Source: Fodinibius salsisoli
GTDB lineage: Bacteria > Bacteroidota > Rhodothermia > Balneolales > Balneolaceae
Direction: 5' to 3'
Length of the DNA stretch: 64,000 nt
NCBI RefSeq assembly: GCF_026229185.1
Contig: NZ_JAGGJA010000003.1
Coordinates: forward strand, 124,001-188,000
Part shown: piece after piece, positions 1-64,000 of the stretch
How the letters are laid out: each line of letters starts with the position of its first letter
How positions within the stretch are numbered: the stretch's first letter is position 1
Made by a program: the position numbers and the translations under genes
The notes under the pieces: model-generated
Database searches by the model: none
Told to the model about the DNA's origin: nothing
The model's input: only the letters and a program-made list of their open reading frames with translations

Positions 1-26
1 CTGCCTGGCTCCTCTCAGGCTCACAC

Positions 27-2687
27 TTATTCTTCTGTAGAAGGAGCCAACACGATCTCAATTCCTTCAATAAAATCCCCTTCTGCAAGAGGCTCAAGCT
101 CAAATTTTACTACTCTGCCTCGCTGTACAAGGTTTAATAAATCCTGCTGAACAGGATCTACCTGCAGGCTATAGCGTCCCGGAGGAATATCCATTGCGTA
201 GAACTCACCGCCATGGAAAGTGCGAATTATCTTTGAGTACTCATTATCAATTCCCCTTAATAACAAGCGGATACCCCCTCGCTTTTGAAGCGATTCTCCC
301 TGCTGTAAAGAAACGGAACCTTCTATAACTCCCGACCTGTAGAAAGGTATTTCAATGCGCTTATATTGATTGGGGTCCGCGATAAATGAAAATTCTTTCA
401 CGCTTGGTACCAGTAATGGATTGGGGATTAGATCACGGTCAACTTCAAGATTGTACCGGTAATAGCTTTGTAACTGAGTAAGCCTTACTACCCCATCCTC
501 TCCTACCCTCTTATTGGAAGTGCGGTCAAGGCTTACAGCACCATAGGGCAAGATATCATCGCCTGCATCAAAAGAATCTGAGTTATTATTATCGGTATAC
601 AAAACTACAGAGGCTGCTGCATCCCCTGCCTGTTGACGTTCGCTGAAGGTTATTTTATCCGTGTTATTATCGAAGCCAATGGAGCCCCTGAGGTTTTGCC
701 GTATCGAATGGTTATTTCCACCGCCTCTGTAAGCTGTTGAGGATCGCACCCTATTGCCAAAGTTGATTGATAAGCCTGCCTGTATTCTCGTTAAACCAGT
801 TTGGAAATCCTGACTGGCACCAACATACAATCGACCGTTATTTATAATATTCTTTGAAACCTGAAAATCAATTCGTCTGAACTGATTCTGAGACCGTTCA
901 TAATGAGCTGACATTCGCAAATAGGCTCCCTGCAGTATGGACGGCAGATGCTTATTCCGGGGCAATACATAGGTTGCAGATCCACTGAGTTGCCCAGTTC
1001 CATATCGTGTATCATCATTAAAAAAGAAGATATTGTCACGGTAATTCAACCGTAGGTTTAACCGTCCCATCCGAAAATATAAATCACCGGTATAACGGGT
1101 ATAGCTGTTTCGCTGAAAGATCAGATGTTCTCCGCCTATTCGAAAACCGGCGTTCAACCCTGCCAGTTGAAAAGGATTATAAAAATTACCCTCGATCTGA
1201 TGATCCGCCCTTAGCCTATTGTAAATAGAAGGACCGGTATAATGGGTATATCTAGCCGAGAGGCTTCGAGAGGACGGGTAAATAACACTACTTTGGAATC
1301 GGTATAAGGCATCAGGTGCCAAATCTACGTTCAAAAGATACTGGTCGGACAGCCTGCCCGACAATGAACCATATAAAAAAGGATAATCGTATGTATCTTC
1401 TATATATTCGGTTCCTGCCTTGGCTGTCAGCCAGCTGTTAAGGCCCATACTCACATTTCCTTGTACCATTGGTGACCCGGAAAGATAGTTGTAAAAGTCC
1501 GGCTCTACGATCCCGCCTTCTATATTATAGGTTATAACGCCCGGAGGCAGAAACTGGAAAGGCGTTCGGATACGTTCTCGATCAACAATTACATTCCCAT
1601 CCGGAGTGTAAATCTGTTTTCGCAGCCGTGTTGTTCCATATCGTAGGGGTACCTCAAAACGATAAGTACCTAAAGCATCTGCGCGAGTGTAATCAACAAG
1701 GGTATTGCCAACGTAAAGCTCAACTTCAGAGTCGGGCTCTGTGGTTCCTTCTACAATATGATTCGTCTGAAGTTGACGCGGTTCTACAGGATCGTTCGAA
1801 AGGGATACTCCCCGAATATCCCAGCTCTGCAGGCCGGATGTTCGAACTTGTCCACCGGCTAACTGCGATATGTATGGATTCTCACGTATTACATACCGCC
1901 ACCTGAGATCTCTTGTCTGGAAATACCGGTTGCCAGAAGAACTAAACCCACCTAAATGGGTACCCTGCAGATCTCCTCCAAGAAATTCAATTCCCCCTGT
2001 AATACTGTAGTTATAATAATCCTCTCGATTGAGCGTGTTTATAGTACTAACAGAATAGTCAAGAAGTCCGGGCATAAAAACGGATCGGCTTCGATTATAG
2101 AGCAATGGGTATTCTTCCCGAAGAAAGGAAATTCCTTGCATACTTTCTCGCTCCTCTTCTCGCCTTTTACGCTCCACAACAGGCATCATATCATCAGCTT
2201 CCAGTGATAGAGAAAGCCTATTCATGTTGACCTCAAAATACATACAAAAAAGGTCTTTAAGTACATGTGGAGCAATAAAATAATCAACTTCTCTAATGCG
2301 AAATAAAGATTTATTATAGGCCTCCGATTTTTCGTTTAGAGAAGCTGTAAAATTCTTGAAGTTAAGGCGAAAAGAATTATCGGGATGCAGATAATGTCCA
2401 TCTATTATATACTGCTGCCTGGAATTTATTTCATGATTGATTTCCAGCAGGCTAAAAAGTTCGTTTACCGGCAAATATATCTGATCTAACTGCGGATCAT
2501 AGAGCGTAGTTACATAAACTTGTCCAATGGCCTGGTAGTTAAAGGTAAATAACACCTCTTCAGGATTCTGGCCGGTTTTCTGCAAATCGGACTGTTGTGC
2601 CCGTACGGGCACAGAGGATAATGCTGTCATTGCAAGTATTACATACAATAAGCCCACTAGTTTATATATCTGGCGGATATGCGGCAA
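27..2687 (-). CDS. Outer-membrane usher of a chaperone-usher-like pilus system
   Basis: Predicted outer-membrane pore that would receive chaperone-subunit complexes and assemble the fibre on the cell surface. Seen: signal peptide at residues 1-30 ending near VRAQ; an N-terminal periplasmic domain at about 45-165 (with YLPVNELFSLLEI); a long Tyr/Arg/Asn-rich region with alternating beta-strand character at about 195-690; a plug-like Ig segment at about 311-375 (EGTTEPDSEVELYVGN, then VPLRYGTTRL) followed by LPPGVITYNIEGG, as in ushers. After the barrel come an SdrD-like segment with a calcium-loop pattern (DNNNSDSFDAGDD) and a last carboxypeptidase-regulatory-like Ig domain. Length of 886 aa is normal for ushers. 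It is the last gene of the locus, 98 bp after the chaperone gene. Family assignment rests on domain pattern and context, since sequence similarity to PapC-type ushers is low. Confidence 0.75.
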   Translation of the reverse strand: MPHIRQIYKLVGLLYVILAMTALSSVPVRAQQSDLQKTGQNPEEVLFTFNYQAIGQVYVTTLYDPQLDQIYLPVNELFSLLEINHEINSRQQYIIDGHYLHPDNSFRLNFKNFTASLNEKSEAYNKSLFRIREVDYFIAPHVLKDLFCMYFEVNMNRLSLSLEADDMMPVVERKRREEERESMQGISFLREEYPLLYNRSRSVFMPGLLDYSVSTINTLNREDYYNYSITGGIEFLGGDLQGTHLGGFSSSGNRYFQTRDLRWRYVIRENPYISQLAGGQVRTSGLQSWDIRGVSLSNDPVEPRQLQTNHIVEGTTEPDSEVELYVGNTLVDYTRADALGTYRFEVPLRYGTTRLRKQIYTPDGNVIVDRERIRTPFQFLPPGVITYNIEGGIVEPDFYNYLSGSPMVQGNVSMGLNSWLTAKAGTEYIEDTYDYPFLYGSLSGRLSDQYLLNVDLAPDALYRFQSSVIYPSSRSLSARYTHYTGPSIYNRLRADHQIEGNFYNPFQLAGLNAGFRIGGEHLIFQRNSYTRYTGDLYFRMGRLNLRLNYRDNIFFFNDDTRYGTGQLSGSATYVLPRNKHLPSILQGAYLRMSAHYERSQNQFRRIDFQVSKNIINNGRLYVGASQDFQTGLTRIQAGLSINFGNRVRSSTAYRGGGNNHSIRQNLRGSIGFDNNTDKITFSERQQAGDAAASVVLYTDNNNSDSFDAGDDILPYGAVSLDRTSNKRVGEDGVVRLTQLQSYYRYNLEVDRDLIPNPLLVPSVKEFSFIADPNQYKRIEIPFYRSGVIEGSVSLQQGESLQKRGGIRLLLRGIDNEYSKIIRTFHGGEFYAMDIPPGRYSLQVDPVQQDLLNLVQRGRVVKFELEPLAEGDFIEGIEIVLAPSTEE

Positions 2688-2785
2688 AAGAGCGTGATGC
2701 TTTAATTTAAGGAATAACCATTTTTTAGATATTAGCTATAGCAATCCCGGTATAGTTTATGCTATATATGCAGCAAAAGACCCCG

Positions 2786-3628
2786 TCATAGTTCTACAGA
2801 TATTGTTTCGGTTATTTGAGGGGCCTGTACCAGGTTTTGGGGTGATATATCCCTCCGTTTTGTTTCTAATGATACCTCCAGGAGGTAAGTACCCTGGGGC
2901 AGATCTTCTGCGTTTAGATCCAGTTGACGGGACTCATCAAAATAGACTGTTGTTGTCGTTTCGGCCTCTCCTACTTTTTGTCCGGACTGATCGTACAATT
3001 CGGCGTGTATACTTCCCAAAAAGGGACTATTGCCGGTACGACTAAGCTGAGCGATAATCGTCAGGATATCGTCGTTCTGTTCGACCTCTATATCTCGAAC
3101 CTCTACACCTGTGGTTGTCTTTCCCTTGTGGTAAAAAGCAGCAATATTCTGTTCAAACTGATAATTAATTTGAGTGGTAATACCCTCTGTCTCCTTTTCA
3201 TCTACTTCGGGCGTCACGGCATTGGATGTTACACTGATTCGAGTCCAATATACCCCGTTGGAGCGATCCTGCGATGGACGTACCTGTAACCGCACGGTTT
3301 GTTGCTGGTTGGGTTTGATAACAAAAGAGCGAGGAAATATCCGAATGTCTTCATCCAAACCATACTGTTCCTCTGCCTTGGTATCATCATAGTTCATCTC
3401 CAGATTACCCAGCGAATCAGAGTCGGGGTAGCCAAACTCTGTGGTAATGGAAACTTCCTTGGGTTCGTCAGAGTTATTATTGATAAACAAAGAACCCACA
3501 TTTGTGTCATCATGGATAGCAAGCATCGTGGGAGCGAGACTTATTTGAGCGTATCCACTAAAAGGTAAAACAATGAAAAGAATTATTATGCCAACAGTAT
3601 ACGAGAAACAACGAGTTGCATGTACCAT
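2786..3628 (-). CDS. Periplasmic pilus-assembly chaperone (PapD-like)
   Basis: Predicted periplasmic chaperone that caps pilin subunits and delivers them to the usher. Seen: signal peptide ending near SGYAQ; an N-terminal Ig-like domain beginning ISLAPTMLAI; the family's central stretch IFPRSFVIKPNQQQTVRLQV followed by SNGVYWTRISV, the equivalent of the P-x-x-F-x-l-x-P-g-q-q-x-v-R-l signature; and a second beta domain at about 170-280. At 280 aa it is slightly longer than PapD/FimC and nearer to archaic or alternative chaperones. It sits between the main pilin gene and the usher gene on the same strand, which supports the call. Confidence 0.78.
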   Translation of the reverse strand: MVHATRCFSYTVGIIILFIVLPFSGYAQISLAPTMLAIHDDTNVGSLFINNNSDEPKEVSITTEFGYPDSDSLGNLEMNYDDTKAEEQYGLDEDIRIFPRSFVIKPNQQQTVRLQVRPSQDRSNGVYWTRISVTSNAVTPEVDEKETEGITTQINYQFEQNIAAFYHKGKTTTGVEVRDIEVEQNDDILTIIAQLSRTGNSPFLGSIHAELYDQSGQKVGEAETTTTVYFDESRQLDLNAEDLPQGTYLLEVSLETKRRDISPQNLVQAPQITETISVEL

Positions 3629-3956
3629 CTTGAATTGAGTAGTTATGTTAGTAAAAGAAAATATCGGGACCTCAAACGGGCTTCCCCGAGAGATTTAAAG
3701 ATATTCATTAGCAATTAGTGCACAGTTTTTAGACCAAAATTACCTGCACGATTCTTAGGTAAAGGTTTTGGCAAACATCTGGACCTTCCTCGTTTCCCGG
3801 AACGCATCCGTAGATGCCCAGAGAGCAGGAATAAGGAAATTTTACATTGTCTGATACCCCATTATTTTTATTTAAAATCTCTGTCAATTCGTCCGGCCTA
3901 AGCACAGCTGACCAGCCATTCTACGCCCCCTCTCTTCAAGAAGTAAAAGTCTAACA
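3629..3956. other. Spacer between chaperone and main pilin genes
   Basis: A 328-bp gap inside an otherwise tight locus. I see no open frame with coding character and no clear factor-independent terminator. It may hold a separate promoter for chaperone and usher, or the 3' untranslated region of the main pilin mRNA, but no promoter match convinced me. Confidence 0.5.
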
Positions 3957-4514
3957 TTAATTATAGGTTGCCGTCAGGGTTATATCAGCTTCGTAGGTAC
4001 CCTGTACTTGGTTGGCAATAGGCTGAACGGTTCCACCCAGTAACACATAAATTAAATTAGTGCCTCCTACATCATTAGCAGGAAAGTCTCCAATAGTTGT
4101 TGAACCAGAGGTTGTGACGGTTGTTGTGCTCGTCCCATCGCCTGTTACGTCCCAGCCCGACTCATAGGTAATGGGCATTGTTTCGGTACCCGCAGAAGTC
4201 TCTGTTAATACAGCTGGGAGTGCGGTGAATTCAAGTGTGACGGAAGCCCCTTCTGAGGCAGAAACCGTAAATTGACCGGCTTGTTCTCCTCCCGTTGCTG
4301 TTCCAGCGCTTACATTACCCTCCAAATCGATAGTTTTGTCTACCCCAGGAGAAACAAGCTGAAATAGCAGATCATTGACTCCTTCTACAGCCAATTGCTG
4401 AACCACATCTGCTGAAGCAGTAATCGTTCCTGTATCATTTTGTTGTGCCCAACCGACTGTGCTTAAACCAACTAAAAGCAGCAGTATTGAAAGTATTTTT
4501 TTTATCTGTTTCAT
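3957..4514 (-). CDS. DUF4402 pilin-like protein, likely major subunit
   Basis: Predicted secreted structural subunit. Seen: a clean signal peptide (lysine-rich start, hydrophobic core LSILLLLVGLSTVGWAQ), then a Thr/Gly/Ser/Val-rich beta protein with the DUF4402 layout: an early GTITASADVVQQLAVE strand, a central TATGGEQAGQFTVSAS, and near the end LLGGTVQPIANQVQGTYEAD leading to a final alternating strand ending TATYN. DUF4402 proteins resemble subunits of chaperone-usher fibres. The low-complexity composition and its own spacer on each side suggest the major, most highly expressed subunit; that is inference. Confidence 0.75.
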   Translation of the reverse strand: MKQIKKILSILLLLVGLSTVGWAQQNDTGTITASADVVQQLAVEGVNDLLFQLVSPGVDKTIDLEGNVSAGTATGGEQAGQFTVSASEGASVTLEFTALPAVLTETSAGTETMPITYESGWDVTGDGTSTTTVTTSGSTTIGDFPANDVGGTNLIYVLLGGTVQPIANQVQGTYEADITLTATYN

Positions 4515-4538
4515 AGTCTTTTGGATTTAATTTATCCT

Positions 4539-4559
4539 CTGTTCTTCTTGAGAGAACAG
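4539..4559 (-). promoter_or_regulatory. Hairpin just upstream of the main pilin gene
   Basis: A 7-bp perfect stem (CTGTTCT with AGAACAG) and a 7-base loop, lying in the 76-bp gap between the stop of the 164-aa subunit gene and the ATG at 4514. It has no T-run typical of a terminator. In pilus operons such hairpins can act as mRNA processing or stability points that set subunit ratios; that role here is inferred. Confidence 0.35.
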
Positions 4560-4590
4560 AAGTGATTTAGGTGTTAGTTATACTGAAAAA

Positions 4591-5085
4591 TCACAAGTAC
4601 GTAATGCTAATCCTGGATCTTGAGTCATTTTCTGGTCTCTTCATAAGATAAATCCATGCCGTAAGCTTATAAGGCTCACCAGAGAGATTATTAATCAGCC
4701 GGGAATGACGATTAAGTCGAAACATAGCACGGTCGCCATCAAGCGGAACGGCATTTTCAATATCCTTGCTCCCATCATTTAGTAACATAACATCCATATT
4801 AGAGCTGTCTGGCCGTTTACTTCTGTCGAATTCAACAAGTATCGGCACATTTTCTTTGCCGGAAATCCCAATACGTGTACCCTTATCAGAATTAAAATTT
4901 GATATGAACCAATTATCCCCCTCTATAGATTCTGCGCTTACCGAAAATTGTTCGGTCTGCAGAGTTATATGAGACTCAATAAATTGAGCTTTGACCGACC
5001 ATCCTCCTGCCATCACAAAAGAAAAACACAGGGCCACCCAGATGGAAGGTTTATGCCACGATATATGGTATTGTGCCTTAATCAT
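4591..5085 (-). CDS. Small secreted pilin-like subunit (164 aa)
   Basis: Predicted secreted minor subunit of the pilus locus. The open frame extends further upstream, but I start it at the ATG at 5085 because the next residues (MIKAQYHISWHKPSIWVALCF is followed by VMAGGWSVKAQ) form a proper signal peptide; this start overlaps the end of the 209-aa subunit gene by 8 bp. The mature part is about 130 residues of predicted beta strands with no cysteines and ends in an alternating strand, SRISITYL, like the C-terminal strand of the neighbouring subunits. DUF4402 membership is possible but not evident by eye. Confidence 0.62.
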   Translation of the reverse strand: MIKAQYHISWHKPSIWVALCFSFVMAGGWSVKAQFIESHITLQTEQFSVSAESIEGDNWFISNFNSDKGTRIGISGKENVPILVEFDRSKRPDSSNMDVMLLNDGSKDIENAVPLDGDRAMFRLNRHSRLINNLSGEPYKLTAWIYLMKRPENDSRSRISITYL

Positions 5086-5707
5086 AGGTAGTATATTCAG
5101 CATAAATATTGACGGTAGCTGAGTAGGAACCCACCGGCACATTGCCCACCGGCCCCAAGGTACCGTAGATAAACAAATAGGCTGTTCCCATAGGGGCTTC
5201 ATAATTTCCATGTGGCGGCACAGGGGGTGGGCCTGGAGGTCCAAGCTCACGTCGAAGGATTGGAAACGTAGCCGCATTAAACCCCAATGTCATTTCTCGG
5301 GCTTCCGCTTTGGCCTGTTCAATGTCTACCGGACTGGTATTAGAATAGGCCCAGCGAAGTTCAAATGGAATAGTCTGGGATGCATCCCCTGCGAGTTGAA
5401 CATTACCAGGACTATCGATGTCAACCATCACATCGTGTTGTTTTTCACCAGCAATCTCAATAATTGCCATAAGTTGCGTATCGTCAGCCAGGTTTATAGT
5501 AATCGACTCATTCGTTCCACTGATAATAAGAGGTTGAGCTTCGTTAAAGTCGAGTGTTCCTGAATTTAAAGGAGTCAGCATGAGGCCATCTCCATACAGA
5601 CCGAAGTTAATCCGCTGGGCATATAATAACTCTTGCCCAAATAGCATACCCTCAATCAATATCAGAGAGAATATGATACACCACCGATATGTTTTAAAGC
5701 AAGTCAT
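5078..5707 (-). CDS. Secreted pilin-like subunit with proline-rich insert (209 aa)
   Basis: Predicted secreted minor subunit. Signal peptide ends near LLYAQ. The mature protein is beta-rich with a proline-rich insertion at about 155-170 (GPPGPPPVPPHG) and a C-terminal region GTLGPVGNVPVGSYSATVNI ending in EYTTYD, which follows the G-x-Y plus alternating-strand pattern of fimbrial subunits. It abuts the 170-aa subunit gene (ends share base 5707) and overlaps the 164-aa gene by 8 bp, so the three are almost certainly translated from one mRNA. The exact role (adaptor, tip) cannot be read from the sequence. Confidence 0.68.
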   Translation of the reverse strand: MTCFKTYRWCIIFSLILIEGMLFGQELLYAQRINFGLYGDGLMLTPLNSGTLDFNEAQPLIISGTNESITINLADDTQLMAIIEIAGEKQHDVMVDIDSPGNVQLAGDASQTIPFELRWAYSNTSPVDIEQAKAEAREMTLGFNAATFPILRRELGPPGPPPVPPHGNYEAPMGTAYLFIYGTLGPVGNVPVGSYSATVNIYAEYTTYD

Positions 5708-6219
5708 TAATTGTATTCTACTTCCAGTGTAAATGCTCCGTTGTATTTACCATCAGATACCTTTCCAATTTGAACTGTTCCCCCCACCCAAAAATAAAAT
5801 TCTCCCTCCTCATTTAACCTCAATTCATGACCAAGTGCGTCGAGAGGTTTAGAAACCTGCTGTTCATTTTCCGGGTAACCGGTTACCTCGTAGCTTACCT
5901 GCAGCGAATCGGGCGTAGAAGCATGGTAAAGCGTCATATCCTTAAGAAAAGTAACCCGGAATGTTGCCCCCGCTACGCCATAGGCTTTTAGTTCTCCTGC
6001 CCGGTAATCATGTACTGGATCGATATATACCGTTGAGTCGGTTATAGTATTCTGCTGAAAAGCCAGATCTTTAACCGTCTCCAGCTCAATATCGCCCACA
6101 ACTACTGCAGTGCTCCTTATGTGGACGGAACCTTTTTCAGCCTGAGCATGCGTCCCGCCAGGCCACATAAGCAGCAGGCTAAGCATAAGTATGGTCAGAT
6201 ATGCAGTTTTTTGTATCAT
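5707..6219 (-). CDS. DUF4402 pilin-like subunit (170 aa)
   Basis: Predicted secreted subunit. Signal peptide ends at GGTHAQA. The mature part has the DUF4402 outline: an early strand (SVHIRSTAVVVGDIELETVKD starts it), a central AGELKAYGVAGATFRVTFLK, then FYFWVGGTVQIGK and the closing GAFTLEVEYN strand. The WVGGTVQI and YNGAFTLEVEYN features match the equivalent LLGGTVQP and GTYEADITLTATYN of the main pilin, so the two are homologous. Its start overlaps the stop of the 997-aa gene by 4 bp, an ATGA-type junction indicating translational coupling. Confidence 0.72.
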   Translation of the reverse strand: MIQKTAYLTILMLSLLLMWPGGTHAQAEKGSVHIRSTAVVVGDIELETVKDLAFQQNTITDSTVYIDPVHDYRAGELKAYGVAGATFRVTFLKDMTLYHASTPDSLQVSYEVTGYPENEQQVSKPLDALGHELRLNEEGEFYFWVGGTVQIGKVSDGKYNGAFTLEVEYN

Positions 6220-9209
6220 TTCAATAACAGCATTTTTTCGGTCAGCATTAGTTCATCCGTTACCAATCGATATAGGTAAATGCCGCTGGCTTGGTCTCCG
6301 GCATCCCATTCTACCTCATGCGTTCCTTCTGGAAAGGTATTATTAGTCAAAACTACCACCTTGCGGCCCAACAGATCAAAGACCTCCAGATGTACTTCTT
6401 TTGGCTCTGGCAGGCTGAATGAAATTGTAGTTGAGGCAATAAAGGGATTCGGATAATTGGGATGAAGCGTAACTTCATCAGGTTCGTATTCACTTATCTC
6501 GCTATTCAGGCTTAACTGGATAGCAAAGCGCGACTCCCTGTTCTCTTTCATCCGTCCCGTTGCAACCGGGGGTGAACTAAATGTAATCGGCTCCGGTGGT
6601 TGTAACTCCCCTTGCGGTTCTTTTTTGGATTTATCTTCAGTAGAGCTTTCAACTACAGATTTAGCCATAGATGAAGGAGTTTGGAACTTGAAGGTATATT
6701 CTTTTCCCTCCCTCATCGATATGTTTTGCTTTGTTTTATGGTCTACAAGCGTTGGATAGACCTTCTCTGGCCATTTTTGGGAAATCTTCCATTTCAAAGT
6801 AAAAGTATCATCAATTGGCTCTCCTTCCTCAGCTCCACCCACATACAATGGAAAAGAAACTTCTTGCTCTAATTCTGAAGGTACACTGTTGATGACCAGC
6901 GGATGATGTGCCTCATCTTTTGACGAGGTAAAAAGCGCCAGCCAGGTATCATTCATGGGTTTCAATCTGTAAGCATCACCCGGATCTTCTCCCAATCTCC
7001 CCTGCTCTTTTAATGAGATAAAACTCTTGGTGCTCAGCTCACCAGACTCCAATTTAAGTTCCAAGGTGGCATTCTGACCATTCCAATTATCATTAGATTT
7101 GGCTGCGCTGGACCCAACGAACGAGCCGCCAGTTGTTTTTACATCATCAGAAAATGCTAATACAGGATTGTCGTTGTTGGCTCGTACCCAAAACGATTGG
7201 AAAGGCGCTATCAAGCCGTCACCAAGCGAGCCTACCGTACCGTCCCATACCAAATAATCTCCATTTCCGGCATTGGCTTCCGGATCCCACACATAGATAG
7301 TGTTATCCATATTGGTCTTGGTCCAGCCCGGGTGGTCCCAATCAAGCGTAGCTGTTGTGGGATTACCCACCAAATTCCAGCCTTCATCAGCTTCGTTTAT
7401 ATCAATCCAGGGTTCATTTTGCTGGGGAGCCCCGGCGTCACGTTCAGTAAAACTCACGTCAAATGAGAAGGTACCTCCACTAAAGCTGTATTCAAGGCCG
7501 GTAGCGGTTAGGGTAATGGGAAGCACATCGCTATAATTTGTGGATTGATCCGGTCGCTCTGCCCCATTGAATACATAGTGGAAGTAACCGCGTCCGCCTG
7601 CTACACTGTTTGTAATATTCTCAGGTTGTCGCCAGCCTTGCAGGGTTGTTCCCGCATCCGTTTCGTCAAACCACAGTAAATTGGATTGAAGATTAGCAAA
7701 ATCAGAACCCGTAAAGCCTTGAGTCACAAACCCATTAAATAAGTCGGAGTAACTGGTATTTACCGGAGAGGTAACCATCCGCCATCCTTTACTACCATCC
7801 ATCGTTTTTTGCATTTGTACTTCTCCATTTGTGGAAACAATACCACTATTATCAACTACAAGGCTGCTTCCTGGTGGCATCGTAAAAGTTCCATTTTCCA
7901 GGTTCAGTTGACCATCAATAATATGGTCTCCCAGTGCTGTTACCCCGTTGGTGTTGTTTATTGTAAAGTTGTTGACTGTCGTTGGCAGGATATTGCCCGT
8001 ACTCTGTGCCTGACTGCCATTATAGGTATAATTTGCTTCTGTGCTGAAGGAACGGTTTCCGCTCACTTGTATATTCCCGGTATTTCCTGAACTGCTAATA
8101 CCAGCCGAAGATCCGATGCCAAGGGTTCCGCCCGGTTCAAGGGTGAAGTCGCCACTTCCGCTTAGCACATGAGATCCTGTTTGCAGGATACCGGTATCTT
8201 TAATCCGTATCCATTCATTACTGGTAACACCTTCTGTGAAAGAAACCGTGTGGTTGGAACCGATAATCGTCGTATTATCAGCTGCAGGTGCTACTGATAT
8301 GGGATCACCACTATGCGTATCGCTATAGGTCCATGTATCTGTTTCGCCCCAGTTCCCTGTTTGTCTGCTGTATAACGTAGTTGGGAGCTCATAGGTAACA
8401 ACCACACGGCCATTGGCACCATCGCCGCCCGCAGCTGGACTTAATCCTAATGAGGCAAGACCATTGCGTGCACCGCTGCCACCGCCACCCCATTCTTCTC
8501 CTGGATTTCCATCAGCAGATGAAACAAGCCCCGATGCAGGTGCATTTGCCCCATCCCCTCCACCTTGGGAGCCACCTGTCCCACCTGTAGCTCCTGTAGC
8601 ATTGCCACCATTACTTGTTGAACCAGCGCCACCTCCGCCACCGGCTTCGCCATTGCCCCCTACAAATATCTGATCTCCTTCTGAATCTTCTTCTGTACCA
8701 CCAGCGGCATTGTTATTAGTTGAAGCACTGCTTGGGCCACCTGAACCACCTGCCGCTGCGACTAATGGACCAGAACCAAACAATGATGTTCCCCCAGCTG
8801 ATCCATCAAAATCTCCTTCAGGCCCTCCGGCACCGCCTGCCCCCACAACAATTGGGAAAGATGATCCGGAAGTTACTGATAATTCACTTCGTACATAGGC
8901 ACCTCCGCCACCACCCCGGGCGGCAACGCCCAATGCTAAAAGACTTGATACTCCTCCTCCGCCACCGCCACCTCCCCAAGCTTCTACAGTAATGGTTGTT
9001 ACACCAGCTGGAACAGTAAAGGTATCATCAGCAAGGTATTCGCAGGTAATTGTACCGTTCTCTTCAGAGCAATCCGTTTGAGCTAAAAGACTATCCTTGG
9101 GTATTATAACTAACAGAGTTGTCCCTAAACAGTAGAAAAAGCCAACAGGGTTCGATATAGATTTATATTCAAGAAAGGAATGAAATAACTTATAAACCCT
9201 TTGTGCCAT
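6216..9209 (-). CDS. Glycine-rich surface protein with T9SS sorting domain; possible pilus-tip adhesin
   Basis: First gene of the pilus locus. Seen: N-terminal membrane-targeting segment (FFYCLGTTLLVIIPKDSLLAQ); a glycine-rich domain at about 60-275 that begins DDTFTVPAGVTTITVEAWGG, with many GGGG runs, ending GRVVVTYEL; a middle beta-rich region with DNTTIIGSNHTVSF and repeated GxGDFTLEPGGTLGIG-type strands; then large Trp-rich domains; and a C-terminal T9SS type A sorting domain over the last 85 residues or so (HPNYPNPFIASTTISFSL, then VFDLLGRKV and GIYLYRLV). Such glycine-rich domains occur in surface and phage-tail adhesins. T9SS export would bypass an usher, so whether this protein is part of the fibre is uncertain. 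Confidence 0.72.
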   Translation of the reverse strand: MAQRVYKLFHSFLEYKSISNPVGFFYCLGTTLLVIIPKDSLLAQTDCSEENGTITCEYLADDTFTVPAGVTTITVEAWGGGGGGGGVSSLLALGVAARGGGGGAYVRSELSVTSGSSFPIVVGAGGAGGPEGDFDGSAGGTSLFGSGPLVAAAGGSGGPSSASTNNNAAGGTEEDSEGDQIFVGGNGEAGGGGGAGSTSNGGNATGATGGTGGSQGGGDGANAPASGLVSSADGNPGEEWGGGGSGARNGLASLGLSPAAGGDGANGRVVVTYELPTTLYSRQTGNWGETDTWTYSDTHSGDPISVAPAADNTTIIGSNHTVSFTEGVTSNEWIRIKDTGILQTGSHVLSGSGDFTLEPGGTLGIGSSAGISSSGNTGNIQVSGNRSFSTEANYTYNGSQAQSTGNILPTTVNNFTINNTNGVTALGDHIIDGQLNLENGTFTMPPGSSLVVDNSGIVSTNGEVQMQKTMDGSKGWRMVTSPVNTSYSDLFNGFVTQGFTGSDFANLQSNLLWFDETDAGTTLQGWRQPENITNSVAGGRGYFHYVFNGAERPDQSTNYSDVLPITLTATGLEYSFSGGTFSFDVSFTERDAGAPQQNEPWIDINEADEGWNLVGNPTTATLDWDHPGWTKTNMDNTIYVWDPEANAGNGDYLVWDGTVGSLGDGLIAPFQSFWVRANNDNPVLAFSDDVKTTGGSFVGSSAAKSNDNWNGQNATLELKLESGELSTKSFISLKEQGRLGEDPGDAYRLKPMNDTWLALFTSSKDEAHHPLVINSVPSELEQEVSFPLYVGGAEEGEPIDDTFTLKWKISQKWPEKVYPTLVDHKTKQNISMREGKEYTFKFQTPSSMAKSVVESSTEDKSKKEPQGELQPPEPITFSSPPVATGRMKENRESRFAIQLSLNSEISEYEPDEVTLHPNYPNPFIASTTISFSLPEPKEVHLEVFDLLGRKVVVLTNNTFPEGTHEVEWDAGDQASGIYLYRLVTDELMLTEKMLLLK

Positions 9210-9293
9210 ACTCTCTATCTTTTAAGTGCTTCAGGTTATAATAAGTATTCTATTAAATTTATAGAAAAATACCTAATAAAAACTTAAGCATTC

Positions 9294-9351
9294 ATCTTAT
9301 ACTAATACAATCTATTCTATGGTTTTATCCATGAATAAATAGATATAAGAT
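9294..9351. repeat. Imperfect inverted repeat upstream of the pilus locus
   Basis: Outer arms ATCTTATA (9294-9301) and TATAAGAT (9344-9351) enclose a second imperfect stem, TCTATTCTATGG at 9311-9322 against CCATGAATAAATAGA at 9329-9343. It lies 85-142 bp before the first pilus-locus ATG and about 100 bp after the peroxiredoxin stop. It could be an operator, a 5' UTR structure or a weak AT-rich terminator for the upstream gene. Confidence 0.4.
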
Positions 9352-9447
9352 CGATTTTTGTATGTTATTCCACTTATTTATTAGTGAGGCAAGATACCTT
9401 AGTCGTCATTAAAAGATATAAGTTTCTCTCCCTTAGGCTTATCTTAT

Positions 9448-9915
9448 TTAGTGTCTGGATAGGATACGCTGTATTGCCTTAAAGTCGGGTAGATCATCGG
9501 AGTCTTCTAAAATCTCCTGATGTCGTACTATGCCCTCCCTGTCAATTATAAAACTGGCCCGCTTAGCAACGTCTTTCATCCCATAGTAATCCTCATATAG
9601 CACATTGTACTCTTTGGATACTTTTTTGTTAAAGTCACTGAGCAAGGTAAAATTAAGATTTTCAGCTTTTTTAAAAGCTCTTAAGGTGAAAAAGCTATCC
9701 ACGCTTATGCCAATCACTTTCGCATCTAAGGCGTTATACAATTTCATATTGTCACGGATGGCACAAACTTCTTGGGTGCATACCCCCGAAAATGCAAGTG
9801 GGAAAAATAGCAAGACAACCTTCTGGCGTCCTTTGAAATCACTTAGAGAAACAATATCTCCCTGGGTATTTTGTAGACTAAAGTCTGGGGCTTTGGGGGA
9901 GTTTTCTTCTTTCAT
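9448..9915 (-). CDS. Peroxiredoxin (AhpC/TSA, AhpE/BCP-like)
   Basis: Thiol peroxidase that reduces hydrogen or alkyl peroxides in the cytoplasm. Seen: thioredoxin-fold start APDFSLQNTQGDIVSLSDFKG; active-site block FFPLAFSGVCTQEVCAIRD with the peroxidatic Cys at about residue 46 and a second Cys at 51; then VIGISVDSFFTLRAFKKAE and SFIIDREGIVRHQEI. 155 aa is typical. The PLAFSGVCTxE form is closest to the AhpE/1-Cys-like branch rather than classic PxxxTPGCTxE BCP. No signal peptide. It is separated from the pilus locus by 238 bp and sits 17 bp downstream of a membrane-protein gene on the same strand. Confidence 0.88.
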   Translation of the reverse strand: MKEENSPKAPDFSLQNTQGDIVSLSDFKGRQKVVLLFFPLAFSGVCTQEVCAIRDNMKLYNALDAKVIGISVDSFFTLRAFKKAENLNFTLLSDFNKKVSKEYNVLYEDYYGMKDVAKRASFIIDREGIVRHQEILEDSDDLPDFKAIQRILSRH

Positions 9916-9932
9916 GTAGCTAAAAAGTAATA

Positions 9933-10541
9933 TTAGTACTTATGGGCCAACTTATACCCAATAACGGTGGTAACTATAGCAGCTGATAATATTAACTGCC
10001 ATATCCAAAATAATGAACTGCTAAAAGCACCTATGGTCCAATAGAGGATGTAGCAAATCAGGAATAAAATGACCCCGGCAAGGATCGTAGTATATTTTTT
10101 GACCCGGTAGGTGTAAATACCATACATCATTAGGGCAACAAGCAGTGCCCCGGCCTGATAAAGAAAGAATAACCATTCTCTTAATACGGTGCTATTTAAA
10201 ACAAAAAAATAAGAGATGATGATAAAGAAAGGTAAAGCTGTATAGACCATCGGAAATTGGGCAAAAACAGGCTTTGACTGCCTTATAAATACCGCTAACG
10301 AACTTAATATAAAAGCGAGACAAATTAAGTGCCCCCATTCCACTATAAATTCAACAACAGTTAATACGGCAGGGGTCTCAAAGAGGTTGCCAATAAATAC
10401 CGTAGACTGCATGAATGTAAACAAGCAGGCTGCTATAGTCAGTCCCAGAAACTTGAGCCTTCCCCTGCCCCGGGCAAATTTGATGAGTTCAAATGCCGCG
10501 TATCCTCCTACTAAGGTAAGTAAACCGTCAACCCAGAGCAT
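9933..10541 (-). CDS. Multi-pass membrane protein of unknown function
   Basis: I do not recognise the family. The 202-aa protein is almost entirely hydrophobic, with about six to seven predicted transmembrane helices separated by short basic loops (ARGRGRLKF near residues 24-32, YRVKKYTT near 145). No catalytic motif is visible. The arrangement of short helices resembles small 7TM proteins of unknown function common in the Bacteroidota. It starts 9 bp after the DinB-like gene and ends 17 bp before the peroxiredoxin gene, so co-transcription is likely. Confidence 0.6.
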   Translation of the reverse strand: MLWVDGLLTLVGGYAAFELIKFARGRGRLKFLGLTIAACLFTFMQSTVFIGNLFETPAVLTVVEFIVEWGHLICLAFILSSLAVFIRQSKPVFAQFPMVYTALPFFIIISYFFVLNSTVLREWLFFLYQAGALLVALMMYGIYTYRVKKYTTILAGVILFLICYILYWTIGAFSSSLFWIWQLILSAAIVTTVIGYKLAHKY

Positions 10542-10550
10542 TGAATGTAT

Positions 10551-11120
10551 TTAAGAGTTATTATCAGCAGAATTTTCCTGGTTTTGCCTTTTGCGGCGTT
10601 GTTCTATTTCTCTCTTGTTTTCTTGTTCTTTGCCAAAAATCATGACCTGATTCGCAATTTCTTTTAGCTTAGCCCGCTCAAAACGAATCATCTTTTGGGC
10701 AAAAGCAAACAATAATAATTGTTTCTTATCTTTATAAACAACTGTCTCCCAATCGATTAATGATATATTTTTAATGGCATTGACAAGTCCAGCACGGTGC
10801 TTTGATATCTTTCGAAGTACTTTCTGGATATCTTCAACCTCTTCTTCAACTTCAAAACTTTCTTCAAAGTGGGTAAAGTTTTCCAAGTGTGTGGGTCGCT
10901 TGTTGTCTACGGCTGCTTCAAGGATTGGGCGAAAATAGGAGGTTTGAGCATGGTCAATGAGCAGCAAAAGCTCTGCAATTGAACGTTTACCGGGTGCGCT
11001 TTCATTGTAGGGAATATTATCGATTACGTACTGCATTGCATCGGCCTCATCCTGTAAGTAAGAGGCATCTTCAATGAGTTGATTCACCTGATCTTGGGAA
11101 ATCTCTTTATCGGTCATCAT
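10551..11120 (-). CDS. DinB-like four-helix protein, probably degenerate
   Basis: A 189-aa, helix-rich, charged cytoplasmic protein. The layout (an early helix with LLLIDHAQTSYFRPIL, a long acidic linker, a second pair of helices, a final LLLFAFAQKMIRFERAKLKEI helix) resembles DinB/YfiT-type bundles, which normally bind a metal through three histidines. Only the histidine in the first helix is visible; the positions in the last helix are Phe/Ala and Arg. The C-terminal tail is Lys/Arg/Gln/Asn-rich (about residues 165-189). It lies 11 bp downstream of nuoI. Assignment is moderate; a catalytic role is doubtful. Confidence 0.5.
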   Translation of the reverse strand: MMTDKEISQDQVNQLIEDASYLQDEADAMQYVIDNIPYNESAPGKRSIAELLLLIDHAQTSYFRPILEAAVDNKRPTHLENFTHFEESFEVEEEVEDIQKVLRKISKHRAGLVNAIKNISLIDWETVVYKDKKQLLLFAFAQKMIRFERAKLKEIANQVMIFGKEQENKREIEQRRKRQNQENSADNNS

Positions 11121-11131
11121 CTATATATCTC

Positions 11132-11830
11132 TTACCGTGCCCAGGAAGATTGTGCTTCTACATTGTCATTATGCTTTTGTTGTTCGAGCATTTCAACCAA
11201 TGAAAGCCCTGAGTTGAATTCACGGTCTCGATCTCTGACGGAGTGGATATTATTTTCTTCCTGAAAATCCCAAAACTGACCAAACTGATTGTTTTTATAT
11301 TCTCGGAGAAAGTCTAATCGTTCTTGGAGGTCTTCTTTGGGAACCAGCAGTCGCTGTTTATCATAGATGGCTTCTTCCCGAGACTCAAAGACAATATCAT
11401 AGTCTTTGCTCATCACAATAGCTTCTTCTGGACAGACCTCTTCGCAATAACCGCAATAAATACAGCGCAGCATATTGATCTCAAAAAAGTCAGGATAACG
11501 TTCTTTGGGATCCTCAGCCTCCTCATTAGCCTGCATGCTAATTGCCAGCGGTGGGCAGGCTCTGGCGCAAAGTCCACAGGCTACACAACGTTCCTTATCA
11601 CCATCTTCAACCAATACCGGCCGACCTCTGAAAATTGACGGGGGATCCCACTTTTCTTCCGGGTACTCCAGCGTAACGGTTGGTTGGAACATCTGCTTAA
11701 AGGTATACCAGAGTGCTTTAAAAATTTCAGGCAGATATAAATTTTCTAAAAAAGAAAGATCACGTTCACGCTCAAAATTTTTATTTAGCGCATTAGCCCG
11801 TGGTTGTTCTAAGTTCTGTGGTGTAGGCAT
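11132..11830 (-). CDS. nuoI: NADH-quinone oxidoreductase subunit I (NuoI-like ferredoxin)
   Basis: Peripheral-arm subunit of respiratory complex I carrying two [4Fe-4S] clusters that relay electrons towards quinone. Seen: an N-terminal amphipathic region; [28 protein letters not shown] with a full CxxCxxCxxxCP; and [17 protein letters not shown] with the second CxxCxxCxxxCP, then an acidic C-terminal extension to 232 aa, longer than the 160-180 aa of typical NuoI. No other nuo genes lie nearby, so it is detached from the main complex I operon, or else is a NuoI-like ferredoxin. It is followed closely by the DinB-like gene. Confidence 0.85.
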
Positions 11831-11920
11831 CTGTTTGCTGTTAAAAAATATGGTTATGACTGAGCTTAATTGCTTCGGAAAAATAACTGATTCAATGATT
11901 CACGTCAAAGGTTAAATCAT

Positions 11921-13228
11921 TTATTTCTTTTTAAATGTCATTGTTATTGGAACTCCTTCAAATCCGTACTTCTGGCGTATCTTGTTAGCTATATAACGAC
12001 GATAATTGGCAGGAAGTTCTTCCGGAATGTTCATAAAGAATTTAAATACCGGGGGATTCGACTTTACCTGTGTGCCATATTTAATTTTCAATGGTACTCC
12101 CCTCCTGATCGGAAGCTGTTTCTCTTTAAGGATTTTTTTCAGGAAGTTATTCAAGTCTGGCGTACTTATAGTCCTCTTCCGCTCTTCGAGCACCTTCTGA
12201 GCTACAGAAATAACTCTGTGGATACGTTGGCCGCTCAGCGCGGAAGTAGACACAATAGGCACATAATCCATGGTAGGCATTCGGCTATACACATATTCTT
12301 CGAACTCTTTGTGCAAATTTGTGTCTTTGTCGGGTACCAGATCCCACTTATTCAGTACGATGACAATTCCCTTATTATACTTCTCTGCTTCCCGCAAAAT
12401 ATGCTTATCCTGGGCTTCAAAACCACGCATGGCATCTAACATCAAAATAGCAACATCGCACTCTTTAAGTGCCCGATCTGTGCGTACCGTACTGTAAAAC
12501 TCAATATTCTCTTTCACTTTGCGCTTTTTACGGAGCCCCGCAGTGTCGATCAGAATATAATCTTTACCGTCATAGGTAAGCTTACTGTTAATCGAATCGC
12601 GCGTGGTGCCCGGGATATCTGTGACGATGCACCGTTCATCCTTAAGCAAAGCATTCACGAAGCTGCTTTTACCTACATTAGGGCGGCCGACAACAGCCAG
12701 TTTAGGGGTCTTCGATTCCGACTCCTCTTGCTCTTCAGGCAGTAAGTTGACCAGCTCATCCAACAAGTCGCCGGTTCCACGGCCGTTAATAGCCGATACA
12801 GGATAAAGCTTGTCAAAACCCAGGGCATAAAACTCTGTGGCATTAAGGGTGCGTTCATCATTGTCTGCTTTGTTGGGCACTAAAAGCACCGGCTTTTCCT
12901 GCTTTCGCAGAAGCTGTGCTACCGCTTGATCCAAGCTCGTAATACCGCCTTCGGTATCAACGACAAAGAGAATGACATCAGACTCTTCAAGGGCAATGTG
13001 CACCTGTTCACGGATACCGGCAATCATAATATCCGTTTCATCAGGCAGATATCCTCCCGTATCGATGACATTAAATTTGCGTCCATTCCAAAAAGATTCG
13101 CCATAGTGACGATCCCTTGTAACGCCGTACTGGTCGCCTACGATGGCTTTTCGGCTGCCAACGAGACGATTAAAAATAGTGGACTTACCTACGTTGGGTC
13201 GTCCTACAATTGAAACTACCGGGAGCAT
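11921..13228 (-). CDS. der: Ribosome-assembly GTPase Der (EngA)
   Basis: Essential GTPase for 50S ribosomal subunit maturation. Seen: two tandem Ras-like GTPase domains, the first with GRPNVGKSTIFNRL and DTGGYLP, the second with GRPNVGKSSFVNALL, DIPGTTRD and DTAGLRKK plus NKWDLVPD, and a C-terminal KH-like domain ending in a basic tail (ITMTFKKK). I start it at the ATG at 13228, giving MLPVVSIVGRPNVGKS with AAGGA upstream and a normal length of 435 aa; a GTG 39 bp further upstream would add 13 residues not expected in the family. It is transcribed divergently from the small membrane-protein gene at 13312. Confidence 0.95.
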   Translation of the reverse strand: MLPVVSIVGRPNVGKSTIFNRLVGSRKAIVGDQYGVTRDRHYGESFWNGRKFNVIDTGGYLPDETDIMIAGIREQVHIALEESDVILFVVDTEGGITSLDQAVAQLLRKQEKPVLLVPNKADNDERTLNATEFYALGFDKLYPVSAINGRGTGDLLDELVNLLPEEQEESESKTPKLAVVGRPNVGKSSFVNALLKDERCIVTDIPGTTRDSINSKLTYDGKDYILIDTAGLRKKRKVKENIEFYSTVRTDRALKECDVAILMLDAMRGFEAQDKHILREAEKYNKGIVIVLNKWDLVPDKDTNLHKEFEEYVYSRMPTMDYVPIVSTSALSGQRIHRVISVAQKVLEERKRTISTPDLNNFLKKILKEKQLPIRRGVPLKIKYGTQVKSNPPVFKFFMNIPEELPANYRRYIANKIRQKYGFEGVPITMTFKKK

Positions 13229-13311
13229 GTGGATTTTATTCCTTATATTCGATATTGTTTTAGTCACGGGGAAAATAAAGAATTAACTGCTTAAAGTAGA
13301 GCATAAACTCC

Positions 13312-13551
13312 ATGTTACATACCTTTTACAATAATTTTGGTTTTTTAGGATCTATTTCGATCGCTTTTATCATTTTTATAACGTTTATTTTTTGGTTAGC
13401 GGGTGTAGCTGGTATTTCTCAACTAAAAAGCAGCACTACGAAAAAAACCAAGCTGTTCTTTTCGATTATCTTCCCTCCTTATCCAATTATATGGTTACTG
13501 TGGGATATTTATTCACAAAACCAATTCATGAAAGAAGGCAATATTGACTAA
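13312..13551 (+). CDS. Small two-helix membrane protein
   Basis: A 79-aa protein with two hydrophobic segments (GFLGSISIAFIIFITFIFWL and LFFSIIFPPYPIIWLLW) joined by a short basic loop (SSTTKKTK). It has an ATG start and sits divergently from der with 83 bp between the two starts. I do not recognise a family; the layout is like small membrane proteins of unknown function. It is probably a real gene because the frame is open, the composition fits a membrane protein and it fills the gap before tdk. Confidence 0.55.
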   Translation: MLHTFYNNFGFLGSISIAFIIFITFIFWLAGVAGISQLKSSTTKKTKLFFSIIFPPYPIIWLLWDIYSQNQFMKEGNID

Positions 13552-13671
13552 AATCCCCTGGGCTTTCTCTTTTCTTTTCCGCCGGCCTCCATTCATTCTT
13601 TTTATTTTTGATGATACACAGATATATTCCAAGCTTTAACGGGCATATTCGTAATTTTCAGAAGAACATTT

Positions 13672-14322
13672 ATGCTTAATGAACCGTCATTTGTACCTCA
13701 GCAGATTGGATGGATCGAAGTGGTCTGCGGGGGCATGTTTAGTGGTAAGACCGAAGAACTGATCCGGCGGGCTAAACGAGCTCATATAGCTGGCCAAAAG
13801 GTCGTTATAGTGAAGCCTAAAGTGGACAACCGCTACAGTGAAGAAGACATTGTCTCGCACAACGAAAATACCCTTCCCGGCCTGGTGGTCGATACTGCCG
13901 ACCAGATGGTATTGCTAACGGGCGATGCCCAGGTGGTCTGTATTGATGAAGCCCAGTTTTTTGATAATCAGCTTATTAATGTAGCCAACACCCTGGCCAA
14001 CGATGGTAAAAGAGTCATCATCGCAGGATTAGACATGGACTTTGAGGGGCAACCCTTTGAGCCGATGCCGCAATTGTTAGCCATTGCCGAATATGTTACG
14101 AAACTGCATGCAGTCTGTTCAGAAAGTGGAACGATGGCACACTACTCGCAACGAGTGGTCGAGAATAAAGGTCGTCTTTTAGTCGGAGAGACGGATGCCT
14201 ATGAGCCCCGCGCCCGGCATTGCTTCCGCCCTCCTGTTGATAAGCGTAAAGGCACACCGATCGCCCCCCTTTCCGATTCTGATTCCAATAAATCCAATAC
14301 AAATAAGAGGAATTCTTCATAA
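13672..14322 (+). CDS. tdk: Thymidine kinase (type II, TK1-like)
   Basis: Phosphorylates thymidine with ATP in pyrimidine salvage. Seen: P-loop [18 protein letters not shown] at about residues 20-37; the DE motif [10 protein letters not shown] at 88-97; [12 protein letters not shown]; and the lasso/thymidine-binding region [15 protein letters not shown]. The zinc site normally has CxxC plus CxxC/H; here C149 and C184 remain but the partners read Ser152 and Ala181, so two of the four ligands are absent. The C-terminal tail after residue 185 is Ser/Asn/Lys-rich. Its stop shares one base with the start of the nucleoside transporter gene (TAATG), tying uptake and phosphorylation together. Confidence 0.92.
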
Positions 14323-15653
14323 TGGATATTCTACGTGGTTTAATTGGAATGGCGGCTATCATTGGTATTGCCTATGCTTTCAGCAACCATAAAAAAAGGG
14401 TGAACTGGCGATTAGTCGGCGTGGGCCTGTCAATCCAGTTTGTACTTGCTGTTTTTATATTAAAGGGTCGTGCTATGGCTGAAGTCTGGTCTCCCCTTGG
14501 GTGGCCTAAACAGTTCTTTAGCTGGATTTCATCCTTCTTTGTCATCGTACTGGATTTCACCACTGAGGGAGCCAAATTTATCTTTGGAGATTTGGCCTTA
14601 AGTCCGGGTATGGAAAACAGTATGGGCAGCTTTTTTGCCTTCCAGGTGTTGCCTACGATCATCTTTTTTGCCTCCCTGACGGCTATTCTTTATCACTATG
14701 GAGTTTTACAGCGCGTCGTTCAATATATGGCCAAAGGCATGCAGAAATTGATGGGAACCTCTGGAGCGGAATCCCTGTCCGTAATTTCTAATATCTTTGT
14801 TGGGCAGACTGAAGCTCCCCTCGTTGTTGAACCCTACATCAAAAAAATGACCAAATCTGAGCTTTTAGCCGTGATGACCGGGGGCATGGCAACCATTGCC
14901 GGTGGAGTCATGGCAGCTTATGTTCAAATGTTGGGCAATTCTTATGCACAAACCCAGGGAGTATCACTGGATGTTGGCCGCCTCATGTTTGCTGAACAGC
15001 TTTTGGGAGCCAGCTTAATGGCTGCTCCGGCTGCTCTTATAATCGCCAAAATCTTATACCCAGAGGTGGGAAAACCAGAAACTAAGGGGGAAGTACAAAT
15101 TGATATTGAACAGACAGATGCGAATGGTATTGATGCGGCAGCAAGCGGGGCATCCACCGGATTAAAATTAGCTGCAAATGTTGGTGGTATGTTATTGGCA
15201 TTCATAGCATTACTGGCTATGGGAAACTATTTCCTGGAAAGCTTTGGCAGTTTCACAGGGCTGAATGCAATGATTCCGGAAGGGAGTCTCCGTATAGAAA
15301 CCCTGCTGGGATGGCTCATTGCCCCTATCGCCTTTATTATCGGTGTTCCCTGGGCCGATGCTGTTAATATGGGTTCTTTGCTCGGGACCAAGATAGTGCT
15401 TAATGAATTTGTTGCGTATCTTCAACTGTCAGAGATGGTGAGTAACGCTGCTCTGTCGGCCAAAACCACTACTATGGCCACTTTTGCCTTGTGTGGTTTT
15501 GCCAATTTTTCATCCATAGCCATCCAGATTGGCGGCATTGGAGGACTAGCTCCCAGCAGAAAATCGGAACTTGCCCAATTTGGCCTTAAGGCCGTGTTGG
15601 CCGGAACACTGGCAAACTTAATGACGGCAACGATTGCAGGAATGTTATTCTAA
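14322..15653 (+). CDS. Concentrative nucleoside transporter (NupC/CNT family)
   Basis: Inner-membrane symporter importing nucleosides with Na+ or H+. Seen: N-terminal gate-type start [20 protein letters not shown]; about ten hydrophobic segments; the family's core signatures [13 protein letters not shown] (residues about 166-178), [15 protein letters not shown], and the late [22 protein letters not shown] with the conserved GFANFSSI. 443 aa is close to the family length. Translationally coupled to tdk through a TAATG overlap, which supports a nucleoside-salvage role. A lipoprotein chaperone gene starts immediately after its stop. Confidence 0.93.
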
Positions 15654-16601
15654 ATGGTAATGAAACGGTCTCCTTTGCAGAACATACTTCTACTTTTCAG
15701 GATCTCAGCAGCAATCTTTATCCTGTCACTTTCTGCTTGCCGTGGACAATATTCCACCGATACAGAAAGCCAAAATCTGGCCCGCGTGGATAGTCAATAT
15801 TTAACGGTTGAACAAGCTAAGCAAGATATTCCTTCCTCCTTTTACCAGGAGGATAGCCTCTATGCCCTGCAACAGTATCGCGAACAGTGGATTCAAGAAC
15901 AGTTGTTGCTCAAAGAAGCAAATAGGTTGGGAGTGGAAGACCGAGAAGCAGTGCAAAAGAAAATAAAGCAGGCCCGGACAGAAATACTTCAAGAGGCATT
16001 ACGCGCTTATATTATGTCATCCGAAGTGGACAGTACCATTACGGAACAGGAAGCCCAGAACTATTTTAATAATCACAAAAACCATTTTACCCTCCAGGAA
16101 CCTTATGTTCAGTTCCGTCACCTGCAGACCCAAAACATTACCGATGCCCGAACGGCTAAGCAGGCTTTAAGAGATAGTATTTCATGGAAAGTTGTAGCAC
16201 AGAAGTATACTTCCAACCCTAAAAAGGCAGTCCAAAAATCCCAAAGATATCTTCCGCTTTCAATGGCGCTTGCCGATATTGAAATTATGCAAACATACCT
16301 TGGAACTATCGACATCGGAGCTATTTCTGCTATTCAGCGGGTTAATGGTATGTATCATTTTGTACAACTGACGGACAGGCGTGAAGAAGGATCATCTCCC
16401 GACCTTGATTGGCTTATGGATGAAATCAAAAATCTTCTGATACTTGAAAAACGACAACGAAAATTCAATTCCTACCTAAAGAATCTTTATCTTAAGGCAG
16501 AATCAGATAATGAAATAGCCTCGTATAACGTTCTATCAACACAAACAAATCCTAAAAATAGTACTCAAGACACTCTTGAAAGCAACTCAACAGATGAATA
16601 A
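15654..16601 (+). CDS. Periplasmic lipoprotein related to PpiC/SurA chaperones
   Basis: Predicted lipoprotein (lipobox FILSLSAC near residue 28) with a SurA/PrsA-like helical N-domain (residues about 60-140) and a poor match to a parvulin domain at about 150-245 (EPYVQFRHLQTQN, a central part lacking the usual G-G-D/F signature, then IQRVNGMYHFVQLTDRREEG). The prolyl isomerase active site is not evident, so it probably acts as a folding chaperone for outer-membrane proteins. It begins directly after the transporter stop and overlaps the surA start by 8 bp. Confidence 0.72.
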   Translation: MVMKRSPLQNILLLFRISAAIFILSLSACRGQYSTDTESQNLARVDSQYLTVEQAKQDIPSSFYQEDSLYALQQYREQWIQEQLLLKEANRLGVEDREAVQKKIKQARTEILQEALRAYIMSSEVDSTITEQEAQNYFNNHKNHFTLQEPYVQFRHLQTQNITDARTAKQALRDSISWKVVAQKYTSNPKKAVQKSQRYLPLSMALADIEIMQTYLGTIDIGAISAIQRVNGMYHFVQLTDRREEGSSPDLDWLMDEIKNLLILEKRQRKFNSYLKNLYLKAESDNEIASYNVLSTQTNPKNSTQDTLESNSTDE

Positions 16602-17976
16602 AGCTTTTTCACTACTTTTTGTTTTTGCACTTTTACTCTCGCCACAGCTTAGCCATGCACAAAATGAGCCTGCCACTCCCGTAGATCAGATTGTGGCCGT
16701 CGTTAATGACCATATAATTTTAAAGTCTGATGTGGATCAGCAGGTTCAGCAATATATGATGCAGATGCAACAGCAAAGCCAACAACAGATTCCCTTTGGC
16801 AAAGATATCTGGTATGCTTCTCTGCAAAGTATTGTAGATAGAAATATAATGCTGGACCAGGCAAAACGAGATTCTATCGAAGTACCCAATCAGCGGGTTG
16901 ACCAACAAATTGACCAACGTATACAGCAAACAATACAACAAATTGGCAGCGAAGAAGCTCTTGAAGAACGGATGGGTAAGAGTATTTTACAAATTCGAGC
17001 TGACCTCCGGGAAAGCTATCGCGAACAGCTGGTAGTGCAACAGCTACAGCAACAAAAACGCCAAGAGATTGAAATTACACGTCCCGAAGTAGAGGCATAT
17101 TTTGAAAATATTCCCAAAGATTCCCTGCCAACTATTCCGGAACAAGTTGCTATTTCACAGATTGTTACGGTTCCCCCTCCCCTCGAAGATGCACGCAAAG
17201 AAGCCCGCCAGCTTGCAGAACAACTTAGGGATTCCGTTTTAAATCATGGAAAAACGATTGAGGAACTGGCCCAAAGACATAGTGATGGTCCTTCTGCATC
17301 AGACGGAGGTAAGTTACCGCTCATTTCACTGGATCAGCTCGTAGCTGAGTATTCAGCGGCGGCAGCTGCACTTGAGCCTGGAGAAATATCGGAGGTTGTA
17401 GAAACATCCTTTGGCTTCCATGTAATCCGCCTGAATAAAGAAGAGGGTGAGAAAATCGATACCAATCATATTCTTATTTCCGTAGATGAAGAAAGTTATG
17501 ATGATCAGGATGCTATAGGTCGGTTAGAAGCACTTAAAGATTCCATACAGACAAACGAGGATCTCACTTTTGCAAATATGGCGCGCAAGCATTCTGAAGA
17601 TCCCAATACCGCCCCACTGGGTGGACGGCTACTGCAACCCCAAACCGGCCAACGACTGCTTAATCTTGAGCAGCTGGATCCCGCCCTCTATCGAATTGTA
17701 CTGCTGCTTGAAAATGAAGGAGATATTTCTGAGCCCAAATCTTTTCAATTAGGCCAAAGTAATAATTCGAAACGCGCTTTTCGCATCGTTCGCCTGGACA
17801 ACCATGTGGAGGAACATGTTGCGAGCTTAAAGCAGGATTATGATCGAATTGAAAACGCTGCTTTACAACAGAAGCAGCAAAAGTTTATCGACCAATGGAT
17901 AGCTGATCTGAGAGAGGATATGTATGTAGAATATAAAATCGATATCCCGGAGCAGTATAAAAATGAAAGTTTGTAG
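16594..17976 (+). CDS. surA: Peptidyl-prolyl isomerase SurA
   Basis: Periplasmic chaperone/isomerase for outer-membrane protein biogenesis. The start is set at the ATG at 16594 (MNKAFSLLFVFALLLSPQLS begins the signal peptide, which ends SHAQN); a TTG 18 bp upstream is less likely. Seen: SurA N-domain beginning VDQIVAVVNDHIILKSDVD with a Gln-rich helix; a first parvulin domain at about 185-290 (HSDGPSASDGGKLP, then SFGFHVIRL); and a second at about 295-410 (HILISVDEE, HSEDPNTAPLGGRL). 460 aa is normal. It overlaps the preceding related lipoprotein gene by 8 bp, and a strong terminator follows. Confidence 0.9.
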   Translation: MNKAFSLLFVFALLLSPQLSHAQNEPATPVDQIVAVVNDHIILKSDVDQQVQQYMMQMQQQSQQQIPFGKDIWYASLQSIVDRNIMLDQAKRDSIEVPNQRVDQQIDQRIQQTIQQIGSEEALEERMGKSILQIRADLRESYREQLVVQQLQQQKRQEIEITRPEVEAYFENIPKDSLPTIPEQVAISQIVTVPPPLEDARKEARQLAEQLRDSVLNHGKTIEELAQRHSDGPSASDGGKLPLISLDQLVAEYSAAAAALEPGEISEVVETSFGFHVIRLNKEEGEKIDTNHILISVDEESYDDQDAIGRLEALKDSIQTNEDLTFANMARKHSEDPNTAPLGGRLLQPQTGQRLLNLEQLDPALYRIVLLLENEGDISEPKSFQLGQSNNSKRAFRIVRLDNHVEEHVASLKQDYDRIENAALQQKQQKFIDQWIADLREDMYVEYKIDIPEQYKNESL

Positions 17977-18014
17977 CAATTTCTAAGCTTTTAGAGGAAG
18001 AATTTCTATTTCGA

Positions 18015-18060
18015 CGGTCGGTACAATAGATTAAGGGACTATTGTGCCGGCCGTTTATTA
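18015..18060 (+). terminator. Factor-independent terminator after surA
   Basis: A 15-bp stem (CGGTCGGTACAATAG at 18015-18029 against CTATTGTGCCGGCCG at 18039-18053, only two G-T type mismatches) with a 9-base loop, followed by TTTATTATTT. It closes the tdk-to-surA transcription unit. Confidence 0.82.
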
Positions 18061-18141
18061 TTTATATAGCATTCACATCAAAAATTTAGGGATCATCATT
18101 AAGGACATGATATGTAGGAACCTTCTGATGGGACCCATGAT

Positions 18142-19027
18142 ATGTTGGATCCGTATGTTTTATCAAAAGATAAGATTAAGGAGCCTTCGCAGACGTTTTT
18201 TGACATGCTTTCCTATCTGGGGCCTGGTTTTGTACTTTCTGCTGTTATTGTAGGCCCCGGCGAACTGATAGCCACTACTACACTTGGAGCAAAGACCGAT
18301 TACGTTACGTTCTGAGTTGTCGTTCTCAGCTGCCTGGTTAAAGTTGCTCTTCAGCTTGAGTTTGGGAAACATGCCATCAGTACTGGTGAAACGATCATGA
18401 CAGCCTTCAATAAACTCCCTGGCTGGAAAATAAAAGACGTTAACTGGTCCATTTGGACATGGCTGCTCATCCAGTTTTTTAAGCTCCTACAGACAGATGG
18501 TATTATCGGGAGCGTTACTATTACACTCAATATCATTCTTCCCTCATTGAGTATAATCAGCTGGACGGTTATAGTGACCATGACTGTTGCTCTGCTTGTA
18601 TTCCGAGGGTACTACCAATTTGTAGAATGGTTCTCCCTCCTGCTGATTGCATTCTTCACCTTCCTTACTTTTGCCTCCGTATTCCTTTTGCAGGAAAGAT
18701 CTTACGCCTTCTCCTTGCAAGATATTCTTTCAGGGATTACCTTAGAACTTCCCCCAGCGCTTGTAGGTGATGCTATTGCCGCATTTGGCATAACCGGTAT
18801 TGGAGGAGACGAAATTATGTACTACAACTACTGGTCCCGTTGAAAAAACGGCAGAATGGAATCGTCGGGCTAAAGGATGGATTAAAGTTATATACTGGGA
18901 TGCAGGATTATCAATGGTTGTTTATACCCTCGTCACGGCTACCTTCTCGGATTTATAATATAGCACTTTGGTTCAGTATCGCTGCTATTCTCTTGGCGGG
19001 CTTGTACAGTATTCTAAAATTCTATTA
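18142..19027 (+). pseudogene. Decayed Nramp-family divalent-metal transporter
   Basis: Remains of a metal-ion transporter gene. From the ATG at 18142 one frame reads MLDPYV, then LSYLGPGFVLSAVIVGPGEL (Nramp helix 1 with the metal-binding region), then TTLGAKTDYVTF and a TGA at 18313 where a Trp would be expected. The same frame continues through LEFGKHAISTGETIMTAF to FGITGIGGDEIMYYNYW and hits a second TGA at 18841. From 18842 another frame reads EKTAEWNRRAKGWIKV and GLSMVVYTLVTA, and a third frame gives a final helix, YNIALWFSIAAILLAG, ending at 19027. The expected length is about 400-450 codons, so there is also a large internal deletion. A terminator lies upstream. Confidence 0.85.
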
Positions 19028-19036
19028 GCTAAAAGA

Positions 19037-20068
19037 TTATTGGGTAGTAGCCACTTCCTGAAATATGATACTGCCTCTTTCTGATTCTATCTCTACTTCC
19101 AAACCAATAGGCAACGTCATCATATCATCAATATGACCAAAAATAGCACCTGAAAAAGCCGGGATTTTTAACGGCTTGATATGTTGCTCTAATATTTGTC
19201 TCAACGTAAACCGATGGTTATCCGCCATATCACAACTGGTGCATTGCCCAAAGATAAAGCCGGATAACTGATCCAGTATCCCACTTAATTTAAGCTGGGT
19301 GAGCATGCGATCAACCCGGTAAACATCTTCTCCCACATCTTCCAGGAATAAGATACTGCCCGTCCAGTCCGGAAGATAATCAGAACCAACCATTGAAGTT
19401 AAAACGCTTAAATTTCCGCCCAGAAGCCTTCCGCTAGCCCGTCCCTCCCGAAGGGTTGTTATAGGCTGATAACTCTTTGAGGCGCCCTCTGATGAGCCTT
19501 CCAGAGCAAGAGGCGCATTGCTGTTCACAGCCTTGCGAAAATGGGTCATCGTAAATTTAGTCCAGGTCGATGTACCCACCGGACCATGAAAAGTAGTTAG
19601 CCCTGTATTAGCATAGATAGCCAGTAGCAGTGAAGTAATATCACTGTAGCCAATCAAAGCCTTGGGATGTTCCCGTATAATCCCATAATCGAGATGTTCT
19701 AAAATTCGGTTACATCCCCATCCGCCACGAAAGGCCATAATAGCATCTACCGATGGATCTGCAAACATGACATTCAGGTCCTCGGCCCGCTGCTTGTCAG
19801 TGCCGGCAAAATATCCAAATTTGTTCCGAGCATGGGGCGCTTCTTTGACTTTATATCCCAGGTTCCGAATCTTCTTGACTACGTTGTCATACTCTTTGTC
19901 ATCACCGACGATACTCGCTGGACTGACTAATCCAATAGTATCTCCCAGACGCAGAGGCTTCGGTTTTAGGAGGGGTTGCTCCTTTGACCTTACCATCCCA
20001 ATGGACTTATTCATCAAGGTACCAAACCCACCGATTCCTAATGCTGACAAGAAGTTTCTTCTATCCAT
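19037..20068 (-). CDS. LD-carboxypeptidase (peptidase S66) with Tat-like signal
   Basis: Predicted to trim the terminal D-Ala from murein tetrapeptides during peptidoglycan recycling. Seen: twin-arginine start MDRRNFLSALGIGGFGTLM, suggesting export by Tat; LRLGDTIGLVSPAS; the family's MAFRGGWGCNRILEHLDY; the nucleophile region LIGYSDITSLL with the serine in GYSD; GGNLSVLTSMVGSDYLPDW; LFLEDVGEDVYRVDRML; and a late AIFGHIDDMMTLPIG, where the His/Glu side of the Ser-Glu-His triad lies. Most S66 enzymes are cytoplasmic, so the Tat signal is notable. It starts 5 bp after nadD and is convergent with the Nramp pseudogene. Confidence 0.85.
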   Translation of the reverse strand: MDRRNFLSALGIGGFGTLMNKSIGMVRSKEQPLLKPKPLRLGDTIGLVSPASIVGDDKEYDNVVKKIRNLGYKVKEAPHARNKFGYFAGTDKQRAEDLNVMFADPSVDAIMAFRGGWGCNRILEHLDYGIIREHPKALIGYSDITSLLLAIYANTGLTTFHGPVGTSTWTKFTMTHFRKAVNSNAPLALEGSSEGASKSYQPITTLREGRASGRLLGGNLSVLTSMVGSDYLPDWTGSILFLEDVGEDVYRVDRMLTQLKLSGILDQLSGFIFGQCTSCDMADNHRFTLRQILEQHIKPLKIPAFSGAIFGHIDDMMTLPIGLEVEIESERGSIIFQEVATTQ

Positions 20069-20073
20069 GGGTG

Positions 20074-20670
20074 TTACTCCTGATATAGTTTGTGTTGAGC
20101 AATAAATTCGGCGACTGAAGGTGGTACAAAATTACTTATGCTCTTCCCCTCCTGAACCAATGATCTTATCTGTGTCGATGATATATCCACAGGCTGATGA
20201 TCTACAAAGTAAGCATGATTCTTAATTTTAGCATTAAGCGCTCCCGTTTCTGAGGCAGGTCTTCGGGCGACTAGAAGATTGCAAAGATCTAAAATTTCCT
20301 GCCACTTGTGCCAGCTTTCAAAGTCAGCGAGAGAATCTTCACCAATGCACCAAAAAAAAGGTTGGTCAGGATATTGTCGGGTTAAATATCGCAGAGTTCG
20401 TACCGTATAGTACGGAGGCGAGAGCCTGGATTCAATATCCGTCACCTTAATCCCTTTTATTTCATCAAAAGTACGATGAAGCATCTCCATGCGGAGCTCA
20501 TAGCTGGTAAGCTGTTGCCCCTCTTTGTGGGGGGCGGCGGGTGTTAACAGCACCCAGAGCTCAGATATACCGTCCGATTCCAGAAATGATTTAGCGATAG
20601 AAAGATGTCCCAGATGAACCGGATCAAAACTGCCTCCCAGCAGGCCTACCGCCTTATCCTGAACGACCAT
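20074..20670 (-). CDS. nadD: Nicotinate-nucleotide adenylyltransferase
   Basis: Joins nicotinate mononucleotide and ATP to make deamido-NAD in NAD synthesis. Seen: nucleotidyltransferase motif GLLGGSFDPVHLGHLSIAKS with the HxGH equivalent at the start; LLTPAAPHK; FFWCIGEDSLADFESWHKW; and the closing ISSTQIRSLVQEG motif. 198 aa is normal. The ATG shares one base with the stop of bamD (TAATG). Confidence 0.93.
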   Translation of the reverse strand: MVVQDKAVGLLGGSFDPVHLGHLSIAKSFLESDGISELWVLLTPAAPHKEGQQLTSYELRMEMLHRTFDEIKGIKVTDIESRLSPPYYTVRTLRYLTRQYPDQPFFWCIGEDSLADFESWHKWQEILDLCNLLVARRPASETGALNAKIKNHAYFVDHQPVDISSTQIRSLVQEGKSISNFVPPSVAEFIAQHKLYQE

Positions 20671-21542
20671 TATTCTGAATTGCTACCGGAACTGCTGGCA
20701 ACCCCGTTGGTATCCTGACTAGTTTCACTACTGCCTAAATCAGCAATTCCTTCACGGGCTTCATCTACATATTCTTCTGCTTCCTGACGATACTCTCCTT
20801 CCGGAAACAGCTGGATAAATTTTTCATAGGCCTCAATGGCTGCCTGGTATCGTTCGCGTTGTTTACTTGTTACACTGCGATTAGCATAAGTAACGTAAGT
20901 ATCAATTTCATTGACCAACGCACGTTGTGCCCAAATAGACTCCGGATAATTATCAATTGTCAGATCATAATAGACGATAGCCGCTTCATAACTATCAGTT
21001 CTCTTGTAGAGGTCAGCCGAATAGTACAGTTTTTTAGCCAGCTTGGAACGTAGCTCTGTAATATATTTCGAAGCCTGATCAGACCGTTCCGAATTAGGAT
21101 ACCGGGAACTAAACAGCTGAAATTTTTCGATAGCAGTACGGGTATGAGCTTGATCAAGCCTGTAGCGTGGACTTAGTTTATAGTAGCTGTAGGCTTCCTT
21201 AAACTGTGCCTCTTCACGTTTATCGGCTCTGGGATAAAGCGTTACAAATCGGCCATATTCTGAACTGGAAAGAAGATAGCGCTTATCATTAAAATAAGAC
21301 TCTGCAAGATAATATTGGGCTTCTCTTGCGTAATCTGTCCCCCGGCCCAGCTGAATGACGGTCTCAAATGCTTTGGCAGCGTCAGTGTAATCATCAGACT
21401 GATATAATGCCATAGCCTTTTTATAGGCAGTGGGTAATGTATCTCCCCGTTGAATTAAATTATCATTTTTGCATGCCCCAATAACCATGAGCATCAATAA
21501 CAGGCAGGAAAATCTAAATAAATAAGTAGAAATATTGTTCAT
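20670..21542 (-). CDS. bamD: Outer-membrane assembly lipoprotein BamD
   Basis: Lipoprotein of the BAM complex that inserts beta-barrel proteins into the outer membrane. Start taken at the ATG at 21542 (MNNISTYLFRFSCLLLMLMV), giving a lipoprotein signal with a lipobox ending VIGAC; a TTG seven codons upstream would overlap the previous gene. Seen: five TPR-like repeats (for example AYKKAMALYQSDDYTDAAKA, then AREAQYYLAESYFNDKRYLL) covering residues about 40-260, and a Ser/Asn-rich tail. 290 aa matches the family. Within a tight fni-polyprenyl synthase-bamD-nadD cluster. Confidence 0.88.
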   Translation of the reverse strand: MNNISTYLFRFSCLLLMLMVIGACKNDNLIQRGDTLPTAYKKAMALYQSDDYTDAAKAFETVIQLGRGTDYAREAQYYLAESYFNDKRYLLSSSEYGRFVTLYPRADKREEAQFKEAYSYYKLSPRYRLDQAHTRTAIEKFQLFSSRYPNSERSDQASKYITELRSKLAKKLYYSADLYKRTDSYEAAIVYYDLTIDNYPESIWAQRALVNEIDTYVTYANRSVTSKQRERYQAAIEAYEKFIQLFPEGEYRQEAEEYVDEAREGIADLGSSETSQDTNGVASSSGSNSE

Positions 21543-21559
21543 TTGATTGTTTTTAGCTT

Positions 21560-22552
21560 TCAATATTCTCGGGATATCAAACGATTTAAAAGTGTAATAA
21601 TTTCATTTTTATATTCTGAGGGCTCAAACGTATCCAGTTGCTTCATAGCCTCCTCATAATATCGACGAATAACCTCGCGGGTGGCATTAATGATATCCAA
21701 TTCTTTATAGAGTTCAATAACCGCTTTAATATCGGCAGTAGAGGTTTCACTACTGGACAGAATCTGTAGAAGCATTTTCCGCTGTTGGTCATTACATTGT
21801 TGTAACGTGAGAAGTGTCAGGTATGTTTTTTTACCTTCTCTGACATCACCGCCCTGTTGCTTGCCAAACTTTTCAGGATCAGCAATAGCATCCAGCAAGT
21901 CGTCCTGTATTTGAAAAGCAATGCCCGCCTTCTGTCCAACGGTCTGGAGCTGTTTAATGATATGCTGTTCCGCCCCGGCAACGGCACCGCCTATGGCGAG
22001 AGATCCGCTGATCAAAGCGGCAGTCTTATCCTGAATCATCCTAAGATATTCATCCAGCGTTACTTCCTCTCTTGCTTCAAAATCAAGATCAAAAGCCTGG
22101 CCTTCACAGACGCGTTCTGCACTATCTAAGAAGATATCAAGGATATCGGCATATTGTTTCTTAGAATAAGCATCATTCCGCCCGTAATACTGTAACTGTT
22201 TAAAAGCTTTGGCATACATCGCATCACCAGATAGGATAGCCGTATTGGCATTCCACTTTTTAAAAACACTGGGCTCTCCACGTCGCGTGTTGGCTCCATC
22301 CATAATGTCATCATGTAGCAACGTAAAATTGTGCAACAGTTCGAGGGCGATGGCTGCCGGTAGTGATTCTTCGATATCTCCTCCTGCAAGCCCACAGCCC
22401 GTCAGGGTTAAGAAAGGCCGAACACGCTTGCCTGGAAGGTCTAACGTATAGCGAACCGGGTCGTAAAGCAAAGCCGGACTTGCCGGTAACTTCAGCTCCG
22501 AAAGCTTTTGTTCAATTAATTCTGATAGTTGCTGCTGTTCAGTAATGGGCAC
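21560..22552 (-). CDS. Trans-isoprenyl diphosphate synthase (polyprenyl synthetase)
   Basis: Condenses isopentenyl diphosphate with an allylic diphosphate to make geranylgeranyl or longer chains for carotenoids, quinones or lipid carriers. Seen: GKRVRPFLTLTGC; first aspartate-rich motif LLHDDIMDGANTRRGEPS; second motif FQIQDDLLDAIAD; and the GGDVREGKKTYLTLLTL block. Start is a GTG at 22552; no good ATG lies before the conserved region. 330 aa is normal. The residues before the first DDxxD do not tell me chain length with confidence. It lies 42 bp downstream of fni, so precursor isomerisation and chain elongation are co-expressed. Confidence 0.92.
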   Translation of the reverse strand: MPITEQQQLSELIEQKLSELKLPASPALLYDPVRYTLDLPGKRVRPFLTLTGCGLAGGDIEESLPAAIALELLHNFTLLHDDIMDGANTRRGEPSVFKKWNANTAILSGDAMYAKAFKQLQYYGRNDAYSKKQYADILDIFLDSAERVCEGQAFDLDFEAREEVTLDEYLRMIQDKTAALISGSLAIGGAVAGAEQHIIKQLQTVGQKAGIAFQIQDDLLDAIADPEKFGKQQGGDVREGKKTYLTLLTLQQCNDQQRKMLLQILSSSETSTADIKAVIELYKELDIINATREVIRRYYEEAMKQLDTFEPSEYKNEIITLLNRLISREY

Positions 22553-22594
22553 GTGTGGTTATGCTAATTCTTCAAAAGGCCAAATATAAGGAAT

Positions 22595-23638
22595 TTAATG
22601 TAAGATGTTACCTCTTGAAGGCTTTAATTTGAGATGATCTGCTTGAAGATCCTTCAATTGTTCGCAACCCAACAAGGTAAGGATGATTTTTAATTGATGC
22701 CGCCAACGAACATATAAATTTTCGAGACCTTCTAAACCATTATTAACCACAGCTTTGATTACCGGTTGAGCAGCTGCGGCAAACTGAGCTCCCAGGCAAA
22801 TAGACTTTGCAATATCATGGCTGGAACGAATGCCTCCGGAGGCAATAATCTCAAAATTATACTCCTGCTTAAGTGGTTCTATCTGCCGCAGGCATGCTGC
22901 TGTTGAAAGGCCCCAATCGTCAAAGCTGTGCTTTGGGTCGGGATTACTACTCCGTTCGTTTTCAACCTTAGACCAGCTGGTACCTCCTGCCCCGGCTACA
23001 TCAATGACCTGAACTCCAATATCCAATAATCGCCGGGCCACGGAAGCAGAGATTCCTGCACCGGTTTCTTTAACGATCACCGGCACGGTACTGTCTGTTA
23101 CCAAACGGGCTATACCTGCTTCCATTCCTTTAAAGTTACGATCTCCTTCTGGCTGCACAAGTTCTTGCAGAACATTCAGATGCACGATAATAGCATCTGC
23201 AGAAATAGAATCAATGAGCAGCTTGGTTTTTTTAGCTGCTAATCCATCAATTAGCTGGGCCCCTCCGATGTTGGCCGCGATAAAAGCATTGGGAGCCCGA
23301 TCTCTGACTATCGAGAAGGTAGATATAGTGTCTTCCTGCTCCAGCATAATGCGTTGGCTGCCTACCCCAAAAGGCAATCCATATTCTTCACAAAATTCCG
23401 CAATAATAGCATTTACGGCCCCGGCATCAGTATACCCGCCGGTCATAGAAGAAATAAAGAGTGGGAAAGAAAAACTGCGTCCCAATAAGGTCGCTTCTGT
23501 GGAAACCTCCTCCAGGTTGACTTCAGGAAGAGCGTTATGAACAAATTGGTACTGTTCTAAGCCCGTGGATTGCTGGTAATTAACCTGACCGGAAGTCGTT
23601 AACTCCACATGATCCTTCTTGCGCTGTTTGATGGACAT
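22595..23638 (-). CDS. fni: Type 2 isopentenyl-diphosphate delta-isomerase (FMN)
   Basis: Interconverts IPP and DMAPP using FMN and NADPH. Start taken at the ATG at 23638 (MSIKQRKKDHVELTTSGQVN), rather than a TTG four codons upstream. Seen: the N-terminal RKKDHVEL; SFPLFISSMTGGY; GVGSQRIMLE; FIAANIGGAQL; IIVHLNVLQELVQPEGDRNF; VIVKETGAGIS; IDVAGAGGTSWSKVE; and IIASGGIRSSHDIAKSICLG of the FMN-binding TIM barrel. 347 aa is normal. Heads the isoprenoid/bamD cluster. Confidence 0.95.
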   Translation of the reverse strand: MSIKQRKKDHVELTTSGQVNYQQSTGLEQYQFVHNALPEVNLEEVSTEATLLGRSFSFPLFISSMTGGYTDAGAVNAIIAEFCEEYGLPFGVGSQRIMLEQEDTISTFSIVRDRAPNAFIAANIGGAQLIDGLAAKKTKLLIDSISADAIIVHLNVLQELVQPEGDRNFKGMEAGIARLVTDSTVPVIVKETGAGISASVARRLLDIGVQVIDVAGAGGTSWSKVENERSSNPDPKHSFDDWGLSTAACLRQIEPLKQEYNFEIIASGGIRSSHDIAKSICLGAQFAAAAQPVIKAVVNNGLEGLENLYVRWRHQLKIILTLLGCEQLKDLQADHLKLKPSRGNILH

Positions 23639-24012
23639 ATATCGGCCCAAATAATTGAAGTGATAATTTCTACAACTAAGGTAGGCAAGTCATCTGGAAA
23701 GAGAAAACATCTATTTGTTAATCGTTAATTGTAAGTACATACTAATCAAACGCCTTTAGCAGTTAAAATCGTCCTATGTATTATAAAAAGCTAATTTGAA
23801 TCAATAAAATAGGTCAATCCTCCTGTCCTCCTTCTCCAAGGAGGAACCCTTTGTTCAACAGGCATGCTATATACAACAATTACTTGAAGTCCCTCTTGGA
23901 GAAGAGGGATTTAGGGAGATTGAACACCTTGTCTATACCGTTTCAACTTATAAACCCATTATCTATTTTTCGCTAAGTAAAAACTACTATCATCCGTGAT
24001 TATTGTTATTCT
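23639..24012. other. Gene-free spacer upstream of fni
   Basis: A 374-bp gap between fni and the GNAT gene. The first part (about 23640-23810) is AT-rich and should contain the fni promoter, which I cannot place. The rest holds the inverted repeat described separately at 23814-23923. Confidence 0.6.
23814..23923. repeat. Inverted-repeat element, REP/MITE-like
   Basis: Two imperfect 32-34 bp arms face each other: 23814-23845 (begins TCAATCCTCCTGTCC, ends CCAAGGAGGA) and 23890-23923 (begins TCCCTCTTGGAG, ends AGGGAGATTGA). The arms also fold on themselves around CTCC and GGAG blocks. About 44 bp separate them. Elements with this TCAATCTCCCTAAATCCC type of arm occur in spacers of Bacteroidota genomes; no transposase gene is present here. 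Confidence 0.65.
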
Positions 24013-24519
24013 TTAAAAACTGGCCAATTTCTGTAATGCCTCTCCGGTTAGTCTATACGTGGTCCACTCATCCAGTGGCTTGGCGTCCAGGGAGTCATAA
24101 AAATCAATAGCGGGAGTATTCCAATTTAACACAGACCATTCCAGACGTGCACAGTCACGCTCAATAGTCAATTGAGCAAGAGACTTTAATAAAGCTGTGC
24201 CTATGCCCTTTCCCCTAAATTCAGGTTTAACAAACAAGTCTTCCAGGTAAATTCCCGGCCGTCCCTCAAAAGTGGAAAAACTATGGAAGAAAAGTGCAAA
24301 GCCCACCGCTTCTTCATCATAAAAAGCTAAAAGAACTTCGGCATATTGTTGTTCTCCAAAGAGCTTTTCCTTTAGAAGTTTTTCCGTGGCTACTACCTCA
24401 TCCGCCATTTTCTCATACTCGGCCAAAGATCGGATGAAACCCAGAATCAGGGGGATATCCTCCTCTTGCGCAAATTGTAAATGGCAGTTGGGTATGTCGG
24501 TGGATATCTGTTGAGGCAT
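24013..24519 (-). CDS. GNAT-family N-acetyltransferase
   Basis: Predicted acetyl-CoA-dependent acetyltransferase of 168 aa. Seen: N-terminal DIPLILGFIRSLAEYEKMAD as in the spermidine/diamine acetyltransferase (SSAT-like) branch, GFALFFHSFSTFEGRPGIYLEDLFV, the acetyl-CoA-binding stretch EFRGKGIGTALLKSLAQL, and RLEWSVLNWNTPAIDFY with the conserved WNTPAIxFY end. The SSAT-like pattern suggests a small amine or amino acid substrate, but the substrate cannot be fixed from sequence. It starts 8 bp after the M15 peptidase gene stop. Confidence 0.88.
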   Translation of the reverse strand: MPQQISTDIPNCHLQFAQEEDIPLILGFIRSLAEYEKMADEVVATEKLLKEKLFGEQQYAEVLLAFYDEEAVGFALFFHSFSTFEGRPGIYLEDLFVKPEFRGKGIGTALLKSLAQLTIERDCARLEWSVLNWNTPAIDFYDSLDAKPLDEWTTYRLTGEALQKLASF

Positions 24520-24527
24520 CTGTAATG

Positions 24528-25298
24528 TTAGTTGCTTCGTTCTTTTATTTTGGTTGAAATGCCGTTCACATAATTCTTAACCATATCGATTTTGGGAGCC
24601 AGCTCAGATCCTTGAAAGCCGGTAATATCTGCATTAGTAACATGGTTGTTGTAGTGCGCTAAATACTGACTTGCCAGCTGTAAATATGTCCAGTGCCATT
24701 TCTCCTCATTGTAACCGGTGCGATCATTTTTACTTTTATCGGTATAGGGCTGATAAAATCCAAAATCATTGGCATGCTCTTTCAGCCATTCGTATTCTTT
24801 AAGCCCCTGGCCGCTTTCGAAGTAGCTGTTGTTCAAATCATTTAAATCTATTTCTGTGCCCCAGTGATGTCGGGAAGTCATCGGCATAGAACTGTATTCC
24901 AGAATTCCTTTTGCTTTACCAAGGCCCGTCGCTGAATCGGATGCCGCCCATTTACGATCCCAGATAGCCTTTTGATAATTAAAGTTACGTGCTCCTGAGA
25001 TAATGGTAAACGCGATGCCCTCCTTTAGGGCACTATCGGCCATCGCTTTAAAAGCCTGGTATGCTTTTTTGTGCAGATACACCTCCTTGTTGACATATTG
25101 GGAATCTACTTCCACAAAATCTTTATGAGAGGTAAAATCAAACTGGCCCGTAACGAACTCTGTGGAGGTCTCAGCCTTCAGGCTGTCCTTATTTATGGCT
25201 GCCACTTGTTCAGTTTGTGTTTGTTGCTTATCAGCAGAGGAGTTATCTGCGTTACAACTTATTATCAAAATGGAAAGCAAAAAGAAAGTGATTCTCAT
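24528..25298 (-). CDS. Lipoprotein D-alanyl-D-alanine carboxypeptidase (M15, VanY-like)
   Basis: Predicted zinc peptidase acting on peptidoglycan stem peptides, anchored as a lipoprotein (MRITFFLLSILIISCNAD, lipobox Cys at about 15). Seen: FTIISGARNFNYQKAIWDRKW; the zinc motif SRHHWGTEIDLND (HxxxxxxD) at about residues 135-147; and the C-terminal EKWHWTYL that supplies the catalytic Glu/third ligand His. 256 aa. Likely co-transcribed with the GNAT gene 8 bp downstream. Confidence 0.88.
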   Translation of the reverse strand: MRITFFLLSILIISCNADNSSADKQQTQTEQVAAINKDSLKAETSTEFVTGQFDFTSHKDFVEVDSQYVNKEVYLHKKAYQAFKAMADSALKEGIAFTIISGARNFNYQKAIWDRKWAASDSATGLGKAKGILEYSSMPMTSRHHWGTEIDLNDLNNSYFESGQGLKEYEWLKEHANDFGFYQPYTDKSKNDRTGYNEEKWHWTYLQLASQYLAHYNNHVTNADITGFQGSELAPKIDMVKNYVNGISTKIKERSN

Positions 25299-25652
25299 AA
25301 AATAAAAATAATTGAATTTAGATTTTTTACTCTTAAAATAACGTCTAACGGATTCTGATAATGCCTATTCTGCCCCCTCCGAAGTCTCGGAGCAGGCCCT
25401 GTGAGGCTGTCCAAAAAGGTTTTATATTCGTTTTTGGCCTAATAAATTAAGGTTGTAACATCATTTCAAAGGGCTATCATCCCCCTGTCCCCGGTCTATA
25501 CACCCCCTTCGAAGGGGGAAACTCACGGTTGGTTTTCTGTGAGTAGGGGGATGACTTGGAGCATCTATTAATTATTTAGACCCATACCTTTTGTTTTGAA
25601 CTTTTTAGACAGCCTCAACGCATAGTATTTAAATGGCTGCCAACAAAAGTCG
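25299..25652. other. Gene-free spacer holding a MITE-like element
   Basis: A 354-bp gap between the M15 peptidase and the SH3 lipoprotein genes. Most of it is the terminal-inverted-repeat element at 25402-25617. I see no coding potential in the rest. Confidence 0.6.
25402..25617. mobile_element. MITE-like element with 19-bp terminal inverted repeats
   Basis: The left end reads TGAGGCTGTCCAAAAAGGTT from 25402 and the right end, read on the other strand from 25617, TGAGGCTGTCTAAAAAGTT: about 17 of 19 bases agree. The interior is non-coding and itself palindromic: TCATCCCCCT faces AGGGGGATGA, with CCCCCTTCGAAGGGGG and ACTCAC/GTGAGT stems inside. Ends of the GAGGCTGTCTAAAAAG type are typical of some IS families, so this is probably a non-autonomous relic. 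No clear target-site duplication is visible. Confidence 0.68.
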
Positions 25653-26366
25653 CTACAATTCCTCTACAAATTTCCCGTATATCCAACCGGTGATACCATC
25701 CTTGGTATGAATCTTATACCATTTCTGTCCGCTCATGGCCTCGATATCATTTTTACTGATGGTAGCCTCAATAACACCATAATTTGACACAGAAAAGGAA
25801 GCTTCTACAGAATCACTTCGATCTGCGAGAATACGGATAGCTTTACCTGAAGTCACCGTTATAGATCTGCCTTCATAGTCAACGGTGATATCTCGTTTTA
25901 AAATGGCTTCACTGCTACTTCCTGTTTTATATTGATCTAAAATTTGAACAACGGTTCCCTCCTTTGCTACCACACCCGCCGAGGAAGATTCAGTAGTATG
26001 ATCGCTACGAATAATAATATTCGAACCTGTTACCCGTCCTTCTGCAGCAAGGCTACTGCTGGAGATCTGATTGAGCTTAATCTGTGCTTCGGACTTAAAT
26101 TGTCCATCGGGAAATTGATTCAAATAAGATTCAAAACGCTGCGCCGTGGTATCATTCTGGATGGTGGCCCAGTAGAGGCTGTCCGATCGTATTTTAGCAA
26201 CCTCAAGATGTTCGCCATTAGGATTATCTTCGATATATGCCTGGTAGGCTTCGTACGTATCGGCCTGCTGAGCATCCTCCCAGGTTGATGAGCTGCAGCC
26301 ATAGATAAAACCCAATCCTGAAAGTGCTACAATCAAAACTGTAAAACGTAAAGAGTTAATGTGCAT
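25653..26366 (-). CDS. SH3-domain lipoprotein
   Basis: A 237-aa predicted lipoprotein (LIVALSGLGFIYGCSSS, Cys at about 24). The N-terminal part carries two short tetratricopeptide-like units (DTYEAYQAYIEDNPNGEHLE, then RFESYLNQFPDGQFKSEA), of the kind found before bacterial SH3 domains. The C-terminal half is an SH3_3-type domain: RVTGSNIIIRSDHTTESSS, a KEGTVVQILDQY strand, and the closing WYKIHTKDGITGWIYGKFV. The domain usually binds cell-wall peptides. Function unknown; the genomic setting, near an M15 peptidase, fits an envelope role. Confidence 0.8.
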   Translation of the reverse strand: MHINSLRFTVLIVALSGLGFIYGCSSSTWEDAQQADTYEAYQAYIEDNPNGEHLEVAKIRSDSLYWATIQNDTTAQRFESYLNQFPDGQFKSEAQIKLNQISSSSLAAEGRVTGSNIIIRSDHTTESSSAGVVAKEGTVVQILDQYKTGSSSEAILKRDITVDYEGRSITVTSGKAIRILADRSDSVEASFSVSNYGVIEATISKNDIEAMSGQKWYKIHTKDGITGWIYGKFVEEL

Positions 26367-26516
26367 AGAATAACTAATTATATTTTAACTAATCACCTTG
26401 AGTGAAAAATGAAGGTAATAAAAATCTGATACAAATTTTCTTTTACCTTGATCGGAAACTAATATCGAATCTTAACTATCCTTAGTCACTTTTCAAATTT
26501 AGCATACGTATAATAG

Positions 26517-27245
26517 CTAAATCATATAGCTGCCACCGTTAATATGAAAAGTACTTCCGGTCATATGGGGCACCTTCCCTGAAGCCAGGAAAGCCACCAG
26601 CTCTCCCACTTCTTCAGGAGAGGTAATTTCATCAAAAGCCATCCCTTCCGTCAAATACTCTTCGCCATATACCTCGATAGAATCCATCGCCATATCGGTT
26701 TTGATGAAACCCGGAGCTATAGAATAGGCAGATACCTGATGCTTACCATAATCGCGAGCAATACTCTTTGTGAAAGCAACCAAGCCTGCTTTGGAAGCCG
26801 CATAAGCCGCATACTCTTGCGTATCACCCCGGTATGCCGCTCGGGAAGCTATGTTTATAAGAATCCCCCCCTCCTTCTTTTTCCAGCTCTGTAATGCCCA
26901 TTTAGAAAGCAGGGCGGCAGCCCGTAAGTTAACCTGCATCGTTCGGTCCCAATTTTGAAGCCATTCCTCATCGGTACTGTCAAAGCCGGCATCATCAAAG
27001 ACACCGGCATTATTTATCAAAATATTGGGGCTGGAAGCTCGATCGAATTCAGGCCTTAACGTTTCTTTCATCTGATCTGTGTCACTCAAGTCAACATGGA
27101 GTCCCTGGAAATTGGGATGATTGCAAAACGGTTCGGGAAATTCCGAACTTCGGGCCGTGCCGATAACTTTTGCCTCTTTCTCCAACAGGGATTCCGTAAT
27201 ACTTTTTCCAATTCCGCGAGAAGCTCCGGTTACTAATGCATACAT
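26517..27245 (-). CDS. Short-chain dehydrogenase/reductase
   Basis: NAD(P)(H)-dependent oxidoreductase with a Rossmann fold. Seen: cofactor motif TGASRGIGKSI at the start, NNAG (ILINNAGVFDD), the catalytic Ser in INIASRAAY and YxxxK in YAAYAASKAGLVAFTKS, and SIAPGFIKTDM. Closest in outline to 3-oxoacyl-ACP reductase FabG-type enzymes, but the substrate cannot be assigned. 242 aa is normal. It precedes a small outer-membrane protein gene read on the same strand (37 bp gap). Confidence 0.9.
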   Translation of the reverse strand: MYALVTGASRGIGKSITESLLEKEAKVIGTARSSEFPEPFCNHPNFQGLHVDLSDTDQMKETLRPEFDRASSPNILINNAGVFDDAGFDSTDEEWLQNWDRTMQVNLRAAALLSKWALQSWKKKEGGILINIASRAAYRGDTQEYAAYAASKAGLVAFTKSIARDYGKHQVSAYSIAPGFIKTDMAMDSIEVYGEEYLTEGMAFDEITSPEEVGELVAFLASGKVPHMTGSTFHINGGSYMI

Positions 27246-27282
27246 AATTGGTGATGGTTAAGTTTATGCTCTTATTACTTAA

Positions 27283-27759
27283 TCAAAAATAGTACCGGAG
27301 ACCTACCCCACCATTGCCCGCTAATTTAGTTTCAGGGGCAAAATCCAAGATAGGAACAGCTTCCAGAAACAAGTCAAAGGGAATAGACTCAAACACATAG
27401 GTTAACCCAACGGGAACTCTAATACCTGCTTCTGCATCATCAGCAAAAATGACCCGCGCTCCTGCACCATAATAGAAAGCCAGGTTCTGTTCATTTCTAA
27501 ACCATGAGTGCCATAAAAAATCTGTGTGCATGTGTAGGGCCTCATTTCTGTCAGCCAAGGACCAGGCGGCTCCTATATCAAAAGCGGAATTATTACTCAG
27601 CCAGTACTTTACAGAAGCACCCGTGGGTTCGCCCAGAATTACTCCGAGACCGATCCCGTTTTTCTTTTGATTATCCACTTGTGCTTTTAAAGAATGAGGG
27701 CTGGAACAAAAAAATAGTGCTGTCAGCAGGCTTAATACAAATATATTCAATGGCTTCAT
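27283..27759 (-). CDS. Small outer-membrane beta-barrel-like protein
   Basis: A 158-aa secreted protein (signal ending HSLKAQV) whose mature part shows alternating strands rich in Gly, Tyr and Trp: NGIGLGVILGEPTGASVKYW, then NNSAFDIGAAWSLADRNEAL, and the terminal GNGGVGLRYYF ending in Phe, the usual last residue of BAM substrates. The number of strands fits an eight-stranded barrel. The GEPTGASVKYW motif is common in unnamed outer-membrane proteins of this group. Function unknown. Confidence 0.68.
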   Translation of the reverse strand: MKPLNIFVLSLLTALFFCSSPHSLKAQVDNQKKNGIGLGVILGEPTGASVKYWLSNNSAFDIGAAWSLADRNEALHMHTDFLWHSWFRNEQNLAFYYGAGARVIFADDAEAGIRVPVGLTYVFESIPFDLFLEAVPILDFAPETKLAGNGGVGLRYYF

Positions 27760-27982
27760 TACACTAACAGATGGTTTACTAGTATTTTAGGACTATTCGT
27801 AGTGGATGGAATGTATTGATTAATGCCCAAAAATATTAGAAAAGAAGTGGTTTTAACAGCTGTTATATAACGATACCAGATTCTACCCACTTGGTTCTCA
27901 AGTTGATACAGAATTTACAAAAGATAGGTTCTGTACAATACTCCCAATCTCCGGCGCTGAAGTATATATCCCAAAACCAATC

Positions 27983-28510
27983 CTAGCTCCGGTAGACAGG
28001 TACATTGGAGCAGGCTTCGCCGTACATCAGCTTTTTAACGTATGGAAGGAGTTTTTGGGTAGCATACAGATATACGCTTTCCGGCACAGGACGCCCATCA
28101 TCGCTGCAACCTTTGAGGATAACAAACTTATCCTGGTATTGACTCCAATCCACTTCTGCCAGCTTTCGCTGATAGAGCTCATGGATAATATCATCCGGCT
28201 TACCGTTAAAAACCTCCTTGGCATGAGGCACTAAATGACTGCCTATCAGCATATAAGCCCACTTCGAAATGATGGCATCTGAGGAACAATAAATACAAAC
28301 ATACTGGTCTTTATATTGACTCCAGTCAAAGTCTTTAAGCTGCTGTCTGAACTCTTTTTCTTTTAAAATAAGTCCCTTGAACAAAAATTGCTTTAAATCC
28401 AGGCCTATACGAGACGTATCATCATAGTATTGCTGCAGGTCGATCGTGGCAAGTTTCTTGGACTGCTTTATCTTATTAACAATTTCGCCTTGTTGAGTAT
28501 CTGTAGCCAT
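27983..28510 (-). CDS. DUF2480 protein at the end of the suf operon
   Basis: A 175-aa cytoplasmic protein of the DUF2480 family, which in the Bacteroidota regularly sits beside iron-sulfur genes. It looks internally duplicated: DFDWSQYKDQYVCIYCSSD at about residues 60-78 is echoed by EVDWSQYQDKFVILKGCSDD at about 118-137, each followed by a helix ending in YG/NG. Cysteines at the matching positions (C-I-Y-C-S-S-D versus K-G-C-S-D-D) and a late GEACSNVPVY could bind a metal. It follows sufA by 3 bp. Biochemical role not established. Confidence 0.75.
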   Translation of the reverse strand: MATDTQQGEIVNKIKQSKKLATIDLQQYYDDTSRIGLDLKQFLFKGLILKEKEFRQQLKDFDWSQYKDQYVCIYCSSDAIISKWAYMLIGSHLVPHAKEVFNGKPDDIIHELYQRKLAEVDWSQYQDKFVILKGCSDDGRPVPESVYLYATQKLLPYVKKLMYGEACSNVPVYRS

Positions 28511-28513
28511 AAT

Positions 28514-28852
28514 TTATACTGAAAATGATTCTCCGCATGAACACGTTCGTGTGGCATTTGGATTATCAAAATAAAAGCCTTGCCCCTTCAAGCCCTCTGT
28601 ATAATCCAATTCTGTGCCAGAGAGATAAAGAAAACTTCGCATATCAACGACCAATTTAATGCCATTGTCTTCGAACTCCTGGTCTTCGGCCGATGACTGT
28701 TCTGCCTCGGTATCAAAATTAAGATCATAAGTTAATCCTGAGCATCCACCACTGACGACCCCAACACGAAGTTTGGCATCTTCAGACAGATGTTGCTCCG
28801 AACGAATCTCATTGATCCGGCTTGCCGCTCGATCGCTTACCGTAATAGACAT
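28514..28852 (-). CDS. A-type iron-sulfur carrier (SufA/IscA/ErpA)
   Basis: Carrier that receives [2Fe-2S]/[4Fe-4S] clusters from the SUF scaffold and passes them to apo-enzymes. Seen: the three conserved cysteines, one in SGGCSGLTYDLNF and two in the C-terminal CSCGESFSV, and the central DMRSFLYLSGTELDYTEGLKG. 112 aa is normal. It lies 25 bp after the NifU-like gene and 3 bp before the DUF2480 gene. Confidence 0.93.
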   Translation of the reverse strand: MSITVSDRAASRINEIRSEQHLSEDAKLRVGVVSGGCSGLTYDLNFDTEAEQSSAEDQEFEDNGIKLVVDMRSFLYLSGTELDYTEGLKGQGFYFDNPNATRTCSCGESFSV

Positions 28853-28877
28853 AAACTTTTAATTCCTCAAAACCTAT

Positions 28878-29429
28878 TTAAACAGAAACCACTTGAATTT
28901 CAGGATCTACCCGTTTTACCATGCTTTCTATCGCATATAACGTACCACTTGTAGCTGTTGGACAGGTTCCACAAGCACCCTGATAATGAACTTTTAAGCG
29001 ATTACCTTCAAGACCAAGAATCTTGAGTCCTCCACCGTCAGCCAACAAATAGGGTCGAACTTGTTCATCAAGCATCTGATTAATTTCTACCAATCGGGGA
29101 TCGTCGGATTCTTGCACTTCTTTTGTAGCGTGCACTTCATCATCCTCAACCATATCTGTCTGTGGTTTAGCTTCCCGAATGGGTGGAGCCAGTTTCCGCA
29201 ACAATTCCGACCAAACGGCATCACCGTCCTGCGTTACCGTCACGTATTTATCTACATAATAGACATTAATGACGTGCTCAATATTGAACAGGGCCGTTGC
29301 CAGCTCATCACCTTCAGCCTGGCTTCCATCTTCGTAAGACTTCGTTACACCATTGGTTAAGGCTTCCCCCAATACGAAACGCATAGCATCAGGATTGGGC
29401 GTGCGTTCTATTTCTTTAATCTTAGGCAT
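28878..29429 (-). CDS. Nfu-type iron-sulfur scaffold (Nfu_N + NifU domains)
   Basis: Carrier or scaffold for Fe-S clusters. Seen: an N-terminal Nfu_N domain (ERTPNPDAMRFVLGEAL, then ALFNIEHVINVYYVDKYVTV) at residues about 5-90, an acidic linker, and a C-terminal NifU domain at about 105-183 with the cluster motif YQGACGTCPTATSGTLYAIE (CxxC). Alternate loss of the Nfu_N part is seen elsewhere, but it is intact here. It sits between sufS (108 bp gap) and sufA. Confidence 0.92.
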   Translation of the reverse strand: MPKIKEIERTPNPDAMRFVLGEALTNGVTKSYEDGSQAEGDELATALFNIEHVINVYYVDKYVTVTQDGDAVWSELLRKLAPPIREAKPQTDMVEDDEVHATKEVQESDDPRLVEINQMLDEQVRPYLLADGGGLKILGLEGNRLKVHYQGACGTCPTATSGTLYAIESMVKRVDPEIQVVSV

Positions 29430-29537
29430 AGCTTGAATACTTTAGTTCAAAAGCAGTTATTACTTTGTTTAGAACGAATATAAATAAAATATAGTTTCCA
29501 ATGAAACTTTGATTTTTAAAATCAAGGAAAGGTGGCA

Positions 29538-30785
29538 TCAGAAAAAGCCTTTTGCCTCTTTAACACCTTCAACCAACCGATTGATATCTTGCTTATTATT
29601 ATAAAATGATAAAGAAGCCCGGGCTGTACCGGGAATGTTATAGCGGCGCATTGCTGGTTGGGCGCAGTGGTGGCCGGTGCGGATAGCAATACCCTGCTGA
29701 TCTAAAATAGTGCCAATATCGGTGGCATGTATGTCATCAAACACAAAAGATATAACCGAAGCCTTCTCCTGAGCCGTGCCAATAATTCTGAGGCCATCAA
29801 TGGATAAGAGCTGCTCCGTAGCATAATCCAACAACTGCTGTTCATGAGCTGCGATATTTTCCATACCGATATCCGTCAGATAATCGACGGCAGCTCCCAA
29901 ACCAATACCTGCAACGATGGGTGGCGTTCCGGCTTCAAATTTGTGGGGAAGATCATTAAACGTTGTGCCCTCAAAGGCGACTTTATCTATCATATCGCCG
30001 CCGGATCGATAAGGGGGCATCTTCTCAAGATATTTCTCCTTTCCATAGAGGATGCCAAAGCCGGTTGGTCCGCACATTTTGTGGGATGAGAATGCATAGA
30101 AGTCGGCATCCAAGTCCTGAACATCTACCAAGCTGTGCGGAACGCCTTGGGCGCCATCAACTAAGACGGGAATATCGTGTTTGTGTGCTTCCCTGATGAT
30201 GCGTTTAACAGGATGAACCGTACCTAAAGCATTGGAAACTTGTGCTACGGCTATAATGGCGGTACGCTCATTAATCAGCTTGAGAAATTCATCCCAGATT
30301 AACTCTCCGGCATCATTTACGGGAATAACGCGGACGTTGGCACCGTGTTTCTGGGCAGCAATTTGCCATGGAACAATATTCGCATGGTGTTCTATCTCGG
30401 AGACGATAATTTCATCACCTTCCGACAAAAACTGCTCCCCAAAGCTGTGAGCTACCAGGTTAATTCCATCAGTTGTGCCTGTGGTGTATATAACCTCATG
30501 CAAATGCTCGGCATTGATGAAACTGCGAATTTTTTTGCGCGTGGCTTCATACGCATCCGTAGCCTTCTGGCTTAGATGATGAATCCCGCGATGAACATTC
30601 GCATGCTCATGACGATGATAATGATCAATACGGTCAGCTACAGGCGTTGGCATCTGGCTGGAGGCAGCGTTATCCAGATACACCAACGGCTTACCCCGTA
30701 CCTCTTCTTGTAATACCGGAAAGTCGGACCGGATCTGGTCGAAGTCAATATCCGCTGGTGATATCGTGGAAACAGCCTTGCTCAT
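29538..30785 (-). CDS. sufS: Cysteine desulfurase SufS
   Basis: PLP enzyme that takes sulfur from L-cysteine for cluster assembly. Seen: YLDNAASSQMPTPVADRI; VIYTTGTTDGINLVAHSF; IEHHANIVPWQ; the PLP-lysine region FYAFSSHKMCGPTGFGILYG; GGDMIDKVAFEGTTF; and the catalytic Cys loop IAIRTGHHCAQPAMRR. 415 aa is typical of the SufS group-II class. It lies 4 bp after sufD. Confidence 0.96.
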   Translation of the reverse strand: MSKAVSTISPADIDFDQIRSDFPVLQEEVRGKPLVYLDNAASSQMPTPVADRIDHYHRHEHANVHRGIHHLSQKATDAYEATRKKIRSFINAEHLHEVIYTTGTTDGINLVAHSFGEQFLSEGDEIIVSEIEHHANIVPWQIAAQKHGANVRVIPVNDAGELIWDEFLKLINERTAIIAVAQVSNALGTVHPVKRIIREAHKHDIPVLVDGAQGVPHSLVDVQDLDADFYAFSSHKMCGPTGFGILYGKEKYLEKMPPYRSGGDMIDKVAFEGTTFNDLPHKFEAGTPPIVAGIGLGAAVDYLTDIGMENIAAHEQQLLDYATEQLLSIDGLRIIGTAQEKASVISFVFDDIHATDIGTILDQQGIAIRTGHHCAQPAMRRYNIPGTARASLSFYNNKQDINRLVEGVKEAKGFF

Positions 30786-30789
30786 AATG

Positions 30790-32124
30790 TTAGGCAGTAA
30801 GTTGAGAATCTAACTGGCGTTCAGTGAATTTATGCACTTCATCAACCAAAAGCTTTTGTACTGATTCTACCGAAATATTTTCGATCGTTTCTAGTGCAAA
30901 AGCGTAAATCAACAACTCGCGAGCCTGCTGGTCGTTAAGCCCACGGCTTTTGAGATAAAACATTTCCTCTTCTTCAAGCTGGCCAATGGTGGCGCCGTGA
31001 GTACAAACGACATCATCAGCAAAAATTTCCAGCTGCGGCTTGGTATTCACCAGGCCTTTGCGAGAGAGCAACAGATTTCTATTCTCTTGGAAAGAATCAA
31101 TTTTCTGAGCGTCTTTACGGACGAAAATTTTACCGTTGAAGACAGAATGTGCCTTTCCATTTATCACACATTTGTGCAACTGGTGACTTTCGGCATGAGA
31201 AAAACGATGATCCATCACCGAATGCGTATCAGAAACCTGGTCGCCGTCAATAAGCACTAATCCATCCACCGTAAATTCTACCTCTTCGTCGCGCTGGGAA
31301 ATCCGCGGCTCATTTCGGGATAGCTTAGCTCCCCGCGTGATGGTATAGGATTCATAGTTTGCATGTTTGGCCACAAAAGCCCCGGTGCGTGCAAGATGAA
31401 TCGCTTCTTTGCTTTCGCGCTGGATTTTTGTGTGCTTAACATACGCTTCTTCTTCAAGGTTGACCTCAAAGACCGGCAGGTTAAAGTATTTATTATCTCC
31501 GAGACCAATATAGTCTTCTACGATCGTCACCTCTGAGCTTTCGTCCGCCAGTACCAGGCAGCGTGATGTAGCAAAATAGTTGACATCCGCTTCTGTCTGA
31601 ACAAATAATAAGTGAATAGGAGCATCTACCTTAACTCCCTTGGGCACATGTATAAACGCACCATCATCCAGAAAAGCTGTATTGAATGAGGAGAAGACAT
31701 CATCTTCAAAGTTGCCGTACTTACCGAGATGTTCTTTTAACAATGGATGATCTTCGGAAGCCAGATCAGCAATATTGCCAATCTCAACTTCGTCCGGGAG
31801 TGCTTCTGCCTGAGAATGCTCCTCGGAATATACTCCATTAACGAAGACCATTCGGGAGCCTTCACTTTCTGGCAGGTAATGTTCGCTGATGTCTGGAACT
31901 GATACGTCCAGCCTTGTAGCCAACTCATAATCATCCGTGTAGAGGTCTCGAAGACTGATAAAACGCCAATCCTCATCTTTTCGATGTGGAAAAGGAATAT
32001 TTTTGACCTCTTCGGCCCCTTTCAGGCGTACTTCGTCCAAAAATTGTGATTTACCATTCAGAGATCCCTGAAAACTCAGAAGATCTTGTAAAAAAGATTG
32101 ATTTGATTGCTTCAATTTCGCCAT
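30790..32124 (-). CDS. sufD: SufD, SufBCD scaffold subunit
   Basis: Part of the SufBC2D scaffold on which clusters are built. Seen: N-terminal helical region with FPHRKDEDWRFISLRDLY, then the beta-helix core with FVNGVYSEEHS, HVPKGVKVDAPIHLLF, VTIVEDYIG and, near the end, HGATIGQLEEEEMFYLKSRG. The His in CTHGATIG is the conserved SufD core residue. 444 aa. Flanked by sufC (4 bp) and sufS (4 bp). Confidence 0.95.
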   Translation of the reverse strand: MAKLKQSNQSFLQDLLSFQGSLNGKSQFLDEVRLKGAEEVKNIPFPHRKDEDWRFISLRDLYTDDYELATRLDVSVPDISEHYLPESEGSRMVFVNGVYSEEHSQAEALPDEVEIGNIADLASEDHPLLKEHLGKYGNFEDDVFSSFNTAFLDDGAFIHVPKGVKVDAPIHLLFVQTEADVNYFATSRCLVLADESSEVTIVEDYIGLGDNKYFNLPVFEVNLEEEAYVKHTKIQRESKEAIHLARTGAFVAKHANYESYTITRGAKLSRNEPRISQRDEEVEFTVDGLVLIDGDQVSDTHSVMDHRFSHAESHQLHKCVINGKAHSVFNGKIFVRKDAQKIDSFQENRNLLLSRKGLVNTKPQLEIFADDVVCTHGATIGQLEEEEMFYLKSRGLNDQQARELLIYAFALETIENISVESVQKLLVDEVHKFTERQLDSQLTA

Positions 32125-32128
32125 TTGC

Positions 32129-32911
32129 TTAATTCTGTTCGCCGTTTACAGATACAGATGCTAAGTCAGTTAACCAGTCATACCCTTGCTCTTCCAATTT
32201 CAGAGCTAAGTCTTTATCTCCAGACTTCACAACCTTACCATCAAGCATAACATGCACATGGTCCGGTTGAATATAGTCAAGAATACGCTGATAGTGCGTT
32301 ACCATTACAACGCTCTTTTCTTCATCAGCAATTTGGTTGATACCATTTGCTACAATTTTAAGCGCATCGATATCCAAGCCGGAGTCTGTTTCATCCAGGA
32401 AAGAGAGTTTAGGATTGAGTACAGCCATCTGGAAGATCTCGTTGCGCTTTTTCTCACCGCCACTGAAGCCGGCATTTACGCTTCGATCTAGAAATTCAGG
32501 CTTCATGTCTACCACATTCAGACGCTCATTGATGTAATCCTCAAACTCAATAGGATCCAGCTCTTCTCTGCCCTGCTCTTTAGCAATAGTGTTATACGCC
32601 TGTCGCAATAACGTTTTATTCGTTACGCCCGGAACTTCTACCGGATATTGGAAAGCAAGAAACAAGCCCTTATGAGCACGCTCATCAGGATCAAGATCGA
32701 GAATACTTTCGCCCTCGAACAGGATATCTCCTTGTGTTACTTCATAAGCCTCATGGCCCGCCACTACCTTGGAAAGCGTACTTTTACCACTTCCGTTGGG
32801 GCCCATGATGGCATGGATCTCTCCTTTTCCAATTGTTAGGTTAACACCTTTTAGGATCTTTTCAGATGGATCCTCTTCGACACATACATGTAAATCTTTG
32901 ACTTCTAACAC
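32129..32911 (-). CDS. sufC: SufC, ABC-type ATPase of the SUF system
   Basis: ATPase that drives conformational change of the SufBCD scaffold. Seen: Walker [15 protein letters not shown]-loop [16 protein letters not shown] signature [17 protein letters not shown]; Walker [17 protein letters not shown]; and switch VTHYQRIL, all in the SufC-specific forms. 260 aa is normal. 55 bp after sufB and 4 bp before sufD. Confidence 0.97.
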
Positions 32912-32966
32912 GTTACTTAATTCTTTTAATGTTTATTTAATAGTTTAAATCGTCGATATGCAGCGG

Positions 32967-34415
32967 TTATCCCACACTACCTTCTAACTTAATGCCCAAC
33001 AACTTATCGGCTTCAACAGCAAACTCCATAGGCAGCTCTTTCAGCACTTCTTTACAGAAACCATTGACGATAAGCGAGATCGCATCGTCTTCGTCCATAC
33101 CACGTTGCTGCAGGTAAAAGATCTGGTCTTCACCCACACGGCTCGTACTGGCCTCATGTTCTACTTTGGCCGTTGGATTAGCCGACTCAATATAGGGGAA
33201 CGTATGGGCCCCACAGGTTTGTCCAATCAGCATGGAGTCGCAAACCGAATAATTCTGGGCTCCGTCGGCACGGGGACTGATTTTCACTTGCCCGCGATAG
33301 CTGTTGTTAGACTTACCGGCCGAAATACCTTTCGAGATAATCGTACTCTTGGTGTTTTTACCGACATGAATCATCTTTGTGCCGGTATCCGCCTGTTGGC
33401 GGTTGTTGGTTACTGCTACGGAGAAAAACTCTCCGATAGAACCATCGCCCTGCATAATTACGCTGGGGTATTTCCATGTAATAGCAGAACCCGTTTCAAC
33501 CTGGGTCCATGAAATTTTGGAATTATCTCCGCGACAATGTCCACGTTTGGTTACAAAATTAAAAATACCACCTTGTCCCTCCTCATCACCGGAGTACCAG
33601 TTCTGGATGGTTGAGTACTTAATTTCAGCATTCTCTAAGGCTACCAACTCTACAACAGCAGCATGCAGTTGGTTTTCCTGGAACATAGGAGCGGTACAGC
33701 CTTCCAAATAGCTTACCTGGCTGTTATCCTCACAAATAATCAATGTTCGTTCAAACTGTCCCGACTGCATATTATTGATACGGAAGTAAGTCGAAAGTTC
33801 CATTGGGCAGACCGTATCTTTGGGAACATAGACAAAAGAGCCATCGGAAAAGACCGCAGAATTGAGGGCTGCATAAAAGTTATCACCCTTGGGTACCACG
33901 GATCCCAAATACTCCTTAACTAACTCTGGATGATCCTGAATAGCTTCTGAAATAGAACAGAAGATTACACCAGCTTCAGCCAGCTTTTCTTTGAAAGTAG
34001 TGAAGATGGATTCACTGTCAAAAACGGCATCTACTGCAATACCCTGCAGTTGTTTTTGCTCTTCCAGTGGAATTCCCAGTTTCTTGTACGTCTCAATAAT
34101 TTCCGGATCTACATCATCCAGGCTTTCCGGCTTATTTTTATTTTTCTTCTTTGTGGCAGAGTAATATTGCACCTTGTCAAAATCAGGTGTTTCATACTCA
34201 ACATTAGGCCAGTCTGGCTCTTCCATTTGCTTCCATTTCTCAAAGGCCTCCAAACGGAACTCTGTTACCCATTCCGGCTCATTCTTACGCCGTGATATCT
34301 CGCGGATAATATCCTCGTTGATACCGGTAGGAAAATCTTCATATTCTACGTCGGTGGTAAAACCATACTTATACTCACCACCAACCATAGATTCAAGTGC
34401 TTCAGTTTCACTCAT
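32967..34415 (-). CDS. sufB: SufB, Fe-S scaffold subunit
   Basis: Scaffold subunit where sulfur arrives and the cluster forms. Seen: [80 protein letters not shown]; the conserved Cys-bearing [19 protein letters not shown]; and [20 protein letters not shown] with the invariant Glu/His region. 482 aa is typical. First gene of the sufBCDS-nfu-sufA-DUF2480 operon. Confidence 0.97.
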
Positions 34416-34468
34416 AAGTTGATAACTGGGATAATTTTAAGATGTTTTGATTATCATAGTTAAACATC

Positions 34469-34488
34469 AGAACGAAATTATTCGTTCT
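34469..34488. promoter_or_regulatory. Palindromic operator candidate 1 of the suf operon
   Basis: AGAACGAA (34469-34476), a 4-bp ATTA spacer, and TTCGTTCT (34481-34488): a perfect 8+8 inverted repeat 54 bp upstream of the sufB ATG. Read on the minus strand it overlaps a plausible promoter (TTTCGT, 16 bp, GATAAT). Its symmetry is that of a dimeric repressor site; the regulator is unknown (no Rrf2/IscR-like gene is in the window). Confidence 0.6.
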
Positions 34489-34498
34489 ATTTGCCTTC

Positions 34499-34513
34499 AG
34501 CATAATTTATGCT
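34499..34513. promoter_or_regulatory. Palindromic operator candidate 2 of the suf operon
   Basis: AGCATAA-T-TTATGCT, a perfect 7+7 inverted repeat with a single central base. It lies 10 bp from the first palindrome on the side away from sufB, and differs from it in sequence, so two different regulators, or one regulator and one RNA structure, may be involved. Confidence 0.5.
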
Positions 34514-34888
34514 AACAATTCAATGCTGTTTCAGCTGTTGTTTATTTCTTTATGCTTAAACAGGGAATATAAGGATAATTCGGTCTAACCTAAATTTTAA
34601 TAAGGAGTTATTTAACCCTTGTGAAGTCCCTGTGACTGTCGCTAGTAAAATGTCCAAACATTAGGAGATGAACCAATCGAAAGAGATTATGAATCAGATA
34701 AAGTTTGGTTATCTATTTCATGCATTACTTCGCTTACTATGCACCCTTTTGACATAATGACCTCGTCAAATCAGCCCGGTTAAGTAGCTCGTGGACAGAT
34801 TATACGGATGAATTGAATTATAGTTTGCAAAATTGTTCACAGTACCTCAATAGTTGTCAGTTGTCAGAAGTAAATGCCTACTGATTGT

Positions 34889-36631
34889 TCAATTAGTAAA
34901 TGAATAATATTGATCTCCAAAAATTATCGGCGTTTGTGCCCGGTCATGCAGCCTTCGTGAAGTGTAGGATATATCTCGTTCAAGAAAATCATAAATCTTA
35001 TTTAAGTTGGTAAATCGTTGTTGCAAAGCCTTGGCAAACAGGTAAGGAAAAATATGGTGTTTCTTGTCCTCTCCTCGAGATGATTGATAAAGTCTTGATG
35101 GTTCCCCTACTAGGCTTCCCATAATCAAGGTGGAGTTAGAAGTTTCTGTCAAGGTCTCAGCATAGGGTCGCATCAACGTAGCCTGGTTATCTCCAGACAC
35201 TGACTGTGACTGACTGTGACTAAAATCAATATCTGCAACTACAATTGTCTTTTGGGATGGGATTGCACTTATTTGGCTGAAAAGGGTCCCCAGGGGGATA
35301 TCCGTTGCACCAGAAGTATCATCAAGGGACACCGATTGCAGAAAGAGGTCCCCTCCCTTTTCAATGCGTCCAAATCCACCGGCAAAAATGAAAAATTCGG
35401 TACTGTCATTGGCCGTTGCCTTAATTTCTTGTATCGCAGAATAAACTTCCCGGGGGGCCTGAACATCTGTTAGTTGATGGATATTTTTCTGGGCATATCC
35501 CAATCCCTTCTCCAGGTATGCGACTATTAACTCCCCATCCCGATGGGTATACCTCCGTTCGGGCAGTGACTCAGAATAGTTTTCGTTAGTAATAACAAGC
35601 GCCTTTACATTGGGGGTTGAGGGCCGCAACTTTGGGATATTACTCTCAACATCAATCTTGCCAAAAGGTATTCGTGGAACACTAACGATCTGTTCATTTG
35701 AATTCATTTCGGAAGAACGCCATATGAGCGCGGCTTCATCCTTTGAAATATAATTTTCAAAATTACCGTACCTCACCTTATACCAATCGTCATTAAACGA
35801 AGATATAACTTTTATTTGGCTACCACGGGCCAGATCAGCCAATACATTCTCGGGATTAATGTCAGGTGTGCTACGCAGCTCTGCATATTCGGCTTTGATC
35901 TGGGCATAAGGCTCTAAAACATCCGAAACGGGATAGGTGCGCTGATAGGTAGAATCGTTAAAGTGAACCGACAGGTTAAAACTACCTAACCCTTCCCCCG
36001 TTAACTGCAGGTCGTTAAAGCTTGCTGCCAGTGGCAGCTGAATACCCCCCCTGGAAATGTTGCTTAGGCTATCCTGAAGCAAGGTTTGCCCACGATAGGT
36101 AACCATAAAATCTACTGGCAATACCAAATTGGTCTGAACATCAACCGTATCTGTCACCATCAGTTCGCCGGTATTATCAAGGTAGCGTTCTTCACCAACG
36201 GATTGGGGCTCCCCGGTTGGTTTTAAATTTAGAAAGCCGGATGCACCTAGCAGAGCGCCCACAATATTAAGGGTTAGAGATTGAGTGGAACCTAAATCAT
36301 ATCGGCTGGAGTTAGCCGCATAAAAAGCAGCGGCAGCCCCGGCAAGACCCAATGTTACGAACCCAGGACGTAACTTATACTCCTGAATACTGCGCTGAAC
36401 AAGCATTTTTTGTTGGTAACTGCGAGTTATACGGGCAAACACATTGAGCTCTATGGTAGGTTCTTCAGGCGTCAACGTATCGGCAATGGTCAGAAAATGC
36501 TTCTCTTCCAATACCTTATAGTCTGATCGATCAACAGCCTTCTGATCTTTTACGACCCATCTACCATTAGTGCAGGATACAGAAGATATCAGTACTATTA
36601 GCAAAAATGATATGTTGGCAACCCTGCTCAC
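34889..36631 (-). CDS. Lipoprotein with SH3 and catalytically dead caspase-like domain
   Basis: A 580-aa predicted lipoprotein (LISSVSC, Cys20). Residues about 90-240 are a poorly defined beta-rich region; 245-305 resemble an SH3_3 domain (ELRSTPDINPENVLADLARG, then DDWYKVRYGN); about 340-530 match a caspase/peptidase C14 fold: VKALVITNENY, THRDGELIVAYL, a DSTEFFIFAGGFG strand and KTIVVADIDFSHS. In active enzymes these last two read YSGHG and DACFSG; here the His position is Gly419 and the Cys position is Asp469. It therefore looks like a pseudo-enzyme. GTG start; ends the operon after the Omp85-like gene, 9 bp downstream of it. Confidence 0.8.
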   Translation of the reverse strand: MSRVANISFLLIVLISSVSCTNGRWVVKDQKAVDRSDYKVLEEKHFLTIADTLTPEEPTIELNVFARITRSYQQKMLVQRSIQEYKLRPGFVTLGLAGAAAAFYAANSSRYDLGSTQSLTLNIVGALLGASGFLNLKPTGEPQSVGEERYLDNTGELMVTDTVDVQTNLVLPVDFMVTYRGQTLLQDSLSNISRGGIQLPLAASFNDLQLTGEGLGSFNLSVHFNDSTYQRTYPVSDVLEPYAQIKAEYAELRSTPDINPENVLADLARGSQIKVISSFNDDWYKVRYGNFENYISKDEAALIWRSSEMNSNEQIVSVPRIPFGKIDVESNIPKLRPSTPNVKALVITNENYSESLPERRYTHRDGELIVAYLEKGLGYAQKNIHQLTDVQAPREVYSAIQEIKATANDSTEFFIFAGGFGRIEKGGDLFLQSVSLDDTSGATDIPLGTLFSQISAIPSQKTIVVADIDFSHSQSQSVSGDNQATLMRPYAETLTETSNSTLIMGSLVGEPSRLYQSSRGEDKKHHIFPYLFAKALQQRFTNLNKIYDFLERDISYTSRRLHDRAQTPIIFGDQYYSFTN

Positions 36632-36640
36632 AGTGTAAAT

Positions 36641-37876
36641 TTATAAAGAAATTATGGCTCCTATTCCGATAACATGTCGAAATTTAAAATGATCCTCTTC
36701 TCCGGGGTGTGATAACCAAAGTGGTAGATCATACCGCAGCATCAGTCCGCGTGATTTACCAAGATAATCCGGAATATTAACGGACAGCATAAATCCAGGA
36801 CCGGCATCAGTGAGCAAGCGCGGCTCTTCAATATCCGTAACTCCTAAGGAGGTGCCCCCATCAAAGAAAATATAGGATCTTAAGCTCGTAAATTTTCCCA
36901 CAATAGGCACGTTTTTGAATGCTCGATCCAATGGATTTGGATAATCAAGTTCCACATTCACCGCTGAAAGTGAAGTATATAGAGGTGCCAAACCGCTATT
37001 TAATACTTCAGTATCCTGATGCAGGTACCCCCTTAACCCTGGACCTCCCGTTATCTGTATACTCCCGGACTCCATAAGCGTTGGCGAAATAGTACCACGA
37101 GCTCTTGTTAAGCCATGGTCCATCCAGCCCCGAGCTGAATTAAAACTATGAGAAAAAAGATATTCCGGAGCCGTTTTATCTGTAGCAAAACCGGTGTACA
37201 ATCGACCAGAGAGCTTAAAATAATCAGATAAGGGAATATTTTGATTGAATGCGATTTCTGCACGAAAGAAACCGGGATATGAGCCCGCGATATTGGCATC
37301 CGCAGATACCAAGATTGCGTACCGTCCTGCCCCGTTGGTGTTCGTACTGAGTAATTCAGCCGATACAGGATACAACCAATCATCCTGCCACAGCTGATTA
37401 TACAGCAGGTAATCCTCGTCAAAACGATGCTCGGCCCGCGCCCCTACTGATAATTCCGTAAAGTTTAGCTCATCAAAACCAGGCTGCCAGCGCTTGCTAA
37501 AGGTAAGGCCATGAAACTGAAAACCGGTGCGAAATGAACTTTCCAGACTTATGTTAGCTTCGCTGCCAAAATCTGACAACGAAGGTATCGGTTCCGTAAA
37601 CGAAAAATAATAAGAAACAGGATGTTCTGGAAATTTCGTCCCCAGCCAAACTCCCGTATTAAGACGGTGAGGACCATCCCCAAAAGAGTCCGGGGTACTG
37701 CCCTTGAGCCGAACACCGATACGAATGCCATCCACACTATTATACCAGAGATCCGGAGCCGGGGTGAGTTCATAGCTGTCACCAAACTGGGCTATACTCT
37801 TTGGGATATTCCCCGCAAAAAGTAAGATAGCCAGAATAAATCCAATTTTGATCTTCTTTAAAGCTCTAAAATCCAC
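36641..37876 (-). CDS. Omp85-like outer-membrane barrel protein
   Basis: A 411-aa secreted barrel protein (signal ending PKSIAQF). It has alternating strands with the BamA/TamA-type feature GGPGLRGYLHQ at about 270-280 (the loop-6 L-R-G-Y/F motif), FFDGGTSLGV, RGLMLRYDLPLW and the ending HVIGIGAIISL. POTRA domains are absent, so it is a barrel-only surface antigen type, not BamA itself. Start is a GTG that overlaps the Nudix gene end by 19 bp. Possibly a lipoprotein or protein export channel, or partner of the pseudo-caspase; not established. Confidence 0.72.
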   Translation of the reverse strand: MDFRALKKIKIGFILAILLFAGNIPKSIAQFGDSYELTPAPDLWYNSVDGIRIGVRLKGSTPDSFGDGPHRLNTGVWLGTKFPEHPVSYYFSFTEPIPSLSDFGSEANISLESSFRTGFQFHGLTFSKRWQPGFDELNFTELSVGARAEHRFDEDYLLYNQLWQDDWLYPVSAELLSTNTNGAGRYAILVSADANIAGSYPGFFRAEIAFNQNIPLSDYFKLSGRLYTGFATDKTAPEYLFSHSFNSARGWMDHGLTRARGTISPTLMESGSIQITGGPGLRGYLHQDTEVLNSGLAPLYTSLSAVNVELDYPNPLDRAFKNVPIVGKFTSLRSYIFFDGGTSLGVTDIEEPRLLTDAGPGFMLSVNIPDYLGKSRGLMLRYDLPLWLSHPGEEDHFKFRHVIGIGAIISL

Positions 37877-38307
37877 TCGTCTATCAGTTGATTATGGGTA
37901 ACAATCGAAATTAACAGGTTTATGAGTCGCCGTTGTTCCGGCCAATGGATGTATGTAGATACTTCATCTTGAGGAACCCATTTGTAAGCTGAATGCTCAT
38001 GGTTTAACACAATAGAAGCCTCCGGCTGTACTTCTGCTGCAAAGGCCGGTATTTGGCGTATGCTATCTACCTTGGGATCATAAAACTGGTTGACCGAAGG
38101 AAGAACCCAGAACAACTTGGGATGAAGGGTCGTTTCTTCATCAAGTTCACGAAGCCCTGCATTGTATGCCTTTTCATCTTTACCAACTTTGCCGCCAACC
38201 ATACGCCACTGCCCGGTATAAATAACATCAGTCGACCGTTTTAGTAAGAGGACCTCAATTTGTGATTGCCTCCTTCTATACGGATAGACATCTACAAGGC
38301 GATCCAT
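37858..38307 (-). CDS. NUDIX hydrolase
   Basis: Hydrolase of nucleoside diphosphate derivatives. Seen: the Nudix box at residues about 38-60, GGKVGKDEKAYNAGLREL followed by DEETTLHP (G-x5-E-x7-R-E-x2-E-E), preceded by LLLKRSTDVIYTGQWRMVGG as in the dATP pyrophosphohydrolase group. 149 aa is normal. Starts 14 bp after UDP-xylose synthase gene, and overlaps the Omp85-like gene by 19 bp. The substrate is unknown; proximity to nucleotide-sugar genes might suggest UDP-sugars. Confidence 0.9.
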   Translation of the reverse strand: MDRLVDVYPYRRRQSQIEVLLLKRSTDVIYTGQWRMVGGKVGKDEKAYNAGLRELDEETTLHPKLFWVLPSVNQFYDPKVDSIRQIPAFAAEVQPEASIVLNHEHSAYKWVPQDEVSTYIHWPEQRRLINLLISIVTHNQLIDEWILEL

Positions 38308-38321
38308 AATGTAAGGGAATT

Positions 38322-39272
38322 TTATTGATCTAACACCTTCTTCTTGAAGTAATCCAGCGTTTTGGAAAGTCCTTCTTTTCGGTTGAAGGTTGGCTCCCAG
38401 TCGAGCACTTCCCTGGCCCGGCTAATATCCGGTTGCCGCACCTGCGGGTCATCTTTGGGAAGTTCCTCAAACGTAATGGTGCTGTTGGAGCCCGTCAATT
38501 CAATGATCTCCTTAGCAAAGTCCAGGATCGTCACTTCCTGCGGATTTCCTATGTTCACTGGATCCGTATAGTCGCTTTGAGACAGCCTCCAAATGCCTTC
38601 CACTAAATCATCAACGTAGGTAAAGGAGCGTGTCTGCGATCCGTCTCCATAGACCGTCAACGGGTTCCCGTTAAGGGCCTGCCGCATAAAGGTCGGCAAG
38701 GCCCGTCCGTCATGGATACGCATGCGGGAGCCATAAGTATTAAAGATCCGAACAATACGTGTTTCCACCCCATGATACCGATGATAGGCCATAGCCATAG
38801 CTTCGGCAAATCGTTTGGCTTCATCATAGACTCCGCGATCTCCTATCGGGTTAACATTACCCCAGTAATTTTCTTGCTGTGGATGAACCTGGGGATCGCC
38901 ATAGACCTCGCTCGTAGAAGCCAGCAGGAATCGCGCGCCTTTGGCTTTGGCCAGCCCGAGCGCTTTATGGGTTCCAAGAGAACCCACCTTCAGGGTCTGG
39001 ATGGGCATTTCCAGGTAGTCAATGGGCGAGGCTGGGGAAGCAAAGTGTAAAATCAGGTCCAGGTCCCCGCTTACATGGATATAGTTAGTTACATCATGAT
39101 CAATGAAGCTAAAATCATCATTACCTATAAGATGGGCAATATTATCGGCATCCCCGGTAATGAGGTTATCCATACAGATCACTTCATATCCTTCCGAAAG
39201 GTATCGATCGCACAAATGCGAACCCAAAAATCCGGCGCCGCCTGTAATGAGTACTCGTTTTTTACTACTCAC
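38322..39272 (-). CDS. UDP-glucuronate decarboxylase (UDP-xylose synthase) type
   Basis: Predicted to convert UDP-glucuronate into UDP-xylose using bound NAD. Seen: [71 protein letters not shown]; catalytic [33 protein letters not shown] and [17 protein letters not shown], which together are the UXS signature. Start is a GTG. 316 aa is normal. Ugd, the enzyme making its substrate, lies 151 bp upstream on the same strand, so the two form a pathway. Confidence 0.93.
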
Positions 39273-39423
39273 GTTGATTGAAATTAGTTTCGGTTACCTG
39301 ATGATATTACTTGTTAATTGCTTAGAGATATTCTACACAACGAGCCACAAAAGTTTAGGTAAAGGTATTGGGATATAAGGGTATCAATTCCATAACTTAT
39401 ATCCTTATTTCCTTTTTAAACAC

Positions 39424-40782
39424 CTATTCCGCAGCTTTTGCCTTAAGTTCAGGGACATTCACTGCTGGTCGCCCCACACTGATATAAGTAATACCGGCTT
39501 TACGGGCCCGATCCAGATCATACAGATTCCGGCCGTCAAAAATTACAGGCTGTTTCATGTGGTCCTGAAACCGGTCAACCGTTGGACGACGAAACTCATT
39601 CCACTCGGTACAAATAATGAGGGCATCAATATCTTCGAGGGCATCCTGTTGGTCATGCACAAACTCCATCTTATCCAGTACCGCCTGACTGGTGGCCTGC
39701 CGGAAGGTACCAATAGCTTCGGGGTCGTAACCAATGAGCTTAGCACCCCGCTTAACCAACTCCTCTGCAATATACAGAGCCGGGGCTTCCCGGATGTCAT
39801 CGGTTTCCGGCTTAAAGCTCAGCCCCCACATACCGAACGTTTTGCCTTCAAAATCGTCGGTGCCATAATACTTCTCCATCTTGTCGACGATGGACACTTT
39901 CTGGGCTTCATTCACTTTCATGACCGAATCCAAGATTTTAAAATCATATCCATTCTGACCGGCGGTATAGTGGATGGCCTGCACGTCTTTGGGAAAGCAA
40001 CTGCCCCCGTAGCCAATACCGGCAAACAGGAACCGCTTGCCGATGCGAGAGTCGGTTCCAACCCCGCGGCGCACATTGTCTACATTAGCCCCAACCCGCT
40101 CGCAAATATTGGCGATTTCGTTCATAAACGTAATCTTGGTAGCCAGCATAGCATTGGCGGCATACTTGGTCAGCTCTGAGCTACGCCGATCCATCACGAT
40201 GATAGGATTGCCCGAACGTACAAAGGGCTCATAAAGAGTCGTCATAATTTCAGCAGCACGCTCAGATTCGGTACCAATCACCACCCGCTCAGGATACATA
40301 AAATCGTCTACGGCAGCCCCTTCGCGCAAAAATTCCGGGTTAGAGACCACATCAAAGAGCTGCTCGTCGGCGTTATCCGCTACGGCCTCATGAACCCGAT
40401 CCCCCGTACCTACCGGCACGGTAGATTTGTTGACGATCACTGTGTAGTCCTCAAGCAGTGAACCGAGTTGGCCGGCAACCTTCATAACGGCGGACAAATC
40501 CGCCTGCCCATCGCCACCGGGTGGCGTGGGTAAACACAAAAAAACAATATCAGCTTCTTTCACGGCCTTCTTCATCTTCGTGGTAAATGTGAGCCGTCCC
40601 TCACGAATGCCCCGGGAAAAGATAGCCTCTAATCCCGGCTCATATATCGGCACCTCTCCGTCGCGGAGCTGTTCAACTTTTTGCTCATCAATGTCTACAC
40701 AGGTTACATAATTTCCTGAATCGGCAAAACAGGTACCACTTACCAAGCCTACATACCCGGTGCCTATGACTGCTATCTTCAT
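39424..40782 (-). CDS. UDP-glucose 6-dehydrogenase
   Basis: Oxidises UDP-glucose twice to UDP-glucuronate with NAD. Seen: MKIAVIGTGYVGLVSGTCFA; the DEQKVEQLRDGEVPIYEPGL block; VFLCLPTPPGGDGQADLSAV; STVPVGTGDRV; SNPEFLREGAAVDDFMYPER; and the catalytic Cys in GIGYGGSCFPKDVQA; later WGLSFKPETDDIREAP. 452 aa is the normal length. It starts directly after greA (adjacent bases) and feeds the UDP-xylose synthase. Glucuronate and xylose are typical components of capsule or LPS, but no glycosyltransferases are present here. Confidence 0.97.
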   Translation of the reverse strand: MKIAVIGTGYVGLVSGTCFADSGNYVTCVDIDEQKVEQLRDGEVPIYEPGLEAIFSRGIREGRLTFTTKMKKAVKEADIVFLCLPTPPGGDGQADLSAVMKVAGQLGSLLEDYTVIVNKSTVPVGTGDRVHEAVADNADEQLFDVVSNPEFLREGAAVDDFMYPERVVIGTESERAAEIMTTLYEPFVRSGNPIIVMDRRSSELTKYAANAMLATKITFMNEIANICERVGANVDNVRRGVGTDSRIGKRFLFAGIGYGGSCFPKDVQAIHYTAGQNGYDFKILDSVMKVNEAQKVSIVDKMEKYYGTDDFEGKTFGMWGLSFKPETDDIREAPALYIAEELVKRGAKLIGYDPEAIGTFRQATSQAVLDKMEFVHDQQDALEDIDALIICTEWNEFRRPTVDRFQDHMKQPVIFDGRNLYDLDRARKAGITYISVGRPAVNVPELKAKAAE

Positions 40783-41253
40783 TTATCGCTCAATGTTTTT
40801 GACTTCAAGTTTTAATTTACCGGCCGGCACTTCCACTTCTACAATTTCATCTTTTTCTGAGCCCAGTATAGCTTTACCTATGGGAGATTCCACCGAAATT
40901 TTATTCTCTTTAAAGTTGGCTTCGTCTTTAGAAACCAAGGTGTATTTTACTTCTTTATCTACATTGTGATTATAGATCGTGACGGTAGAAAGTAAGTACG
41001 CTTTATCCGTATTGACATCTTCTTCATCCAGAATACGGGCGTTAGCCAGGGCATTTTCCAGTTCAGCGATTCGTTTTTCAAGCATTCCCTGTGCTTCTTT
41101 TGCGGCGTCATATTCCGCATTTTCACTTAAATCGCCTTTGGCCCGGGCTTCTGCAATTTCTTCTGCAATTTCCTTACGTCCCCGGCCTTTTAAATCTTTA
41201 AGCTCTGCCTCTAGCTTTTCAAATCCTTCACGTGATAAATAATTCTTTTCCAC
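40783..41253 (-). CDS. greA: Transcription elongation factor GreA
   Basis: Rescues stalled RNA polymerase by stimulating cleavage of the nascent RNA. Seen: N-terminal coiled coil (YLSREGFEKLEAELKDLKGR, then EIAEARAKGDLSENAEYDAA) with the tip residues DLSENAEY, and a C-terminal FKBP-like domain with VESPIGKAILGSEKDEIVEV. I start it at a GTG at 41253 (VEKNYLSREG), giving the standard 156 aa; the open frame extends upstream but the extension has no match to GreA. A hairpin is in the presumed 5' UTR. Confidence 0.95.
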   Translation of the reverse strand: MEKNYLSREGFEKLEAELKDLKGRGRKEIAEEIAEARAKGDLSENAEYDAAKEAQGMLEKRIAELENALANARILDEEDVNTDKAYLLSTVTIYNHNVDKEVKYTLVSKDEANFKENKISVESPIGKAILGSEKDEIVEVEVPAGKLKLEVKNIER

Positions 41254-41582
41254 GACATTCACAGCTTTAATTCGAAATATATTTAGCCTATAAAATAACA
41301 AATGCCAGCGTTAGGCTGACATTGCTTTATATTTACCTAAAATAGCATGATTATCGTTCTGTTACCAAATATAAATTTGTTTTCCCACTTCGATCAAACC
41401 TAAGGAAAACTCTATTTGGAAATGAGTTCCTGCATACGCTAAGAAGGTACTGATCAAGGATTAGCAGAAAATAAAATTTATTCGAAACTATAAGCAACCA
41501 TTTGGTGAAAAGTCTTGTATAGTTATATAGAAGGGAAATGTTCCAACTGTGATAAATTATTATTTAGGAAACAGATACAGCT
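41254..41582. other. Spacer between greA and the ECF sigma factor genes
   Basis: A 329-bp AT-rich divergent gap. It holds the hairpin at 41301-41323, and must carry the promoters of greA (minus) and of the sigma-factor operon (plus). I could not place either promoter convincingly. Confidence 0.6.
41301..41323 (-). promoter_or_regulatory. Hairpin in the presumed greA leader
   Basis: AATGCCAGC at 41301-41309 faces GGCTGACATT at 41314-41323 with a GTTA loop and one mismatch. Its position 48-70 bp before the greA start codon is that of a leader structure; GreA genes of other bacteria can carry regulatory leaders, but the resemblance is only positional. Confidence 0.3.
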
Positions 41583-42110
41583 TTGATTCAGAAAATTATT
41601 GAGGGGTGCCGTAACAGGCAAAGGGAAAGTCAAAAAGAGCTTTATCAAATGTTTTATGCCTATGGCATGAGCATCACACTACGCTATGCCGAATCCCGAG
41701 AACAGGCCGTAGCAATTTTAAACGACGCGTTTATGAAAGTTTTCACCAACATAAGCACTTTTGATGATTCTCGGCCCTTTAAACCTTGGTTGCGACAGAT
41801 CATTGTGAATACGGCCATCAATCATTTTCATCGCAATCAAAATGAACGGCGGTCTGAAGCCTTGGATAAGGTAGAAGATGAACTTAACAGCCGAGAAACG
41901 ATCATAAGTGGCATTTCCTATGATGAAATTATCGATATGGTACAGCAGCTTTCTCCCGCTTACCGCACGGTCTTTAACCTCTACGTTATTGAAGGATTTA
42001 AACACAAGGAAATAGCAAAGATGCTGGACATTTCTATAGGTACGTCCAAGTCTAACCTGTCCAAAGCGAAACGAAATTTGCAGTCTATTTTAGAAAAAAA
42101 CTTTATTTGA
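41583..42110 (+). CDS. ECF sigma-70 factor
   Basis: Extracytoplasmic-function sigma factor of 175 aa. Seen: region 2 core ELYQMFYAYGMSITLRYAES, then AVAILNDAFMKVFTNISTFD, PWLRQIIVNTAINHFHRN, and region 4 helix-turn-helix PAYRTVFNLYVIEGFKHKEI followed by AKMLDISIGTSKSNLSKAK. Start is a TTG with AGGAAA 13 bp upstream. A membrane protein with an anti-sigma-like position follows after 9 bp, so the pair probably senses an envelope signal. It presumably controls the redox-like genes downstream. Confidence 0.93.
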   Translation: MIQKIIEGCRNRQRESQKELYQMFYAYGMSITLRYAESREQAVAILNDAFMKVFTNISTFDDSRPFKPWLRQIIVNTAINHFHRNQNERRSEALDKVEDELNSRETIISGISYDEIIDMVQQLSPAYRTVFNLYVIEGFKHKEIAKMLDISIGTSKSNLSKAKRNLQSILEKNFI

Positions 42111-42119
42111 TCTCCTATT

Positions 42120-43400
42120 ATGGATTCCCGCAACAACAAAGATCCCATTGAACGCCTCTTCCAGAAGAAGGCAGAAGAATACGATATTTCCTACCAGGAA
42201 AAAGACTGGCTCAAGCTTGAAAAACGACTGGACGAGCAGGACCAGATGATTGCTAACCGACGCAAGCGCTGGTTTATTGCCGCCGCCGTGCTCTTGCTTT
42301 TTTCATTCCTTGGTTATGCCATTTATCAGAATTCTCAGAAGATAGAACGACTGCATCAGCAACTTCAGGAACAAGAGTTTACCCAGAACTCCCCGAATGA
42401 TCAATCTAACACTCCATCTACACAGCCCGATGGCGGACAAAGTACTGAGAATAACCGCTCATCATCCCCATCCACTCCTGCCGGTGAGTTGGACCCGGAT
42501 AGTGATATTGCCTCCACCGAATCCAATAGACACAGCCGTGAGGAAAATCGGGGACAATCCTTCCAATCAGCTGATTTTATTGTTTCTGCGGATGCCGTTC
42601 AAAAGACCGCTTATGACCTACCCTGTGGCGACTGCCAATTGGGAGACATGGCCGAGCTACAGCCATCTTCTCCTTCAACTGCTCTCAACCAAGGCCAAGT
42701 AACGGGCACGTCGCCCTCTCCTTACTTAACAGCAGTAGAAAAGGGAAACCAGGAAGAATCTACCGCCCGTACTCAAACAGCGCTTAGTGATCCCTCATGG
42801 GCTAACAGGTCGAAGCTTTCTGTAGGATTTTTAGCCGGACCAGATCTAAGCACGGCCGGTTCGCTCTCTGATTTTCATTCTCCGGGTTATAGTTTGGGTC
42901 TTAACATCGCATACCGGCTGAGCCCAAATTTTAGCATACAGGCGGGTTTCATACGTTCGGTCAGCAGGTACGTTGCCGGAAGCAATGATTACCACCCTCC
43001 CCAAAGTTTCTTAGGATATGGTGATTCCCCCCTTAAAACCATAGCAGAATGTGCCATCATTGATATCCCTTTAAGCATAAAATATGACTGGGCCCACTTT
43101 GATCAATCAAGGATCTTTGCTACGGCCGGGGTCAGCTCCTATATCATGCTCAGCGAGGACTATAAATTTGAATATGCTTCGGCGGGTAATGACCAGGCCA
43201 AAGGCTGGTATGGTAAAACCGGGACCCGACACTGGAGCAGCAACATCAATCTGTCTATAGGCTATGAATATGACCTTAATAATCGATTCAGCCTGCGCGT
43301 GGAGCCGTTCCTGAAGCTCCCCATACGAGAGGTGGGCTGGGGCAATGTAAAGCTGTATTCCCTGGGTAGCTTTATCTCCTTCAACTACAATCTCTACTAA
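42120..43400 (+). CDS. Membrane protein with cytoplasmic head and periplasmic beta-barrel-like domain; probable anti-sigma factor
   Basis: 426-aa protein. Seen: charged N-terminal cytoplasmic segment of 50 residues, a transmembrane helix at about 51-69 (WFIAAAVLLLFSFLGYAIY), a short coiled coil (SQKIERLHQQLQEQE), a Ser/Asn/Thr/Gln-rich linker to about 230, and a C-terminal OmpA/OMP-like beta domain at about 232-426 (LSVGFLAGPDLSTAG, YSLGLNIAYRLSPNFSIQAG, ending FISFNYNLY). Bacteroidota often place such proteins right after ECF sigma factors. The N-terminal cytoplasmic helix could bind the sigma factor, a role I infer only from its position 9 bp downstream. Confidence 0.72.
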   Translation: MDSRNNKDPIERLFQKKAEEYDISYQEKDWLKLEKRLDEQDQMIANRRKRWFIAAAVLLLFSFLGYAIYQNSQKIERLHQQLQEQEFTQNSPNDQSNTPSTQPDGGQSTENNRSSSPSTPAGELDPDSDIASTESNRHSREENRGQSFQSADFIVSADAVQKTAYDLPCGDCQLGDMAELQPSSPSTALNQGQVTGTSPSPYLTAVEKGNQEESTARTQTALSDPSWANRSKLSVGFLAGPDLSTAGSLSDFHSPGYSLGLNIAYRLSPNFSIQAGFIRSVSRYVAGSNDYHPPQSFLGYGDSPLKTIAECAIIDIPLSIKYDWAHFDQSRIFATAGVSSYIMLSEDYKFEYASAGNDQAKGWYGKTGTRHWSSNINLSIGYEYDLNNRFSLRVEPFLKLPIREVGWGNVKLYSLGSFISFNYNLY

Positions 43401-43458
43401 TCCTGAATAACATGAGTGCATGCTACATCCATAATATTAAGCCCTAACTCATACTGCC

Positions 43459-44379
43459 ATGACTATCCGTAACATAAAATATTTCTGGTTTGCAAGAACA
43501 ACCGCTTTTTTCGTCCTCGTTGCCGCTATAGGCGCCGGATGTGGAGACAATAGCACAGATCCCGATCCCTCAGGCGAATTTGATGTACAGGTTTCCTCCA
43601 CTTCTTCTCACGGTGACATACTGACCGATGGTGAAGGAAACGCACTATACGTGTTTACCCTCGATGTCAAGGGGGAAAGTCTGTGCGAAGGAGACTGTGT
43701 TGCCAGCTGGCCGGTTTTCCATACAGAAAACCCACAGCTTGGAGAGGGACTTGACGCACAAAATTTTGGCACCATCACCCGATCGGACGGCAGCAGCCAA
43801 ACGACCTTTGCAGGATGGCCCCTGTATTACTTTTCGGGTGACGGGCAGCCCGGCTCCATCAATGGTGATGGGGTTAATAATGTATGGTATGTGGTTAAGC
43901 CTGACTATTCGCTGATGATGGCTTCGCAGCAACTGGTCGGCGAAGATGGAGTTAATTATCGGGTCGATGACAGCGGAAGCTATGTAGAAGGTGATGAAAT
44001 GACCAATCATATTGTAGATATCCAGGGAAGAACGCTCTACACTTTCGTTAACGATTCTGCCAATACTAATAATTTTACGGCGGAAGATTTTAGCAATAAC
44101 GGAGTATGGCCTATTGTTGAAATGGAGCTTGATAATATCCCCAGTAACCTTGATGCCTCACACTTCAGTACTATCGATGTCTATGGACGCCAACAGCTCA
44201 CCTACAAAGGCTGGCCGCTCTACTACTTCGGACAAGATGAGATGCAACGCGGAAATACCAGGGGTGTTAGCTTCCCCCAGCCAGGAATATGGCCTGTAGT
44301 ACAAATCGGTATGGAAGCCGCCCCCGGCTACAACTCTGACAATAATAATAATGACGATACCAATGATCCCGACTACTAA
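43459..44379 (+). CDS. Lipoprotein with four secreted-repeat units (Lipoprotein_15 / COG4315)
   Basis: A 306-aa lipoprotein (AAIGAGCG, Cys about 28). It is built of repeated 45-50 residue units of the COG4315 type: LTDGEGNALYVFTLDVKGES with CEGDCVASWPVFHTE; then SSQTTFAGWPLYYFSGDGQP; IVDIQGRTLYTFVNDSANT with NNGVWPIVEME; and QQLTYKGWPLYYFGQDEMQR. Each carries the G-x-x-LY-x-F and WP signature. Function is not established; related proteins are often found beside electron-transfer genes. The tail is Asn/Asp-rich. 58 bp after the sigma-linked membrane protein. Confidence 0.8.
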   Translation: MTIRNIKYFWFARTTAFFVLVAAIGAGCGDNSTDPDPSGEFDVQVSSTSSHGDILTDGEGNALYVFTLDVKGESLCEGDCVASWPVFHTENPQLGEGLDAQNFGTITRSDGSSQTTFAGWPLYYFSGDGQPGSINGDGVNNVWYVVKPDYSLMMASQQLVGEDGVNYRVDDSGSYVEGDEMTNHIVDIQGRTLYTFVNDSANTNNFTAEDFSNNGVWPIVEMELDNIPSNLDASHFSTIDVYGRQQLTYKGWPLYYFGQDEMQRGNTRGVSFPQPGIWPVVQIGMEAAPGYNSDNNNNDDTNDPDY

Positions 44380-44401
44380 AGAGGCTTTGTAAAAGGTCTC
44401 T
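44380..44401. repeat. Short near-palindrome resembling the MITE ends in this window
   Basis: AGAGGCTTTGTAAAAGGTCTCT: one half matches the AGAGGCTTTTGTAAAACT end of the element at 58524, and the sequence is nearly its own reverse complement, as if two short ends were joined without an interior. It lies directly after the stop codon of the secreted-repeat lipoprotein gene. Confidence 0.35.
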
Positions 44402-44433
44402 GAAATAACCTCAACAACAAAATACATACAGCC

Positions 44434-44901
44434 ATGATTAAAACACCTGCAGATATGAATATACGAAACCTTATTGGTGTACTTTTATGCTCCTTTGGAC
44501 TACTGATGGCAGGTTGCGGCGGCAGCAGTACGGGACCTGGCAATGGTGGTAATGGAAATGGCAACGGTAATGGGAATGGTAACGGTGAGCCCACCGAACC
44601 GACCTTTTCCAATGTACAACAAATATTAACCTCCAGTTGTGGCGGCAGTGGCTGCCATATCGGGAACCGGGAAAGTGGAGTAAGACTCGACAGCTATGCC
44701 AATGTCTCGGAAAGCGAGGGCACGCAGTACGGCGGACTTATTGTTGTGGCAGGAGAGCCGGATAATAGTCCCATTATCGATAAGATATCTAACAGTTCTC
44801 CTGAATTTGGAGAACGTATGCCCAAAGACGGATCTCCCCTGTCAAGTGACGATATAAATTTGATTCGCGACTGGATTGCTGACGGTGCTCCCAATAATTA
44901 A
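44434..44901 (+). CDS. Cytochrome-c-like lipoprotein with CxxxxCH motif
   Basis: A 155-aa lipoprotein (LLMAGCGGSS near residue 28) with a Gly-Asn repeat linker (GNGNGNGNG, about 35-50) and a c-type-cytochrome-like domain: FSNVQQILTSSCGGSGCHIG, with C-x4-C-H in place of the usual C-x2-C-H, later ERMPKDGSPLSSDDINLIRD, where the Met is the likely axial ligand. Such CxxxxCH sites occur in Bacteroidota monohaem proteins of the PSCyt type. Haem attachment is plausible but not proved. The start could be the first ATG (44434) or the one 21 bases on; I keep the first. Confidence 0.65.
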   Translation: MIKTPADMNIRNLIGVLLCSFGLLMAGCGGSSTGPGNGGNGNGNGNGNGNGEPTEPTFSNVQQILTSSCGGSGCHIGNRESGVRLDSYANVSESEGTQYGGLIVVAGEPDNSPIIDKISNSSPEFGERMPKDGSPLSSDDINLIRDWIADGAPNN

Positions 44902-44914
44902 GTAATGTTATCTT

Positions 44915-45502
44915 ATGGATACTAGAGCGCTACCCCACAGATGGGTAACTATTTTTCTCGCAGCAGGACTGTGTTTCCTTGGGATGGCCAAAGAAAGCCT
45001 CTCACAGTCTTTCATGACCAAAAGCGGCCACGTAGAATTTGATTCCTCAGTGCCGCTACATTCCTTTACAGGCGTTTCTGATCAGCTTGTTGGTAAAATA
45101 AGCTTAGCCGACTCGACGGTAGATTTTTACGTGGATATGCATACCATTAAAACCGGCATCAGCAAGCGCGATGAAGATATGCTGGAGACCCTGGAGGCCG
45201 AAGAATATCCCTTTGCGGAATTTTTCGGAAAGGTTACCTCCCCTTTTGATCCCAATCGCTCAGATCCACAGAAAGTAACGATTGAAGGAAAGTTTAGTGT
45301 TCACGGGGTAACGAATCCTCTTTCCATCGAAGGAACGCTACAGAAGAACGGGAAGGAGCTTGAAGCAACTGCTTCATGGACACTGGACATGAGCGACTAT
45401 AAAATTAAGCCGCCGGGTATCCTGTTCTACCGGGTCAGCGAAGAAGTCGATATTTCCATCACAGCATCATTACCTGCGAGGGATCAAATTGATGATGATT
45501 AA
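44915..45502 (+). CDS. YceI-family periplasmic protein
   Basis: 195-aa secreted protein; signal peptide ends near SLSQS. The mature part has the YceI lipocalin-like beta-barrel pattern: SGHVEFDSSVPLHSFTG, KISLADSTVDFYVDMHTIKT, RDEDMLETLEAEEYPFAEFF and VTIEGKFSVHGVTNPLSIEG. Family members bind isoprenoid-like molecules (for example polyprenyl quinones) in the periplasm. It starts 13 bp after the cytochrome-like gene, so the quinone-binding fold and an electron carrier may work together; that is inference. Confidence 0.9.
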   Translation: MDTRALPHRWVTIFLAAGLCFLGMAKESLSQSFMTKSGHVEFDSSVPLHSFTGVSDQLVGKISLADSTVDFYVDMHTIKTGISKRDEDMLETLEAEEYPFAEFFGKVTSPFDPNRSDPQKVTIEGKFSVHGVTNPLSIEGTLQKNGKELEATASWTLDMSDYKIKPPGILFYRVSEEVDISITASLPARDQIDDD

Positions 45503-45550
45503 ATCGCATTTGTTATAAATGTGGATGCCTAAAACAGCCGGGGCAGCCAT

Positions 45551-45598
45551 GTAGGCCGGATTGTTAATCCGGTTGGACGGGTTGGCAACCCGTCCTAC
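45551..45598. repeat. REP-like double-hairpin repeat
   Basis: Begins GTAGG and ends CCTAC. Inside are two hairpins: CCGGATTGTTAATCCGG (45556-45572), and GGACGGGTTGGCAACCCGTCC at 45575-45595 (stem GGACGGGTT with AACCCGTCC). GTAGG...CCTAC pairing closes the pair. This is the shape of REP elements mobilised by RAYT transposases. None is present in this window. Confidence 0.65.
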
Positions 45599-45654
45599 AG
45601 TAACCATCATTAAGATGGAACAAAGAAAATCAAACAACTATAAGTCGTTAAGAT

Positions 45655-46500
45655 ATGCGAACTACCAAAATCATTCTTTTATATATCCTATTTCAATTGT
45701 CAACAGTGGGCATTGTGCAAGCTCAAATGGAACGTCAGCGAGCTGAGTCCAACCCAACTATTGACGACGCTTTCTGGACCCCAACGCTGGTCACTCAGGC
45801 CACAACTGAACATCTGGCGGCCCGCAATCTTAATGTCACCATTATGCACAGTTTCGGCATTGCCACAGAAAATCCTATACGCAATTTCTTTGGATTTGAT
45901 CTCGTCCAGAATGTTCGATTGGGACTTGACTTCGGCCTTACTGATCGATGGTCGGCCGGTATCGGGCGCTCTTCCCAGCTGAATGTGGTCGACCTGCGAA
46001 CCAAATACGCCTTACTGCAACAAAATACGTCCGACTCAAAGCCGGTGAGCATTTCCCTGAAGGGCGGAGTAGGTGTGGTTACACAGGAAAACAGGCGATC
46101 CTTCGAGGATGACCTTAGCACGATGGTATCCGCTATCATATCCCGTAAATTCAGTGACGCCTTCAGCCTGCAGCTTTCTCCCATGTATGGGCATTTTAAC
46201 CGCTATGAAGATATCGGCAGTACTGATCTTTTTTCTGTTGGAGTTGCCACCTCACTACATCTATCAAAGAGGTTCGCCCTGATGGCCGAATATTACCCGG
46301 TACTGGGCGATCGACCGGCAGGCACAAAAAATGCTTTTTCAATGGGTTTGAATATTGAAACCGGGGGACATGTTTTTCAACTCTTTTTTACCTCTACCGA
46401 CTGGCATCTCGAGCAATACGTTATGGCTGATAATACAGAACAGTTTTGGGCCGGCGACTTCCGTTTTGGGTTTAACGTTAATCGCATATTTGGACTTTAA
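45655..46500 (+). CDS. DUF5777 outer-membrane beta-barrel protein
   Basis: 281-aa secreted protein (signal ending GIVQAQM). The mature protein begins DDAFWTPTLVTQATTEHLAA, then NVTIMHSFGIATENPIRNFF, with strands DLVQNVRLGLDFGLTDRWSA, and ends FRFGFNVNRIFGL. The pattern matches DUF5777 proteins of the Bacteroidota, which often sit with YceI and cytochrome-like genes. Probably an outer-membrane component. 152 bp after YceI, with a REP element between. Confidence 0.8.
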   Translation: MRTTKIILLYILFQLSTVGIVQAQMERQRAESNPTIDDAFWTPTLVTQATTEHLAARNLNVTIMHSFGIATENPIRNFFGFDLVQNVRLGLDFGLTDRWSAGIGRSSQLNVVDLRTKYALLQQNTSDSKPVSISLKGGVGVVTQENRRSFEDDLSTMVSAIISRKFSDAFSLQLSPMYGHFNRYEDIGSTDLFSVGVATSLHLSKRFALMAEYYPVLGDRPAGTKNAFSMGLNIETGGHVFQLFFTSTDWHLEQYVMADNTEQFWAGDFRFGFNVNRIFGL

Positions 46501-46652
46501 TGATAACCTTAAATGTTGATTGTTAAAGGTAATCCGTTTTTAAAAACCTGAAACTTTCAACCTGTAACGTTCAATGCGATTACCATTATCCTCCAGCAGT
46601 TTATATCTTTGGTTCCATTTAAGAAGTAACCCATACCGAATCAACCCTGTCT

Positions 46653-47180
46653 ATGGATAAGTTAAGTACCAAAGAAATCCTACAACAGAATTTAGCACGC
46701 AGTACGCCGGGCGCCTTAGACAATGTAACCATTTTGCTTCACAATGTGCGGAGCATGCACAACGTTGGTGCGGCTTTTCGCAGTGCCGATGCCTTTGGGA
46801 TCCGTAAAATATTGCTATCCGGTTATAGTCCTACCCCACCTCGTCCGGAAATTTCAAAGACCGCCATCGGTGCAGAAAAACACGTGGAGTGGAAATATAC
46901 TGAAGATCCCACCCAACAGATCAATGCTCTTCATGAAGAAAATTACCGACTTGTTGGACTTGAACAGATGTCTGGAAGCATTTTATTGCCCGACTACCAA
47001 ATACCAGCAGAAAAAAAGATTTGCCTGGTCTTTGGCAATGAGGTTACCGGCGTGGATGAGGATCTCCTCCCTTATATCGATGATTTCGTCGAAATCCCCC
47101 AGTATGGCCACAAGCACTCACTTAATGTTTCCGTAACCGTTGGTGTGGCACTGTATGCATTCCTGGAAAAATATTGGTGA
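46653..47180 (+). CDS. TrmH/SpoU-family RNA 2'-O-methyltransferase
   Basis: Methylates a ribose in rRNA or tRNA with SAM. Seen: the trefoil-knot motifs ILLHNVRSMHNVGAAFRSAD, SGYSPTPPRPEISKTAIG, LVFGNEVTGVDEDLL and HSLNVSVTVGVALYAF. 175 aa is one knot domain without the N-terminal substrate-binding domain. The target is not assignable. Confidence 0.93.
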   Translation: MDKLSTKEILQQNLARSTPGALDNVTILLHNVRSMHNVGAAFRSADAFGIRKILLSGYSPTPPRPEISKTAIGAEKHVEWKYTEDPTQQINALHEENYRLVGLEQMSGSILLPDYQIPAEKKICLVFGNEVTGVDEDLLPYIDDFVEIPQYGHKHSLNVSVTVGVALYAFLEKYW

Positions 47181-47245
47181 TATGATATTTAGGGCTACAA
47201 TTTTTGCTTTATTGAAGCACATTTTTTGGGCAATGATAAAGCTCT

Positions 47246-48356
47246 TTATTGCCAACGGTTACTATCCATATCCACGGCCTTCCCTGTCCGGTCTGATATT
47301 TTAGCGGCCTCCAGTATTTTCATGACCGTCATATTGTTGGCTAAGGATGACAAATCTGTATCCTTCACTTCTATCTCTCCGCGGATAACCGAAGCAAAAT
47401 AATGAAATGGGCTGTCAAAGGGTGCCCGGGCGGCTTTCGAGCTTCTTCTTGCTCCTCTTTCCTTTCTCCATATAACGGATATCCCGGTCGTTGTCAGCAA
47501 ACACATAACCAGTCTGTCCATATACCTGCATATCCTTCCGGCTGTATGGCCAGTTCCAGGAGGCCTGGATAATCCCCTGTGCTTTCGGATAAGTAAGAAT
47601 AATCGTGGCTTCATCCTCAACCTTAGGATAGGTCTCCGGCTTGATCTGTTGTGTGACGGCCTGAACGGTCACGGGCTCTTCGCCCTTCATCAGCCAGGTT
47701 ATTAAATTGGCTCCATAGCAGCCAAAATCCATTAGGGCTCCTCCCCCGTTTAATTTGGGGTCCGGTAGCCATTCCAAGAACTCATCACTGACACCGATCT
47801 CTTTGGGTCCCTGGTGGCCATCGTGGACTACCATCTTTCTGAGATCTCCAAACCGCTGCTCTTCATGAACCATTTCGTACGCCCGGTGGTTGCTGGAATA
47901 CCAGCTGGTCTCATAATTGGTCAACAGGTGGATATCGTGTTGATCTGCCAGCGCTTTCATCTTGCGGGCATGATCCCAACTTACCGCCAGCGGTTTCTCG
48001 ACCATCACATGGATCCCCCTCAGAGCACTGGCCTCCACAACCGACAAGTGGTCATAGACCGGTCCAAAAGCCGTAACGGCCTGAGGTTTTAAGGTGTCCA
48101 ATGCTTCTTCCAGGTCGGTATAAAAGAGTGTTTCATCGAGATCGTATTGCCTTGCATACCGCTGCTGAAGTTCTTTGTCAGGTTCATAGATCCCGACAAT
48201 GCTAATGGCATCGCTCTCTTCGCGACCCAAAATCCAGTGTACATGATCGTGGGAAAGTCCCGCTACTACCACTTCTACAGACTCGGTTGACGGGGGCTGA
48301 CCTTGCGAGTTAATGTTGAAGAACAACAACAGGAAAGCAGAAAGGAAATATTTCAT
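47246..48356 (-). pseudogene. Gfo/Idh/MocA-family oxidoreductase with a frameshift
   Basis: The first 300 residues (from ATG at 48356; signal peptide ending NSQGQPP) read as a normal NAD(P)-dependent sugar/inositol-type dehydrogenase: VVVAGLSHDHVHWILG, GIYEPDKELQQRYARQYDLD, VEKPLAVSWDHARKMKALAD, and DFGCYGANLITWL. At about 47425-47470 the frame changes: that frame stops at 47415 (RPGTL), while the conserved continuation APFDSPFHYFASVIRGEIEV down to DMDSNRWQ lies in a second frame ending at 47246. A single net shift separates the two. It could be genuine decay or a sequence error; the rest is well preserved. Confidence 0.82.
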
Positions 48357-48551
48357 TTATACGGTTTATTGCGTTAGCACATCAAACATGCCTTTTCAAG
48401 GTAGCAAATTATAATCGATTCGCAATTCCTTTTCTCCCTCATATGCATAATTTCGTCGCCTCTCCGTAGCAAGTATTTACACAATATCTTTGTAACTGTG
48501 GAGGGCATACTTTCCAGGAAATAACAGATCCAAGCATAACTTTTTTTGTCG

Positions 48552-49055
48552 TTACTTATAGATAAGTACAGAAGTGGCTACCACTGAATATTCTTTTTGT
48601 GGTCCCTTTATCTTATCAGGATCATCTCCGCTATCTTTAGCATAGTGCTTTGCCTTCTCCTCAGAAAGTTCTTTAACCTGGAATATTCCATTAAGCTTGA
48701 CTTTGGATCCAGCGGTATTTGTGGGGATAAAGAAGCCATAATCTTTAAACGTGATACGTGCATGGCGGTCTGTCCCTTCTTTATTCAGAATAAAAAAACA
48801 CCCCTTCTTTTTACAGACCTGGCTGATTACTCCCTCCGTGGTAATAGCTTGCTCATTAAATGTGCTATCGGCGCTAATTAATTCATCAAGCGATACCACA
48901 GACTCACCGGATTCAAAACGATCACCAAACACTCGATAGTCTTCGGTTTGTACAACGGGATCAGAAAGTTGCACATAGTCTTTGACATGTTCCTGCGCCT
49001 GTACTGACATGCTGCCAAGGATTACTAAGGCTCCAAGAAGTTGTAAATGCTTCAT
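48552..49055 (-). CDS. DUF4920 periplasmic protein
   Basis: 167-aa secreted protein; signal ends near MSVQAQE. The mature domain carries DELISADSTFNEQAITTEG and VISQVCKKKGCFFILNKEG with a conserved CxxxxC, TRITFKDYGFFIP-like RITFKDYGFFIPTN, and the terminal KEYSVVATSVLIYK, matching DUF4920. The fold resembles small OB-like domains of the Bacteroidota. Role unknown. Confidence 0.85.
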   Translation of the reverse strand: MKHLQLLGALVILGSMSVQAQEHVKDYVQLSDPVVQTEDYRVFGDRFESGESVVSLDELISADSTFNEQAITTEGVISQVCKKKGCFFILNKEGTDRHARITFKDYGFFIPTNTAGSKVKLNGIFQVKELSEEKAKHYAKDSGDDPDKIKGPQKEYSVVATSVLIYK

Positions 49056-49225
49056 AGCTATAATATAACTTATGGTTAAATGGTCTTTTGCTAAAGTATG
49101 AGCAATTATGATGCTTTACAATATTGTATTTCATGCTCGTTAGTAGCCAAAATTTGTTAAGTGTATTACAAACAATTATTATTAACACAATCCTTTTTAT
49201 TTAAATAGTCAAATTATCCGTCATT

Positions 49226-50335
49226 ATGTTTAGCCGTAGCTTTATCCCCTTTTGTCGAAGAATTCTCTTGGTCTTTGCCCTCTTGTTCCTGGTGATGTGT
49301 TCCAGCAAGCCCAACGAAGAGCAGCAGCTCCAGGAATCAACAGATTCTACCGCTAAAGATCAGATAGTTTCGCAGATCTCCTATACCAATCCACTGATCC
49401 TTCAGCGGGCTGACCCTTGGGTTTATCGTCATACGGATGGGTATTACTACTTTATTGCCAGCGTCCCCGAGTTTGACCGACTGGAACTTCGTCGGGCGAA
49501 AACCATCGAAGGACTGAAAGAGGCCGAACCCAAGGTGATCTGGCGCAAGCATGAAACCGGTCCAATGGGCGCACATATCTGGGCGCCCGAGCTGCATTAT
49601 ATTGATGGCAAGTGGTACATCTATTTTGCGGCCGGCGGTGCCGAAGACATCTGGAATATCCGGATGTATGTGGTAGAGAATGACTCTAAAAATCCCCTGA
49701 ACGGTGAATGGGTTGAAAAGGACGAGACCAAGACCAAATGGGATACCTTTTCCCTAGATGCTACCACCTTCGAGCATCAGGGCACGCGCTATATGGTCTG
49801 GGCCCAGCATCCCCCGGAATATGACGGAAATACAGCCCTCTATATTGCAGAAATGGAAAACCCCTGGACTATTAAACAGCCCCAGGTAGAGCTCACCCGC
49901 CCAGAATATGACTGGGAAGAACAGCTCTTTAAAGTGAACGAAGGAGCTGCAGTCATCAAAAATGACGGCAAGATCTTTATGACTTATTCCGCCAGCGGTA
50001 CGGATCACAACTATGCGGTTGGCTTGCTTACCGCCGATGTAGATGCCGACCTGCTGGATCCCAAGTCGTGGACCAAAGCCGAAGAGCCGGTCTTTAAATC
50101 ATCACCGGAAAATGGGATTTATGGTCCTGGCCACAACAGCTTTACCACTACCCCGGATGGTTCAACGGACCTGTTTATCTATCACGCCCGCAGCTACAAG
50201 GAGATTGACGGAAATCCATTAAATGATCCTAACCGTCATACACGAGTACAGGTACTACGATGGGCGGAAGATGGCACACCTATTTTTGGCAAGCCGCTGC
50301 CCGATAATGTTCCTACCGATTCTACCAAACGGTAG
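49226..50335 (+). CDS. Glycoside hydrolase family 43 lipoprotein
   Basis: Predicted exo- or endo-acting arabinosidase/xylosidase on the outer side of a membrane (lipoprotein signal FLVMCSSK, Cys about 23). Seen: five-bladed beta-propeller start ISYTNPLILQRADPWVYRHT with the Asp of the ADPW motif; YYFIASVPEFDRLELRRA; GAHIWAPELHYIDGKWYIYF; SLDATTFEHQGTRYMVWAQ with another catalytic-type Asp; LFKVNEGAAVIKNDGKIFMT with the conserved Glu; and YGPGHNSFTTTPDGSTDLF. 369 aa is single-domain. Exact sugar specificity cannot be read. Confidence 0.9.
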   Translation: MFSRSFIPFCRRILLVFALLFLVMCSSKPNEEQQLQESTDSTAKDQIVSQISYTNPLILQRADPWVYRHTDGYYYFIASVPEFDRLELRRAKTIEGLKEAEPKVIWRKHETGPMGAHIWAPELHYIDGKWYIYFAAGGAEDIWNIRMYVVENDSKNPLNGEWVEKDETKTKWDTFSLDATTFEHQGTRYMVWAQHPPEYDGNTALYIAEMENPWTIKQPQVELTRPEYDWEEQLFKVNEGAAVIKNDGKIFMTYSASGTDHNYAVGLLTADVDADLLDPKSWTKAEEPVFKSSPENGIYGPGHNSFTTTPDGSTDLFIYHARSYKEIDGNPLNDPNRHTRVQVLRWAEDGTPIFGKPLPDNVPTDSTKR

Positions 50336-50350
50336 CAACGGTTTAGAATA

Positions 50351-50372
50351 GCGTGGGGATTTCTTCCCACGC
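50351..50372 (+). terminator. Hairpin after the GH43 gene
   Basis: GCGTGGG at 50351-50357 and CCCACGC at 50366-50372 form a 7-bp stem with an 8-base loop, 15 bp after the stop codon. A T-run is missing, so it may be a weak or factor-assisted terminator. Confidence 0.45.
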
Positions 50373-50696
50373 CTGAGGGATGTGCCGTGATCAAAAAGTG
50401 GGTATTTTTTTAATCAATATCTATATTCGCCTTTTGCCGTGTCCCGTCCATACGGGGGCATGAACCAAAAGGCTTGTAAAAGATCTAGGCTGAAAAAACT
50501 CAGGTATCGGCTTACATCGGTATGTCGGAAAATAATTTAACTTGCTCCGCTTTGCGGAGCTTCAAGCAGCCCCGAAAGATCGGGGTTAAACCTCCATACC
50601 GCTTCCAGCCAAGCAGATCCCTGACTTTTCAAGGCCGATGACACCTCTCAATCACTAATTCAATTTATCTAAATATAATTCAATCCCTTCAACAAT

Positions 50697-50835
50697 CCGG
50701 CCTAAGGTAAATTTCGCTAATTAAGCGAACGAAGGTGAAGCGTCCAAAATCATTTCCTGTTTGAGGAACGCCAGAGACGAGTTAAATGATTTTAGCAGAA
50801 CCGGAGAGAGTGTAGCGATAATTTACTCAGCCGGT
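50697..50835. repeat. Structured non-coding element, MITE- or ncRNA-like
   Basis: The ends pair: CCGGCCTAAGGTAAATTTCG from 50697 against the reverse complement of the right end (CCGGCTGAGTAAATTATCG). Inside, TTCGCTAATTAAGCGAA at 50713-50729 folds on itself, and AAAATCATTT (50746-50755) pairs with AAATGATTTT (50784-50793). About 139 bp with no ORF. Confidence 0.5.
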
Positions 50836-50839
50836 CGTT

Positions 50840-50881
50840 TTTTCTAACCACTTTTGTCGACACAAAAGTGGTTAGAAAAAG
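50840..50881. repeat. Perfect 19-bp stem with 4-base loop
   Basis: Left arm 50840-50858 (begins TTTTTCTAACC), loop CGAC, right arm 50863-50881 (ends GGTTAGAAAAA). All 19 base pairs match. It may be a bidirectional terminator or the end of the neighbouring structured element. Confidence 0.7.
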
Positions 50882-50993
50882 TAACAATGATGAGGTGTTT
50901 AGGAATAATGAAACAAGTGATTTTTGCTATGAGAAAATACTTTTTGCTACCTTTGAGGATGTTTTTTTGAAGGTAATTTAGAAACTAACCGTC

Positions 50994-51641
50994 TTAAGAA
51001 GCTATTTCCCTTACGGCTTCAGTAATCGGCTGCTCGCCGCTGGTTACTTCGAATTCTAATCCTGATGTATCCGGATTGTTAATAACTTCGGCCAAAACTG
51101 TTGCCACGTCGGCACGGGGAATTTCACCACGAGGTACTCCCGGCGCTAACCGAACGCGTCCGGTGGCTTCTTCATCGGTCAAACGACCGGGCTTAACAAT
51201 GGTATAATCCAGTCCGCTGTTGCGGAGGGCGTCATCCGCTTCGGCCTTGGCTTTCAGGTAGGTTTCAAAGACCTCATTCTCATGGCTGATCTCTCCCGTA
51301 GTGCCCATCGCACTGATCATCACATATCGATTGATGCCATTCGTCTTGGCCGCATCGATCAATTTAATAGCCCCGTCGCGGTCTACCGTCCATTTGCGGG
51401 CGGCTCCACTGCCGGGGCCGGCTCCCGCTGCAAAAATTACCAGGTCCGCCTCTCCAACTGCCTCGGCGATGTTATCCTGTTTCTCAACATCGCAGATAAC
51501 CGGTTCCGCACCGGCTTTCCTTAGATCCTCAGCTTGCTCCTCTTTGCGAATGAGTCCGCGAACTTGGTGACCTTCTTCTGTTAATATAGGATGCAGCAGC
51601 ATGGCAATACTACCATGTCCGCCTACGATTGAAATATCCAT
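50994..51641 (-). CDS. NAD(P)-binding atypical SDR (NmrA/YwnB-like)
   Basis: 215-aa protein with a Rossmann fold: the start MDISIVGGHGSIAMLLHPIL holds the G-x-x-G-x-x-(A/S) motif, followed by RGLIRKEEQAEDLRKAGAEP, DLVIFAAGAGPGSGA, and NRYVMISAMGTTGE; YTIVKPGRLTDEEATG is the atypical-SDR (NmrA-like) end. No YxxxK active site, so it may bind cofactor in regulation or reduce a quinone. Read in the same direction as the alcohol dehydrogenase 205 bp upstream. Confidence 0.88.
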   Translation of the reverse strand: MDISIVGGHGSIAMLLHPILTEEGHQVRGLIRKEEQAEDLRKAGAEPVICDVEKQDNIAEAVGEADLVIFAAGAGPGSGAARKWTVDRDGAIKLIDAAKTNGINRYVMISAMGTTGEISHENEVFETYLKAKAEADDALRNSGLDYTIVKPGRLTDEEATGRVRLAPGVPRGEIPRADVATVLAEVINNPDTSGLEFEVTSGEQPITEAVREIAS

Positions 51642-51807
51642 AGTTTACTAATTTCTTGTTGCTTAAAATTATGAACTTTGAAAATCTGACGAGTATTTCG
51701 ACTTCACTCCTCCGCCGGTTGGCGGACTCGTTGCGCTCAATCTGACGTCCTCAAAGCTATCGAGGAGCATTGAGCCCCCTATTTAAATTGGGTAAATAAT
51801 CGCCTAC

Positions 51808-51838
51808 CCATCAGACGACCTGTTTAGCCGTCTAATGG
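51808..51838 (-). terminator. Hairpin after the alcohol dehydrogenase gene
   Basis: CCATCAGACG at 51808-51817 pairs with CGTCTAATGG at 51829-51838 (one mismatch), with an 11-base loop. It is 9 bp beyond the ADH stop codon (minus strand). No clear T-run follows. Confidence 0.45.
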
Positions 51839-51846
51839 TTATTCAG

Positions 51847-52899
51847 TTAACTCTTCAAGGAATCCATATCAATAACGAAGCGATACTTAACATCAGAGTT
51901 TACAACCCGCTCGTACGCTTCATTGATTTCCCGGATGTCAATCATCTCCACATCACAAGTTATGTCATGCTCTCCGCAGAAGTCAAGCATCTCCTGTGTT
52001 TCTTTGATACCCCCAATCACGGATCCAGCCACCCGCTTACGTCCCATGATCAGTCCGCCGCCGTGAAACTCGTCCAAAGGTTCAATAGCACCTACAAGTA
52101 CCATGGTCGCATCGAGTCCCAGTAGCTGAATATACGGATCAATATCATGGCCAACGGGAATTGTATTGAGCAGGAAGTCAAACGATCCGGCATGTTCTTG
52201 CATCTGTTGTTCATCCGTAGAAATCAGCACTTTATCAGCACCCAAACGTTTAGCATCGTCTGCTTTTTCCGGAGAGCGGGTAATCATGACTACTTCAGCC
52301 CCCAGCGCATCTGCAAATTTTACGCCCATGTGCCCCAGGCCGCCGAGTCCTATAACCCCGACCTTATCCCCTTCGCCAACATCCCAGTGCTTGAGTGGAG
52401 ACCACGTTGTAATGCCGGCACATAACAGCGGCGCTGTAGCTTTGGTATCAATATTTTCAGGGATGCTTAGAACAAACTCTTTGTCAACGACGATCTTTTC
52501 GGAGTATCCGCCGTAGGTATGTCCGCCCAAGTGCTCATCCGGACCGTTATAAGTCATGACGGCTCCATTTTCGCAATACTGTTCCAGATCATTTTCACAA
52601 GCGGGGCAAGTTTGACAGGAATCCACCATACAACCTACACCCACGAGATCACCTTCACTGAAATTCGAAACATCGTCTCCCACTCCGGTGACGCGCCCTA
52701 CAATTTCATGTCCGGGAACAACCGGATATTGGGAATTCTTCCAGTCATTTCTTACTTGGTGGATATCACTATGACAGACCCCACAATATTCTATTTCAAT
52801 TTGCACATCATCGGCGGTGAGGTTACGCCGTTTGATATCAAATGGTTTTAGATCGGCATCGGATGATTGTGCTGCATATGCATTAACATTTGTTGCCAT
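51847..52899 (-). CDS. Zinc-dependent alcohol dehydrogenase (YahK/CAD-like)
   Basis: NAD(P)-dependent oxidation of alcohols or reduction of aldehydes. Start is the ATG at 52899 (MATNVNAYAAQSSDADLKPF), giving 350 aa; an upstream TTG would add a repetitive 18-residue stretch (ITKFITTKFITT). Seen: catalytic zinc YCGVCHSDIHQVRNDW and PGHEIVGRVTGVG; structural zinc loop CQTCPACENDLEQYCENG; GGYSEKIVVD; cofactor motif GVIGLGGLGHMGVKFADA. The cinnamyl-alcohol/YahK type of specificity is likely. Confidence 0.93.
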   Translation of the reverse strand: MATNVNAYAAQSSDADLKPFDIKRRNLTADDVQIEIEYCGVCHSDIHQVRNDWKNSQYPVVPGHEIVGRVTGVGDDVSNFSEGDLVGVGCMVDSCQTCPACENDLEQYCENGAVMTYNGPDEHLGGHTYGGYSEKIVVDKEFVLSIPENIDTKATAPLLCAGITTWSPLKHWDVGEGDKVGVIGLGGLGHMGVKFADALGAEVVMITRSPEKADDAKRLGADKVLISTDEQQMQEHAGSFDFLLNTIPVGHDIDPYIQLLGLDATMVLVGAIEPLDEFHGGGLIMGRKRVAGSVIGGIKETQEMLDFCGEHDITCDVEMIDIREINEAYERVVNSDVKYRFVIDMDSLKS

Positions 52900-53195
52900 G
52901 GTTGTAATAAACTTTGTTGTTATGAATTTTGTAATAATGAAGTTGTTCAACAATTGAGGGCATCACTTCATTCCTGATTTTTTGATGCAATTTTAGAAGC
53001 TACCATAGAACAATATTAGAGTTATAGCTATTAATCAGCCTAGATAAATATATGGCATATAAATTCTGAGAAGAAGCTATAGGACGCCAAAGAATCTTTC
53101 CTGCAGGATAAACACTCTTTAGCAGATACCATCCATTGAAAGGGTCTTGCCCGCAACCAGAAGTCGTATTCATAATAATCCAAACAGTATTTGTA

Positions 53196-53372
53196 GAGAG
53201 CTTTGCAAAACTATCACATCCCCGACAGTGGTCGGGGGCAGGCTTTGTTATTCCGAACTTGCCGCGTCCCGACCATTCGGGGTTTCGGAATATCATATAC
53301 TCTTGGGAAGTCTTTTGAAGGAGATCCTGAAATGAATTCAGGATGACAAACCCAGTTTTGCAAAGTCCTCTT
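53196..53372. mobile_element. MITE-like element with CTTTGCAAAACT ends
   Basis: Left end GAGAGCTTTGCAAAACT at 53196-53212; right end, read from the other strand, AGAGGACTTTGCAAAACT (53355-53372). Twelve or more bases match in the same orientation from the outside in. The interior is non-coding and has a CCCCGACAGTGGTCGGGG hairpin (about 53219-53236) and an ATCCTGAA/TTCAGGAT hairpin. No target duplication is obvious. Confidence 0.6.
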
Positions 53373-53449
53373 GTAATCTAAATCATTCACCTGATTTTCA
53401 GTGGAGTTGTTCCTAAAATCAAAAGTATTCTTAATATCTCAAAGCATTT

Positions 53450-53481
53450 TTGTCATTTTAGGAAGGATACACTTATTTTCG
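53450..53481 (+). promoter_or_regulatory. Bacteroidota-type promoter of metG
   Basis: TTG at 53450-53452 and TATTTTCG at 53474-53481 with 21 bp between fit the -33 TTG / -7 TAnnTTTG pattern (one mismatch). It lies 34 bp before the metG ATG. Confidence 0.5.
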
Positions 53482-53515
53482 AGCATCTCTTATTAAACCT
53501 GAATGTAATTGTCAC

Positions 53516-55546
53516 ATGTCAAAACGCACCCTTGTTACTTCTGCATTGCCTTACGCTAACGGCCCGATACACTTAGGTCACCTGGCGGGAGCTTATCTCC
53601 CCTCCGACCTTTACGTTCGCTACAAAAGGATGACCGAGGAGGACATTATCCATATTTGTGGTTCTGACGAGCATGGCGTTCCTATTACTATTGCCGCCGA
53701 AAAGGAAGGCGTCGACCCTCAGGATATCGTTGATCGTTTTCACACACGCAACAAGCAGGCGTTCAAAGATTTTGGCATTAACTTTGATTACTACGGTCGC
53801 ACAAGCTCAACTGTGCATCACCAGACCTCCCAGGAATTTTTTACGAAGCTGTATGAGGATGGTGTATTCGTGCAGAAGACGGAAGAGCAGCTCTACGATC
53901 CCAAGGCGGAAATGTTTTTGCCCGATCGCTATGTCAAGGGAACGTGCCCAAATTGCGGGTATGAAGAAGCCTATGGCGATCAGTGTGAAAACTGTGGAAC
54001 ATCACTCTCTCCCACCGAGCTTATTGATCCCAAGAGTGCTATCACCGGTGACACACCCGAGACCCGCAAGACGAAGCATTGGTACTTGCCGCTGGGCGAC
54101 TTTCAACAGAAGTTGGAAGACTGGCTTGACACCCGTGAAAATTGGAAACCGAATGTAGCTGGTCAGGTAAAAAGCTGGCTCAATGATGGACTCGCTGACC
54201 GTGCTGTTACTCGCGATTTAACCTGGGGGGTGCCCGTACCCCTTGAGGAGGCTGATGGCAAAGTGCTTTATGTCTGGTTTGATGCCCCTATTGGATATAT
54301 CTCTGCAACGAAGGAATGGGCACAACAAGAAGGCGATCCGGATTTATGGAAAACCTACTGGCAGGATGAAGAAACGGACCTCATCCATTTTATAGGTAAA
54401 GACAATATTGTCTTCCACTGCATCATGTTCCCCGCTACGCTTATGGCCCACGGCGACTACGTACTTCCCAAAAATGTTCCGGCCAATGAATTCTTGAATC
54501 TGGAAAGCAAAAAGCTTTCTACTTCTCGTGGCTGGGCTGTTTGGCTGGAGGATTATCTCGAAGATTTTGAGCCGGATCTGCTTCGCTATGTCTTGGGAAC
54601 GATTTTACCCGAGACCAAGGACTCTGATTTTTCCTGGGAAAATTTCCAGAACAAAGTAAACAGCGAGCTGGCGGATATTCTGGGCAACTTTGTATTCCGA
54701 ACTACCTCTTTTACGCATAAATACTTCGATGGCAAGGTTCCGTCCTTGACGAATCCCACGGAAAAAGACCAACAGACGCTTGCACAGATTGAACAACAGA
54801 AAGAAAAAGTAGCCGAAGCCTACGAGCATTTTAAGCTGCGCGAGGCTATTACCGAGACCATGAACTTAGCACGTATCGGTAATAAATATTTTACAGAAAT
54901 GGAGCCCTGGCAAAGCCGCAAAAACGATATGGAAACCTGTGGCAACACCTTGCACGTCTGCCTACAGATAACGGCAGCGCTGAGCCACCTCTTTGATCCC
55001 ATATTACCGGAAAACATGGCGCAACTCAGAAAAGAATTGTCTTTTACGGGATCCATCCGCTGGAAAGATATCGGCGGCTCCATGCTTGACAGTGGCCAGC
55101 CTATTCAAAAAGGTGAGATTTTATTCACAAAAATAGAAGACGAACAGGTAGAAGAACAACTGGAAAAGCTAAAAGAACGAACCCAACAACAGGAAGAGAT
55201 GGACAAACAGTACGAACCGATCAAGGATAACATTGAGTTTGGGGATTTCATGAAGATTGACATCCGGGCGGGCAAAATTACCGAAGCCTCCGCCATTGAA
55301 AAGGCAGATAAGCTGCTTAAACTAACCGTCGACGTCGGGTTTGAAAAGCGAACTATTGTATCGGGTATTGCTAATGATTTCTCTCCGGATGAACTTATTG
55401 ATCAGTCGGTGTGTGTAGTTGTCAACCTGGCTCCCAAAGCATTGATGGGCGTTGAAAGTAATGGCATGATTTTAATGTCGGAAGAAGACGATGGATCTCT
55501 GAAGTTTGTGGAAACAGATGCCGAACCCGGGAGTATGGTTTCTTAA
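53516..55546 (+). CDS. metG: Methionyl-tRNA synthetase
   Basis: Charges tRNA-Met. Seen: class-I motif PYANGPIHLGHLAGAYLPSD; zinc knuckle CPNCGYEEAYGDQCENCG; KMSKS equivalent KKLSTSRGWAVW; anticodon-binding helical domain; and a C-terminal EMAP/tRNA-binding domain beginning EFGDFMKIDIRAGKITEASA, ending in SDVEP-like GSMVS. 676 aa includes the extra domain. Start ATG at 53516. Confidence 0.97.
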   Translation: MSKRTLVTSALPYANGPIHLGHLAGAYLPSDLYVRYKRMTEEDIIHICGSDEHGVPITIAAEKEGVDPQDIVDRFHTRNKQAFKDFGINFDYYGRTSSTVHHQTSQEFFTKLYEDGVFVQKTEEQLYDPKAEMFLPDRYVKGTCPNCGYEEAYGDQCENCGTSLSPTELIDPKSAITGDTPETRKTKHWYLPLGDFQQKLEDWLDTRENWKPNVAGQVKSWLNDGLADRAVTRDLTWGVPVPLEEADGKVLYVWFDAPIGYISATKEWAQQEGDPDLWKTYWQDEETDLIHFIGKDNIVFHCIMFPATLMAHGDYVLPKNVPANEFLNLESKKLSTSRGWAVWLEDYLEDFEPDLLRYVLGTILPETKDSDFSWENFQNKVNSELADILGNFVFRTTSFTHKYFDGKVPSLTNPTEKDQQTLAQIEQQKEKVAEAYEHFKLREAITETMNLARIGNKYFTEMEPWQSRKNDMETCGNTLHVCLQITAALSHLFDPILPENMAQLRKELSFTGSIRWKDIGGSMLDSGQPIQKGEILFTKIEDEQVEEQLEKLKERTQQQEEMDKQYEPIKDNIEFGDFMKIDIRAGKITEASAIEKADKLLKLTVDVGFEKRTIVSGIANDFSPDELIDQSVCVVVNLAPKALMGVESNGMILMSEEDDGSLKFVETDAEPGSMVS

Positions 55547-55661
55547 GGACTATTTTTCACAAAGTTTTAAAAAATCTTTTTGTAACTGTTCTTTCGTCGT
55601 TACATCTTAAGAAAAATACGTTTGTACGATTATTACTTAAATAAATAAAAGGAGTTTATTT

Positions 55662-57008
55662 TTGTCGGCATCAGCAACTACATCTCGGGGTAACTGGAAT
55701 TCAAAATTGGGGTTTGTATTGGCAGCAGCGGGTTCGGCTGTGGGCTTAGGCAATATCTGGCGTTTTCCTACAGAGGCTGCATCTAACGGTGGTGGGGCCT
55801 TTTTACTTATCTATTTAATCTGTTGTTTCCTCATCGGCTTCCCTGTGATGATGGCTGAAATTAGCATTGGCCGTAAGACCGGAAAGAATCCGGTGGGCGC
55901 CTTTAAAGCCTTAAGTTCTAACAAAATTTACCCTCTTATCGGGATGTGGGGTGTTTTGTGTGGTATTTTCATCCTTTCCTTTTACACAGTTGTTGCCGGA
56001 TGGACCTTCAGCTATGTGTTTGAAGAAGTGTTCTTTGCGGCAGGTATGATTGATTGGGCCAGCTGGGTTGCCGATACCTCCAATGGATGGCTGAATGCGA
56101 TCTTTTCAATTGCTTTTATGTGCTGTACTATCTCCATCATCCGGGGCGGGGTAAGTGACGGCATAGAAAAAGCCACCAAAACGCTGATGCCTCTCCTCTT
56201 CGGTATCCTCTTCCTTTTAATTATATACGTGGTTATGCAGCCGGGCAGTAGTGAAGGTCTGGCCGTCTACCTACAACCCGACTTCTCCAAAATAGATATG
56301 CCGCTCATCTTTGCTGCTATGGGGCAGGCATTCTTTTCACTCTCCCTGGGGATGGGCGCTCTTATCACCTATGGCTCGTACCTTAGCCGTGATGAAAACG
56401 TTCCCCAAGCTGCAGCACTCGTTACTTTTACGGATACAATGGTGGCCTTTTTAGCAGGTCTATTAATTATTCCCGCCATGTATCTTGCCCAGGCGAATGG
56501 TATTGCCATCTTTGAAAATGGGGAATTCATTGCTGGTACAGATCTTATTTTTCAAGTACTCCCCTCCCTCTTCCATGGTATCGGAGGGGTTCTGGGTGCC
56601 ATTGTCGGGATCACCTTTTTTGTCCTGCTTTCGATGGCAGCACTCACATCAACGATCTCACTGCTTGAAGTGCCGGTCTCCTACGCTATTGATGAGCACC
56701 AAATACCCCGCAAAAAAGCAGCCCTTTTTGTTGGAGGCGGCATCCTGCTTATTTCACTTATTATCTCTTTCGACACCAGCCTTATAGGCACTCTTGACTT
56801 CATCTTTAGTCAGGTTGGCTTACCTTTGGGCGGCATCCTGATTTGCCTCTTCCTCGGTTATGCCTGGAAAACCGAAAAGGCTTTTGATGAACTTGAGCGA
56901 GGAAATCCCAACTTTCGCCAGACCATGATTGGTAAAACCTGGCGGGTATTTGTGATGGTCATCTGCCCCCTCGTTATTCTTTATAATCTGTTAAGCAACT
57001 TTTGGTAG
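55662..57008 (+). CDS. Sodium-dependent transporter of the NSS (SNF) family, copy 1
   Basis: Inner-membrane Na+ symporter, probably for amino acids or related amines. Seen: the NSS start WNSKLGFVLAAAGSAVGLGN, WRFPTEAASNGGGAFLL, about 11-12 helices and late VSYAIDEHQIPRKKAALFVG. The TTG start is preceded by a clear AAAGGAG at a good distance. 448 aa is typical. The gene at 57141 is a close paralog, separated by 132 bp. Confidence 0.93.
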   Translation: MSASATTSRGNWNSKLGFVLAAAGSAVGLGNIWRFPTEAASNGGGAFLLIYLICCFLIGFPVMMAEISIGRKTGKNPVGAFKALSSNKIYPLIGMWGVLCGIFILSFYTVVAGWTFSYVFEEVFFAAGMIDWASWVADTSNGWLNAIFSIAFMCCTISIIRGGVSDGIEKATKTLMPLLFGILFLLIIYVVMQPGSSEGLAVYLQPDFSKIDMPLIFAAMGQAFFSLSLGMGALITYGSYLSRDENVPQAAALVTFTDTMVAFLAGLLIIPAMYLAQANGIAIFENGEFIAGTDLIFQVLPSLFHGIGGVLGAIVGITFFVLLSMAALTSTISLLEVPVSYAIDEHQIPRKKAALFVGGGILLISLIISFDTSLIGTLDFIFSQVGLPLGGILICLFLGYAWKTEKAFDELERGNPNFRQTMIGKTWRVFVMVICPLVILYNLLSNFW

Positions 57009-57140
57009 CCCACTGTTTCCAGCAAACTGACAGGAACTCAACCCCAGGGCGATTTATAAGTTCCTATAATTTTTTTGGAAAAGTTTTTTATAATAAGTCC
57101 AATTATTTGACAGCTCAATCTTTAATCAAAACGCAACTTC

Positions 57141-58499
57141 TTGGCTAATTCAACTACCACTGCACGGGGCAACTGGAATTCAAAATTAGGCTTTGTTTTG
57201 GCAGCGGCAGGTTCTGCAGTTGGACTGGGCAATATCTGGCGGTTTCCGACCGAAGCGGCCTCTAATGGTGGCGGTGCTTTCCTGATTATCTACCTAATCT
57301 GCTGTTTCCTGATCGGTTTTCCTGTTATGATGGCTGAAATTACCATCGGACGGAAGACCGGGAAAAATCCTGTCGGTGCTTTCAAAGAATTGGGGTCCAA
57401 TAGCTTTCATGCCCTTATTGGGATCTGGGCAGTCATATGTGGAGTCATGATCCTTTCGTTCTATACGGTCATTGCCGGATGGACCATCAGTTATGTCTTT
57501 GAAGAATTATTTTTTGCAGCCGGAATGACGGGATGGGCTTCCTGGATTTCCGATACCTCGAACGGATGGCTAAATGCCCTCTTCTCTGTTGCATTTATGA
57601 TTGGTACCATCTCTATCATCCGGGGTGGAGTAAGTGAAGGCATTGAGAAAGCCACTAAAACCCTGATGCCTTTGCTGTTTGGTATCCTTATTCTGTTAAT
57701 TGGCTATGTAGTGCTACAACCGGGCAGTAGCGAAGGGCTGGCGGTCTACCTGCAACCGGATTTTTCAAAAATAACACCCCAACTTATTTTTGCTGCTATG
57801 GGTCAGGCCTTCTTCTCCCTTTCGCTTGGGATGGGTGCCATTATCACCTACGGCTCTTATCTTAGTCCCGATGAAGATATCCCACAAGTTGCAGCCCTGG
57901 TGACCGGAATGGATGCGTTAGTAGCTTTTCTTGCCGGACTTCTGATCTTACCCGCCATGTACCTGGCACAGGCCAACGGCATTGCCATTTTTGAAGGCGG
58001 CCAGTTGATTGCCGGTCCTGATCTTATTTTCCAGGTGCTTCCCGCGCTTTTTCATGGTATTGGAGGAACATTGGGGGTCATTATTGGAAGTGTATTCTTT
58101 ATCCTTCTATCGATGGCGGCCCTTACTTCAACAATATCACTCCTTGAAGTGCCGGTATCCTATGCTATCGATGAACACCAAATTCCTCGCAGAAAGGCAG
58201 CCATGATAATTGGTCTTGGCATCCTTCTTATTTCGCTTGTCATCTCATTTAAAGTGGGGCTTATTGGAACTTTTGACTTTATTTTTAGTCAAATTGGTCT
58301 TCCTTTGGGTGGTATTTTGGTATGTGTATTTTTAGCTTACTCCTGGAAAACATCCAATGCATTTAAAGAGTTGGAGCGAGGTCATGCTAATTTTAGCCAG
58401 ACTGTAGTTGGTAAATCCTGGAAGGCTTTTGTCATGATTATTTGTCCAGTTGTCATTTTATACAACCTCCTGAATGCCCTGGGATGGTTTAGTTTGTAA
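57141..58499 (+). CDS. Sodium-dependent transporter of the NSS (SNF) family, copy 2
   Basis: Second NSS symporter of 452 aa. By eye about four residues in five match copy 1 along the whole length (for example WNSKLGFVLAAAGSAVGLGN and FAAMGQAFFSLSLGMGA are identical). It also begins with a TTG. Differences are concentrated in the segments around residues 80-130 and 180-200, and the last helix; these might shift substrate choice. The pair arose by tandem duplication. It is read with copy 1 in the same direction. Confidence 0.93.
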   Translation: MANSTTTARGNWNSKLGFVLAAAGSAVGLGNIWRFPTEAASNGGGAFLIIYLICCFLIGFPVMMAEITIGRKTGKNPVGAFKELGSNSFHALIGIWAVICGVMILSFYTVIAGWTISYVFEELFFAAGMTGWASWISDTSNGWLNALFSVAFMIGTISIIRGGVSEGIEKATKTLMPLLFGILILLIGYVVLQPGSSEGLAVYLQPDFSKITPQLIFAAMGQAFFSLSLGMGAIITYGSYLSPDEDIPQVAALVTGMDALVAFLAGLLILPAMYLAQANGIAIFEGGQLIAGPDLIFQVLPALFHGIGGTLGVIIGSVFFILLSMAALTSTISLLEVPVSYAIDEHQIPRRKAAMIIGLGILLISLVISFKVGLIGTFDFIFSQIGLPLGGILVCVFLAYSWKTSNAFKELERGHANFSQTVVGKSWKAFVMIICPVVILYNLLNALGWFSL

Positions 58500-58523
58500 A
58501 CAGTTTAACTATCAATAAATACA

Positions 58524-58648
58524 AGAGGCTTTTGTAAAACTCGTCGGATCCCGAATCCTCGGGATCGTCCGGCGAAGGGTCTTAAGCGTTATAAACTCGT
58601 CCGACCACAAAATCAGTGTTCGGACGAGGAAGTATTTCAAAGGTCCCT
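58524..58648. mobile_element. MITE-like element related to the one at 53196
   Basis: Left end AGAGGCTTTTGTAAAACT (58524-58541) closely resembles the AGAGGACTTTGCAAAACT end of the 53196 element. The right end, reversed, is AGGGACCTTTGAAATACT (58631-58648), about 12 of 18 the same. Interior: a GATCCCGAATCCTCGGGATC hairpin and a CTCGTCCGA/TCGGACGAG hairpin; no ORF. Confidence 0.55.
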
Positions 58649-58806
58649 ATAAATATGCGCAACCATTGTTCAGCACAAAAAAAGTACTTAATGATATTTT
58701 CTCAACCCATTTAATGGGCTATTGCACCTAAAACGATTTACCATAATCTCTTTCGAATAGTTTTAAAGCTCCTTTTTAATGGAGCTTAACCCTCAGTATT
58801 TAATTC

Positions 58807-58837
58807 TTGTTATCCTTTAGGTTGCACCGTATTTTTG
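58807..58837 (+). promoter_or_regulatory. Bacteroidota-type promoter of the efp-acc operon
   Basis: TTG at 58807-58809 and TATTTTTG at 58830-58837, 20 bp between: an exact match to TTG-N19-21-TAnnTTTG. 30 bp before the efp ATG. Confidence 0.6.
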
Positions 58838-58867
58838 ATCACATAATTTGAAGAATTAAAATCGTTT

Positions 58868-59443
58868 ATGGCAAAAGTTTCTACATCAAATTTCAGAACC
58901 GGAATGGTGATAGATCTGGATGGGGAATTATACTCCATTGTTGATTATCAGCATGTAAAGCCCGGAAAAGGTGGTGCGTTTATCCGAACCAAGCTCAAAG
59001 GCGTCGTCAACGAAAAAAATATTGAAAAGACCTTTCGGTCAGGCGAAGACGTTATTGAAGTTCGGGTAGAACATCAGCCTCACCAATTTCTCTACCTCGA
59101 CGGCAATTTGTATTATTTTATGAACCAGGAAACCTTTGTACAGATTCCTGTAGAGGAAGAAAATGTCAACAAGGCTGAATTTGTGGCTGAAGGCCAGGTC
59201 TGCAATCTCGCAGTTGATGTAGACAATGAACAGGTACTCTATGCCGAACCCCCGGATCATATTGTTGCCACCGTTGTTGATACCCGCCCCGGTCTTAAAG
59301 GAGATACGGCTCAAGGCGGTAGCAAACCTGCAACACTTGAATCGGGAGCCACCGTACAAGTGCCGCTATTCATCAATGAAGGAGAAGAAATAAAGGTTGA
59401 TACCCGTACTGCCGAATATATTGAACGTGTAACATCAAATTAA
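58868..59443 (+). CDS. efp: Translation elongation factor P
   Basis: Helps ribosomes through polyproline stretches. Seen: N-terminal KOW-like domain STSNFRTGMVIDLDGELYSI, the tip loop HVKPGKGGAFIRTKLK with Lys34 at the modification position, and the two OB domains with EFVAEGQVCNLAVDVDNEQ and VPLFINEGEEIKVDTRTAEY. 191 aa is normal. Lys34 rather than Arg means modification, if any, is not of the rhamnosyl type. First gene of an operon with accB, accC and gcvH. Confidence 0.96.
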   Translation: MAKVSTSNFRTGMVIDLDGELYSIVDYQHVKPGKGGAFIRTKLKGVVNEKNIEKTFRSGEDVIEVRVEHQPHQFLYLDGNLYYFMNQETFVQIPVEEENVNKAEFVAEGQVCNLAVDVDNEQVLYAEPPDHIVATVVDTRPGLKGDTAQGGSKPATLESGATVQVPLFINEGEEIKVDTRTAEYIERVTSN

Positions 59444-59452
59444 TTGCATATC

Positions 59453-59947
59453 ATGGATTTAAAAGTTATTGAAAACCTTCTGGAACTTATTGCTGAAAGC
59501 GAAGTCAATGAAGTTTCCATCGAAGAAGGAGATTTTAAAATTAAAGTAAAGAAAAAAGCAGAAGCTGAGGAGCAAGCGGTGCCTCAACAAATACCTGTGC
59601 AATACCAGGTCCCTGCCCAGCAGGCACAGCCGCAACCCGCTCCACAACAGACGGCACAACCGGCTCAGTCCGAACAGCCATCAGCTACGCAAGAAGCTTC
59701 CGATGCCTCATCTGGAAATCAAGTTAAATCTCCTATTGTCGGTACTTTTTACCGTTCACCATCTCCGGACGATGATGCCTTTGTGAAAGTGGGCGACCAT
59801 GTTGAGAAAGGCCAGACACTCTGTATCGTGGAAGCAATGAAGATTATGAATGAGATTGAATCAGATTACTCTGGTGAAGTCAAAGAAATTCTCGTTGATG
59901 ACGCTGAACCGGTAGAATACGATCAACCCCTATTTGTCATTGGGTAA
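59453..59947 (+). CDS. accB: Biotin carboxyl carrier protein of acetyl-CoA carboxylase
   Basis: Carries the biotin used to carboxylate acetyl-CoA in fatty-acid synthesis. The start is the ATG at 59453 ([20 protein letters not shown]), 9 bp inside the ORF; 9 bp after the efp stop. Seen: N-terminal helix; a Pro/Gln/Ala-rich linker (about 45-90); the biotinyl domain [35 protein letters not shown] with the biotinylated Lys; ends [13 protein letters not shown]. 164 aa is normal. Confidence 0.95.
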
Positions 59948-59961
59948 AACAGATATAATTC

Positions 59962-61311
59962 ATGTTTAATAAAATTCTTGTCGCCAACAGAGGCGAAATC
60001 GCTCTTCGAATTATTCGTACATGTAAAGAGATGGGGATTAAGACCGTCGCGGTTTATTCAACCGCCGATGCCGATAGTCTTCATGTAAAGTTTGCTGATG
60101 AGGCTGTCTGCATTGGTCCACCGGCCAGCAAGGAAAGCTATCTTAAAATTCCAAGCCTCCTCGCTGCTGCCGAAATCACCAATGCAGAGGCCATCCATCC
60201 CGGCTATGGCTTCCTTTCTGAAAAGGCAGAATTCTCTCGCATCTGTGCAGAACACGACATCAAATTCATTGGCCCCTCCCCTGATAGTATTGCTCGTATG
60301 GGGAATAAGACGATGGCCAAGGAAACCATGATCAATAACAACGTACCTGTCGTACCGGGCAGCGACGGTGTGGTTGAAAGCATTGAAGATGCCCGTAAGG
60401 TATGCAATGATATCGGCTATCCCGTTATCATTAAAGCTTCCTCGGGAGGCGGTGGCCGCGGAATGCGGATTGTTCATGAGGAGGAAAACCTGCAGAAATC
60501 ATACAGCATGTGTAAGCAGGAGGCAAAATCGGCTTTCGATGATCCCGATGTGTATATCGAGAAGTTTGTCGAAGATCCTCATCATGTGGAAATCCAGATT
60601 CTGGCTGACCAACACGGCAATGTGATTCATCTTGGCGAGCGGGACTGTTCGTTGCAGCGGAGGCATCAGAAAATTTTGGAAGAATCCCCCTCCCCCCTGA
60701 TGACGCCCGAATTACGGGAAGAAATGGGGCAGTCAGCTATTGATGCGGCTAAATCGGTAGATTACGAAGGTGCCGGGACGGTGGAGTTTTTGGTAGATAA
60801 AGACAAAAACTTCTACTTCATGGAAATGAATACCCGGATCCAGGTAGAGCATCCGGTCACCGAAGAAATTACCAATTATGATTTGGTTGCAGAGCAAATT
60901 AAGGTAGCTATGGGCCAAAAGCTGGAGGACAAAGAGCTGAAGATGCGCGGCCATGCCATAGAATGCCGAATTAACGCAGAAGATCCTGAGCATAACTTTC
61001 GTCCTTCTGCCGGAACCATCGAAGTGTTTCACACCCCCGGTGGTCACAGCGTCCGAGTTGACACTCATGCTTATGCCGGTTATCGGATTCCACCCCATTA
61101 CGATTCCATGATTGCCAAGCTGATTGTAAGTGCTCCCACTCGTGAAGACGCCATAAAACGGATGCGTCGTTCCCTCGAAGAATTTATTATTGAGGGCATT
61201 AAAACAACGATTCCCTATCATATTCAGCTCATGGATGACGAAAACTTCCAGAAAGGAACTTTCAACACCAAATATCTCGAAGAAAAATTCAATTTTAACC
61301 CTGACAAGTAA
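59962..61311 (+). CDS. accC: Acetyl-CoA carboxylase biotin carboxylase
   Basis: ATP-dependent carboxylation of the biotin on AccB. Seen: [39 protein letters not shown]-grasp [77 protein letters not shown]; and [20 protein letters not shown]. 449 aa is normal. 14 bp after accB. Confidence 0.97.
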
Positions 61312-61329
61312 TTCATAACCCATAGTATT

Positions 61330-61710
61330 ATGAGCCACCCACAGGATCTTAAATATACTAAAGAACACGAGTGGATTCGTGACAACGGCGATAACACCGC
61401 GACCATCGGCGTAACAGATTTCGCCCAGAGTGAGCTGGGTGATATCGTTTTTGTGGAACTGGAACCGGAAGGAACTGAGTTTGAAAAAGACGAGGTCTTC
61501 GGTACTGTAGAGGCCGTAAAGACGGTTTCAGAGCTTTTCGCTCCCGTTGATGGTGAAATCCTTGAAATTAATGACGCCCTTGAGGCCGAGCCTGAGCTTG
61601 TCAATGACGATCCTTACGGCGATGGCTGGATGGTTAAGGTTTCTTTATCGGATACCGCTCAGCTCGATGCGTTAATGTCTGCCGATGAGTATGACGAAAT
61701 TGTAAGCTAA
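61330..61710 (+). CDS. gcvH: Glycine cleavage system H protein
   Basis: Lipoyl carrier of the glycine cleavage system (also a lipoate relay). Seen: KYTKEHEWIRDNGDNTATIG, the lipoyl Lys (about K64) in FGTVEAVKTVSELFAPVDGE, and LVNDDPYGDGWMVKVSLSD. 126 aa is normal. It follows accC by 18 bp, away from gcvT or gcvP. Strong terminator follows. Confidence 0.95.
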   Translation: MSHPQDLKYTKEHEWIRDNGDNTATIGVTDFAQSELGDIVFVELEPEGTEFEKDEVFGTVEAVKTVSELFAPVDGEILEINDALEAEPELVNDDPYGDGWMVKVSLSDTAQLDALMSADEYDEIVS

Positions 61711-61721
61711 CTTAACTTCTC

Positions 61722-61748
61722 AGCATCCGGCAAAGGATGCTTTTTTAT
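61722..61748 (+). terminator. Factor-independent terminator after gcvH
   Basis: AGCATCC (61722-61728), a 6-base loop GGCAAA, GGATGCT (61735-61741), then TTTTTATTT. It ends the efp-acc-gcvH operon 12 bp after the gcvH stop; guaA begins 14 bases later. Confidence 0.85.
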
Positions 61749-61761
61749 TTATTTTTCACCT

Positions 61762-63312
61762 ATGCAACATCGACCCTCTGACTGGATTCTCATACTTGAT
61801 TACGGCTCTCAGTACACACAACTAATAGCTCGACGGGTTCGAGAGCTCAGCGTCTATTGTGAAATTCATCCCTTCAATAAAGATTTATCCGACTTTAAAG
61901 ACCAGCCTCCTCAGGGCATCATCCTATCCGGCGGACCTAAAAGTGTTAATGATGAGGACGCCCCTGGTCTTAATACTGAAATTTTTGGGTGGGACGTTCC
62001 CGTCCTTGGTATTTGTTATGGCCTGCAGATCTTGGCACACGTTGAAATTCCGGGTAGCGTTGAAAAAGCAGATCGTCGGGAATTCGGGCGTTCTGATCTC
62101 ATCGTAGATGACAGTACGGACTTATTTCAGAATATCCCGCAGGAATCGGTGGTCTGGATGAGTCATGGTGATCATATAAAAGAACTGTCTGCGGACTACG
62201 AAATTATCGCTCACACCGATAATGCAAGAGTAGCCGCCGTACGCCATAAACAAAAGCAGCTGTTTGGTGTTCAGTTTCATCCCGAAGTCGTTCATACCGT
62301 CTATGGGAAGCAGATCGTAAGAAATTTCGTCAATAAAATTTGTAAGCTCGAAGGAACGTGGACGGCGCAGTCTTTTATAGAGTCAACGGTGGAAGAGATT
62401 CGCGAACGAGTGGGAGATGCTCGTGTTCTTTGTGGGCTTAGCGGCGGGGTTGATTCTACCGTTGTCGCCACACTGGTCCATAAAGCTATTGGGGACCAGC
62501 TGCAGTGTATCTTTGTAGATAACGGCTTACTTCGTAAAAATGAATTCCAGGATGTACTGGATCTATATGAAGAAGAACTACATTTGCCCGTTAAAGGAGT
62601 AGACGCCTCAGATCGTTTTTTAGATGGTCTTGAAGGAGTTTTTGATCCTGAAAAAAAACGCAAGATTATCGGCAACATATTCATTGATGTCTTTGATGAT
62701 ATCGTTGAAGGAGATAATGATTTTAAATTTTTAGCCCAGGGAACCCTTTATCCTGACGTTATTGAAAGCATCTCATTTAAAGGACCTTCGGCTACCATCA
62801 AGTCTCATCATAATGTAGGCGGACTTCCCGAAGAAATGAACTTAGCGCTTGTAGAGCCGGTTCGAGAACTGTTTAAAGACGAAGTTCGTAATGTGGGTCG
62901 GCAATTGGGCATCCCGGATCACTTTATTAAGCGTCATCCCTTCCCTGGTCCTGGACTCGGAATCCGTATTATTTCTGATGTTACCAAAGAAAAATTAGAC
63001 CTGTTACGCGAAGTCGATGACATCTTCATCAGTGAGCTACGTCAACAAGACCTTTACGATGAAGTTTGGCAAGCATTAGCCGTCTTATTACCAGTTCAAA
63101 GTGTCGGAGTGATGGGCGATGAGCGCACCTATGAATTTACGGCCGCTCTACGTGCCGTAACCAGTGTGGATGGCATGACCGCAGATTGGGCCCACCTGCC
63201 TCATCCTTTTTTGGCTCACGTATCCAATCGAATCATTAATGAGGTCCCGGGTATCAACCGTGTAGTCTACGATGTCAGTTCTAAACCTCCTTCCACTATT
63301 GAGTGGGAATAA
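61762..63312 (+). CDS. guaA: GMP synthase (glutamine-hydrolysing)
   Basis: Converts XMP to GMP with glutamine and ATP. Seen: class-I glutaminase [16 protein letters not shown], nucleophile Cys85 in GICYGLQIL, and the His/Glu pair in [15 protein letters not shown]-pyrophosphatase [26 protein letters not shown]; the dimer domain with [37 protein letters not shown]; and [11 protein letters not shown] as the C terminus. 516 aa is normal. Confidence 0.97.
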
Positions 63313-63372
63313 GTCAGAACAAAACAGGCTACATCAGGTTTAATAATGTAGGAATATTCAACTTTTGATATT

Positions 63373-64000
63373 ATGGAATCATATAGTCCGTATTTGGATA
63401 AGGTCCAAGCAGTACTGTTTTTGTTTATCTGCGTACTATTTGTTGGTACCGCCTCTCCCAAGCTTGTAAGTGGACAATCTTTTGATGAAGGAATCCAACT
63501 ATACCAAGACGGAGAATATGCCAAAGCTGCTGCCCTATTTGATAAGATCCACACAAATAGAGGACTTTTGTTTGCCGGTAAAGCCTATTGGAATAGCCAA
63601 GATTTCAATACCGCCCGGAGTCGCTTACTGAAAGTAGCCGATGTAACGCCCCCACAACTTGCCTACGAGGCTACCTATACCCTCAGCCTGATTGATATAA
63701 GGCAAAAAAAGTATGGTGATGCCTTACCCAAGCTATTTAGGCTTACCCAGCAGCAGGATATGCCTCAAATAGCAACCCAAAGCCAAGAGCTTTACGAGGG
63801 GCTTCTACTGTATCTTACCTATAATCAGCGGCTGGAGATAATGCAGACGAGTGTCCCGGATACCATTTTATTTGATCTGACAGCCAATGCAATGGGACGA
63901 GTAGACTACAACTCAGCACAGATTTTGGTTACCAAAATGAAGAATATGGTGGATGATATCCCCTCTTCTCAAATCGATGAGCTCACCTCTCTCATAGAAA
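63373..64000 (+). CDS. Secreted TPR protein, cut by the window edge
   Basis: Open frame from the ATG at 63373 to the end of the window (209 codons seen, no stop). It begins with a membrane-targeting stretch (VLFLFICVLFVGTASPKLVS) and then TPR-like repeats: GIQLYQDGEYAKAAALFDKI, GKAYWNSQDFNTARSRLLKV, YTLSLIDIRQKKYGDALPKL. Proteins with this start in related genomes continue into a periplasmic-binding-protein/LpoA-like domain, but that part is outside the window. 60 bp after guaA. Confidence 0.75.
   Translation, partial: MESYSPYLDKVQAVLFLFICVLFVGTASPKLVSGQSFDEGIQLYQDGEYAKAAALFDKIHTNRGLLFAGKAYWNSQDFNTARSRLLKVADVTPPQLAYEATYTLSLIDIRQKKYGDALPKLFRLTQQQDMPQIATQSQELYEGLLLYLTYNQRLEIMQTSVPDTILFDLTANAMGRVDYNSAQILVTKMKNMVDDIPSSQIDELTSLIE

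Follow-up and report, generated by a model that had tools for sequence, protein, structure and literature searches.

Pseudo-orthocaspases, in which one or both catalytic residues of the p20 domain are replaced, are an already published kind of protein. The available sections of Klemencic et al. 2019 (PMC6426788) give 858 pseudo-variants among 9,994 bacterial orthocaspases, place 90% of the pseudo-variants in Alphaproteobacteria and Cyanobacteria with Tyr/Ser as the commonest pair, and count pseudo-variants in only 10 of 1078 Bacteroidetes sequences. Asplund-Samuelsson et al. 2012 (PMC3501461), likewise in its available sections, report an intact pair in 84% of putative bacterial metacaspases. 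According to the excerpts available, cells tolerated oxidative stress better once the pseudo-orthocaspase SyOC of a cyanobacterium had been deleted (PMC7889975), and conflict systems can contain caspase domains that are inactive (PMC7159879).

The window analysed here is a stretch of 64,000 nucleotides from the 4.85-Mb genome of Fodinibius salsisoli (contig NZ_JAGGJA010000003.1, positions 124,001 to 188,000 of the forward strand), and all coordinates without a locus label refer to it. An open reading frame with a GTG start (34889..36631, minus strand) encodes a 580-residue pseudo-orthocaspase and putative lipoprotein (P0001), whose closest named relatives are the proteins of Fodinibius roseus (56% identity) and F. 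sediminis (53% identity). As far as the available sections of PMC6426788 go, this pseudo-caspase shares with the pseudo-orthocaspases of Cyanobacteria and Alphaproteobacteria a replaced catalytic pair, retention across a clade and a suggested housekeeping role, and with the cyanobacterial proteins an N-terminal extension bearing export signals. While Tyr/Ser is the commonest pair there and the cyanobacterial N terminus is TAT-like, the window protein has Phe/Asp (its family mostly Tyr/Asp) and a lipobox, and it differs from the proteins described in those sections in carrying an SH3b-like domain and a family-specific N-terminal domain. What appears to be new is the occurrence of such a protein across Balneolales, with Asp as the replacement, a probable lipid anchor and this N-terminal domain. 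Among the matches listed, titles and abstract openings on Balneolales caspases, Bacteroidetes caspase-like lipoproteins, C14 proteins of the Fodinibius group and inactive caspases in antiphage defence did not describe the protein.

The earlier note on this DNA had recognised a C14-like core in the protein, and Pfam agreed: PF00656 (Peptidase_C14) scored 29.6 bits against a curated cut-off of 21.4 in the caspase-fold domain (about residues 336-580; 34892..35626, minus strand). The match covers residues 343-447, with its best stretch on profile positions 3-102 of 233 only; the domain was picked up by the genome-wide search as well, and PF00656 matched 17 of 36 family members scanned at E <= 0.01. 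An AlphaFold2 model built from six sequences had a mean pLDDT of 61 over the whole protein and of 82-91 in eight of the ten ten-residue blocks from residue 371 to 470. The best PDB match of the model in Foldseek was the MALT1 paracaspase domain (E 2.7e-9), and VIA aligned model residues 341-580 with plant metacaspase 4 at Z 19.1 (rmsd 3.2, 207 residues aligned). The comparison with metacaspases that the earlier note had proposed has therefore come out in favour of the fold, and the model predicts a genuine caspase domain (caspase-hemoglobinase fold). Orthocaspases are told apart from metacaspases by the lack of a p10 domain; alignment of the model to metacaspases and caspases extends to residue 580. 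With the EACC1-associated caspase profile NF047832 the score was 29.9 bits where the cut-off is 140, and the protein is not assigned to that group. A profile search of solved structures with the whole protein returned only weak rows (best E 0.29, 9ovi, for a stretch in the SH3 region), and a single-sequence search of the same structures returned no row at E <= 1.

Catalytic positions were read from an alignment of 84 members, one per genome, drawn from the 105 Balneolales genomes with a match (the remaining 21, which include fragments, were left out), together with 15 active-looking relatives. These relatives, Bacteroidota C14 proteins such as L093, L095 and L119, have the same core and the flanking motifs GN..Y and R.L..R.Q.P; those scanned carry other N-terminal parts, for example CARDB or YCF48-like repeats (L093, L119). 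All 15 keep GHG and DAC(F/H/Y)SG, with the GHG Gly at column 419, the catalytic His at 420 and the Cys at 469; the window protein does not keep these motifs. It has Phe420 (codon 35372..35374, minus strand) at the His position and Asp469 (codon 35225..35227, minus strand) at the Cys position, and so lacks the His-Cys pair of an active C14 peptidase. Gly419, which had been taken for the His position, is off by one: it is the first Gly of GHG, a residue shared by all 15 active relatives and by 83 of the 84 family members aligned. The alignment moves the His site by this one residue, still finds no His there, and leaves the original assignment of Asp469 to the Cys position standing. The claim of a dead caspase holds as judged from the alignment, in which both catalytic residues of the window protein appear replaced.

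Cysteine occurs in none of the 84 rows at the catalytic Cys column, so that the replacement, whose fixation had been left to a homolog alignment, is fixed. The column holds Asp in 60 rows, Glu in 11, Ser in 4, Gln in 3, Phe in 2 and Asn, His, Ile and Met in one each, an acidic residue standing in 71 of the 84. The His column holds Tyr in 47 rows, His in 15, Phe in 12, Ser in 5 and five other residues once each. With Phe/Asp the window protein falls outside the YS subtype of pseudo-orthocaspases, and Tyr/Ser was found in only four of the 84 rows. In 81 members, the window protein among them, there is no cysteine beyond Cys20. Seven residues (Cys20, Trp25, Arg80, Gln83, Glu329, Arg559 and Gln566) are invariant in all 84, and none of them belongs to the old catalytic pair. 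Since Arg559 and Gln566 are also frequent in the active relatives (8/15 and 12/15), these two may be features of the fold only.

Balneolales offers a case for tracing which catalytic residue went first, with the Cys gone at the root and the His kept in one family. That family (f5) has His/Asp in all 15 rows (L059-L061, L066-L077), family f3 has Gln, Lys, Ser or Ile with Asp (4/4 rows), the single row of f4 has Ser/Met, and Balneolaceae (f1) have Tyr/Asp in 34 of 64 rows and 13 other combinations. Because the Cys is absent from all 84 rows while f5 keeps the His together with Asp, the Cys was probably lost before the His. A tree of 92 domains rooted on eight active relatives placed f3 and f5 outside the f1 and f4 group (99% SH-aLRT), and the presence of His on it needs two changes; this was a quick tree without bootstraps, in which the deepest forks are either open or have weak support, and long branches lead to L078, L065 and L062. 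The simplest reading is a single change of Cys to Asp ahead of the radiation of the order, with the His lost later in separate events.

The earlier note had also described a lipid anchor and an SH3 domain. The first part stands at the level of the sequence: the signal peptide with its lipobox (36572..36631, minus strand) ends at Cys20 (codon 36572-36574), and this Cys is present in all 84 aligned members. Position -1 is Ser, Ala or Gly in 79 of 84 and position -3 is Leu in 33 of 84; the lipobox of the window protein, SVSC, is without the usual Leu at -3. A signal peptide followed by a lipobox ending in Cys is the sequence signature of a lipoprotein, and it points to export and lipidation of the protein at Cys20 and to a periplasmic location. 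In E. coli the residue after the lipobox Cys governs sorting between the membranes. Here that residue is Thr or Ser, never Asp, in all 84 rows, and the protein is most likely sorted to the outer membrane. The SH3 part proved weaker than stated. The SH3b-like domain (residues 251-298; 35738..35881, minus strand) scored 24.2 bits with PF08239 (SH3_3), below the curated cut-off of 27, and SH3_3 matched at E <= 0.01 in 8 of the 36 members scanned, including the window protein (best 6.7e-7).

Between the lipobox and the SH3b-like domain lies an N-terminal domain of 227 residues (residues 20-246; 35894..36574, minus strand), with an inserted helical hairpin, hydrophobic and glycine-rich, at about residues 89-134 (36230..36367, minus strand). 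Its AlphaFold2 model had a mean pLDDT of 63, with which the fold is unsure. Foldseek gave no significant match for the model (best E 0.038), and the best VIA match, the C-terminal domain of mirolase (Z 8.4, rmsd 2.3, 79 residues aligned), lies near the level that the tool calls common; for these reasons the label of Ig-like sandwich is tentative. Pore-protein rows in the same Foldseek list were disbelieved, and a match of the domain profile to a fatty-acid-binding protein among solved structures (E 0.26) was taken as chance. In a search of 296 phylum genomes with a six-sequence profile, the N-terminal domain alone was found in 38, always at the place of the pseudo-caspase gene; it appears restricted to this family where searched. 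SlyB has a hydrophobic hairpin between beta regions and no caspase domain. Both it and the pseudo-caspase are lipoproteins with a similar hairpin layout, while the caspase domain is found only in the latter. No glycine-zipper or SlyB-type Pfam family matched the window protein at E <= 1, the 36 members at E <= 0.01 or their N-terminal parts at E <= 1. SlyB was also not in the Foldseek and VIA lists for the N-terminal domain, an absence that excludes nothing. The available part of PMC13067283 presents SlyB as an outer-membrane guard lipoprotein.

The pseudo-caspase matched in 82 of 92 Balneolaceae genomes and in 64 of the 66 good ones; 80 of the 82 matches cover most of the query, and those in G033 and G047 are fragments. 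A search of 244 genomes of the class found it, besides these 82, in 4/4 genomes of f3, 1/1 of f4, 18/20 of f5 and 0/11 of f2. Weak matches in G172, G235 and G236 were to the caspase part only, with intact motifs. In the search of the 92 Balneolaceae genomes, G018, G022 and G026 had a second match to the caspase part only. A profile of 36 members run against 394 phylum genomes gave no further full-length member among the best three candidates per genome, and four f2 genomes had no match in this search or in the 296-genome search with the N-terminal domain. Matches in G040, G041, G065 and G107 span one stop near the match end in the profile search and no internal stop in the single-protein searches. 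Balneolales is not known for photosynthesis. That 64 of the 66 good genomes of Balneolaceae, its best sampled family, keep a pseudo-orthocaspase weakens a general tie to photosynthesis for proteins that PMC6426788 reports mainly from photosynthetic Cyanobacteria and Alphaproteobacteria. In one Balneolaceae genome (G074, locus L137) the gene is missing from an otherwise intact locus, between the barrel gene and eamA-pta, and at four f2 loci it is absent beside the barrel gene (a fifth, L134, ends too early to judge). The pseudo-caspase is thus near-universal in Balneolaceae yet dispensable in places.

Because the catalytic residues are gone and nearly the whole family has kept the dead version, the protein probably binds rather than cuts. 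We propose, giving the proposal an even chance, that the pseudo-caspase is a non-catalytic adaptor of the envelope with a ligand-binding role. Its lipid would hold it to a membrane, most likely the outer one, on the side of the periplasm. The glycine-rich hydrophobic hairpin may in addition contact the membrane or further copies of the protein, and the SH3b-like domain may touch peptidoglycan. The caspase-fold domain would have lost its Cys in the common ancestor of Balneolales and its His later in most lineages, and may have been retained as a binding module instead of a peptidase. The scaffold or sensor suggested in the earlier note would be compatible with such a role. If this is true, a caspase fold works in the bacterial envelope without catalysis. 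In a more ambitious form, which we put forward as doubtful, a single conversion before the radiation of Balneolales would have made the caspase fold, until then a peptidase, a permanent structural component of the outer-membrane machinery. The product would be an adaptor anchored by its lipid, with a hairpin in the membrane and an SH3b-like arm next to the dead caspase head, in which the Asp of the old Cys position and the aromatic residue of the old His position would shape a new pocket.

Across Balneolales the gene lies in a recurrent order, greA-(ugd-uxs)-nudix-barrel-(ackA)-pseudocaspase-(eamA)-pta-(manA)-sufBCDS, where the neighbours are what we take them to be from their sequences. At 83 loci the nearest recognised downstream gene is eamA in 59, pta in 13, sufB in 6, manA in 2 and none in 3, and all recognised adjoining genes share the strand of the pseudo-caspase. 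In the window a gap of 473 nt (34416-34888) separates the pseudo-caspase from sufB. The 59 relatives among the 83 have eamA as the next recognised gene on this side; in the window neither eamA nor ackA is at the locus. Tree distances of the pseudo-caspase at 29 loci track those of four neighbours (r 0.71-0.82; SufB 0.73, GreA 0.71). We read the pseudo-caspase as a vertically inherited chromosomal gene outside defence islands.

As a special case of the adaptor, the protein could be an accessory lipoprotein that places, stabilises or gates the product of the upstream gene (36641..37876, minus strand), a 411-residue protein that we read as a putative outer-membrane beta-barrel. It had no Pfam family match, and a profile match to a solved structure (E 0.58) was taken as chance. 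The two genes are 9 nt apart in the window, the barrel gene is the nearest recognised upstream gene at 38 of the 83 loci (ackA at 39, nudix at 2, none at 4), and the partial correlation of their tree distances, given three other neighbours, is 0.45 (29 loci). However, the Nudix gene reaches a nearly equal value (0.42). The barrel gene, present in 108 of 244 class genomes, occurs in 10 of 11 genomes of f2, the family without the pseudo-caspase, and is kept in G074 as well; conversely, g19 genomes have the pseudo-caspase in 7 of 9 and the barrel in 0 of 9. This separate occurrence argues against a strict pair, and we have lowered the barrel partner as the main explanation to the rank of an unlikely one. 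At the f2 loci L132, L135 and L136, greA is separated from nudix by a long gene that we presume to encode a carbamoyltransferase-like protein, and the barrel gene is followed by sugar-nucleotide genes.

Dead caspase folds kept for binding are familiar from c-FLIP-L, which acts with caspase-8, and from TbMC4 in a metacaspase cascade. A similar regulation of an active caspase by the pseudo-caspase is, in our judgement, improbable: those proteins work with active partners, while most carriers here show none. Further PF00656 genes were found in 9 of 92 Balneolaceae genomes, of which eight are carriers, and none was seen in 74 of the 82 carriers, a finding that speaks against the protein assisting an active caspase; the PF00656 profile is insensitive to divergent members, since it gave the pseudo-caspase a score in only 27 of these 82 genomes, and could therefore hide divergent C14 partners. 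An obligatory active partner with a standard C14 domain is unlikely, and G074 has three other C14 genes and lacks the pseudo-caspase. In favour of regulation, pseudo-caspases of this type are described in the available sections of PMC6426788, and the genome of F. salsisoli itself has two more C14 genes close together, at L131 (1799-5464 and 6312-8432, both minus strand; G000:C42). One of the two has WD40 repeats with AGHG and DTCQSG motifs; the other has a weak DUF4384 match and DACHSG, and a pattern search did not find its His motif.

The earlier note had pointed to bacterial death and defence systems, and the conflict systems with inactive caspase domains (PMC7159879) and the oxidative-stress phenotype of the SyOC deletion (PMC7889975), as far as the excerpts go, lend the idea some precedent. 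In Balneolales, however, the link finds no support. Throughout the order the gene keeps to a single conserved place, with greA, nudix, ackA, pta and suf genes around it, its tree distances follow SufB and GreA, PADLOC gave no match to it at E <= 1, the score with NF047832 is far below the cut-off, and most Balneolaceae carriers show no other C14 gene. We regard a component of a cell-death or anti-phage system as highly improbable.

A changed enzyme, in which His/Asp in f5 or Tyr/Asp in Balneolaceae performs another hydrolysis or binds a metal, would fit the His that f5 kept in spite of the Cys loss and the prevalence of acidic residues at the Cys position. On the other hand, the pair takes 14 combinations in the 64 Balneolaceae rows, and of the nine pairs with estimates for all four parts, six had their highest omega in p20, so that we give an altered activity very little chance. 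For 17 related pairs, omega was <= 0.28 wherever dS could be estimated (largest finite value 0.28, with many dS saturated), which points to purifying selection on every domain of the protein. Indeed, although the catalytic residues are gone and the p20 part tends to evolve fastest, a decaying relic of a caspase can practically be dismissed in view of these omega values, the reading frames that stay open at similar length throughout the order and the near-universal match in good Balneolaceae genomes.
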